From [Clostridium] symbiosum (lineage in GTDB: Bacteria > Bacillota > Clostridia > Lachnospirales > Lachnospiraceae): a stretch of DNA of 33,028 nucleotides. The stretch spans positions 1-33,028 of the forward strand of contig JAETSN010000048.1 of the NCBI GenBank assembly GCA_021769625.1, in the 5' to 3' direction. This document shows, one piece after another, positions 1 through 33,028 of this stretch. The first letter of the stretch is position 1. Each line of letters opens with the position of its first letter. The notes under the pieces were generated by a model that was not told the origin of the DNA, did no database searches, and worked only from the letters and a program-made list of their open reading frames with translations. A program made the translations under genes and the position numbers.

Positions 1-590
1 GTGGCATAGTCTCAAATAGGTGTTCCTCCCATTCCAGATATGGGCTGGTTCTATTTTCATGCCAATTTTTACAAAATCTTTCTTTTAAGTGCAGTTATTG
101 CGAATTAATAACATATTTCTCTTTCAAATTATTCAGCATGCTGTATTTAACCATTCCTTTTAATTGCATCCTTCCAACTACAATTCCAAGAGCAATTCCC
201 TGAACTTTTGCAAATAGAAGAATACTTCCCTCGGAATAATCCTTATTTCTTCTAATACTTCAAAATCTTCAGAAGCAATCAGTGTATCACCAGACCATTT
301 ATCAGCCGCCTTCTCATCATCTTCAGATACCCAATGCGGTCAAGCATCTGGCAGACCTCCACAAAACGGTCATCCGGATCATCTATTGGTGTTTTGAGGC
401 ATACCAAACCTTCCATTTTTCCAACAGATGTAGATATTCAGTCAGCACGCAGAAACACATCACTTCATCCTCCCAAAACTGTTGGATGTATGGTCGTTTA
501 GGTTCGTGGGAAGCTACCACAGCCTGCCCCGACTCAGTAGATATGCCGAAGTCTGCAGGCAGCCTCTGTGCCACTTCGTAGCTACTAAGG
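1..590 (-). pseudogene. Decayed gene of unknown function, runs off the left edge
   Basis: Reading the minus strand from about 590 down, protein-like sequence continues but changes frame repeatedly. One frame begins with LSSYEVAQRLPADFG and stops at 383. A second carries DDPDDRFVEVCQMLDRIG (about 400-335). A third continues with SEDDEKAADKWSGDTL and stops at 178. A fourth carries KVQGIALGIVVGRMQLKG, meets a TAA at 95-97, and goes on in the same frame with SPYLEWEEHLFETMP to the window edge. The mix of frameshifts and a nonsense codon suggests a broken gene rather than non-coding DNA. I do not recognise the family. It lies next to the accessory operon and is probably debris of the same mobile region. 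Joining the frames is my inference. Confidence 0.33.
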
Positions 591-703
591 CCAAACGACT
601 TTCAACCGAAAAATCCGATACTTCTGCCAAAAAAAGAAATCGTCCTCTAAATTTTTGCAAAAATGCAAAATACGCAGAGCGGCGAATGTTCACAATATGC
701 ACC

Positions 704-732
704 TTGATATTGTTCCGCAAATAGAATATAAT
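704..732 (+). promoter_or_regulatory. Sigma-A promoter of the accessory operon
   Basis: TTGATA at 704-709 and TATAAT at 727-732 are separated by 17 bases, a near-consensus vegetative promoter. Transcription would start near 739, about 27 bases before the GTG start of the small HTH gene. No other promoter of this quality is visible before the four large genes, so it may drive the whole locus. Confidence 0.75.
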
Positions 733-765
733 GTTGTCAGATTTAGACGAAAAGGGGTGTTGTTG

Positions 766-972
766 GTGCGTTATTTATCAACTTTTGAGGTGGCGGAGAA
801 ATGGGGGATTTCTCCTCGTCGTGTGGGTGTTCTCTGTAGCCAAAACCGCATCCCCGGTGCACAGCAAGCAGGAAGCCGCTGGATTATCCCAGAGGATGCA
901 GAGAAGCCTACTGATGCTAGAATCAAAAGCGGCAAATATATCAACACAAAAAATAAGGAAAATAAGACATAA
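766..972 (+). CDS. Small helix-turn-helix DNA-binding protein (MerR/excisionase-like HTH_17)
   Basis: A 68-aa protein whose first 50 residues form a MerR/excisionase-type winged helix-turn-helix: YLSTFEVAEKWGISPRRV is the recognition unit and GSRWIIPEDA the wing. The C-terminus is short, basic and polar (KYINTKNKENKT). I chose the GTG at 766 because AAAGGGG at 751-757 lies 8 bases upstream and because the HTH starts immediately after it; the longer reading upstream has no such site and crosses the promoter. From memory, this family often sits in front of accessory and defence genes in Lachnospiraceae, so it probably regulates the operon that follows. It is the first gene after the promoter and ends 3 bases before the next start. 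The DNA-binding role is secure from the motif; its target is inferred. Confidence 0.75.
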   Translation: MRYLSTFEVAEKWGISPRRVGVLCSQNRIPGAQQAGSRWIIPEDAEKPTDARIKSGKYINTKNKENKT

Positions 973-975
973 CGA

Positions 976-1167
976 ATGGAGAATACATTTTTGCCTAGTA
1001 CTATCAGACAGCGGCTTGCCAATCTGATGAAATATCACAAGGTATCTCAGACTAATCTTGCGTTAAAAATTGGATGTGCTAAAAACTTACTCATCCGTTT
1101 CCTGACCGGAAGGACGGACGAGATCGGTGACAAAAACATCAAGGAGGAACGCATATGGCTTCACTAA
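976..1167 (+). pseudogene. Truncated XRE-family helix-turn-helix regulator
   Basis: A 63-aa reading frame. Residues 8-55 resemble the start of an XRE (Cro/CI) HTH: helix 1 IRQRLANLMKYHK, then SQTNLALKIG and the recognition helix with RFLTGRT. Relatives I recall continue through two further helices (a 'GDENIIRIA...FNVSTDFLLG' segment). Here the protein breaks off after GDKNI with only eight more residues. The lost end coincides with the AAGGAGG site and ATG of the next gene, which overlaps this frame by 13 bases. It could be a remnant left when the large operon was joined on, or a short peptide kept for translational coupling. Full DNA binding by the truncated domain is doubtful. Confidence 0.55.
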
Positions 1168-2711
1168 CACACGTCTGTATGTGGTCAAACAACGTCTGGG
1201 AACCGATTACTGCGGAACAAGCCGCCAAGTTGCATCCAGATGGGGGTGGAACCGTATCTGCTCATAGTGGTCTGTTCATGTGTGAACTCTGTGGACAGTA
1301 TGTTATTCTTACTGACGGAGATATTAGGAGACGCTATTTCAAACATAGTGCTTATGAAAAAAGCAAAGATTGCCCTGAACGTACATCCAGAGCTGGCTAT
1401 TCAATCTCTTACAGTTCTCAGGAACACGATTTACCAATCCGTATTACAGGTGTATCCTCATCTTCCTTCAGATTTGAGGTCGGTTTAATTCGTGCTCCAA
1501 TAAGTTCCCTCAATAAAGACTTCCGTATAGAAATCAAACCAAAGGGAGTATCTGATATAAGCTATGTGTTCACTAAGGAGCGACTGAACTACGACAAAAT
1601 TACATATCTTTCTATCGGTGAAAGGCCATTTGAAAAATATATTCTTAGTTTTCAAAATGGAAGCGATAAATTGCATGAATTCTGGCCGCCAGAAATCAAA
1701 GGCATTGATCCCGAAGGCACATTGTTTGAAAAACCTTCCGGCAAAAAACTCTCATCTGATGCCGATGTTGAGATTGAAAAAGAATACTATCTGCTAAAAC
1801 GCGGCATCTATAAAAAGTCATACAGCAGCATGCGGATTGTAGAAATTATGCAAAAGCGGATCGGGCGGGAAACTTGGACCCTCTATGTGGTTTCTGCATC
1901 TGCACTTAACGAAGATGCCGCCCGATTCTATCTTGACTTCCATTGCCGCCTGACAGAGCGCCCTGTTTCATTGCAACCAGTATGGCCACTATTTGTTGAA
2001 GGTAATTACATAGTTAAGCATAATCAAAACAGTATGTATATGCTTGTCGATGGTAATGTAGCTCTAGTTAAAACCTTCCCCCATGTAACAGTTAATCCGC
2101 TAAATGATAATATACCTAAACTATATGAGGTGCCCTGTTCTAGCAGACAACAGTTAATATCTGTCGGTCGTACTCAAGCATTACAATATACATATTTTTG
2201 GAAAGAACCCCTTGACCAGGTGGAGTTGCATCCAAAAGTTTCAGTAACCGATCTTTCAGGTGTTAAGGTTGATCCTGGCGAAACCAATACTCTACCACGC
2301 AACAAAACACTGCGCTTCAAATCAACATTTGATGGCGAACTTATTATCTTCAACAATAATCGTGTTGTAGATAAGCGAAAAATATCTGCTGACAAAACAA
2401 TTGAGTTAGACGGACTAGCCTACAATTTAAGCGTTAAAGTTGTCATCGGTCTTGATGTTATCTGGGAAATCAATTTCAAGAAACAACAGCCTCTCGCTGC
2501 AAAGGACGAAATTGAAATTCTGAAACATATTACTCAGGTATCAGGGGTAACAATCCCGGCCCCGCACTCTTTGTATAATATGTTAGCGGGCATGAATTGC
2601 TATCCGCAGATACGCCAATGGGTACGAAAATGTATTAAGAACGGCATCATTTATGAGCAATCTTACCGCAAATTGCAGATGGTCTATCGTAGCATGAATA
2701 CGAATAGATAA
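1155..2711 (+). CDS. Defence-operon protein with CoiA-like zinc motif, unknown function
   Basis: A 518-aa soluble protein with no signal peptide or membrane segment. Near the N-terminus are C43-x2-C46, H64 and C73, the last two in a KHSAYEKSKDCPER segment. This CxxC...H...C arrangement resembles the zinc-binding N-terminal domain of CoiA-like competence proteins, which precedes a nuclease domain there. I see no nuclease motif in the rest. Residues 90-450 look beta-rich, and the last 70 residues are helical and basic (IRQWVRKCIKNG). The ATG at 1155 follows AAGGAGG at 1140-1146. It is the first large gene of the four-gene operon, and the Shine-Dalgarno of the next gene overlaps its stop codon. 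It may be a nucleic-acid-sensing or adaptor subunit for the helicase; this is inference from context and the zinc motif only. Confidence 0.72.
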   Translation: MASLTHVCMWSNNVWEPITAEQAAKLHPDGGGTVSAHSGLFMCELCGQYVILTDGDIRRRYFKHSAYEKSKDCPERTSRAGYSISYSSQEHDLPIRITGVSSSSFRFEVGLIRAPISSLNKDFRIEIKPKGVSDISYVFTKERLNYDKITYLSIGERPFEKYILSFQNGSDKLHEFWPPEIKGIDPEGTLFEKPSGKKLSSDADVEIEKEYYLLKRGIYKKSYSSMRIVEIMQKRIGRETWTLYVVSASALNEDAARFYLDFHCRLTERPVSLQPVWPLFVEGNYIVKHNQNSMYMLVDGNVALVKTFPHVTVNPLNDNIPKLYEVPCSSRQQLISVGRTQALQYTYFWKEPLDQVELHPKVSVTDLSGVKVDPGETNTLPRNKTLRFKSTFDGELIIFNNNRVVDKRKISADKTIELDGLAYNLSVKVVIGLDVIWEINFKKQQPLAAKDEIEILKHITQVSGVTIPAPHSLYNMLAGMNCYPQIRQWVRKCIKNGIIYEQSYRKLQMVYRSMNTNR

Positions 2712-2721
2712 GGAGATACAT

Positions 2722-5487
2722 ATGAATTACGTCGGCGTTCTTACTCGGGAAGAAAAATCGATCCTATGCGAAATCATCACCGGTAGAGATTTCAAAGAGC
2801 TCTTTATGAGAAACGAAAAAGAATTCTCGAAAATTCGAAAAGGATTCAGAGCTAAATCATTGACAGAACAGCAAGCTCTATCAATTGCCATAGCCAATGT
2901 TGACAAGCCCTTTATCGCAATGTGGGTTAATACAAGGGTAGATATCTGGCTCAAGGAAATTCAGAAAAACATAGAGAAGTTAGAAGGAGAAGGTTCGGCC
3001 CATGACATGGCTCTGGCAGCGGCCATGCTTGACTCCTTCTTTATCAATAATGTCGATTTATACCTAAAACTCGCAGAAAAGTCTTTGGATGTGGATGCCC
3101 GTTCTGACCTTCATAAAAGAATGGAAAGTATCAAATCTGAGCGTGCGAGGAATGCTGAAATGGCTGGCCGCATTAAAAATATGGAAGAGGAAAAACGTCA
3201 TCTGCTCGATCAAATCGAAACCGTTCAGCAGAGTATTATTGCTATAAAGGCAAAATATGAACAAAAAATACAAGAAATTGAACAGGAAAAAAGCCAATTG
3301 GAGTCCTTGTTGACTGAGGCACAAGAGAGAATTACTGAATTGCAGACCGCTCCTACCGCTGTCACAAGTGATGATGCAGATTATCTCGCACATTTTGATG
3401 ATACGGATACTTCTGTTCTGCCTTCTGTCGACAGTGATGAAATTGTGTCTTTATGTGGGGTTATCTCAGATTACAATGGACAAAAATGGCTTATTCGTTA
3501 TGCGGATTTGGGTAATAATGGACACTATCATATTTTTCAAAAAAGCGAAGATGCTCTACCTCACTTTACAAATAGAGACAAGCTTTTCTGTAAGGATGGT
3601 TCCTCCAAGGACGGTTTCTATGGCATTTGGACGTGGTCGGCAACTCCAAACGAGAAGGATCCTTCCAAAGATTATATATTATCGCAGTACAACATGGATC
3701 TTGATGCCATTGAAATCATTACCATTTCAGAAGCATCAAACCTTGATGATCTGATCAACCTGCTGAAAAACGGAATCGAATGTCATCTTCACAGTCGTAG
3801 AGTCATATTCGCCATTTGCACATCCAAGGAACAGTATACTGGTGTTCTGTGCAAAACCAAAGAACTCAAGATGGTTAATGGAATGACTGCTTTTGCTGAA
3901 GAAAGCATTGAAGTACCTGTATACGAATTTACCGAGGATGTCATTTTACGTTTGGAAAATGGTTTTTCTTTCTATGGAAATGCATTTGTTGGCATTCCGA
4001 GCAAACTTTATCATTTGAAGAGTCCGCTTGATATTGTAAGGGATGTCGTTCTTTCTTCAATTTCTTGGACAACATACAAGACAAGGAGTGTGACTCGCTC
4101 TGAATATAGAACTTTTAAGGATTTTCTTGACGGAATTCCAGTTGATGACATAACATGCAAAATACAAACTGTTTGCCGCTGTTCCAATCCTGCCGCGAAA
4201 AATTTGTTGGATGAATTCCTAAAGGTGGTATGGAAATATATTGATGGTGCCAGCTTGGAAGATGAGATAATTCTCTCAGTTCTTTCTGCAAATATTGAAC
4301 TTCAGGAAAGAACAAAAACACTTATTCGCACAGATTGGGAAGCGGAGAACAAGAGCTTATTGGCTGAAACTCAGGAGAAACTTGATTCACTTGACGCTGA
4401 GTTGAACACTACTGCCGCTCGTTTAACCGAAGCACAAGAAGCGCTTCATAAAACCCAATTAGAGGAAAAACGCCTTGCCGGAATTATAACTGAAAAAGAA
4501 AAACTGGCTGAGAATGTCGAAAAAGCAGTCGCCGAAAAAATCCAAAGAGCCCAGAAAAATGTAGCAGATTTTATCGCAAATATGGCATTTGTTGGTGGAC
4601 AACCGATTCAAGTTGCAGACACAAAGACTTCTGCCACAGTTGAGGTTTCGTCCAAACCTGCTGTTACCCCATATCACACTTTTTCAGCATTTGAGGACCT
4701 GGATGATCTCGAACCTCATCACTCCTGGGCAGATGTGATTAATACAGTTGCATTTGAATTCGGAGAGGCTGGTGTAGCAGAAAAATACAGAAACGGCTTA
4801 GCCGCGTTCCTCTGCGCTGCCTATATTAAAAAGCAGCCCATTCTCCTTGTTGGTCCTAATGCGATCGACATTGTCCAAGCATTTAGCGCAGCTGTAACGT
4901 GTCATAAGTATGGAATGCTCTGCTGTGAGGGCAGCTATAGCGATCAGGTAATCGCAGAAATCGGTGCCGATGGCGAAAACATCGTGATTGTCAACAATCT
5001 TTTTGCAAGTGGCTGGATGAACAGGCTTCCAGAGATTTTTTCTCAAAATGATATTTTCTATGTTGTTACCCATCCGTATGCAGAAGATATTCAGGTTGAG
5101 CCCAAGAGCCTGTATGGATTCATGCTACCGCTATTTTCGGAGTTTTTTGTGGATAAAAAAGCTACAGGCAAATATTATGGAGGCTATTTTGCTGATGACT
5201 TCAAAACCTACTCAGCACCAAAGGACGCACGTACAGATTTAAGAGTCCTTTCAAAATTTCCGCTGAGCCCTTTAGTCAAAAACCAAATCAATTGCCTTGT
5301 TACTACAATGCATGGCATATACTCTACAACAACAGCGGATGAGGAGTTCTTGTTTGCTATTCTCCCTATTGCTTATGCGTCACTGGCATTTAACGCGCTC
5401 ACAGAGGCGATTGCTGATTCACAGAAAGGTATCGCCATTTCTGCAAGCCTTAAGCGTGACCTACAATATGTTTTAGGAGAAATCTGA
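2722..5487 (+). CDS. Coiled-coil protein with degenerate AAA-like C-terminal domain
   Basis: A 921-aa protein. Residues 1-125 are helical. A long coiled coil spans about 130-215 (heptad-like runs such as KNMEEEKRHLLDQIE), a mixed domain covers about 220-540, and a second coiled coil about 545-630. The C-terminal 220 residues look like an AAA-type nucleotide-binding fold: hydrophobic strand then LLVGPNA at 708-714 where a P-loop would be, and later ENIVIVNN where Walker B would be. The P-loop lacks the Gly-Lys-Ser/Thr and the Walker B position has asparagines, so ATP hydrolysis is unlikely. The Shine-Dalgarno AAGGAGATA begins in the stop codon of the preceding gene, and the stop overlaps the next ATG by one base (TGATG). 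A structural, oligomerising subunit is my best guess; I do not recognise the family. Confidence 0.75.
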   Translation: MNYVGVLTREEKSILCEIITGRDFKELFMRNEKEFSKIRKGFRAKSLTEQQALSIAIANVDKPFIAMWVNTRVDIWLKEIQKNIEKLEGEGSAHDMALAAAMLDSFFINNVDLYLKLAEKSLDVDARSDLHKRMESIKSERARNAEMAGRIKNMEEEKRHLLDQIETVQQSIIAIKAKYEQKIQEIEQEKSQLESLLTEAQERITELQTAPTAVTSDDADYLAHFDDTDTSVLPSVDSDEIVSLCGVISDYNGQKWLIRYADLGNNGHYHIFQKSEDALPHFTNRDKLFCKDGSSKDGFYGIWTWSATPNEKDPSKDYILSQYNMDLDAIEIITISEASNLDDLINLLKNGIECHLHSRRVIFAICTSKEQYTGVLCKTKELKMVNGMTAFAEESIEVPVYEFTEDVILRLENGFSFYGNAFVGIPSKLYHLKSPLDIVRDVVLSSISWTTYKTRSVTRSEYRTFKDFLDGIPVDDITCKIQTVCRCSNPAAKNLLDEFLKVVWKYIDGASLEDEIILSVLSANIELQERTKTLIRTDWEAENKSLLAETQEKLDSLDAELNTTAARLTEAQEALHKTQLEEKRLAGIITEKEKLAENVEKAVAEKIQRAQKNVADFIANMAFVGGQPIQVADTKTSATVEVSSKPAVTPYHTFSAFEDLDDLEPHHSWADVINTVAFEFGEAGVAEKYRNGLAAFLCAAYIKKQPILLVGPNAIDIVQAFSAAVTCHKYGMLCCEGSYSDQVIAEIGADGENIVIVNNLFASGWMNRLPEIFSQNDIFYVVTHPYAEDIQVEPKSLYGFMLPLFSEFFVDKKATGKYYGGYFADDFKTYSAPKDARTDLRVLSKFPLSPLVKNQINCLVTTMHGIYSTTTADEEFLFAILPIAYASLAFNALTEAIADSQKGIAISASLKRDLQYVLGEI

Positions 5488-6497
5488 TGAACAAATATAA
5501 CAGACTGCTTTCAACAGCAGCGCACAAGTATTACATCCATAAAGGAACACTAGAATCAGAGAACGATTGGAAAGCTCGTCTGGTTTATAGTATTTGTGGA
5601 ATGATGGCTTATGCTTCGCTCTGGGACAATCTGGAAGAAGAACCCATTTCCATTGTGCATTTAAAAAGAAAAGTTTGCAGAATGCTTGCAAATTACAAAT
5701 CAATGTACCCAGAGCTTTCTGGCCACTTACCATATGTTTCTAAGAAATTAGAGGATGAGATTGCAAACCAATTCTTAAGCACAGGAGTAGTTTATCACTG
5801 TCTCAACCGAATAGCTCCATCAATGAAGCATGAAGAACTGTTCAGTGATATCTTATTTCAAAGAGGTATTGCTCTGGATAGTATCTCCTGTGTCTCCGGT
5901 ATTGGTTTTTATTCAAAACAGGAAGGAGCAACAAATCCGGATAGAATAAAAACAATGTTTGGTCTCGAACATGAGACTTTACAGGCATTGTGGTGCGCAA
6001 CGCTATCTGCTGCTTCCTGGAAATCCAATCTGTCGTTTGAGCAAAATACAGAGTACCTCCGCTTAAAACCGCCTTTCTATCAAGGAGACTGGGTAAACAA
6101 ACCCGATACGACCGGTACAGTTTCGATCCTTCGAACCAGAATGAAAGGTTCACACTTATACTATCTTTACCGCTATTCTGATGCAATGATAGAAGTCAGT
6201 CCACTACCACAGTGGCAGGTTGAGTCCTACAATTACAGATTGCTTGCATGCGCCTGTCTCTCAACCTATGGAACATTGCCGCCAATAGAGTATTTCGAGG
6301 ATGGAGCATTAGTCCATGTACATATGAATTATTTGCTCCCACCACATGAACTTGAGTTTTTGAAACTCTACAGTTGGCCTGAGACATGCACATCACTCCC
6401 GTGCGATTTTAGGCGAAAAACCTCAATAGAAGTCTTTACAGCCATTAAGAATCTTCTATCTGATGAGGGGTATGAATTTAAAGGAGGGACAATCTGA
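5487..6497 (+). CDS. Unknown defence-operon subunit (336 aa)
   Basis: A 336-aa protein without signal peptide, membrane helix or recognisable catalytic motif. It is mostly helical in the first 130 residues and mixed afterwards, with aromatic-rich stretches (FYQGDWVNKPD, SHLYYLYRYSD). Its ATG shares one base with the stop of the upstream gene, and its own stop shares one base with the ATG of the helicase gene, so all three are probably translated in a coupled way and made in similar amounts. That placement argues for a dedicated partner of the helicase or the coiled-coil protein. Size and position loosely recall the accessory subunits of Druantia operons, but I cannot assign homology from the sequence alone. 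Confidence 0.72.
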   Translation: MNKYNRLLSTAAHKYYIHKGTLESENDWKARLVYSICGMMAYASLWDNLEEEPISIVHLKRKVCRMLANYKSMYPELSGHLPYVSKKLEDEIANQFLSTGVVYHCLNRIAPSMKHEELFSDILFQRGIALDSISCVSGIGFYSKQEGATNPDRIKTMFGLEHETLQALWCATLSAASWKSNLSFEQNTEYLRLKPPFYQGDWVNKPDTTGTVSILRTRMKGSHLYYLYRYSDAMIEVSPLPQWQVESYNYRLLACACLSTYGTLPPIEYFEDGALVHVHMNYLLPPHELEFLKLYSWPETCTSLPCDFRRKTSIEVFTAIKNLLSDEGYEFKGGTI

Positions 6498-9400
6498 TGC
6501 CAAACGGAGCAAATTCTATTCATAAGCAGTTGCGAACGGAGCTTGAAGACTATATTAAATCACAGTATTTCGGAAAGTCTCCTCTTCTGCTATCTGCCTT
6601 AAGTGATCATATTGATGATGAGGGACTGCTTTACCAGAAACCCTTTATTGAGTCATCCCCAGCATATGTTACTGTACCAAACGGTATTGAGACAGCATCC
6701 ATCCAACCTTGGATGAAAGATTATTTCTTACAGTTGGCGGAGGCTGAAATCGGAGTTTTTCCATCTCCATTTGCTCACCAGATATCTGCACTTGAAGCAG
6801 CAACCAGAGGGGAAGATTTGTTTGTTTCAACTGGTACTGGTTCAGGTAAAACAGAGTGTTTTATGTGGCCACTTCTTGCGAAAATGGCTACTGAAGCAAG
6901 AAACTCCAAAGAATCATGGGCAAAACGAGGTGTTCGCACAATTGTTATGTATCCCATGAATGCCCTGGTTTCAGATCAGATTAGCCGCCTTAGAAGGATG
7001 ATCGGAGATCCTGATAAGAAGTTTATTAAGATATTCAGAAATACCTGTGGTGACGAAGTTCGCCGTCCCCAGTTTGGTATGTATACTGGACGAACTCCGT
7101 ACCCTGGAGCGCAGCCTTCTACAGAACAGGACAGAAAACTTGTAAAAACCTTGGCAAGAATATCTTTCCCGCAAAATGATTCCGAAAAAGAATACTTCAA
7201 TCACCTTCTCGAAGATGGAAAGATCCCTGCAAAGGCAGATATGCATCAGTTCCTGCAAGGACTTCATGAGAGTAGGCATATTCCAAACGATGAGGATGCA
7301 GAGCTGATAACCCGATTTGAAATGCAACAATTCTGCCCAGACATTCTCATCACAAACTACTCTATGCTGGAATACATGCTACTACGTCCCAGAGAACAGA
7401 AAATTTGGGATGATACCCGCAAGTGGCTTGCTTCAAACAACGAGAACAACTTGCTGTTTGTTATTGATGAAGCACATATGTACCGTGGTTCATCAGGCGG
7501 TGAAGTTGCGTTACTGATTCGCAGACTTTTCCATAAGCTTGGTATCAGCCGCAACCGTGTGCAATTTATACTCACAACCGCAAGTATGCCAAACAAGAAT
7601 CAGCAAGACGTTGATTCAATTATGAAGTTTGCAAATGAACTTACCGCTTCCGACAAAGCGACCCGGTTCTGCTATCTCACCGGCGAAAGAGAAGTCATCG
7701 ATGGTCAGTTGAAATATGACATACCCACCGAGCTTCTCTTAAGCTCAGATCCTAGCCAATTTGAGGACAAGGATGAATTGAAGCTTTCTGCGCTCTTGTC
7801 GTTCTGGCACCAGTTGGAAGGTTTTGACCATAACATCAACTCCTTAAAAGCAATCTGCAACTGGATGTATGACAATCTTGTTTATTATCGTCCGTTCCAT
7901 GAACTCCTTAAGTATTGTCGCGGAAATGCAGTATCTCTGGGAGAATTGTCTTCTGGCATCTTCCCGGATCTTGATCAGAAAAATGCGTTAAAAGCGGTCA
8001 GCGTCCTTCTGGCAATTGCACCGCATGCAAAAAACGCCAAAGGTTCTGTCCTTTTCCCTGCACGTATGCACATGCTTTTCAAGGGCATTTCCGGAGTTTA
8101 TGCCTGCGCCAATGCTAATTGCAACTGTTCTCATTCGGAAGGAGGTCTCACTTTAGGTGAAATCTATTTGTCCGATGGTAATTTAATTTGCCCCCATTGT
8201 GGCAGTGTTGTATATGAACTTTACAACGACAGACGTTGTGGTGCGCTATTCTTCAAGGGCTATGTCCTTAAAGATGACCCAGAGCTTCATGGAAATGTAT
8301 ACCTGTGGCGCTACCCCGGTCAGTTAATGGACCGCAGGATGAAAGAAGTACATCTGTTTATCCCAACTGACGATTTTGAGTTGCCTGCAAAACAGGGAAA
8401 AAACGCCATCAAGCCATGTTATCTTGATGTCAAGAGCGGGTTTGTTAATTTTACAGATGACTCTTCCGCTGGGAAGTCATGGATTAGAAAGCTGTATTAC
8501 TGCAACTATTCTGCAAAAGGCAGACCGCAGATCATTACCTTCCCGACTTGCCCACATTGCAGGCATCAACTTTCTACATCGCAGCTTACCTCATTTAGCA
8601 CTCGAGGTAATCAGTCTTTCTTCAACTTGATCAAGTCGCAATTCCAACTGCAACCTACTGTACCAGGAAAAGACGATAATCCTGATCGGTTTCCTAACGA
8701 GGGACGCAAAGTTTTGCTTTTCTCTGATAGCCGTCAACGTGCTGCAAAACTGGCCAGAGATATGTCTGATGCTTCGGATATTTCCGCTGCAAGGCAGTTG
8801 TTTGCAATAGCGATCAAAACAATGGAAGGGCAAGCAGTTGAGCAATCCATGAATACGCTGTACGATTATTTCTGCCTTGCAGCCGCTCAGCATCATGTGC
8901 AGATGTTCCATGCCGATGAACGCACAAAATTCGCTGAAGATTGTGCTTCTGCGCTGAATAATTACAATCGATGCGTAAAACGTGGAAGAGACTACGCTCC
9001 GCGATTTACTATTGCGAACGCGCCAGTACAGATGCAAGAATACCTTCTTCGATTGTTTGCTGGAGGTTATAACACTTTGTATGACTCCGCTACGAGCTGG
9101 ATTGAACCTACCGATCAGGCACTTTTTGATGCTGTCGATGCTCTTGGGGAAAACCATGTAATAGTCACTGATGAAGAGTTTATTGATTTCTTCAATGCTT
9201 GGATTCTATCAATCTGTGATATGTCTACCGCCCTTGGCCATACCATCAATGATACAGTTCGATTGAAGGTTCGCCCAAATCACGGTGGTTATGGGCTTGA
9301 TAAAGATTGGGGGTTTTCAAAGGTCATGCGAAAGATCATGGGGTGGAGCGACGGAGATGAAACTGAGATGACTTGGAAACGAGTATTGAGAGAAGCGTTC

Positions 9401-11743
9401 CTTGACTCAGCCCAACCTGATAATGGTAAACTATACATTGATCTTTCCAGAGTAAAAGCACGTTTTGATGCTACGCATGTATGGCACAAGTGTGAGCAGT
9501 GCTCTGAGTTGACACCCTTCACCCTAAAAGGCAAATGCCCAAGCTGTGGTTCCACTCACATCCATAAGATGAAATTTGATGAATACGAAGCACTTAGTTT
9601 CTGGAGAAAGCCGGTTGCTGACGCGCTCCAAGACGAGCCAATCCACGTAATTGACACAGAAGAGCATACCGCTCAGCTCTCACACAAAGACCAGCGTGAT
9701 GACCTTTGGAGCAAAACCGAACAATATGAGCTGCGCTTTCAGGACTTGATCCAAGATGGTGAAACGCCTGTCGATATTCTCAGCAGCACGACCACCATGG
9801 AAGTTGGTATCGATATTGGTTCCCTGGTTGCAGTTGGCCTGCGAAATATTCCTCCAATGCGTGAAAACTATCAACAGCGAGCAGGTCGTGCAGGCCGACG
9901 TGGATCCAGTTTATCTACAATCGTTACCTTCTGTGAAGATGGTCCCCACGATACATTATACTTCAATGACCCGATTCCCATGTTTCGTGGCGATCCTCGC
10001 AAGCCTTGGATAGATATACGCAGCGAGAAACTCCTCCAACGCCATCTGGCTATGGTTATCCTACAGGAATACCTTACAGAAAATCATATGAGCCTCGATA
10101 CAGTTCCCGCAGCTGTTTTCCTCCAAGACTTCCTTGACAGTTTCAAGAACTATCTTGCTTCCTACAATGTTGATAAGGATAAGCTTCTTTTGCCTATCGG
10201 AGCAGCATTTCATTATTCGGTGTTTGAGGATGATCTCAAAGAGGCCTTTGATACACTTAAAGAAAAATGCCAGGCTCATCCCGAGCTTTTTGGCGTAGAT
10301 GAAGGCGCTAAGGAAGGCGATGCAAAGGTTCTTCTGGATGCTCTCTATGAAGAAGGGATCATCCCAACATATTCATTTCCGAAAAATGTCGTAAGTACCT
10401 ACATCCCGGATATGCACGGGAAGATTCTCTATGAGGTTGACCGTGGACTTGATGTAGCTATTGGAGAATATGCTCCTGGCAGAGCAATTGTTGTTGATAA
10501 ACAAACCTATCAAATTGGCGGATTCTACTATCCTGGAAGTGAACGTCGCCATGGTCAAGCACTAACTCCGGCACGTGCCTACACAGAAGATCCAAATTAT
10601 GTGAAACAGGTTATCTCCTGTGCTGAGTGTGGCTGGTTTGGCCTGATGGAAGAGGATACAAAATGTTGTCCATTCTGTGGGAACAGTGATCTGAAAATCA
10701 CTCGAGAAATGATGCGACCCTGGGGCTTTGCACCAAGAAATGCTGAAGCAATACCAGATGTTCAGCTATCAGAAGAGTATACGGCCGTACAGCAGCCTCT
10801 GTATTCAACCCTACCAGATGCAGAAGAAATGAAACTTGTTCCAGACTGCAAAAACATACGAATCGCTTCTCGAACAAATCAGCGGATCATCATGCTAAAC
10901 AAAGGTTCAGATAACAAAGGTTTCATGGTTTGCAAGGACTGTGGTGCTTCCATGCCAGGCGATGACATTTCTGTTCTAAATGACATTAACAGGCCCTACA
11001 AGTCGAAATATGCTCGAAGCAGATGCCGTCATGGCAATTCCTTTAATGTGAATCTTGGCTATGACTTCATAACTGATATGTTGGTTCTTGAATTCACAAT
11101 TAATGACAAGATTATTGATGTGCGCCGGAATGATAATCCATGGCTTAGCCGCGCAGCTCAATCCTTAGCTGAAGCACTGCGACTGGTAGCTAGCAAAAAA
11201 CTTGATGTTGAATTCACTGAACTTGTCACCGGCTATCGTCTCAGGACTGGATCCAAAGCCTCCTATGTCGATATCTATCTTTATGATAGCCTATCGAGCG
11301 GCGCTGGTTATGCTGTAAGTGTAGCCGATACAATTGCTGAACTACTATCCGACATGAAGAAGCTGTTAAGTTCCTGTGATTGTGGATCTGCTTGTTCCAA
11401 ATGCCTGAAGCATTACAGAAACCAGTATGCACATGGCATGCTTGACCGCTCCGCTGCATTGCAACTCCTTAGATGGGGTATTGATGGAATAAAGGCATCA
11501 CCTATCAAGCCAGAAGCACAGATTAACATGATTATGCCTTTGGCGAATATCCTTAAACAATCTGGTTGCGAAATCACTGCTGATAGTGAAATCATCGCAA
11601 CCAGGCGAAGAAACACAAAGAAGATTGTTATTTACCCAGCAATGTGGATTGAACCACATGCTATTAATACTATTTTTGTGAGCGATGCTTATATCAAATA
11701 CTCCAAACCATATGCTGTTCAAAAGATTCTCGACAATATTTGA
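6497..11743 (+). CDS. Giant SF2 helicase with DUF1998-type zinc cluster (DruE/MrfA/DrmB-like)
   Basis: A 1748-aa superfamily-2 helicase. Motif order: Q-motif-like FAHQ near 92-95, Walker A TGTGSGKT at 112-119, DEAH at 324-327 (VIDEAHMYRG), TTTMEVGIDIG before motif VI QQRAGRAGRRG at 1126-1136. Zinc-ribbon cysteine pairs are interspersed at about 537/565-568, 685-688, 999-1002/1014-1017, 1375-1378/1389-1393 and 1479-1482. Near the C-terminus is C1627-x-C1629-x3-C1633-x2-C1636, the DUF1998 signature shared by MrfA (YprA), DISARM DrmB and Druantia DruE. The length is near that of DruE and far above the roughly 750 aa of MrfA, with about 800 residues between the two RecA lobes. It is the last gene of the operon, coupled to the previous one by TGATG. 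Family knowledge points to a DNA translocase in phage defence; the exact system is unassigned. Confidence 0.88.
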   Translation: MPNGANSIHKQLRTELEDYIKSQYFGKSPLLLSALSDHIDDEGLLYQKPFIESSPAYVTVPNGIETASIQPWMKDYFLQLAEAEIGVFPSPFAHQISALEAATRGEDLFVSTGTGSGKTECFMWPLLAKMATEARNSKESWAKRGVRTIVMYPMNALVSDQISRLRRMIGDPDKKFIKIFRNTCGDEVRRPQFGMYTGRTPYPGAQPSTEQDRKLVKTLARISFPQNDSEKEYFNHLLEDGKIPAKADMHQFLQGLHESRHIPNDEDAELITRFEMQQFCPDILITNYSMLEYMLLRPREQKIWDDTRKWLASNNENNLLFVIDEAHMYRGSSGGEVALLIRRLFHKLGISRNRVQFILTTASMPNKNQQDVDSIMKFANELTASDKATRFCYLTGEREVIDGQLKYDIPTELLLSSDPSQFEDKDELKLSALLSFWHQLEGFDHNINSLKAICNWMYDNLVYYRPFHELLKYCRGNAVSLGELSSGIFPDLDQKNALKAVSVLLAIAPHAKNAKGSVLFPARMHMLFKGISGVYACANANCNCSHSEGGLTLGEIYLSDGNLICPHCGSVVYELYNDRRCGALFFKGYVLKDDPELHGNVYLWRYPGQLMDRRMKEVHLFIPTDDFELPAKQGKNAIKPCYLDVKSGFVNFTDDSSAGKSWIRKLYYCNYSAKGRPQIITFPTCPHCRHQLSTSQLTSFSTRGNQSFFNLIKSQFQLQPTVPGKDDNPDRFPNEGRKVLLFSDSRQRAAKLARDMSDASDISAARQLFAIAIKTMEGQAVEQSMNTLYDYFCLAAAQHHVQMFHADERTKFAEDCASALNNYNRCVKRGRDYAPRFTIANAPVQMQEYLLRLFAGGYNTLYDSATSWIEPTDQALFDAVDALGENHVIVTDEEFIDFFNAWILSICDMSTALGHTINDTVRLKVRPNHGGYGLDKDWGFSKVMRKIMGWSDGDETEMTWKRVLREAFLDSAQPDNGKLYIDLSRVKARFDATHVWHKCEQCSELTPFTLKGKCPSCGSTHIHKMKFDEYEALSFWRKPVADALQDEPIHVIDTEEHTAQLSHKDQRDDLWSKTEQYELRFQDLIQDGETPVDILSSTTTMEVGIDIGSLVAVGLRNIPPMRENYQQRAGRAGRRGSSLSTIVTFCEDGPHDTLYFNDPIPMFRGDPRKPWIDIRSEKLLQRHLAMVILQEYLTENHMSLDTVPAAVFLQDFLDSFKNYLASYNVDKDKLLLPIGAAFHYSVFEDDLKEAFDTLKEKCQAHPELFGVDEGAKEGDAKVLLDALYEEGIIPTYSFPKNVVSTYIPDMHGKILYEVDRGLDVAIGEYAPGRAIVVDKQTYQIGGFYYPGSERRHGQALTPARAYTEDPNYVKQVISCAECGWFGLMEEDTKCCPFCGNSDLKITREMMRPWGFAPRNAEAIPDVQLSEEYTAVQQPLYSTLPDAEEMKLVPDCKNIRIASRTNQRIIMLNKGSDNKGFMVCKDCGASMPGDDISVLNDINRPYKSKYARSRCRHGNSFNVNLGYDFITDMLVLEFTINDKIIDVRRNDNPWLSRAAQSLAEALRLVASKKLDVEFTELVTGYRLRTGSKASYVDIYLYDSLSSGAGYAVSVADTIAELLSDMKKLLSSCDCGSACSKCLKHYRNQYAHGMLDRSAALQLLRWGIDGIKASPIKPEAQINMIMPLANILKQSGCEITADSEIIATRRRNTKKIVIYPAMWIEPHAINTIFVSDAYIKYSKPYAVQKILDNI

Positions 11744-11791
11744 AACAGGCTGTCATCCTCAAACTCCTAGTTGCGAACTGGAATAAGACCG

Positions 11792-11821
11792 AGCCCATCG
11801 ATTGTTGTTGACCGGTGGGCT
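11792..11821 (+). terminator. Stem-loop after the helicase gene
   Basis: AGCCCATCG (11792-11800) pairs with CGGTGGGCT (11813-11821) over 9 bp with one G-U pair and a 12-base loop, 48 bases after the helicase stop. Only a short TTT follows, so it is a weak intrinsic terminator candidate for the operon. The opposite strand carries a pseudogene that ends just beyond it. Confidence 0.5.
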
Positions 11822-11836
11822 TTGCCACACTTATTC

Positions 11837-12082
11837 TCAATCCATTAACCGATGCTCTGGTGTACTTTTCGCATACCTCTCCAAGCCACCGGCAAGAACC
11901 GGCTACGCATACTCCAGAAGTTTATTATAGATTAGTCAGTCTATCTCTAATCGCTGATACATATTGTCGGCAACCTCGTTCTCCACGGCAATCGTGTCAA
12001 TGGAAGTCATGCTACCATCGACAAATTTCAGTTCAATACAGGCAATATTCATATTGAACTCACAAGAAATCAAGCACTCCAT
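11837..12082 (-). pseudogene. DUF6061-like protein, broken by two stop codons
   Basis: The minus-strand frame from the ATG at 12082 reads MECLISCEFNMNIACIEL and later IDTIAVENEVADNMYQR. I recognise this as the DUF6061 family of small proteins common on Lachnospiraceae conjugative elements. The frame meets TGA at codon 49, where relatives carry tryptophan (D-W-LIYN), continues in the same frame with LIYNKLLEYA, meets TAG, then continues to a final TGA at 11837-11839. An intact protein would be about 81 aa; as it stands only 48 residues can be made. Its function is unknown even in intact form. The start overlaps the end of the RlmD-extension remnant by 23 bases. Family identity is from memory. 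Confidence 0.6.
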
Positions 12083-12447
12083 ATTCGTCACCTCTAGTCA
12101 TCCCGAAATGCTTCCATTCTTCCACAATCGCCTTTTCCTTCGCCGGTGGGCATTGCAGTTGCTTGATATCTTCAGACTTTGGTTTATTGTAGTTCTCACG
12201 CTCGATGATACCGCGTTTCTGTCTCACCTGTGCAATATACAGGCTACTGACCTTTAAGCCGGTATGTTCCAGCACATAATCCTTAATCTCTTGATAGGTA
12301 GTATAGCGTTTTTCAAATAGCCGGACTATAAAAACACTATATTTTCTGGCATTTTTCAGCCATAATAAAGTCCAGTTAATTAACGAACGCTATACTAGCT
12401 TTCTTCTCTGCATCGTTCAAATCCAACTCAATTTCAATATGCTGAGT
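12060..12447 (-). pseudogene. RlmD C-terminal extension remnant split by a MITE
   Basis: Directly after the rlmD stop codon the same frame continues with TQHIEIELDLNDAEKKA. It is interrupted at 12397 and resumes at 12300 with TYQEIKDYVLEHTG, then SSLYIAQVRQKRGIIER and a conserved QCPPAKEKAI segment, ending at a TAA at 12060. Removing the 95-bp insertion and one TA restores 96 uninterrupted codons. I recall this module as a C-terminal extension fused to RlmD/TrmA-type methyltransferases in gut Firmicutes, usually at element junctions. Here a TAG cuts it off from rlmD and the insertion breaks it further. The last 71 codons alone stay open (12060-12275), but no Shine-Dalgarno is apparent for them. 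Confidence 0.6.
12301..12395. mobile_element. 95-bp MITE-like element with TA target duplication
   Basis: GTATAGCGTT (12301-12310) and AACGCTATAC (12386-12395) are perfect 10-bp terminal inverted repeats. Weaker complementarity reaches about 30 bp inward (GGACT and AATA blocks match), so the element can fold into one long hairpin. It is flanked by TA at 12299-12300 and 12396-12397. Precise removal of the element plus one TA restores the reading frame of the RlmD extension, strong evidence for insertion. TA duplication and short inverted repeats without a gene fit a non-autonomous relative of IS630/Tc1-mariner elements; that family label is inference. Confidence 0.72.
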
Positions 12448-14019
12448 CTATTTCAATTTGGACAATAAACACACCGTCTCCACATGCACACTCTGGCAGA
12501 ACTGATCGCAGACTCTCCCCTTTATCATTTCATACCCTCCCGCGCAGAGTATCTTCAGATCCCTCGCCAGCGTCGCGGAATCGCAGCTGACATAGACCAC
12601 CCTTTTGGGCTGCATTTTCAGTATCGTATCCAGACATGCTGCGTCACATCCTTTTCTGGGCGGATCCACTACGATCACATCGGGATGGCTCATATCCCAT
12701 GTCTTCCCATCTTCCCCCGCTTCGCTGTTTTCTCTTTCTCCGCTTTCCTGCTTATAAAACTCCGGCAGTATCTCCTCCGCTTTCCCCGCAAAAAACTTAA
12801 CGTTCCCGATTCCGTTCTTCCTGGCGTTCTCCCGGGCGTCCTCTATGGCTTCCGGTATCACTTCCACCCCGTAAACCTGCTTTGCCGCCTGCGCAAGAAA
12901 CAGGGAGATCGTACCGATGCCGCAGTACAGATCCCAGACCGTCTCCCTCCCTGCCAGTTCCGCATAGGAGAGGGCTGTCGAATACAGCTTTTCCGCCTGC
13001 GCCGTGTTGACCTGATAGAAAGACCGCGGAGAGATCTCATACATGACATTCCTGTCAGTTTTTACAAAATCCTCCCCATCGATCCGCAACAGATGCATTT
13101 TATCCCTGATCTTGTCTTTTCCCCAGACCGTATAGGTCTTCTCTCCCATGATGACATTCGTATTGTCATGATTGAGATTCACGGATATACTTGTCATTCC
13201 GTGTACCATCGCCAGCTTGTCCACCAGCTTATTCTGCTCCGGTATCCATTTTCTCCCATAAGTCCTGCCGAAATCCGCTTCCCCCGGATTCCCCTCTTTT
13301 TCCTCTCCGGCATTTCTCTTCTCTGTCCGCCTGCCGGCAGAAGACATTTCTTCTGCATTGATCACAATACAGACCATCAGCTCCCCTGTGGAAAAACCCT
13401 TCCGTATCAGTACATGGCGCACCAGGCCCTGCCCTGTCTTCTCGTCGTAAGCCGCCACATGATACCGCTCCATATGCTGCAATAAGATCTCCAGAATCAT
13501 CTTGTTCTCCGGCGCCCCGATCAGGCAGTCCGTGTTGGCGATGATCGAATGCGTTCTTCCCGCATAAAAACCGGTAACGATCTTTCCTTCTTTAGAGTAG
13601 CCGAAAGGGTACTGCGCCTTATTCCGGTAATGCCATGGATCTTTCATACCGATGGCAGGCTCCATGATCCGCCTGACCTCTTCCGATCCGAACCCACCGA
13701 TCCGTATCAGGTTATTTTCCACTTTCGCCTGTTTGAAGGCAAGCTGCTTTTCGTAGGAAAGCGCCTGAATCTGGCAGCCTCCGCACTGCCTGTGTAAAGC
13801 ACAGGGCGGCTTTACTCTGTCCGGGGACGGCTCAAGTATCTCTTCCAGTCTCGCATAAGCATAATTTTTCTTTACCTTTGTCAGCCGCACTTTTGCGACA
13901 TCCCCGGGCAAAGCGTCCTTGACAAAAAGGGAAAAGCCCTCTATCTTGCCGATGCCTTCCCCTTCCGTTCCGATATCTTCTATCTTCACTGTATAGATCT
14001 GATTTTTCTGAAATGTCAC
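12448..14019 (-). CDS. rlmD: 23S rRNA (uracil-5-)-methyltransferase RlmD/RlmCD
   Basis: SAM-dependent enzyme that makes 5-methyluridine in 23S rRNA. An N-terminal TRAM domain (about 1-60) is followed by the 4Fe-4S ligands C73, C79, C82 (CALHRQCGGC) and C165. The C-terminal Rossmann domain has the SAM motif DLYCGIGTISLFLAQ, the DPPRKG motif, and catalytic cysteine C479 in SCDSATLARD. Two low-complexity charged inserts (EKRNAGEEKEGN and SGERENSEAGEDGK) are unusual. I chose GTG at 14019 because AGGGAGG lies 5 bases upstream; an earlier in-frame GTG at 14040 has no good site. It follows yhaM by about 100 bases on the same strand. In Gram-positives one enzyme (RlmCD) can modify both U747 and U1939, so the exact target is open. 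Its 3' end is the accessory-region boundary. Confidence 0.93.
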   Translation of the reverse strand: MTFQKNQIYTVKIEDIGTEGEGIGKIEGFSLFVKDALPGDVAKVRLTKVKKNYAYARLEEILEPSPDRVKPPCALHRQCGGCQIQALSYEKQLAFKQAKVENNLIRIGGFGSEEVRRIMEPAIGMKDPWHYRNKAQYPFGYSKEGKIVTGFYAGRTHSIIANTDCLIGAPENKMILEILLQHMERYHVAAYDEKTGQGLVRHVLIRKGFSTGELMVCIVINAEEMSSAGRRTEKRNAGEEKEGNPGEADFGRTYGRKWIPEQNKLVDKLAMVHGMTSISVNLNHDNTNVIMGEKTYTVWGKDKIRDKMHLLRIDGEDFVKTDRNVMYEISPRSFYQVNTAQAEKLYSTALSYAELAGRETVWDLYCGIGTISLFLAQAAKQVYGVEVIPEAIEDARENARKNGIGNVKFFAGKAEEILPEFYKQESGERENSEAGEDGKTWDMSHPDVIVVDPPRKGCDAACLDTILKMQPKRVVYVSCDSATLARDLKILCAGGYEMIKGRVCDQFCQSVHVETVCLLSKLK

Positions 14020-14116
14020 CTTCTCCTCCCTCTGCTGCACCTCTTTTTCATCGTATATCCCTTTTCTGCATACGTCTGCTTATTGCGACATATATCTGCG
14101 CCGCAAAATTCCCCTA

Positions 14117-15064
14117 TCACTCCACCTGCGTCGCCGTCACATTAGAGTCCAGCAATCTGTTAAAGCCGAGCCAGCCTTTATTGTCCGCCGCATTGTCCAA
14201 CAGTTCCGTAAATGTCTCCAGTTTCGCGTCCGTATTATCCGCAAAATTGAGAGCCACCGCCTCGATAATGGCAGGCTTTTTCGGCGAGCCGAACTCAAAC
14301 TCTCCGTGGTGGGATAAGATGCAATGCTTTAATTCCGAGGCAAGCCGCGCCGGAAATCCGTCGATCTCACGGATCTTCTCCCCCACCATTTCCGTCCCCA
14401 TCACAATATGTCCGAGGAAATTGCCGTCATCCGTATAATCGTTCATCGGAAACGCCGAGAGCTCTCTCACCTTTCCGATGTCATGACAGAGGGCAGCCGT
14501 GATCAGCAGATCCTTGTTCAGTTTTTTATATCTTGTACAGTAAAAATCACAGAGTTTTGCAACGCTCAGCGTATGCTCCAACAGGCCGCCCACAAAACCG
14601 TGATGCACGGTCTTTGCCGCGGAGGAATTCTTAAACTTCTCCACGAACTCCTTATCCTCCACAAACAGCTTCTGGCACAGTTTCCTTAACCATGGATTGG
14701 TTATCCCTTTTATGTACTGCATCACTTCGCCGTACATCTCCTCAATATTATAAGCGCTCACCGGCAGATAGTTCTTCGGCTCATATTCCCCGGTCTTCGC
14801 GCATCTGGTACGCTTTACATTCAGCTGCAGCATCCCCTGAAAGCTGTTCACATCCCCGTAAACTTCCACATAGTCCATCGCCTCAAAATCAGCAATACCC
14901 GCATTGTTCGGATCCCATATCTTCGCTTCGATAGTGCCCGTTTTATCCTGCAGCGTTGCCGTCTCATAGGGCTTTCCATTCTTTGTCACCGCAGATGCCT
15001 TATGCTTGCAGAGATAAATATCAAATATTTTGTCGCCCTCTTTAAAGTCCCTGATAAATTTCAT
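14117..15064 (-). CDS. yhaM: 3'-5' exoribonuclease YhaM
   Basis: A 315-aa protein, the usual length for YhaM. Residues 1-90 form an OB-fold nucleic-acid-binding domain (TLQDKTGTIEAKIWD). The HD phosphohydrolase domain follows, with HHGFVGGLLEHTLSV (H164) and the HD pair H194-D195 in ALCHDIGKV; later conserved histidines are in LKHCILSHHGEFEFG. YhaM removes nucleotides from RNA 3' ends and takes part in mRNA turnover. ATG at 15064 follows AGAGGG at a normal distance. It lies upstream of rlmD on the same strand and downstream of the HtrA-like gene, from which it is separated by three hairpins. Confidence 0.93.
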   Translation of the reverse strand: MKFIRDFKEGDKIFDIYLCKHKASAVTKNGKPYETATLQDKTGTIEAKIWDPNNAGIADFEAMDYVEVYGDVNSFQGMLQLNVKRTRCAKTGEYEPKNYLPVSAYNIEEMYGEVMQYIKGITNPWLRKLCQKLFVEDKEFVEKFKNSSAAKTVHHGFVGGLLEHTLSVAKLCDFYCTRYKKLNKDLLITAALCHDIGKVRELSAFPMNDYTDDGNFLGHIVMGTEMVGEKIREIDGFPARLASELKHCILSHHGEFEFGSPKKPAIIEAVALNFADNTDAKLETFTELLDNAADNKGWLGFNRLLDSNVTATQVE

Positions 15065-15126
15065 GATATCCCTCTTTCTTTCTATATTTATATTGTATTT
15101 TTTCTGCCTTTCACACTACCCGTCAT

Positions 15127-15141
15127 GCCGCCATCGGCGGC
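15127..15141. repeat. Short perfect hairpin
   Basis: GCCGCC-ATC-GGCGGC forms a 6-bp stem with a 3-base loop. It is one of three consecutive hairpins in the gap between the HtrA-like gene and yhaM. Confidence 0.6.
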
Positions 15142-15154
15142 ACAAACAATACGT

Positions 15155-15179
15155 GAAGAACGCTGCTTTTGCGTTCTTC
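15155..15179. repeat. Hairpin with 9-bp stem
   Basis: GAAGAACGC (15155-15163) pairs perfectly with GCGTTCTTC (15171-15179) around a 7-base loop. Second of the three consecutive hairpins. Confidence 0.65.
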
Positions 15180-15180
15180 G

Positions 15181-15237
15181 GTGTGAGAAGATTTTCTTAG
15201 CGGGTGTCCTTTGGCCGCTTAGAAAATCTTCTCACAC
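15181..15237. repeat. Long 23-bp inverted repeat after the HtrA-like gene
   Basis: Positions 15181-15203 and 15215-15237 are inverted repeats of 23 bp with one mismatch and an 11-base loop. The end of the stem lies one base from the stop codon of the HtrA-like gene on the minus strand. It could stop or stabilise that transcript, but no T-tract follows on either strand, so a classical terminator is not shown. Confidence 0.7.
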
Positions 15238-15238
15238 T

Positions 15239-16708
15239 TCACTTTGCTGCCTGTTCCTGCAGCGTCACAGTGACCGACATCTCCTGATATTCTCCCTTTC
15301 CCTGGCTCTGTCTTGCCACGGTCAGTCTCAGGCTCTGCCCTACCTGGGCTTTCATTAATATATTCACAAATTCCGCATAAGATACAATGTCCGTATCTCC
15401 TGCTCTCACGATGATATCTCCGTTCTGCAGTCCCGCCTGCATCGCAGGGGAATCCATGTCGATTCCTGTGATATAAGCGCCCTTCGGAAGCTGATATTCC
15501 TGAGAGATCATGCTGTTCGGTTCTGCGCCCTGAATTCCCAGATACGCCATCTTCTCACCGTTGGAAAGCTTTTCTATCGTTCTTTTCAGCTCCGAAATGC
15601 CGATACCGCACAGCCGGTTCTGCATATCACTGTTTTCATTGTTGTTATACAGGATACCGACTACCTCCCCCCGCATATTGGCGATCACGCCGCTGGCGGA
15701 TTTACTGCCGTAGATATCCGTCGTCAGCATCTTATAATCAGAATCCATCAATCCCAGTGCCGTTCCCTGAGAAGTCACCATACCGTAACAGACAGAACCG
15801 CTGATCCCGACAGGGGAACCCACTACGATCACCGGCTGTCCCACCAGCGCACGCCCTGCGGAACTGCCTAAAGACGCATATGTTATCGCATCCTGCTGTT
15901 CCCTGCTCAGTTCGGATAAAGGCAGTGCAAGAACGGCAAGCCCCGTTGTCCGGTCTATCTCCTTTACAGTTGCCTCTTTCCGCCCCTCCCCAAGAGAGAC
16001 CGAAATGCTGTCTGCATCCTCCAGCTCTTTATAGCCCGCAAGTATCAAAAGTTCCTTTCCATTATCGGCCACGATCAGCCCGGACGTCACACCGGTATTC
16101 TCCAGCGTATCGTTGATCCAGTTCACATCCGAACGGACTGCCGTCACAGAAACTATGCTCTTCTCCACTTCCGTCCGCAGTTCACCGAGTACATTATACA
16201 GCGCCTGATAGTCTTCCAGCGTAGTGGTTTTCTCCGTTTCTTCCCCGGACACTTCCGTGTCTGATCCTTCTGCCGGAGCATCTTCACCGGCTGCTGCATT
16301 TCCATCCTGTCCTTCTGCTTCCTGTTCTCCCGGATTTTCTGTATTCCCGTTCCCGCTCTCTGCCGCTTCCTCCTCGCGAATGATCTGCAGCTCCGTCTCA
16401 TCCGCCGCCATATCCTCCGGATTCACTTCCTGCTCCTGCTCCGGAAAGCGCACGATCTCCGCCTTCTCCTCCGGATAGATCATCCGGTTGATCACAGGTT
16501 CCAACAGCAGAAACGTAACGCAGGCCACCAGCCCGAACACCATCGCCATCACAACCGTAATGACTGTCCGCCGCACCAGTTTTTTTCTGTTAACAGGCCG
16601 TTCCTTAATCTTTTCCTGTAAAAAATTAATTTCTGAACTGATCTCCGAATCCAGATCCGACTGCTGCCCCACTGCCTCTTTTTCCTGAAGTTCCTCTTCC
16701 TTCTGCAT
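15239..16708 (-). CDS. Membrane-anchored HtrA-like PDZ protein, probably inactive protease
   Basis: A 489-aa protein (numbering here from a TTG six codons upstream, 16726). A cytoplasmic N-terminus leads to one membrane helix (about 52-76), a long acidic Glu/Gly-rich linker (about 85-165), a trypsin-like domain (about 190-385) and a PDZ domain (about 395-490, with SPAMQAGLQNGDIIVRAGD). The fold of HtrA/DegP is evident in MRGEVVGIL and VVGSPVGISG. The catalytic His position (ILTNxHVV in HtrA) reads LLILAGYKEL, the Asp position (SDLAVL) reads TGLAVL, and GNSGGP is replaced by SKSASGV. It is therefore probably a pseudoprotease acting as an extracytoplasmic sensor or scaffold. I chose ATG at 16708, preceded by GGTGAG, over the TTG. 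Confidence 0.82.
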   Translation of the reverse strand: MQKEEELQEKEAVGQQSDLDSEISSEINFLQEKIKERPVNRKKLVRRTVITVVMAMVFGLVACVTFLLLEPVINRMIYPEEKAEIVRFPEQEQEVNPEDMAADETELQIIREEEAAESGNGNTENPGEQEAEGQDGNAAAGEDAPAEGSDTEVSGEETEKTTTLEDYQALYNVLGELRTEVEKSIVSVTAVRSDVNWINDTLENTGVTSGLIVADNGKELLILAGYKELEDADSISVSLGEGRKEATVKEIDRTTGLAVLALPLSELSREQQDAITYASLGSSAGRALVGQPVIVVGSPVGISGSVCYGMVTSQGTALGLMDSDYKMLTTDIYGSKSASGVIANMRGEVVGILYNNNENSDMQNRLCGIGISELKRTIEKLSNGEKMAYLGIQGAEPNSMISQEYQLPKGAYITGIDMDSPAMQAGLQNGDIIVRAGDTDIVSYAEFVNILMKAQVGQSLRLTVARQSQGKGEYQEMSVTVTLQEQAAK

Positions 16709-16901
16709 ACCACTCACCACTCTCAACTATCTGCCAAAAATTCCCGCTCCACAGTTTGCTGTCTCCGGCTTACTGTGCACAGCCACCCACCACAAACTCC
16801 ACCCCCTAAGTATAGACGATTCCCAAAATCCTGTAAAGTTTTTCCCATAAAGTTATAAGATGTGATACAATATAAAAAAGTAAACCATAAGGACAACCGT
16901 T

Positions 16902-19337
16902 ATGAATGACAAATCACTGAAAGTATTGGAATTTCACAAGATCATAGATTTGCTTGCCGAACATGCCACCTCGGAGCCCGGACGCGATATGTGCCGCGCC
17001 CTGCGCCCTTCTGTCGTGCTCTCTACGATCGAGCAGAGCCAGCAGGAAACGGATGACGCCGTAGGGCGGCTTCTGCGCAGAGGCTCCACAAACTTCGGCA
17101 GCAATAAAAATCTGGGCTTTTCCCTGAAAAGTCTGGAGGTCGGCAGCACTCTTTCCATATCCGAACTGCTGAAGATCGCCATGCTGCTGGAAAATGTGGC
17201 GCGGGTAAAAAACTACGGCAGGGAGGAAAAACAGTCCGAAAATCTGCGCACCGCATCACCGGATGAAGAAAACGCCGCTCCCTCCAAGGGCGATTCCCTC
17301 ACCCCTTATTTTGATGCGTTGGAGCCCTTCTCCCCTCTTTCATCGGAGATCAGGCGCTGCATTTTGTCGGAAGAAGAAATCGCGGATGACGCCAGCAGCA
17401 ATTTAAGAAGGATCCGACGGGAAAAGGCCTCCACAGGGGACAAGATCCACACCCAGCTTCTCTCCATGGTGAACGGTTCCTGCCGCACCTATCTTCAGGA
17501 TGCCGTGATCACACAGCGGAACAACCGCTACTGTATTCCCGTAAAATCCGAATATAAAGCGCAGGTTCCGGGCATGGTGCATGACCAGTCTTCCACCGGC
17601 TCCACTTTTTTCATCGAACCTGCCGCCGTCGTGGCATTGAACAACAGACTGAAAGAACTGGACGCGGGGGAAAAGGATGAGATCGAAGTGATCCTTGCAG
17701 ACCTGAGCGCGCAGACCGCTGAACATACCTCCGAAATTCTGGAAAACTGCCGCCTTATGACACTGCTCGACTTTATCTTCGCAAAGGCCTCCCTGGCGCT
17801 TGCCATGAACGGCTCCCGCCCGGTCTTCAACGAGGATTACTATATCAATATCCGAAAAGGGCGCCATCCGCTGATCGACAAAAAATCCGTAGTGCCCATC
17901 GATATCCATCTGGGAAAAGATTTTGATCTGCTGATCATCACAGGCCCCAACACCGGCGGCAAAACTGTTTCCTTAAAAACCGTCGGCCTTTTTACCCTGA
18001 TGGGACAGGCAGGCCTCCAGATTCCCGCTCTGGATCGTTCGGAGCTTTCCGTCTTCCGGGAAGTCTATGCGGATATCGGGGATGAGCAGAGCATCGAGCA
18101 GAGCCTTTCCACCTTCTCCTCACACATGACAAACATTGTGGAGATTCTGAAAAACGCGCGGGAAAATTCCCTCTGCCTGTTTGATGAGCTGGGGGCCGGG
18201 ACGGATCCCACGGAGGGCGCTGCGCTGGCTATCGCCATTTTAAACTATCTCCACGACCGAGGCATTCGCACCATGGCTACCACCCACTACAGCGAACTGA
18301 AAGTGTATGCGCTGTCCACAAACTTTGTGGAGAACGCCTGCTGTGAATTCAATGTAGAGACATTGCGTCCCACTTACCGCCTGCTCATCGGTATTCCCGG
18401 CAAGAGCAACGCCTTTGCCATTTCCCGCAGGCTCGGCCTGCCGGAGCATATCATAGACACGGCGCGCCGGCAGATCAGCGAAGAAAAGGAAAGTTTTGAG
18501 GACCTGATCGCGGACCTCGAGAACAGTAAGGTCACGATCGAAAAAGAGGAGGCTGAGATCCGTTCTTATAAGGAAGAAATAGAAACCCTGAAGAAGAAGC
18601 TGGAAACCAAACAGGAAAAGCTGGACGCTTCCAGAGAGAAGATATTGCAGGAAGCCCATGCACAGGCGCGGGATATCCTGCAGGAGGCAAAGGATACCGC
18701 GGACGAGACGATCCGCGCTTTCCAGAAAGCAGGCCCCGGCGCTTCCATGAAGGAACTGGAGGCCTCCCGGCAAAAGCTCCGGAAACAGATCGATGAGAAA
18801 AATAATAAACTCTCCATCAAAAATACCCAGAAAGCGCCCGCCTCCAAGAGCCTGAAAGCCTCCGATTTAAAACTCGGGGATTCCGTCAAGATCCTCTCCA
18901 TGGGGCTAAAGGGCACCGTCAGCTCCCTCCCCGACCACAAGGGCAACCTCTTTGTGCAGTGCGGCATCATCCGCACGCAGGCAAATATCAAAGACCTGAT
19001 CCTGATGCAGGAAAATGAAGTGACCGGACCCTCAAACCTAAAGCTTGGCAGAACAAGTACCGGAAAGATGAAGATGAGCAAGTCTCTCTCGATCTCAACA
19101 GAGATCAATCTGCTCGGTATGACCACCGATGAAGCGCTCGCGCAGCTGGACAAATATCTGGACGATGCCTATCTCGCCCATCTCCCCAGCGTCCGCATCG
19201 TTCACGGCAAGGGAACCGGCGCCTTAAGGAGCGCCGTGCAGCGGTATCTGAGACAGGTAAACTATGTCGAAAGTTTCCGTCTTGGAGAACACGGGGAAGG
19301 TGACGCAGGTGTCACAATTGCAACCTTTAAAAAATAA
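16902..19337 (+). CDS. mutS2: MutS2 family protein with Smr domain
   Basis: An 811-aa MutS2. Walker A TGPNTGGKT lies at 347-355 (K354), Walker B LCLFDE at 424-429, and a signature helix TFSSHMTNIVEIL before it. A coiled coil (about 510-630) follows, then a KOW-like segment (GDSVKILSMGLKGTVSSL), and the C-terminal Smr domain (about 735-811) with HGKGTG at 768-773. The Smr N-motif reads INLLGM instead of the canonical LD-[LH/R]-G, so the acidic residue is Asn; its nuclease activity may be altered. MutS2 acts on recombination intermediates and, in some Firmicutes, on collided ribosomes. It is divergent from the HtrA-like gene and ends 22 bases before the response regulator. Confidence 0.95.
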   Translation: MNDKSLKVLEFHKIIDLLAEHATSEPGRDMCRALRPSVVLSTIEQSQQETDDAVGRLLRRGSTNFGSNKNLGFSLKSLEVGSTLSISELLKIAMLLENVARVKNYGREEKQSENLRTASPDEENAAPSKGDSLTPYFDALEPFSPLSSEIRRCILSEEEIADDASSNLRRIRREKASTGDKIHTQLLSMVNGSCRTYLQDAVITQRNNRYCIPVKSEYKAQVPGMVHDQSSTGSTFFIEPAAVVALNNRLKELDAGEKDEIEVILADLSAQTAEHTSEILENCRLMTLLDFIFAKASLALAMNGSRPVFNEDYYINIRKGRHPLIDKKSVVPIDIHLGKDFDLLIITGPNTGGKTVSLKTVGLFTLMGQAGLQIPALDRSELSVFREVYADIGDEQSIEQSLSTFSSHMTNIVEILKNARENSLCLFDELGAGTDPTEGAALAIAILNYLHDRGIRTMATTHYSELKVYALSTNFVENACCEFNVETLRPTYRLLIGIPGKSNAFAISRRLGLPEHIIDTARRQISEEKESFEDLIADLENSKVTIEKEEAEIRSYKEEIETLKKKLETKQEKLDASREKILQEAHAQARDILQEAKDTADETIRAFQKAGPGASMKELEASRQKLRKQIDEKNNKLSIKNTQKAPASKSLKASDLKLGDSVKILSMGLKGTVSSLPDHKGNLFVQCGIIRTQANIKDLILMQENEVTGPSNLKLGRTSTGKMKMSKSLSISTEINLLGMTTDEALAQLDKYLDDAYLAHLPSVRIVHGKGTGALRSAVQRYLRQVNYVESFRLGEHGEGDAGVTIATFKK

Positions 19338-19359
19338 TGGATGTAACAGGAGGAATACT

Positions 19360-20058
19360 ATGGCCGTCAAACAGAAAATTTTAATCGTAGACGATGACAA
19401 TAATATCGCTGAACTGATCTCTCTCTATCTGACAAAGGAATGCTTTGAGACCATGATCGTCGGGGACGGAGAGTCGGCATTGACCGCAGTGGAAAGCTTC
19501 CGGCCGAATCTGATGCTGTTGGATCTGATGCTGCCGGGCATCGACGGTTATCAGGTATGCCGCGAGATACGCGCCAAATCCGCCCTGCCCATCATCATGC
19601 TCTCCGCAAAAGGCGAGATCTTCGATAAAGTGCTGGGGCTTGAGATGGGTGCCGACGACTATATGGAAAAGCCCTTTGACTCCAAAGAACTGGTGGCAAG
19701 GGTGAAGGCTGTGCTGCGCCGTTATAAACCCGTTGTGCAGGCCGCTCCGGATCCTGATATCAAATGCGTGGAATATCCGGATCTTGTTGTAAATCAGACC
19801 AACTATTCCGTACTCTACAAGGGAAAACCGGTGGAGATGCCGCCCAAGGAACTGGAACTTTTGTATTTTCTCGCTTCCTCACCCAATCATGTTTTCACAA
19901 GGGAGCAGCTCCTTGATCAGATCTGGGGCTACGAGTACATCGGGGATACCAGAACCGTTGACGTACATATCAAGCGCCTCCGGGAAAAGATCAACGATCA
20001 TGAAAGCTGGAAACTGGCTACCATTTGGGGAATCGGATATAAATTTGAAGTAAAATAG
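19360..20058 (+). CDS. OmpR/PhoB-family response regulator
   Basis: A 232-aa two-component response regulator. The receiver domain (1-120) has the acidic pocket DDD at 11-13, phosphoacceptor D55 in LMLLDLMLPG and conserved K104 in YMEKPFD. The C-terminal winged-helix domain (about 135-230) has the OmpR-type recognition segment DTRTVDVHIKRLREKI. I chose ATG at 19360 because ACAGGAGG lies just upstream; a longer frame exists but runs into the end of mutS2. The cognate kinase gene follows after 35 bases. The stimulus and target genes cannot be read from the sequence; similarity to WalR/PhoP-type regulators is general. Confidence 0.94.
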   Translation: MAVKQKILIVDDDNNIAELISLYLTKECFETMIVGDGESALTAVESFRPNLMLLDLMLPGIDGYQVCREIRAKSALPIIMLSAKGEIFDKVLGLEMGADDYMEKPFDSKELVARVKAVLRRYKPVVQAAPDPDIKCVEYPDLVVNQTNYSVLYKGKPVEMPPKELELLYFLASSPNHVFTREQLLDQIWGYEYIGDTRTVDVHIKRLREKINDHESWKLATIWGIGYKFEVK

Positions 20059-20093
20059 CGAGCACAGCCCGCATTTAAGCAGGAGACCGAAGC

Positions 20094-21512
20094 ATGAAAA
20101 AAACTCTCTATCTGAAATTCATATTAGCTTACCTGATCTTCGGCTTTTTCGGCTTTGTCGTCGTGGCTACTTTTGTGTCCAATATGACATTGGACCACAT
20201 CAAAAAAAATCATGCGGAATCCCTCTATAAAGAAGCGATCCAGATCGCCAATACCTACGCATCGGATCTCTACAGCAACCGTACTTCTTTAGATACCGTA
20301 AAAAACCAGATCGATGCCCTCGCCGTTTATATGAACAGCACGATATGGATCATCAATCCGTCCGGGCGTATGGTGCTGGATTCCTCCAGCCCTCTGGATA
20401 TTGAAAAGGAAACCGTCATTGAAAATTTTGATTCCACGGCAACTGCCGGTTCCTACTATATCGTCGGAACCTTTTTCGGCCATTTTCAGGAGGACAAGCT
20501 CAGCGTATTTGCGCCGATCACCTATAATTACAGGGTACAGGGCTATGTGGTCATCCATATGTCCATGGCATCCATCCGGCGGGAAGCGCACCAGTTTTTA
20601 AATATTTCCTATATCATGCTGCTCATTCTTTTTGTCCTGTCGCTGATCATCCTGATCTTTTTTACCGAAATCGTCTATATCCCGTTAAAAAAGATCATTT
20701 CCGCGACGGAGCAGTATGCTTCCGGCAATATGCACTATGAGTTTACGGTGGAGAGCGCGGATGAGATGGGATATCTTGCCGCCTCCCTGAACTATATGGC
20801 AAGCGAGATCGCCCGCGCGGAGGACAACCAGAAAAAATTCGTGGCAAATGTATCCCATGACTTCCGTTCTCCGCTCACCTCGATCCGGGGATACCTGGAG
20901 GCCATGCTCGACGGCACGGTCCCGGCGGAGCTGTACGAGAAATACCTGAATATCGTGCTGAACGAGACGGACCGTCTGAAAAAACTGACGGACTCCCTGC
21001 TGACGCTCAATAACCTGAATACAAAAGGCGTCTATCTGGAAAAAACCGTGTTTGACCTGAACACCACCATCAGAAATACTGCCGCCACCTTTGAAGGTGT
21101 CTGCAAGGATAAATCCATCGCCATTGAACTGGTGCTGACCGGGGACACCATGCCCGTAGAGGCCGATATGGGCAAGATCCAGCAGGTTCTCTATAATATC
21201 CTGGACAATGCCATTAAGTTCAGCCCCCACGACGCTATCATTAAAATCGAAACCACCGAGAAAAAAAATAAAGTCTTTGTCTCCATCAAAGACCGGGGCA
21301 TCGGCATCCCGAAAGAAGATCTGAAGCTGATCTGGGACCGCTTTTATAAGTCCGATTTATCCCGCGGCAAAGATAAAAAAGGCACCGGCCTCGGCCTTTC
21401 CATCACAAAGGAGATCATTATGGCGCACGGCGAACACATCAACGTGATCAGCACCGTGGGCGTCGGCACGGAATTTATCTTTTCTCTGCCGGTGGCGGAT
21501 GAGGAAGACTAA
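20094..21512 (+). CDS. Membrane sensor histidine kinase
   Basis: A 472-aa sensor kinase. Membrane helices at about 8-28 and 172-192 flank an extracellular sensing domain of about 140 residues. Then come a HAMP linker (about 193-245), the phosphoacceptor H255 in NVSHDFRSPLTSI, the N box with N372 (NILDNAIKF), the G1 box DRGIG at 400-404 and the G2 box GTGLGLS at 430-436. All catalytic elements are intact. AGGAGA precedes the ATG. It forms an operon with the upstream response regulator, its likely partner. No accessory transporter or target operon adjoins it, so the signal is unknown. Confidence 0.94.
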   Translation: MKKTLYLKFILAYLIFGFFGFVVVATFVSNMTLDHIKKNHAESLYKEAIQIANTYASDLYSNRTSLDTVKNQIDALAVYMNSTIWIINPSGRMVLDSSSPLDIEKETVIENFDSTATAGSYYIVGTFFGHFQEDKLSVFAPITYNYRVQGYVVIHMSMASIRREAHQFLNISYIMLLILFVLSLIILIFFTEIVYIPLKKIISATEQYASGNMHYEFTVESADEMGYLAASLNYMASEIARAEDNQKKFVANVSHDFRSPLTSIRGYLEAMLDGTVPAELYEKYLNIVLNETDRLKKLTDSLLTLNNLNTKGVYLEKTVFDLNTTIRNTAATFEGVCKDKSIAIELVLTGDTMPVEADMGKIQQVLYNILDNAIKFSPHDAIIKIETTEKKNKVFVSIKDRGIGIPKEDLKLIWDRFYKSDLSRGKDKKGTGLGLSITKEIIMAHGEHINVISTVGVGTEFIFSLPVADEED

Positions 21513-21574
21513 AACTGCCGCATGCCCTGCAAACAGTTCTGCCTTTCAGTAAATTATTACGGCATATCTGTCTT

Positions 21575-21817
21575 CTATGACAGCATTCTGCAAAACATCT
21601 CATTCTGAGGTGTTTTTATTTTGTGCTTCCCTCCCAGTTCGCACACCAGCTTTCCGAACAGGTCCACCTCCGTTTTCCGCCCCGCCTTCGTATCCTGCCG
21701 CATGGACGGCTCCCCGTCCGGCAGCAGCGTATCGATAAGAGCCGCCCACTCCTGCAGCTCTGCTTTCGTCAGCGCTATTCCTTCTGCCATAATACCACAA
21801 AACAGCCATCCCGACAA
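21575..21817 (-). pseudogene. Remnant of ketopantoate reductase (PanE) C-terminus
   Basis: In a frame different from the MFS gene it overlaps, this stretch encodes EGIALTKAELQEWAALIDT, then PSMRQDTKAGRKTEVDLFG and IKTPQNEMFCRML, ending in TAG. This is the end of the ApbA/PanE C-terminal domain (compare the family pattern SMRQD-x-AGR-x-TE, then IPTPVN). The N-terminal NADP-binding domain and most of the helical domain are absent, replaced by the MFS transporter gene. The remnant cannot reduce ketopantoate. It marks a deletion that joined two genes near 21800. Whether another complete panE exists in the genome cannot be told from here. Confidence 0.72.
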
Positions 21818-22976
21818 TTATTGTCGCCAGAAGTAAAACGCCTCCCAACAGATAAAAAACGGCATTCACAGAATATCGCTCTCCCAGATACCCGGTAATC
21901 GGGCTTGCCGCCACCATCAAAATGGAATAAAGCATACTGTCCACACTGACTAATGTCGCACGGTAGTCACTGGAAAATTCTCTGTTTACATTTTCGCTGG
22001 TCTTAATCTCGGAAAACCCTTCACACCCCCGCGCAATGCAGGCTCCCAGCAGCACAATGAAAAGTACATTGTTTCCCACAAGGCAAGTCCCAATGCCGCT
22101 GATCACTCCGCAGGCCAGCAACGCTCTGCTTAACTTGCTTTCATTTTTCGCTGCGACTCTTGTCCCCAGAGCACCGGCTAACGGAATCACCAGCATCGGT
22201 ATCCCGATAAAGCTTTTAGGCCAGCCGCAATTTACAAGATGTTCCTGCAGATACATCATGATAAGATAGCAGGGGCAGGCAAGGGCTGCGTTGGCGAGCA
22301 GTTTCAGCATGGTTTTCGGATTTTCCTTTATAAAAATACCTGTTCCTTTAATATGCTGTTTCCAGCGCGCTCCCAGTTCTGTCTTCAGATTCTGTCTCCA
22401 CAGCGCCTGCCGTTTCGTCACGATCGGCTCCTTCACACCTGACAGGGCAAGTATCGTACACAGATATAAGCCCGCCATAATATAATAAGTATATCGATAA
22501 CCGATCAGAATCGCCAGCGGGCTGGCAGCACATGCCAACGCACTCGCTGTTCTGGCGATCAGGCTAATATTCGCCCATATTTTTTTGTACCGCTTCTCCT
22601 CCCCTGTTTCCAAAAGACTGTCATAAACTAATGCTTCTTCTGTTCCCGATGCAAGGTTCAGGCTGAGCGCCGAAAAGATCATTCCGCAATATACGAATCC
22701 TCTCCAGCCATCCAATGTCATTAAGACCGCGCCGCATATTCCCACTGCTCCGGATAAAATAAGCGTCCGCTTCCTGCCGAAAAGATCTGCCGCCATGCCG
22801 CTCGGCACCTCAAAGATCATACTTGTAATATGATAGGCACCCTCCGCAATGCCCACCTGCGCCAGAGAAAATCCTCTCTCCAGCAGAAAAATAACCCAGA
22901 CTGCGTCCACCATGCGGAATGCGAGCGCAGCCTCATAAAGGTACATCAGTACCGTCTGTTTTTTTATATTCATCAT
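21600..22976 (-). CDS. MFS transporter with out-of-frame C-terminal tail
   Basis: A 458-aa major facilitator transporter with about 12 hydrophobic helices in residues 8-392 and the family motif between helices 2 and 3 (GMAADLFGRKRTL). It is probably a proton-coupled drug or metabolite exporter; the substrate is not evident. After helix 12 (VLWYYGRRNS) the last 60 residues are Gly/Ala/Arg-rich (AAGVGGSYRYAAAGRG) and unlike any transporter. They are a shifted-frame reading of a panE remnant, so the original C-terminus was probably lost in a deletion. The tail is predicted cytoplasmic and the protein may still work. GGGAGA precedes the start, and a promoter lies at 23131-23159, leaving a leader of about 150 bases. 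Confidence 0.82.
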   Translation of the reverse strand: MMNIKKQTVLMYLYEAALAFRMVDAVWVIFLLERGFSLAQVGIAEGAYHITSMIFEVPSGMAADLFGRKRTLILSGAVGICGAVLMTLDGWRGFVYCGMIFSALSLNLASGTEEALVYDSLLETGEEKRYKKIWANISLIARTASALACAASPLAILIGYRYTYYIMAGLYLCTILALSGVKEPIVTKRQALWRQNLKTELGARWKQHIKGTGIFIKENPKTMLKLLANAALACPCYLIMMYLQEHLVNCGWPKSFIGIPMLVIPLAGALGTRVAAKNESKLSRALLACGVISGIGTCLVGNNVLFIVLLGACIARGCEGFSEIKTSENVNREFSSDYRATLVSVDSMLYSILMVAASPITGYLGERYSVNAVFYLLGGVLLLATIIVGMAVLWYYGRRNSADESRAAGVGGSYRYAAAGRGAVHAAGYEGGAENGGGPVRKAGVRTGREAQNKNTSE

Positions 22977-23130
22977 AATTCTCCCGTTTGTATTCTGATT
23001 TAAATGGAATATTAACCCTGAAAAAGGGCATAAAGATAGCCTGAAAGATCAAATATTTCCTTTAAACATGAAAATGTTCTGATTTTTCCAGCTCATAATT
23101 TAGAATCTCCTGTGGCACAAATCTATTCGT

Positions 23131-23159
23131 ATGATAGCATGTGTCAAAACTATCGTCAA
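23131..23159 (-). promoter_or_regulatory. Promoter of the MFS transporter gene
   Basis: On the minus strand TTGACG (23159-23154) and TATCAT (23136-23131) are 17 bases apart. It points to the MFS gene, whose start is about 150 bases further on. Nothing else of note is visible between 22977 and 23130 apart from A/T-rich leader sequence. Confidence 0.5.
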
Positions 23160-23184
23160 TAGATATATTGCATATAATTTTTCA

Positions 23185-23212
23185 TTGACAAGAATAAATA
23201 GTATGTTACAAT
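23185..23212 (+). promoter_or_regulatory. Promoter of the small toxin gene
   Basis: TTGACA (23185-23190) and TACAAT (23207-23212) are separated by 16 bases. Transcription would start near 23219, giving a structured leader of about 110 bases before the toxin start, including a hairpin CAGGGGG...CCCTCTG near 23261-23280. Confidence 0.65.
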
Positions 23213-23327
23213 ATAAACTGAAAGGTACTATTTAAAGTGGTAGGCGGTTATCCTCTTTTGCAGGGGGACTGGACCCTCTGTTTACATAGAAATCTTCTCT
23301 GGAAGAAATTTGAAGGTAAAGGAGGGG

Positions 23328-23420
23328 ATGGCGAACGTGTCAGTTGATGAACTGATTCAATTTGTTATCATGATATGTACAGTTGCCAGTTTGTTTTACC
23401 AGATTGGCAAACGAAAATAA
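23328..23420 (+). CDS. Holin-like small membrane toxin, probable type I toxin
   Basis: A 30-aa peptide: a short N-terminus (MANVSVDELIQ), one membrane helix (FVIMICTVASLFYQI) and a basic tail GKRK. This layout matches the Fst/TxpA and Hol_Tox type I toxins, which depolarise the membrane and are silenced by antisense RNA. AGGAGGGG ends directly at the ATG, so the in-frame GTG at 23337 (27 aa) has better spacing and may be the true start. The stop codon sits inside a terminator hairpin (23414-23451). Nine bases of the leader, GGCGGTTAT at 23243-23251, are complementary to ATAACCGCC at 23417-23425, allowing the 5'-3' interaction typical of these mRNAs. The antisense RNA is not identified. Family assignment is by architecture. 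Confidence 0.65.
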   Translation: MANVSVDELIQFVIMICTVASLFYQIGKRK

Positions 23421-23451
23421 CCGCCCAGCCTCCAAACTTAGCGGTTATTTT
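23414..23451. terminator. Terminator hairpin of the toxin gene
   Basis: AAAATAACCGC (23414-23424) pairs perfectly with GCGGTTATTTT (23441-23451) over 11 bp with a 16-base loop. It has A's on one side and T's on the other, so it can end transcription in both directions. The toxin stop codon lies within the left arm. Confidence 0.8.
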
Positions 23452-23537
23452 CATAAATAACTAACAATGGGGACTAACCGCTTGCTTCACGGATAGATTT
23501 ATCACATAATACGATAACATATTGCAGTGCAAATATC

Positions 23538-24029
23538 CTATCTCCACCGCAGCCTGTGCAACTCCCCCTCCCGCTGCATCCCCTGAAAATCATTTTGCCT
23601 CAGAGCCTCATACAATACGACCGCCACAGAATTGGAAAGGTTCAGAGAGCGGATGCTGTCCAGCATCGGGATCCTGATGCAGTCCTCCTCATGCTCCACT
23701 AAGATCTCCTCCGGAATTCCCGCACTTTCTTTTCCGAACATGATATAATCATCCATGCCGAACTTGGCTTCCGTGTAGATCTTTTTTGCCTTTGTCGTCG
23801 CAAACCATATTTTTGCACCGGGATGTTTTTCCAGAAATTCCTGATAGTTGATATATCTCGTCACATCAAGGCTTCCCCAGTAATCCATCCCGGCACGTTT
23901 AATGGATTTCTCATCCAGCCGAAACCCCAGCGGTTCGATCAGGTGCAGGCTGCTTCCCGTCGCAACGCAGGTTCTTCCGATATTTCCCGTGTTTGCCGGA
24001 ATTTCCGGCTGATGTAAAATAATATGCAT
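23538..24029 (-). CDS. trmL: tRNA (cytidine(34)-2'-O)-methyltransferase TrmL
   Basis: A 163-aa SPOUT-fold methyltransferase, the typical length of TrmL (YibK). Family motifs are intact: N-terminal HQPEIPANTGNIGRTC, the central FGKESAGIPEEIL and the C-terminal knot region IPMLDSIRSLNLSNSVAVVLYEALRQ. It 2'-O-methylates the wobble nucleotide of certain leucine tRNAs using SAM. It lies 3 bases after the aminotransferase stop on the same strand and probably shares its transcript (lrp-aminotransferase-trmL). The 117 bases between the toxin stop and this gene contain only the toxin terminator and A/T-rich sequence. Confidence 0.93.
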   Translation of the reverse strand: MHIILHQPEIPANTGNIGRTCVATGSSLHLIEPLGFRLDEKSIKRAGMDYWGSLDVTRYINYQEFLEKHPGAKIWFATTKAKKIYTEAKFGMDDYIMFGKESAGIPEEILVEHEEDCIRIPMLDSIRSLNLSNSVAVVLYEALRQNDFQGMQREGELHRLRWR

Positions 24030-24032
24030 CGT

Positions 24033-25205
24033 TTACTGTTTCTCTTTCCTCAGCCGTTCAATAAAGTCCTGAAGCCGCCCGATCGCCACTTTCAGATTCT
24101 CCAGCGAATAGGCGTAGGATATCCTGAGGAACCCTTCTCCGCATGTGCCGAAAGCCGTTCCCGGCACTACTGCGACCTTTTCCTCCATCAGGAGCCTTGT
24201 CGCAAATTCGTCGCTGCTCATGCCGAATTCCTGAATGGACGGGAATATGTAGAATGCGCCAAAGGGCTCGAAACACTTAAGCCCCATCTCCCGAAACGTA
24301 TGCACAAGATAACGTCTGCGCTGGTTATATGCCTCGCACATTTCCCGCACATCCTCGTCACCGTTCTTCAGGGCCTCCACCGCCGCATACTGACTGGTAG
24401 TCGGCGCACACATGATCGCATACTGATGTACCTTCAGCATCTGCTCGATAATATTCGCAGGCCCGCAGGCATACCCCAGCCGCCAGCCGGTCATCGCATA
24501 GGCTTTGGAAAAGCCGTTGATCAGTATGGTCCGCTCCTGCATGCCGGGCATCTGCGCAATGGAAATATGCTTTCCCTTGTAGGTCAGTTCCGCATATATC
24601 TCATCGGACATCACAAAGATATCTCTTTCCACACATATCTTTGCGATCTCGCGCAGATCCTCCTCCTCCAAAATAGCTCCGGTCGGATTATTCGGGAAAG
24701 GCAGCACCAGGATCTTTGTCTTATCCGTGATCGCATCCCGCAGTTCCTGCGGGGTCAGCCGGAACTCGTTTTCCTCTTTCAGATCGATGATAACGGGTAC
24801 GCCGCCCGCCAGTATTGCACAGGGCTCATAGGAGACAAAGCTGGGCTGCGGAATCAACACTTCATCCCCGGGATTTAACATCACCCGCATCCCGACATCT
24901 ATGGCTTCGGAACCGCCCACGGTGATCAGGATCTCTCTCATCGCATCGTATTCCAGCCCCTGCCGCCTCTTTATATAATTGGCTATCTCCTCCCTCAATT
25001 CCTTTAAGCCTGAATTGGAGGTATAAAATGTGCGCCCCTTTTCAAGAGAGTAAATACCCTCATCCCGGATATGCCAGGGTGTATCGAAATCCGGCTCGCC
25101 CACACCCAGAGAGATCGCATCCGGCATCTCGCTCACAATATCAAAAAATTTACGTATCCCTGAAAACGGGATATCTACCACTTTATCAGCTAACGGATTT
25201 CTCAC
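24033..25205 (-). CDS. PLP-dependent class I/II aminotransferase
   Basis: A 390-aa fold-type I aminotransferase of the AspC/PatA group. Schiff-base lysine K234 lies in NGFSKAYAMTGWRLGY, with the cofactor-contacting residues N173 (NNPTG), D201 and Y204 (DEIYAE) and R242. A C-terminal arginine in GFLRISYA would bind the substrate carboxylate. The amino-acid substrate cannot be assigned. The start is GTG at 25205, and the GTGA overlap with the upstream Lrp-type gene indicates translational coupling. An Lrp/AsnC regulator next to an aminotransferase suggests control by an amino acid. trmL follows after 3 bases. Confidence 0.92.
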   Translation of the reverse strand: MRNPLADKVVDIPFSGIRKFFDIVSEMPDAISLGVGEPDFDTPWHIRDEGIYSLEKGRTFYTSNSGLKELREEIANYIKRRQGLEYDAMREILITVGGSEAIDVGMRVMLNPGDEVLIPQPSFVSYEPCAILAGGVPVIIDLKEENEFRLTPQELRDAITDKTKILVLPFPNNPTGAILEEEDLREIAKICVERDIFVMSDEIYAELTYKGKHISIAQMPGMQERTILINGFSKAYAMTGWRLGYACGPANIIEQMLKVHQYAIMCAPTTSQYAAVEALKNGDEDVREMCEAYNQRRRYLVHTFREMGLKCFEPFGAFYIFPSIQEFGMSSDEFATRLLMEEKVAVVPGTAFGTCGEGFLRISYAYSLENLKVAIGRLQDFIERLRKEKQ

Positions 25206-25684
25206 GGTGTCACCTTCTCTCTTGTATCTTCATATTTCTTTTCCAGGATCGTTCCATGGTCTTTATATTTTTTCAGGATAAAATGCGTTGCCGTGCTGAT
25301 CACGGTCTCCAGCGTGGAAAGCTTATCCGATACAAACGCGGATACCTCCCGCAGAGTCTTTCCCTCCAGGGACACCAGCAGATCATACCCGCCGGAGATC
25401 AGGTAAACCGCATTTACTTCCGGATACTTATAGATACGCTCCGCGATCTTGTCAAATCCCTGTCCGCGCTGGGGCGTCACGCGCACTTCGATCAGCGCCG
25501 ACACCTTTTCCACGCCTACCTTATCCCAGTCGATCATCGTATGATAACCGCAGATCACACCTTCCTGCTCACATTTCTGCAGCTCCTCAATGATATCCGC
25601 CTCTTCCACTCCCAAAATGACCGCCAGCTCCTTTAAATCAATGCGGCTGTTCCTCTCAATGATCTTTAATAATTGTTCTCTCAT
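25202..25684 (-). CDS. Lrp/AsnC-family transcriptional regulator
   Basis: A 160-aa regulator. The N-terminal winged HTH (1-50) has RNSRIDLKELAVILGVEEAD, and the C-terminal RAM/ligand-binding domain (about 65-140) has ALIEVRVTPQRGQG and VYLISGGYDLLV, the turn that binds amino-acid effectors in this family. AAGGA precedes the ATG. The gene overlaps the aminotransferase start by four bases, so both come from one transcript and the regulator probably controls it and itself. A perfect 15-bp tandem repeat lies 13-42 bases upstream of the start codon and may be part of its operator or leader. Confidence 0.92.
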   Translation of the reverse strand: MREQLLKIIERNSRIDLKELAVILGVEEADIIEELQKCEQEGVICGYHTMIDWDKVGVEKVSALIEVRVTPQRGQGFDKIAERIYKYPEVNAVYLISGGYDLLVSLEGKTLREVSAFVSDKLSTLETVISTATHFILKKYKDHGTILEKKYEDTREKVTP

Positions 25685-25696
25685 ACCTGTTCCTTT

Positions 25697-25726
25697 CTTA
25701 TCCTTAAATTTCTTATCCTTAAATTT
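25697..25726. repeat. Perfect 15-bp tandem repeat in the lrp-like gene leader
   Basis: CTTATCCTTAAATTT occurs twice head to tail (25697-25711 and 25712-25726). On the coding strand each copy contains AAGGATAAG. It sits between the ATG of the Lrp-type gene and a TATAAA box. It may be a protein-binding site, a slippage duplication, or an extra Shine-Dalgarno-like element. Confidence 0.7.
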
Positions 25727-25786
25727 CTTTTCATTTTATAATTCTCATTTACTTACTTCGCTCTCACCACAGCCCGAGTCCCGTTT

Positions 25787-26551
25787 TTATTTATGATACG
25801 GGGACTCGTCCGCATTAACAACCAAATCCAATGCCTCTTCATAATGCTTCTGCAGAAAACGCTGCTCCTCTCCATTTATGACAACCCTGTCATTATCTTC
25901 CGTTGTAAATCCGATGACCTCCGAGAAGAGTCCCCTCTCAAAAAGCCGCTTTTTCAGCCTGTAGCCGTTCTCCGAAAGCAGCAGTGCGCTCCCTTCAGAG
26001 TTCATCTGATACGGATTTACATCAAAAAAATTGCAGATCTCTATCGTCTCCTGCTTTATGGGAATATTTTTACCGTAAACCTTCAGTCCGACACCTGCCA
26101 GTTTTCCCATATCCCAAAGCCCTGCGAAAACGCCGCCTTTCGACAAAAGATACATTCCCGTGATACCTTTTTCCGAAAAAGAATATGTACTGCAGTCATC
26201 GGACTTTCCGGCCGGTGCGGCCTCCGGTATCTGCCAGAGAAGTCTCTCCTGCTTTTTTGCCTCCTCCAAAAAGGAAACCGGATACCTGCGTGACAGTGCT
26301 TCCTGCTTTGCACACGCCAAAAATACGGAACCGTTAAGACCGGCAAAACCTGTCATAACAATATCCATATCGCCCATTTTTTTCCGTTTCTCTTTTTCAG
26401 ACATTTTATCAAGGCCGTCAAAGTTTACAAAAAGGGCATGACTGTTTCCTCCCGTCAGGCCCTTTCCGATCACAGGGGAGCACCCCGCATCAGCGGATGC
26501 TCCTTGTCCGTTTTTTCCTTTATTCCGGTCTGCCATTACCCTGTCAGCCAT
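25787..26551 (-). CDS. AIR synthase-related (HypE/PurM C-terminal-like) protein
   Basis: A 254-aa protein. The first 60 residues are polar and Gly-rich. The central part has MDIVMTGFAGLNGSVFLA, and the C-terminal half resembles the AIRS_C fold of PurM, ThiL and HypE: SKGGVFAGLWDMGKLAGVG, then IPIKQETIEICNFFDVNPY and SEGSALLL. The N-terminal ATP-binding half of that superfamily is reduced, so it is probably not a full kinase or synthase. I chose ATG at 26551, which overlaps the end of the VanW-type gene by eight bases (ATGGCTGA). A longer frame to 26650 would start inside that gene without a site. The function is unknown. Confidence 0.78.
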   Translation of the reverse strand: MADRVMADRNKGKNGQGASADAGCSPVIGKGLTGGNSHALFVNFDGLDKMSEKEKRKKMGDMDIVMTGFAGLNGSVFLACAKQEALSRRYPVSFLEEAKKQERLLWQIPEAAPAGKSDDCSTYSFSEKGITGMYLLSKGGVFAGLWDMGKLAGVGLKVYGKNIPIKQETIEICNFFDVNPYQMNSEGSALLLSENGYRLKKRLFERGLFSEVIGFTTEDNDRVVINGEEQRFLQKHYEEALDLVVNADESPYHK

Positions 26552-28070
26552 CTGTTGCACCTGTTCCTGTATCTTCTGTGATCCCGATCTGCTGTCCCGC
26601 TGCAGCGGCTGCCTCCTGTGCCGCCTGCTGGGCTGCAAGCGCCCCCGCAACAGACTTTACATAATCAATGCTGCCTGTGGCGATCGCCGCCTGGATCTGG
26701 GCGGCTGCATTCGGATCCATCGTGGCCGTACCCACGCTGGCTGTACGGGGAACTGCCGCATAAGAACTGCTGTTTACCTGCTCCCTGCTGACTTCCACTC
26801 CATCTTCCGTCACAACTTTCCACAACTGCGCTTTATAGCCCACATGGACGGACTGCACATTGACATAACCTACCGGGTCGCCGGTCGGTATGATCTTTTC
26901 CGTGGGAGGGACATTGGTTTCAAGCACTTCGCTGACATACTCCACTTTTCTGTTCGCAGGCCGATCTTCCACGCCATAGATCGTAAAGGTGATGGTCTTG
27001 TCGGAAGTCGTGCTCCCCTCTATATAAATCGGATATTCCTTGTTATTGGTAAATTTAAAATCTTTACCGCCGGATTCAGAGATCGCCGCATCCGCCGAAG
27101 GATCGACATAGGTTACTATCATGGAGTGGTTGCTTCTCTCGTCCACCTGCAGTTCTGCCTTCAGCACAGCGTTATAGAGCGTGGTCGATACCTGACAGAT
27201 GCCCCCGCCCAGACTGTTTACAACCTGCCCGTTCAGATAGGAACCCGCCAGCTCATATCCGTTCTCAACGGAAAACGGCGTGATCAGCTCTAAGACAGAA
27301 CACTGCTCACCCGGATAGAGTGTAATGCCGTTCAAGTGGCTGCATCCCGTCCTGACATTCGCCACGCGGGACGGCCCGGAAGACTTATAGGATGTCGTGT
27401 ATGTTCCGAGCACATCTTTTACCTTATTCAATGTCTCCGCGTCACCCTTCGGCTCATCCACAGTCACCACCAGATCGATGGATGCATTGCCGTAATCCCA
27501 GCTGTTCTGCAGATAATTTAAAATAGCCTCCTTGGACTTCTCCACATCCAGCACATGGCCGGTCCGGCCTTCCGTGATCTGAAAGCCACTTTCCGTTTTT
27601 GTCAGGGAAGCCTCCACCGCCTCCTGGTCATAAGTCTCGCTGAGGGAATTTAAGATGCTGTCCAGCACATCGCTCCCGAAGGAAATATTCAGCGGAAAAT
27701 TCCGTCCTTCTTTTTTCAGATCCGCAAGGGCCTTGTAGCGCTGCACGATATTGCCCCGTTTCCCGAGCATCGCGGCTTCTTCCAGTTCCCCTTCGCTTTC
27801 CCATGTGATACCGAACTCACCCGCCGTACCGACCGTATCCTGGCCGCCTTCCAGCCTGAGGGTGATCGGCACGTTCCTCAGAGAATCCACAAAAGCCCCG
27901 ACTGCATTTTCCGCCTCGGAAATACTCATGCCGGAGACATCGATATTCCCTATCTTCACACCGTCTTCAATCCTGCTGTCTTTCCCGGCCGCCTGTACAT
28001 TCAGCCCGGTACTTACGCAGCAGAGTGAAAAAGCTGTTGTTATTAAAATCTTTTTCCACCATTTTTGCAT
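26544..28070 (-). CDS. VanW-family secreted surface protein with G5-like domain
   Basis: A 508-aa exported protein. The signal peptide (KKILITTAFSLCC, then NVQA-A cleavage site around residue 27) is followed by a YoaR-like putative peptidoglycan-binding region (about 30-220), the VanW domain (about 230-365, with LNGQVVNSLGGGICQVSTTL and SNHSMIVTYVDPSADAAI), and a G5-like region (about 370-440, VSEVLETNVPPTEKIIPTG). A low-complexity Ala/Gln tail ends the protein. No sorting signal is seen. VanW proteins occur in vancomycin-resistance clusters and widely in Clostridia; their biochemical role is unknown. I chose ATG at 28070, preceded by GGTGAT, over a GTG three codons upstream. It is translationally coupled to the AIR-synthase-related gene. 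Confidence 0.9.
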   Translation of the reverse strand: MQKWWKKILITTAFSLCCVSTGLNVQAAGKDSRIEDGVKIGNIDVSGMSISEAENAVGAFVDSLRNVPITLRLEGGQDTVGTAGEFGITWESEGELEEAAMLGKRGNIVQRYKALADLKKEGRNFPLNISFGSDVLDSILNSLSETYDQEAVEASLTKTESGFQITEGRTGHVLDVEKSKEAILNYLQNSWDYGNASIDLVVTVDEPKGDAETLNKVKDVLGTYTTSYKSSGPSRVANVRTGCSHLNGITLYPGEQCSVLELITPFSVENGYELAGSYLNGQVVNSLGGGICQVSTTLYNAVLKAELQVDERSNHSMIVTYVDPSADAAISESGGKDFKFTNNKEYPIYIEGSTTSDKTITFTIYGVEDRPANRKVEYVSEVLETNVPPTEKIIPTGDPVGYVNVQSVHVGYKAQLWKVVTEDGVEVSREQVNSSSYAAVPRTASVGTATMDPNAAAQIQAAIATGSIDYVKSVAGALAAQQAAQEAAAAAGQQIGITEDTGTGATDG

Positions 28071-28224
28071 TATCATCACCGCTTTATTCCATACTTTAAA
28101 TCGACTGTTCTTATATTCATTCTATAATAAGACTTCCCCGCTTCCAATAGATAATATTCATAAAGTTATCCGGCTATTTTCTCAATTATTATTGATTTTT
28201 TCGCGGACTACGCCTTATACTATA

Positions 28225-28287
28225 GTGGGCGGAGCCCACATTGTGAGATTTACTTCGTAAACTCGGCTGCGTGAGCAGAGTTCGCAG
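28225..28287. repeat. Cluster of three small hairpins
   Basis: Three consecutive stem-loops fill the gap between the VanW-family gene and the 33-aa gene: GTGGGC-GGA-GCCCAC (28225-28239), GAGATTTAC-TTC-GTAAACTC (28245-28264, one bulge), and CTGCG...CGCAG (28267-28287). The layout resembles the cluster at 15127-15237. The remaining gap (28071-28224) is A/T-rich leader of the VanW gene. Confidence 0.5.
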
Positions 28288-28298
28288 ACTTAAATCCT

Positions 28299-28400
28299 TT
28301 ATACAAGATACAGTAATACCGATGCCAGCATTGCAAGCACCAGCAGAATGATGATGATCGACGAAATAATACGAACGGATTTTTTATTTTTATGAAACAT
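28299..28400 (-). CDS. 33-aa single-helix membrane protein
   Basis: The frame reads MFHKNKKSVRIISS followed by a hydrophobic helix (IIIILLVLAMLASVLLYLV) and TAA: a basic N-terminus and one membrane segment. CAGGAG lies 10 bases before the ATG, so translation is plausible. Similar tiny proteins of unknown function (DUF4044-like in layout) are frequent in Firmicutes; I do not claim membership. It could be a regulatory membrane peptide. It is too short for many gene finders. The reading frame and Shine-Dalgarno are visible; the function is not. Confidence 0.62.
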   Translation of the reverse strand: MFHKNKKSVRIISSIIIILLVLAMLASVLLYLV

Positions 28401-28615
28401 ACTTTGTTAACTCCTGTCCGGGAAACGTTTCTCTATGGTATCTTGCCCTAACCGAGCAGGGAAGGTTCTTCTTCCCCTGTTCGCCGCGCCGGGTGCAGGC
28501 AGCTTATGCTGATCCTTCCCCTCCGTCCCCGTGCGCATATAAAAGCATATCCGCCTGCTGGCAGGCCTGCGGAAATAATAAGAAAGGATTCCCTGTATAT
28601 TTGGGATAATTATAT
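28401..28615. other. GC-rich structured intergenic stretch
   Basis: This 215-base gap lies between the divergent 33-aa gene and the 214-aa gene. It holds several possible hairpins: GAGCAGGGAAG with CTTCCCCTGTTC (about 28457-28485), CAGC-TTAT-GCTG near 28500, and GCCTG-CTGG-CAGGC (about 28555-28568). No convincing coding frame or known RNA family was recognised. It could be leader DNA for both genes or an RNA gene. Confidence 0.35.
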
Positions 28616-29260
28616 ATGAAATACCCTTTTTTTGCAAGTTTTATCGTTTTCGGCTTTCTGTTCTCCTTCTCGATGAAAAGGAGGACCAAAAAAGAAAAAC
28701 AATATGTGGACAATTTCTGGGAACGGGAGCGGGAAGCGGATTCCACCAGACGGAAATCTCTGGAAAGTCTGGATTACGTTGCCATTCCTCTAAATGACCT
28801 GCCTATGGATGTTCTTACGGAACTGCCTGAGATCAAAGAATATCACGAGAAGATCCGGGAACTTGCCGGCAAAAAAATCGTCAATTTTGCAGGATATTCC
28901 AACACAGAACTGAAATTGCAATACGGCGCCCCGAACATCAACCTGCTCTCCGAATATGACCAGAATTTTGAAGAACTGATCACCCTGCTGCAGGACTGGG
29001 CTTCCCTTTTGCTGCAAAACTGGGGGGAAGGCGCACAGCTCTGCCCGGAGGAGGAAAGAAAACAGGCCGCCAAAAAAGTGCTTGCCTTCGCCGTTTCCAT
29101 CGGCTCCGACATCACCGCTTCCTATGAAAAACTGGTAAAGCTCTATCTGGAATACGGGGAACAGGATAAAATCCCTGCCTTGAGAGAAAAAGCAGAAAAG
29201 ATCCGATCGCTCTCAAAACCAAGGATCCTCGCCCTGCTTGCGGAAGCGGAAAAAGGCTGA
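28616..29260 (+). CDS. Conserved hypothetical protein, possibly membrane-anchored
   Basis: A 214-aa protein. A hydrophobic N-terminal segment (YPFFASFIVFGFLFSF) could anchor it, followed by a basic and then highly charged region (KRRTKKEKQYVDNFWERE) and a helical body to the end, with NTELKLQYGAPNINLLSEYD in the middle and LLQDWASLLLQNWGEG after it. No catalytic motif is visible. The ATG at 28616 has only a weak Shine-Dalgarno; another in-frame ATG at residue 20 would drop the anchor. It converges on the DnaQ-like gene, sharing a terminator hairpin with it. I do not recognise the family. Confidence 0.72.
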   Translation: MKYPFFASFIVFGFLFSFSMKRRTKKEKQYVDNFWEREREADSTRRKSLESLDYVAIPLNDLPMDVLTELPEIKEYHEKIRELAGKKIVNFAGYSNTELKLQYGAPNINLLSEYDQNFEELITLLQDWASLLLQNWGEGAQLCPEEERKQAAKKVLAFAVSIGSDITASYEKLVKLYLEYGEQDKIPALREKAEKIRSLSKPRILALLAEAEKG

Positions 29261-29278
29261 CGCCCCATCTAGCCTTTT
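29251..29278. terminator. Bidirectional terminator overlapping two stop codons
   Basis: AAAAGGCT (29251-29258) pairs with AGCCTTTT (29271-29278) around a 12-base loop. It lies at the meeting point of two convergent genes: the plus-strand stop (29258-29260) and the minus-strand stop (29271-29269) are both part of or next to the stem. Confidence 0.65.
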
Positions 29279-29985
29279 ACCGCTTTATGCTCGCTCAGGA
29301 TCCGGTCGATATGGCGGCTTGCCTCCGATTTTGTCAGCTTTTCCACCTCATATTCCGGCCTGATGCCATACTGTGCATGCAGTTTATACAGCAGCCCTTT
29401 CTGCGGCGCGGTAGCCGGAGTATCTTTTCTGATCTGACAGTTTAAGGGTTTTGCCTCAAAGCATTTTAGTGCTTCTTCCTTTTCCCCGAACTCCTGCAAC
29501 AGTTTCTGATACAGAAGGCCCGTCGCCCTGGCATCCCCCACCGCCCGGTGCGCCCTGATCGGAATATCGTAAAATCGGCATAGATCTCCCAGACTTTTAT
29601 GCTCCGCCTGCGGAAGACAGGCACGGGCTATCCGCAAGGTATCTATGCCTCTTTTCTCAAAAGGCATCTTCCGGAAAGAAAACGCTCTCTTTAAAAAAGA
29701 GTAGTCAAACAGCAGGTTGTGCCCCACCAAAATCTCCTTGCCCAGAAAAGCCTCCAGTTCATCCAGAACCTCTTCTATATACGGCGCATCCTGCACATCC
29801 GCGTCCGTGATCCCCGTCAGTTCCACGATCCGCTCCGGCAGCTTAACGCCCGGATTTATGTAGCTGGAAAATACTTCCTGTTCTTTCCCCTCCACAAATT
29901 TTACAGCGCCTATCTCTATGATCTTGTCCAGCTTTGCGCTGAGTCCTGTTGTCTCTAAATCTATCACAATATATGTATTTACCAT
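29269..29985 (-). CDS. DnaQ-like 3'-5' exonuclease (DEDDh)
   Basis: A 238-aa exonuclease of the DnaQ/polymerase III epsilon type. All five DEDDh residues are present: D9 and E11 (VIDLETTG), D94 (VGHNLLFDYSFL), H146 and D151 (HRAVGDARAT). The exonuclease domain fills residues 1-165. The C-terminal 70 residues (YGIRPEYEVEKLTKSEASRHIDRILSE is the last part) look like the short tail found in Firmicute DnaQ-like proteins near PolC-type exonucleases. It may proofread or trim DNA or RNA; the physiological substrate is not evident. It ends at the shared hairpin with the upstream-strand neighbour. Confidence 0.9.
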   Translation of the reverse strand: MVNTYIVIDLETTGLSAKLDKIIEIGAVKFVEGKEQEVFSSYINPGVKLPERIVELTGITDADVQDAPYIEEVLDELEAFLGKEILVGHNLLFDYSFLKRAFSFRKMPFEKRGIDTLRIARACLPQAEHKSLGDLCRFYDIPIRAHRAVGDARATGLLYQKLLQEFGEKEEALKCFEAKPLNCQIRKDTPATAPQKGLLYKLHAQYGIRPEYEVEKLTKSEASRHIDRILSEHKAVKG

Positions 29986-30077
29986 GTTTTCCTCTGTTCC
30001 TTTGTCCCGGCAGGCTGTCTGCCTGTCTTTTTCTGCATTATTTTTTCTTGTACCCGGTGTCCTTTTACTGCTTCTTT

Positions 30078-30878
30078 CTATTCATCCGACGTTTTCTCTG
30101 CCGCTTTCTTCCTTCCGCCTGATGTTTTCTCTGCCTCTTTCTTCCTTCCGCCCGACGTTTTCTCTGCCGCTTTCTTCCTTCCGCCTGACGTTTTCTCTGC
30201 CGTTCTCTTCTTTCCGCCTGACACTTTTCCCGCCGCCTTCTTTGCCTTCTCCCGGTTTGCATGATCATTACACACTCCCTGCAAAAAGCATTCCGCACAG
30301 TTTGGCGTGGGCGCCTTGCAGATCGTCCTGCCCAGGCGGATGATATGGATATTCCACAATATCCAACGATCTTTCGGCAATTCCTTCATCAGGTCAAACT
30401 CCACCTTCACCGGGTCCTCTTCTTTCGTCAGTCCCAGCCTTTTTGATATCCTCTTTACATGGGTATCCACGACCACACTTGGTTCATGAAAAATATTCCC
30501 CCGGATCACATTCGCCGTTTTTCTGCCCACGCCCGCCAGCGACGTCAGATCTTCAAGGCTGCCCGGCACTTCCCCGCCAAACTTTGTCTCCAGATCCCGA
30601 CAGCAGGCTATGATATTTTTCGCCTTATTGTGATAAAATCCAGTGGAATGGATATCCTGTTCCAGTTCCTTCAGATCCGCTCTCGCGAAAGCGCCGACTG
30701 ATGGATATTTCCGGAACAGATCCTTCGTCACGATATTGACTCTCGCGTCCGTACACTGCGCGCTCAGGATCGTAGCGATCAAAAGCTGCCATGCGTTTTC
30801 ATGATTCAGATAGCATTTATAATCCGTCCCGTACTCCTGTTCCAGTAAATCCAATATCTCTTTTGTCCGTTTTTTCAA
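30078..30878 (-). CDS. nth: Endonuclease III with repetitive basic C-terminal tail
   Basis: A 266-aa DNA glycosylase/AP lyase for oxidised pyrimidines. The HhH motif LAGVGRKTANVI holds catalytic K120, and D138 lies in VVVDTH. The 4Fe-4S ligands are C187, C194, C197 and C203 (Cx6Cx2Cx5C). These numbers equal those of E. coli Nth when translation starts at TTG 30878, which has AGGAAAGGA upstream (30888-30896). A longer frame to another TTG at 30935 has no such site. The core ends near residue 210; a 55-residue Lys-rich tail follows, with 11-residue repeats of the type AAEKTSGGRKK from 226 to 266. E. coli Nth stops at 211. The tail could add non-specific DNA affinity. Confidence 0.93.
   Translation of the reverse strand: MKKRTKEILDLLEQEYGTDYKCYLNHENAWQLLIATILSAQCTDARVNIVTKDLFRKYPSVGAFARADLKELEQDIHSTGFYHNKAKNIIACCRDLETKFGGEVPGSLEDLTSLAGVGRKTANVIRGNIFHEPSVVVDTHVKRISKRLGLTKEEDPVKVEFDLMKELPKDRWILWNIHIIRLGRTICKAPTPNCAECFLQGVCNDHANREKAKKAAGKVSGGKKRTAEKTSGGRKKAAEKTSGGRKKEAEKTSGGRKKAAEKTSDE
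30081..30203. repeat. 33-bp tandem repeats in the nth 3' end
   Basis: About 3.7 copies of a 33-bp unit encode AEKTSGGRKK-type repeats (residues 226-266). Copies differ at a few wobble positions. The multiple of three keeps the frame, and repeat number is likely to vary between strains by slippage. Confidence 0.8.
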
Positions 30879-30953
30879 AGCCCGCCGTCCTTTCCTGTTA
30901 TTATCTATCCTTCTACTATACCGCTTTATCCGCAAGAATAAAATCTACCCTGC

Positions 30954-32879
30954 TCAGGGTTCGCAAATGACAGCATACTCCGCCTCATGATTCAGCGGAT
31001 TTCTCCTCTCATAATCAAACAGCACAAACCGCTCCCCTTCCGGATGAAGTTCACTCAGCTTTACCTCGTTCAGCCATTTCTCATCCCACACCGGATAATG
31101 AAAAATATCCATATGCGTCATGCGCATCATCTGCCTGCTGTCATACCCCTTCTCCACATACCCGGAGAGCAGATCCGACTCTTTCTCCTGCTGCCTGTAA
31201 AAAGCGGATATCTCCTGATACCTGTCATGAATATCCCTTGCGAATGTCGGTCTGCTCTTCGCCTTCTCCCTCAGATACACATCAAAGGTGAGAAGTTCTC
31301 TGAACAGTTTATTTACCTCCTCCCCCGCATTCCGGCTTTCCGCAAATTCCAGCATCACTTCATACCTGTAATTTCTCGAAGGACTGTTTATGAAAAATCC
31401 CTTTTCCTCATAAAACTCCGCCAGCGCCAGAAACATATCATAAGGGGCCTCAAAAAGCCTCTGAAGCACCCGCAGTGTATAGCTGAACTGATCACTATTA
31501 TAAAACAGTTCCAGCATTTCTTCCACTTTCTTTAATTCCTGTACATCTTCATAGGAAAGCCATTTCGTATAAAGGACTTCATAGGGCGGCTCGGACTGAT
31601 ATACTATCCCGTATTCCCCCGCCCTCTCATACATCTCCGAACCTTTCAATACTTTCAGAAAACCGAGCTGCAGCTGGTCCGGTTTCATGGAAAAAACATC
31701 ATGGAAGGACTGCCGGAAACTTTTCAGATCTTCAAAGGGCAGCCCTGCGATCAGATCCAGATGTTGATGGATATTCCGAAATTCCCGAATTGACATTACT
31801 GTCATTTTTAATCTTTCCAGATTTTCAGGCCGGTGGATCGCACACAGCGTTTCCCGGTTCGTCGTCTGCACCCCGATCTCCAGCTGGATCAGTCCCGGCC
31901 TCATCCTCGAAAAAAGCTGCAGTTCCTCCTGTGTCAAAAGCTCCGCTGCTATCTCAAAATGAAAATTTGTGATGCCGTTATCATGTTCCAGCAGATACCG
32001 CCAGATCTCCAGAGCATGTTCCCGGTTACAGTTGAAAGTCCGGTCTATCAATTTTACCTGTTTTACTTTCCTGTCCAGAAAAAACTGCAGTTCCCTCTTT
32101 ACCAGTTCTGTATTCCGCAGGCGCACCTGCTTCTCGATCGAAGAAAGACAATAACTGCATCGAAAGGGACAGCCCCTGCTCGATTCATAATAGATGATCT
32201 TGTTTTTGAACTCCTCTTTCTCCGCCGCTTCCAGCTCTCCATAATAAAAAGGAAGCCTGTCCATATCAAGCGGTTCTCTGACGCCGAAAAATCCTTCCCG
32301 TGTCGCCGTTCCCGGGATTTTTACGGGAACATTTCTCAAATTATTCTGCCTCTTTTCCAGCCCTCTTCCTCCTGAGCCTGTATTTCCCGCTTTTCCTTGC
32401 GTACCCGCCCCCTGTCCGCCTTCTGTCCCTGCCTCTTTTGCTTCTTCTGTTCCTTTTATCGCTTCCCTTTTCCCCGCCTCCTGCCAAGCTTCCAGATAAA
32501 CCTGCAGCAGCTCCCGGAAAGTCTCCTCCCCTTCCCCTGCCATGATCCCTGTCACTTCCGGAAACTTCTCCAAAAGCTTCTCATACTCATAAGAAACCTC
32601 AGGCCCGCCCAACCAGATCGGGACCCCCGGCAGTAATTTTGCCAGTTCTCTGACCAGTCTTTTCACCACGGAAATATTCCAGATATAACAGGAAAATCCG
32701 ATCACATCCGGCCTTCTTCGATAAATATCCGCCAGTATCTGATCCATGCGCTGATTGATGGTATACTCCGCCACCTCAATATACTCTCTCAATTCCTTTC
32801 CTGCATAACTTCTGAGGCTGTATACCGCCAACCCACTGTGGATATATTTTGCATGGATCGCCGCCAATAAAAATTTCAT
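30954..32879 (-). CDS. B12-binding domain radical-SAM protein with DUF4080-like C-terminus
   Basis: A 641-aa protein. The N-terminal cobalamin-binding-like domain (about 1-130) has VIGFSCYIWN and PIWLGGPEVSYE. A low-complexity Glu/Gly/Lys linker (about 131-185) follows, then the radical-SAM core with C237, C241 and C244 (RGCPFRCSYC). The C-terminal 250 residues resemble DUF4080. The typical DxHxxG cobalamin motif is replaced: the loop after strand 1 reads AAIHAKYIHSGLA, so B12 binding is not certain. It probably modifies an unknown substrate by radical chemistry, as in other B12/radical-SAM enzymes. I chose ATG at 32879, with GGAG six bases upstream, over the GTG just before it. The linker length is unusual. 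Confidence 0.88.
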   Translation of the reverse strand: MKFLLAAIHAKYIHSGLAVYSLRSYAGKELREYIEVAEYTINQRMDQILADIYRRRPDVIGFSCYIWNISVVKRLVRELAKLLPGVPIWLGGPEVSYEYEKLLEKFPEVTGIMAGEGEETFRELLQVYLEAWQEAGKREAIKGTEEAKEAGTEGGQGAGTQGKAGNTGSGGRGLEKRQNNLRNVPVKIPGTATREGFFGVREPLDMDRLPFYYGELEAAEKEEFKNKIIYYESSRGCPFRCSYCLSSIEKQVRLRNTELVKRELQFFLDRKVKQVKLIDRTFNCNREHALEIWRYLLEHDNGITNFHFEIAAELLTQEELQLFSRMRPGLIQLEIGVQTTNRETLCAIHRPENLERLKMTVMSIREFRNIHQHLDLIAGLPFEDLKSFRQSFHDVFSMKPDQLQLGFLKVLKGSEMYERAGEYGIVYQSEPPYEVLYTKWLSYEDVQELKKVEEMLELFYNSDQFSYTLRVLQRLFEAPYDMFLALAEFYEEKGFFINSPSRNYRYEVMLEFAESRNAGEEVNKLFRELLTFDVYLREKAKSRPTFARDIHDRYQEISAFYRQQEKESDLLSGYVEKGYDSRQMMRMTHMDIFHYPVWDEKWLNEVKLSELHPEGERFVLFDYERRNPLNHEAEYAVICEP

Positions 32880-33028
32880 CACTTTCTCCGTTTATTTCCC
32901 TGTCATAAATTCTTTTGGTGTTAGTCAACAAATGGGTTGGTAAGGCTATATGGCCAGTAAACCAGCTTCCCTTACGTCCCTGTTACTGTGGTAATAGTCA
33001 GTCCCTGTCACCGTCAGAACCGCACCTG

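Follow-up and report, generated by a model that had tools for sequence, protein, structure and literature searches.

A four-gene operon probably representing a sister lineage of Druantia type I without DruA

Does an operon built around a DruE-like helicase encode an undescribed anti-phage system, or a divergent form of a known one? We examined this question in a 33,028-nucleotide contig stretch from [Clostridium] symbiosum (the window), in which four intact genes on the forward strand span positions 1155–11743. An earlier note, written from the sequence alone, had read them as an anti-phage operon around a DruE-like helicase, and the DruE1 match and Druantia homology reported below make that reading the probable one. 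We propose, at a probability of roughly three in four, that DruB, DruC, DruD, and DruE make up an anti-phage system of four components, which represents a sister lineage of Druantia type I without DruA and is carried here as cargo of a decayed integrated element. Features of the window are collected in Table 1.

Table 1. Features of the window, with the evidence for each (L numbers denote compared loci)
Feature	Position	Strand	Basis
HTH gene of mobile-element module, outside operon	766..972	+	91% identical in L014, 79% in L015
Truncated XRE-type HTH remnant (our label), 55 aa, ending just before druB	976..1140	+	60% to aa 1–55 of a 96-aa ORF in L015
druB-like gene, 518 aa	1155..2711	+	P. putida DruB by BLASTP; E. 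coli DruB by clade HMM; CoiA_N
Putative zinc ligands C43, C46, H64, C73 of DruB	1281..1373	+	Invariant or nearly so in 28-sequence alignment
druC-like gene, 921 aa	2722..5487	+	PADLOC DruC1; clade HMM to E. coli DruC; hhalign
DruC C-terminal part, G-x-N-A-x-x-I-A-type majority pattern at possible P-loop position	4684..5484	+	DruC alignment
druD-like gene, 336 aa	5487..6497	+	PADLOC DruD1; clade HMM to E. coli DruD
druE gene, 1748-aa SF2 YprA-family helicase with DUF1998/MZB domain	6497..11743	+	PADLOC DruE1; motifs
Walker A/motif I GTGSGKT of DruE, aa 113–119	6833..6853	+	Invariant in 13-row alignment
Motif II DEAH of DruE, aa 324–327	7466..7477	+	Motif reading
DUF1998 cysteine cluster CDCGSACSKC, DruE aa 1627–1636	11375..11404	+	Motif reading; Pfam MZB
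Detached remnant, element-side C-terminal extension of methyltransferase	12099..12302	-	Identity to L013–L015 ORF ends
rumA-type rRNA (uracil-5)-methyltransferase gene, likely insertion site	12448..14040	-	Pfam tRNA_U5-meth_tr 3.7e-25

The ORF coordinates, together with 1-base overlaps (TGATG) at druC/druD and druD/druE, confirmed the co-directional four-gene operon described earlier; druB and druC are separated by 10 bases, with AAGGAG ahead of the druC start. The same arrangement was looked for elsewhere, as had been suggested, and B-C-D-E was co-directional in 24/27 clade loci. The three exceptions comprised two contig ends (L003 and L011) and one frame-broken record (L029). Values of dN/dS against L014 and L015 were 0.175–0.253 for B, C, and D and 0.076–0.078 for E, while against L017 dS was saturated and the ratio meaningless. 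These ratios indicate purifying selection on all four genes, B, C, and D changing faster than E. Because the gene order recurs across the clade, and given these dN/dS values, we regard the operon as more than a chance arrangement.

The surroundings of the operon point to a mobile element. The HTH gene, which the earlier note had taken as a regulator preceding the operon, occurred in the window, L014, and L015 and was not found at the remaining 26 loci of the 29 searched; both L014 and L015 have further genes between it and druB (the L013 record is cut inside druB and does not cover the upstream side). We therefore rejected it as operon regulator and assign it to the surrounding element. Downstream, a rumA-type neighbor was also present in L013 and L014 (Pfam) and L015 (tblastn); the ORFs following druE in these loci, first read as recombinases, proved to be rumA-type methyltransferases (L015 by similarity). 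The detached remnant between druE and rumA shared 62, 84, and 79% identity with the C-terminal ~70 aa of the L013, L014, and L015 methyltransferase ORFs, whose remaining parts were 37, 34, and 30% identical. A search for direct repeats at the rumA junction yielded one 14-base pair (93%), treated as chance, and a plasmid search with window positions 1–1160 gave no match. The operon is likely cargo of a decayed element integrated at rumA.

The helicase is a full-length DruE1-family protein, as in Druantia type I: PADLOC DruE1 scored 1731 bits, aligning aa 3–1745 to model positions 5–1771 of 1776. Lower scores came from DruE2 (622 bits), DruE4 (584), DruE3 (at most 511), DpdJ (79), and DrmA (38). 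Pfam searches matched DEAD (1.1e-20) and MZB (7.8e-10, aa 1557–1637), and besides motifs I and II we located TTAS (aa 360), TTTMEVGIDIG (aa 1098), QQRAGRAGR (aa 1126), and seven CxxC pairs outside the DUF1998 cluster, in agreement with the SF2 motifs, zinc ribbons, and DUF1998 cysteines described earlier. A passage of Bell et al. (PMC12458937) reports inactivated Vsr nucleases in DruE of types I and II. Searches of viral sequences with the close DruE and DruC alignments found no relative, and a viral scan with the DruE of L032 matched L032 itself only.

Membership of DruE in the YprA/MrfA helicase family with DUF1998/MZB, and a match of its profile to a solved YprA helicase at 1.4e-28, would also suit a DNA-repair module resembling MrfAB/YprAB instead of a defence system. 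We consider this quite improbable, since two PDB helicase chains of much greater size matched far better (3e-153 and 9.6e-133; judging from their size, these are probably Druantia DruE), the distribution is patchy (9/295 genomes of the order) with a mobile-element context and restriction neighbors, and all four genes are homologous to those of a named defence system.

That homology rests on profile comparisons of the three partner proteins with two Druantia type I references, E. coli MB1 (L098) and P. putida pKF715A (L027). By BLASTP, the window DruB matched P. putida DruB at 8e-7, DruC gave no convincing match, and DruD gave none (the P. putida DruD was read from an over-long start). PADLOC models matched all three proteins weakly, DruB at 0.025 (DruB1), DruC over aa 541–730 (DruC1, 7e-5), and DruD over its full length (DruD1, 2.4e-5), with DruD1 matching 24/24 members of the DruD alignment. 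Clade HMMs built from DruA-less members only found DruB, DruC, and DruD of both references, reaching the E. coli proteins at 5.6e-8, 6.5e-7, and 2.5e-13, respectively (reversed DruD decoys reach 8.7e-4), and none of the three matched DruA. They gave no match to the DruC of genome G626 or to the 356-aa ORF at its DruD position, and haloarchaeal B and C/D proteins were not recovered. In hhalign, the DruC C-terminal part from DruA-less rows matched E. coli DruC at 68.4% (E 4.7e-5); a value of 97.9% was obtained when the rows also contained DruC of P. putida and G626. These profile similarities identify the partners as divergent versions of Druantia type I DruB, DruC, and DruD, arranged in the canonical order, the first two as remote homologues.

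The partners had previously been described as matching no known component, a view we abandoned after these searches. An undescribed system in which the helicase alone is related to Druantia would fit how little B, C, and D resemble known models, but is very improbable in the face of their profile matches to the E. coli proteins, the identical order, and the uniform DruD1 matches. All four proteins thus come close to matching one named system, and the label "undescribed" fits the operon only in part. What is still new is that DruA is missing throughout the lineage and that B, C, and D have diverged.

Domain content of the partners was less distinct. CoiA_N matched 22/28 DruB homologues at E up to 0.1, and DUF7830 matched the window DruB at 1.1e-4, below the family cut-off; the N-terminus may therefore be a CoiA/DUF7830-like, zinc-finger-like stretch, and our impression is of a beta-rich remainder. 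The best match of DruB among solved structures was 0.25, and DruD had none. DruC varies from about 526 to 929 aa in the clade and contains coiled-coil stretches, and its matches to solved structures were chiefly of coiled-coil type. Its C-terminus could be a dead AAA+/McrB-like domain, which we treat as a lead only: hhalign gave McrB 18.3 against shuffles of up to 25.7, HsdS scored higher (22.1), and no McrB-type family was among the 25 of 155 Pfam families listed for this part. Bell et al. describe inactivated McrB-like CnuB homologues in both Druantia I and II (PMC12458937).

Druantia type I is described, in a section of PMC13316683, as five genes, DruABCDE. DruA (PF14236) had no match in 24/24 genomes carrying the lineage, comprising our own (96.6% complete), 14 others, and nine of a further ten, and the plasmid controls were positive. 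The tenth, G626, had a canonical-type DruE and a DruA. In genome draws centered on the window's taxon, DruA was missing from 18/19 followed-up genomes with a full-length or split DruE1, ours included. A DruE tree of 32 rows placed 23 DruA-less Bacillota-type rows in one clade (support 100/100) near E. coli type I, with DruA or DUF4338-type genes in the sister and outgroup loci. All-against-all clustering of 363 flank ORFs of at least 80 aa from 26 loci revealed no clade-wide family that could stand as a conserved fifth gene instead of DruA; the largest group, the rumA-type neighbor, covered five loci. Judged by sequence, the lineage looks like a form of Druantia type I that lacks DruA, seen across two dozen genomes of Firmicutes.

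The DruA genes of related loci and the decay of the flanking element would accord with a canonical type I system that lost druA and its function. This is unlikely, as the absence is common to a deep clade, the four ORFs are intact, and their dN/dS values against L013–L015 are 0.076–0.253. Absence across the whole lineage instead suggests that druA may lie outside the essential core of Druantia. Our literature search, in which most publications were judged by less than their full text, found none naming a DruA-less variant, and no phage assay of the lineage came to light. Searches that require druA would miss these loci. They amount to a natural experiment on what the core gene set may be, provide a reduced system for reconstitution, and make DNA methylation a candidate for the self signal.

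Restriction or methyltransferase genes lie beside several clade loci and in some cases abut the operon; a methyltransferase match occurred within 5 kb at 6/25 loci, against 0.71 expected. A D12 adenine methyltransferase gene starts 4–14 bp downstream of druE in a three-member subclade (L026/L087/L094), an Eco57I-type gene follows druE by 49 bp in L093, and a C5-methyltransferase upstream of druB is common to L022, L032, and L033. These linkages favor a variant of our proposal in which DruBCDE would attack DNA without the host methyl mark, the mark coming from a linked methyltransferase or a host enzyme. We hold this variant as possible but tentative, since the window ORFs scanned include no linked DNA methyltransferase (among ten further ORFs searched with Pfam, the only methyltransferase is the rumA type), its genome gave no D12 or N6_Mtase match and held a single C5 fragment plus one N6_N4 match lying at a contig end, and flank-ORF clustering yielded no methyltransferase family across the clade. 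The linked genes could be ordinary restriction-modification neighbors, and such linkage may be a general feature of defence islands. A doubtful extension would make DruBCDE the true core of Druantia I, with DruA lost once in the Bacillota lineage, which then became a nuclease-less, methylation-gated helicase interference system that repeatedly recruited such D12, Eco57I, and C5 methyltransferases alongside as its self mark.

For the four-component DruBCDE system itself, activity in defence and assembly into a complex are inferred, as are the DNA substrate, the cue that separates self from non-self, and the outcome. In the most likely mechanism, DruE would act as an SF2 DNA translocase or helicase of the YprA/MrfA kind, with a RecA core, zinc modules, and a DUF1998 canopy, loading on DNA with exposed single strand such as phage replication forks or ends. 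The putatively zinc-binding, CoiA-like DruB, together with DruC and DruD, may form an assembly for recognition and regulation that gives DruE licence to act on foreign DNA, with DruC as a coiled-coil scaffold, possibly bearing the dead AAA+ domain; DNA methylation is a candidate cue. No active nuclease was recognized in the operon, so interference would proceed by unwinding, by blocking replication or circularization, or by making strands accessible to host nucleases. A point against this mechanism is that it is borrowed from type III, where DruE bears a PLD nuclease and is characterized, in a portion of PMC13192584, as a helicase-nuclease engaging ssDNA-containing intermediates.

Among known systems, DISARM (DrmAB), Dpd (DpdJ), and MrfA/YprA resemble the window in having a YprA-family SF2 helicase, with the DUF1998 module in it or next to it. 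The DISARM and Dpd models scored far lower on DruE, however; B, C, and D match no partner of either, with no DrmB or DrmC in their match lists, and the scanned methyltransferase is rumA-type. Druantia type III (DruHE) shares the DruE-type helicase and probably a DNA-targeting role but has two genes, with PLD nuclease domains in its DruE (a passage of PMC12458937); DruE3 scored low and no DruH appeared in the B, C, and D lists. Druantia types II and IV and Type IV CoCoNuT also share a DruE-type helicase, and Bell et al. group Druantia I with II in their treatment of the McrB-like proteins (PMC12458937). The partner genes of types II and IV, given in parts of PMC8565338 and PMC13316683 as DruM, DruF, DruG or DruF, DruL, were absent from the same lists, and DruE2 and DruE4 scored well below DruE1. 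The earlier statement that the window holds no DruA-, DruM-, or DruH-like gene and no DISARM partners was right.

DruA-X-DruD-DruE loci on viral contigs (L035 and L036) share DruE, and L035 has a DruD-model match, but they possess DruA, carry one 952–972-aa protein at the place of DruB and DruC, and form the tree outgroup. Hhalign of our DruB, DruC, and DruD against partner proteins of L034–L036 gave nothing above 2% probability; within that set, PADLOC identified two proteins first taken as 'M' as DruA and the L035 partner first taken as 'G' as DruD. Compared with Druantia type I, the window lacks DruA and its B, C, and D are highly diverged; relative to E. coli, its DruE is 88 aa shorter (1748 vs 1836) and its DruC 294 aa longer (921 vs 627). 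In common with type I, it has a full-length DruE1-family helicase, homologues of DruB, DruC, and DruD arranged alike, and a near neighbor's place in the DruE tree.

Four co-directional ORFs with tight junctions and an SF2/DUF1998 helicase in last place had been read from the window, and the coordinates, junctions, and motifs bear this out. Two junctions are TGATG, overlapping by 1 base, AAGGAG lies ahead of the druC start at the first junction, and the helicase contains both the SF2 motifs and the DUF1998 cysteine cluster. The window starts at base 1 of its contig.

Coordinates of the operon, the rumA-type neighbour, and D12 genes at related loci (window coordinates unless a locus is named)
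Feature	Position	Strand	Basis or placement
ORF 1, druB-like, 518 aa	1155-2711	+	ORF calling
ORF 2, druC-like, 921 aa	2722-5487	+	ORF calling
ORF 3, druD-like, 336 aa	5487-6497	+	ORF calling
ORF 4, druE helicase, 1748 aa	6497-11743	+	ORF calling
rumA-type rRNA methyltransferase and detached remnant of element-encoded C-terminal extension	12099-14040		beyond druE side
D12 gene	L026:1760-2608		
D12 gene	L087:16090-16929		
D12 gene	L094:10204-11166		

The PADLOC DruE1 model matched the window helicase along the entire protein with 1731 bits, vs 622 for DruE2, 584 for DruE4, 511 for DruE3, 79 for DpdJ, and 38 for DrmA. Against solved structures, the top two matches of a 13-row DruE profile were helicase chains 2108 and 1970 residues long (3e-153 and 9.6e-133), which we infer to be Druantia DruE, followed by YprA/MrfA at 1.4e-28. 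Own genome included, full-length or split DruE1 occurred in 9/295 genomes of the order, 9/391 of the class, and 3/398 of the phylum; further genomes in the class and phylum lists had partial matches only (≤487 bits). Loci L051-L064 and L073-L082, from other Bacillota genomes, had partial matches of 339-487 bits, and these proteins are probably other Druantia-like or YprA-family helicases.

Single-sequence PADLOC scans of the window's partner proteins were weak (DruB1 0.025, DruC1 7e-5, DruD1 2.4e-5). An iterated search across loci linked the three genes with counterparts at the P. putida plasmid locus, where the annotation gives DruA, three hypothetical proteins, and a helicase. We searched reference proteins, including E. 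coli DruA to DruE, plus 861 reversed ORFs, with HMMs for B, C, and D built solely from DruA-less members (25, 24, and 24 rows). They found DruB, DruC, and DruD of E. coli (5.6e-8, 6.5e-7, and 2.5e-13) and of P. putida (5.9e-10, 2.9e-8, and 2e-8), and did not match DruA. Counting against the assignment, reversed DruD copies reached 8.7e-4, and the HMMs missed the DruC of G626 (a genome with canonical-type DruE), a 356-aa G626 ORF in the place of DruD, and the haloarchaeal proteins. PADLOC DruD1 matched 24/24 members of the DruD alignment, DruC1 (PDLC00006) 8/26 DruC homologues, and three DruB1 models 6, 5, and 4 of 28 DruB homologues. Once relatives are added, the sequence case for the partners as DruB, DruC, and DruD homologues is firm. 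The earlier note's undescribed system, with partners matching no known component, did not hold up: the helicase is DruE1 and the partners are remote DruB, DruC, and DruD. A CoiA-like zinc-finger stretch of DruB was seen in 22/28 homologues. In the DruC C-terminus, a degenerate stretch occupies the possible site of a P-loop, and comparison with E. coli McrB gave no better score than shuffled sequences.

Searches with PF14236 (the DruA family) gave no match in the window's own genome (96.6% complete), none in 14 relatives, in a run where no positive control matched, and none in 9/10 additional genomes whose DruE1 is full-length or split. The same search matched P. putida and Halalkaliarchaeum plasmids as positive controls. 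The exception among the ten was G626: its DruA lies ~1.4 kb beyond druE on the opposite strand, and in the tree its DruE falls with canonical type I. DruA was thus present in 0/24 lineage genomes, several of them incomplete; these are the 23 genomes with DruE in a 42-row tree plus G1023, which has its DruE broken across contigs and lies outside that tree.

The 27 DruA-less rows formed a single branch of the 42-row DruE tree (all rows; SH-aLRT 100). A careful 32-row tree, with 11 rows dropped and E. coli added, recovered the 23 remaining DruA-less rows as one clade (100/100), and united it with the haloarchaeal, E. coli, P. putida, and G626 rows (27 in all, 100/100). Branching order was less sure relative to the long haloarchaeal branch (93/93) and to E. 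coli, P. putida, and G626 (90/90). Among outgroup loci, L035 and L036, on viral contigs, carry DruA upstream of the DruD position by two genes; in L034 and L039 the DruA-profile matches are longer and weaker and lie some kilobases off; L038 is cut by a contig end. The simplest reading is a single loss of DruA at the clade base.

Two of these loci (L035:4252-9943, L036:4786-9977) are Druantia I-like, with the order DruA, a 952-972-aa protein, the DruD position (the DruD model was run on L035 only, where it matched), and DruE; the 952-972-aa protein had no PADLOC match and occupies the place of DruB and DruC. In a haloarchaeal plasmid locus (L028:3365-14406), DruE is accompanied by a gene where DruB would stand and by a 608-aa protein in which one stretch weakly matches the DruD model; a DUF4338 gene adjoins them on the opposite strand.

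Co-occurrence in other genomes, a check the earlier note had proposed, was borne out: 24/27 clade loci kept co-directional B-C-D-E, counting some with cut or split ORFs (L013, L021, L022). Contig ends cut L003 and L011, and L029 is a frame-broken, unverified record. Between the window and its relatives L014 and L015, dN/dS was 0.18-0.19 for druB, 0.175-0.179 for druC, 0.22-0.25 for druD, and 0.08 for druE. One locus (L020:650-15992) has a complete DruBCDE-type operon, then another druB (12449) followed by a druC match, ended by the contig edge; the second DruE of that genome (L011, contig C342) may continue this cut-off operon.

Counterparts of the flanking HTH gene occur in L014 (91% identity) and L015 (79%); a search of 29 loci turned up none in the remaining 26. 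In both relatives a putative XRE-type gene and a putative sigma-factor-like ORF separate it from druB; the window retains 55 aa of the former. A rumA-type methyltransferase neighbours the operon in the window, L013, L014, and L015, and its C-terminal end (the window remnant vs L013-L015) is 62-84% alike against 30-37% for the rest. Since streptococcal ICEs with serine integrases are described as inserting in rumA and exchanging its 3' part (PMC4701971), we regard the operon as probable cargo of a decayed element inserted in rumA. No integrase was seen among ten window ORFs scanned.

Ten hand-picked neighbour proteins supplied the identities at other loci (the one from L023 had no match, and two proved to be the rumA-type neighbour). 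D12 adenine methyltransferase genes start 14, 4, and 8 bp downstream of druE in L026, L087, and L094, a three-member subclade. L022, L032, and L033 share a C5-methyltransferase upstream of druB (Pfam on L022 only); in L022 and L033 a 270-272-aa gene intervenes, lying 33 and 51 bp ahead of druB. An Eco57I-type gene lies 49 bp downstream of druE in L093, HsdR 37 bp upstream of druB in L090, and McrC, MmeI, and GmrSD lie close by in L017, L018, and L088, respectively. Four methyltransferase families gave 242 matches in 84.8 Mb over 24 genomes, and 6/25 operons had one within 5 kb vs 0.71 expected (Poisson 1e-4), a count in which contig ends shorten flanks and match positions in six named genomes were left unplaced relative to the operon. 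In the window's genome, family searches returned one C5 fragment and, at a contig end, a single N6_N4 match, and nothing for D12 or N6_Mtase. Because defence islands cluster in any case, this linkage speaks for a defence role more strongly than for any mechanism.

Bell et al. describe type I and II DruE as carrying predicted inactivated C-terminal Vsr nucleases, and Druantia I and II as encoding inactivated McrB-like proteins (PMC12458937). Type III DruE is described as engaging ssDNA-containing intermediates (PMC13192584), and mycobacterial DruHE as blocking phage DNA circularisation (PMC13316683). We therefore propose that DruBCD would load the DruE helicase onto foreign DNA, and that loaded DruE, with no nuclease of its own, would block replication of that DNA; here the defence activity, the assembly of a complex, the substrate, and the self signal are all inferred.

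Our literature searches listed no paper that names a DruA-less variant. We do not claim priority, because they covered part of the literature and Bell et al. mention 'unappreciated diversity' among Druantia of types I and II (PMC12458937). Druantia type I and the window share DruB-DruC-DruD-DruE homologues, but DruA, the defining gene of type I, was looked for and is missing here, so the operon is not strictly type I and belongs instead to a sister lineage of Druantia type I that lacks DruA.
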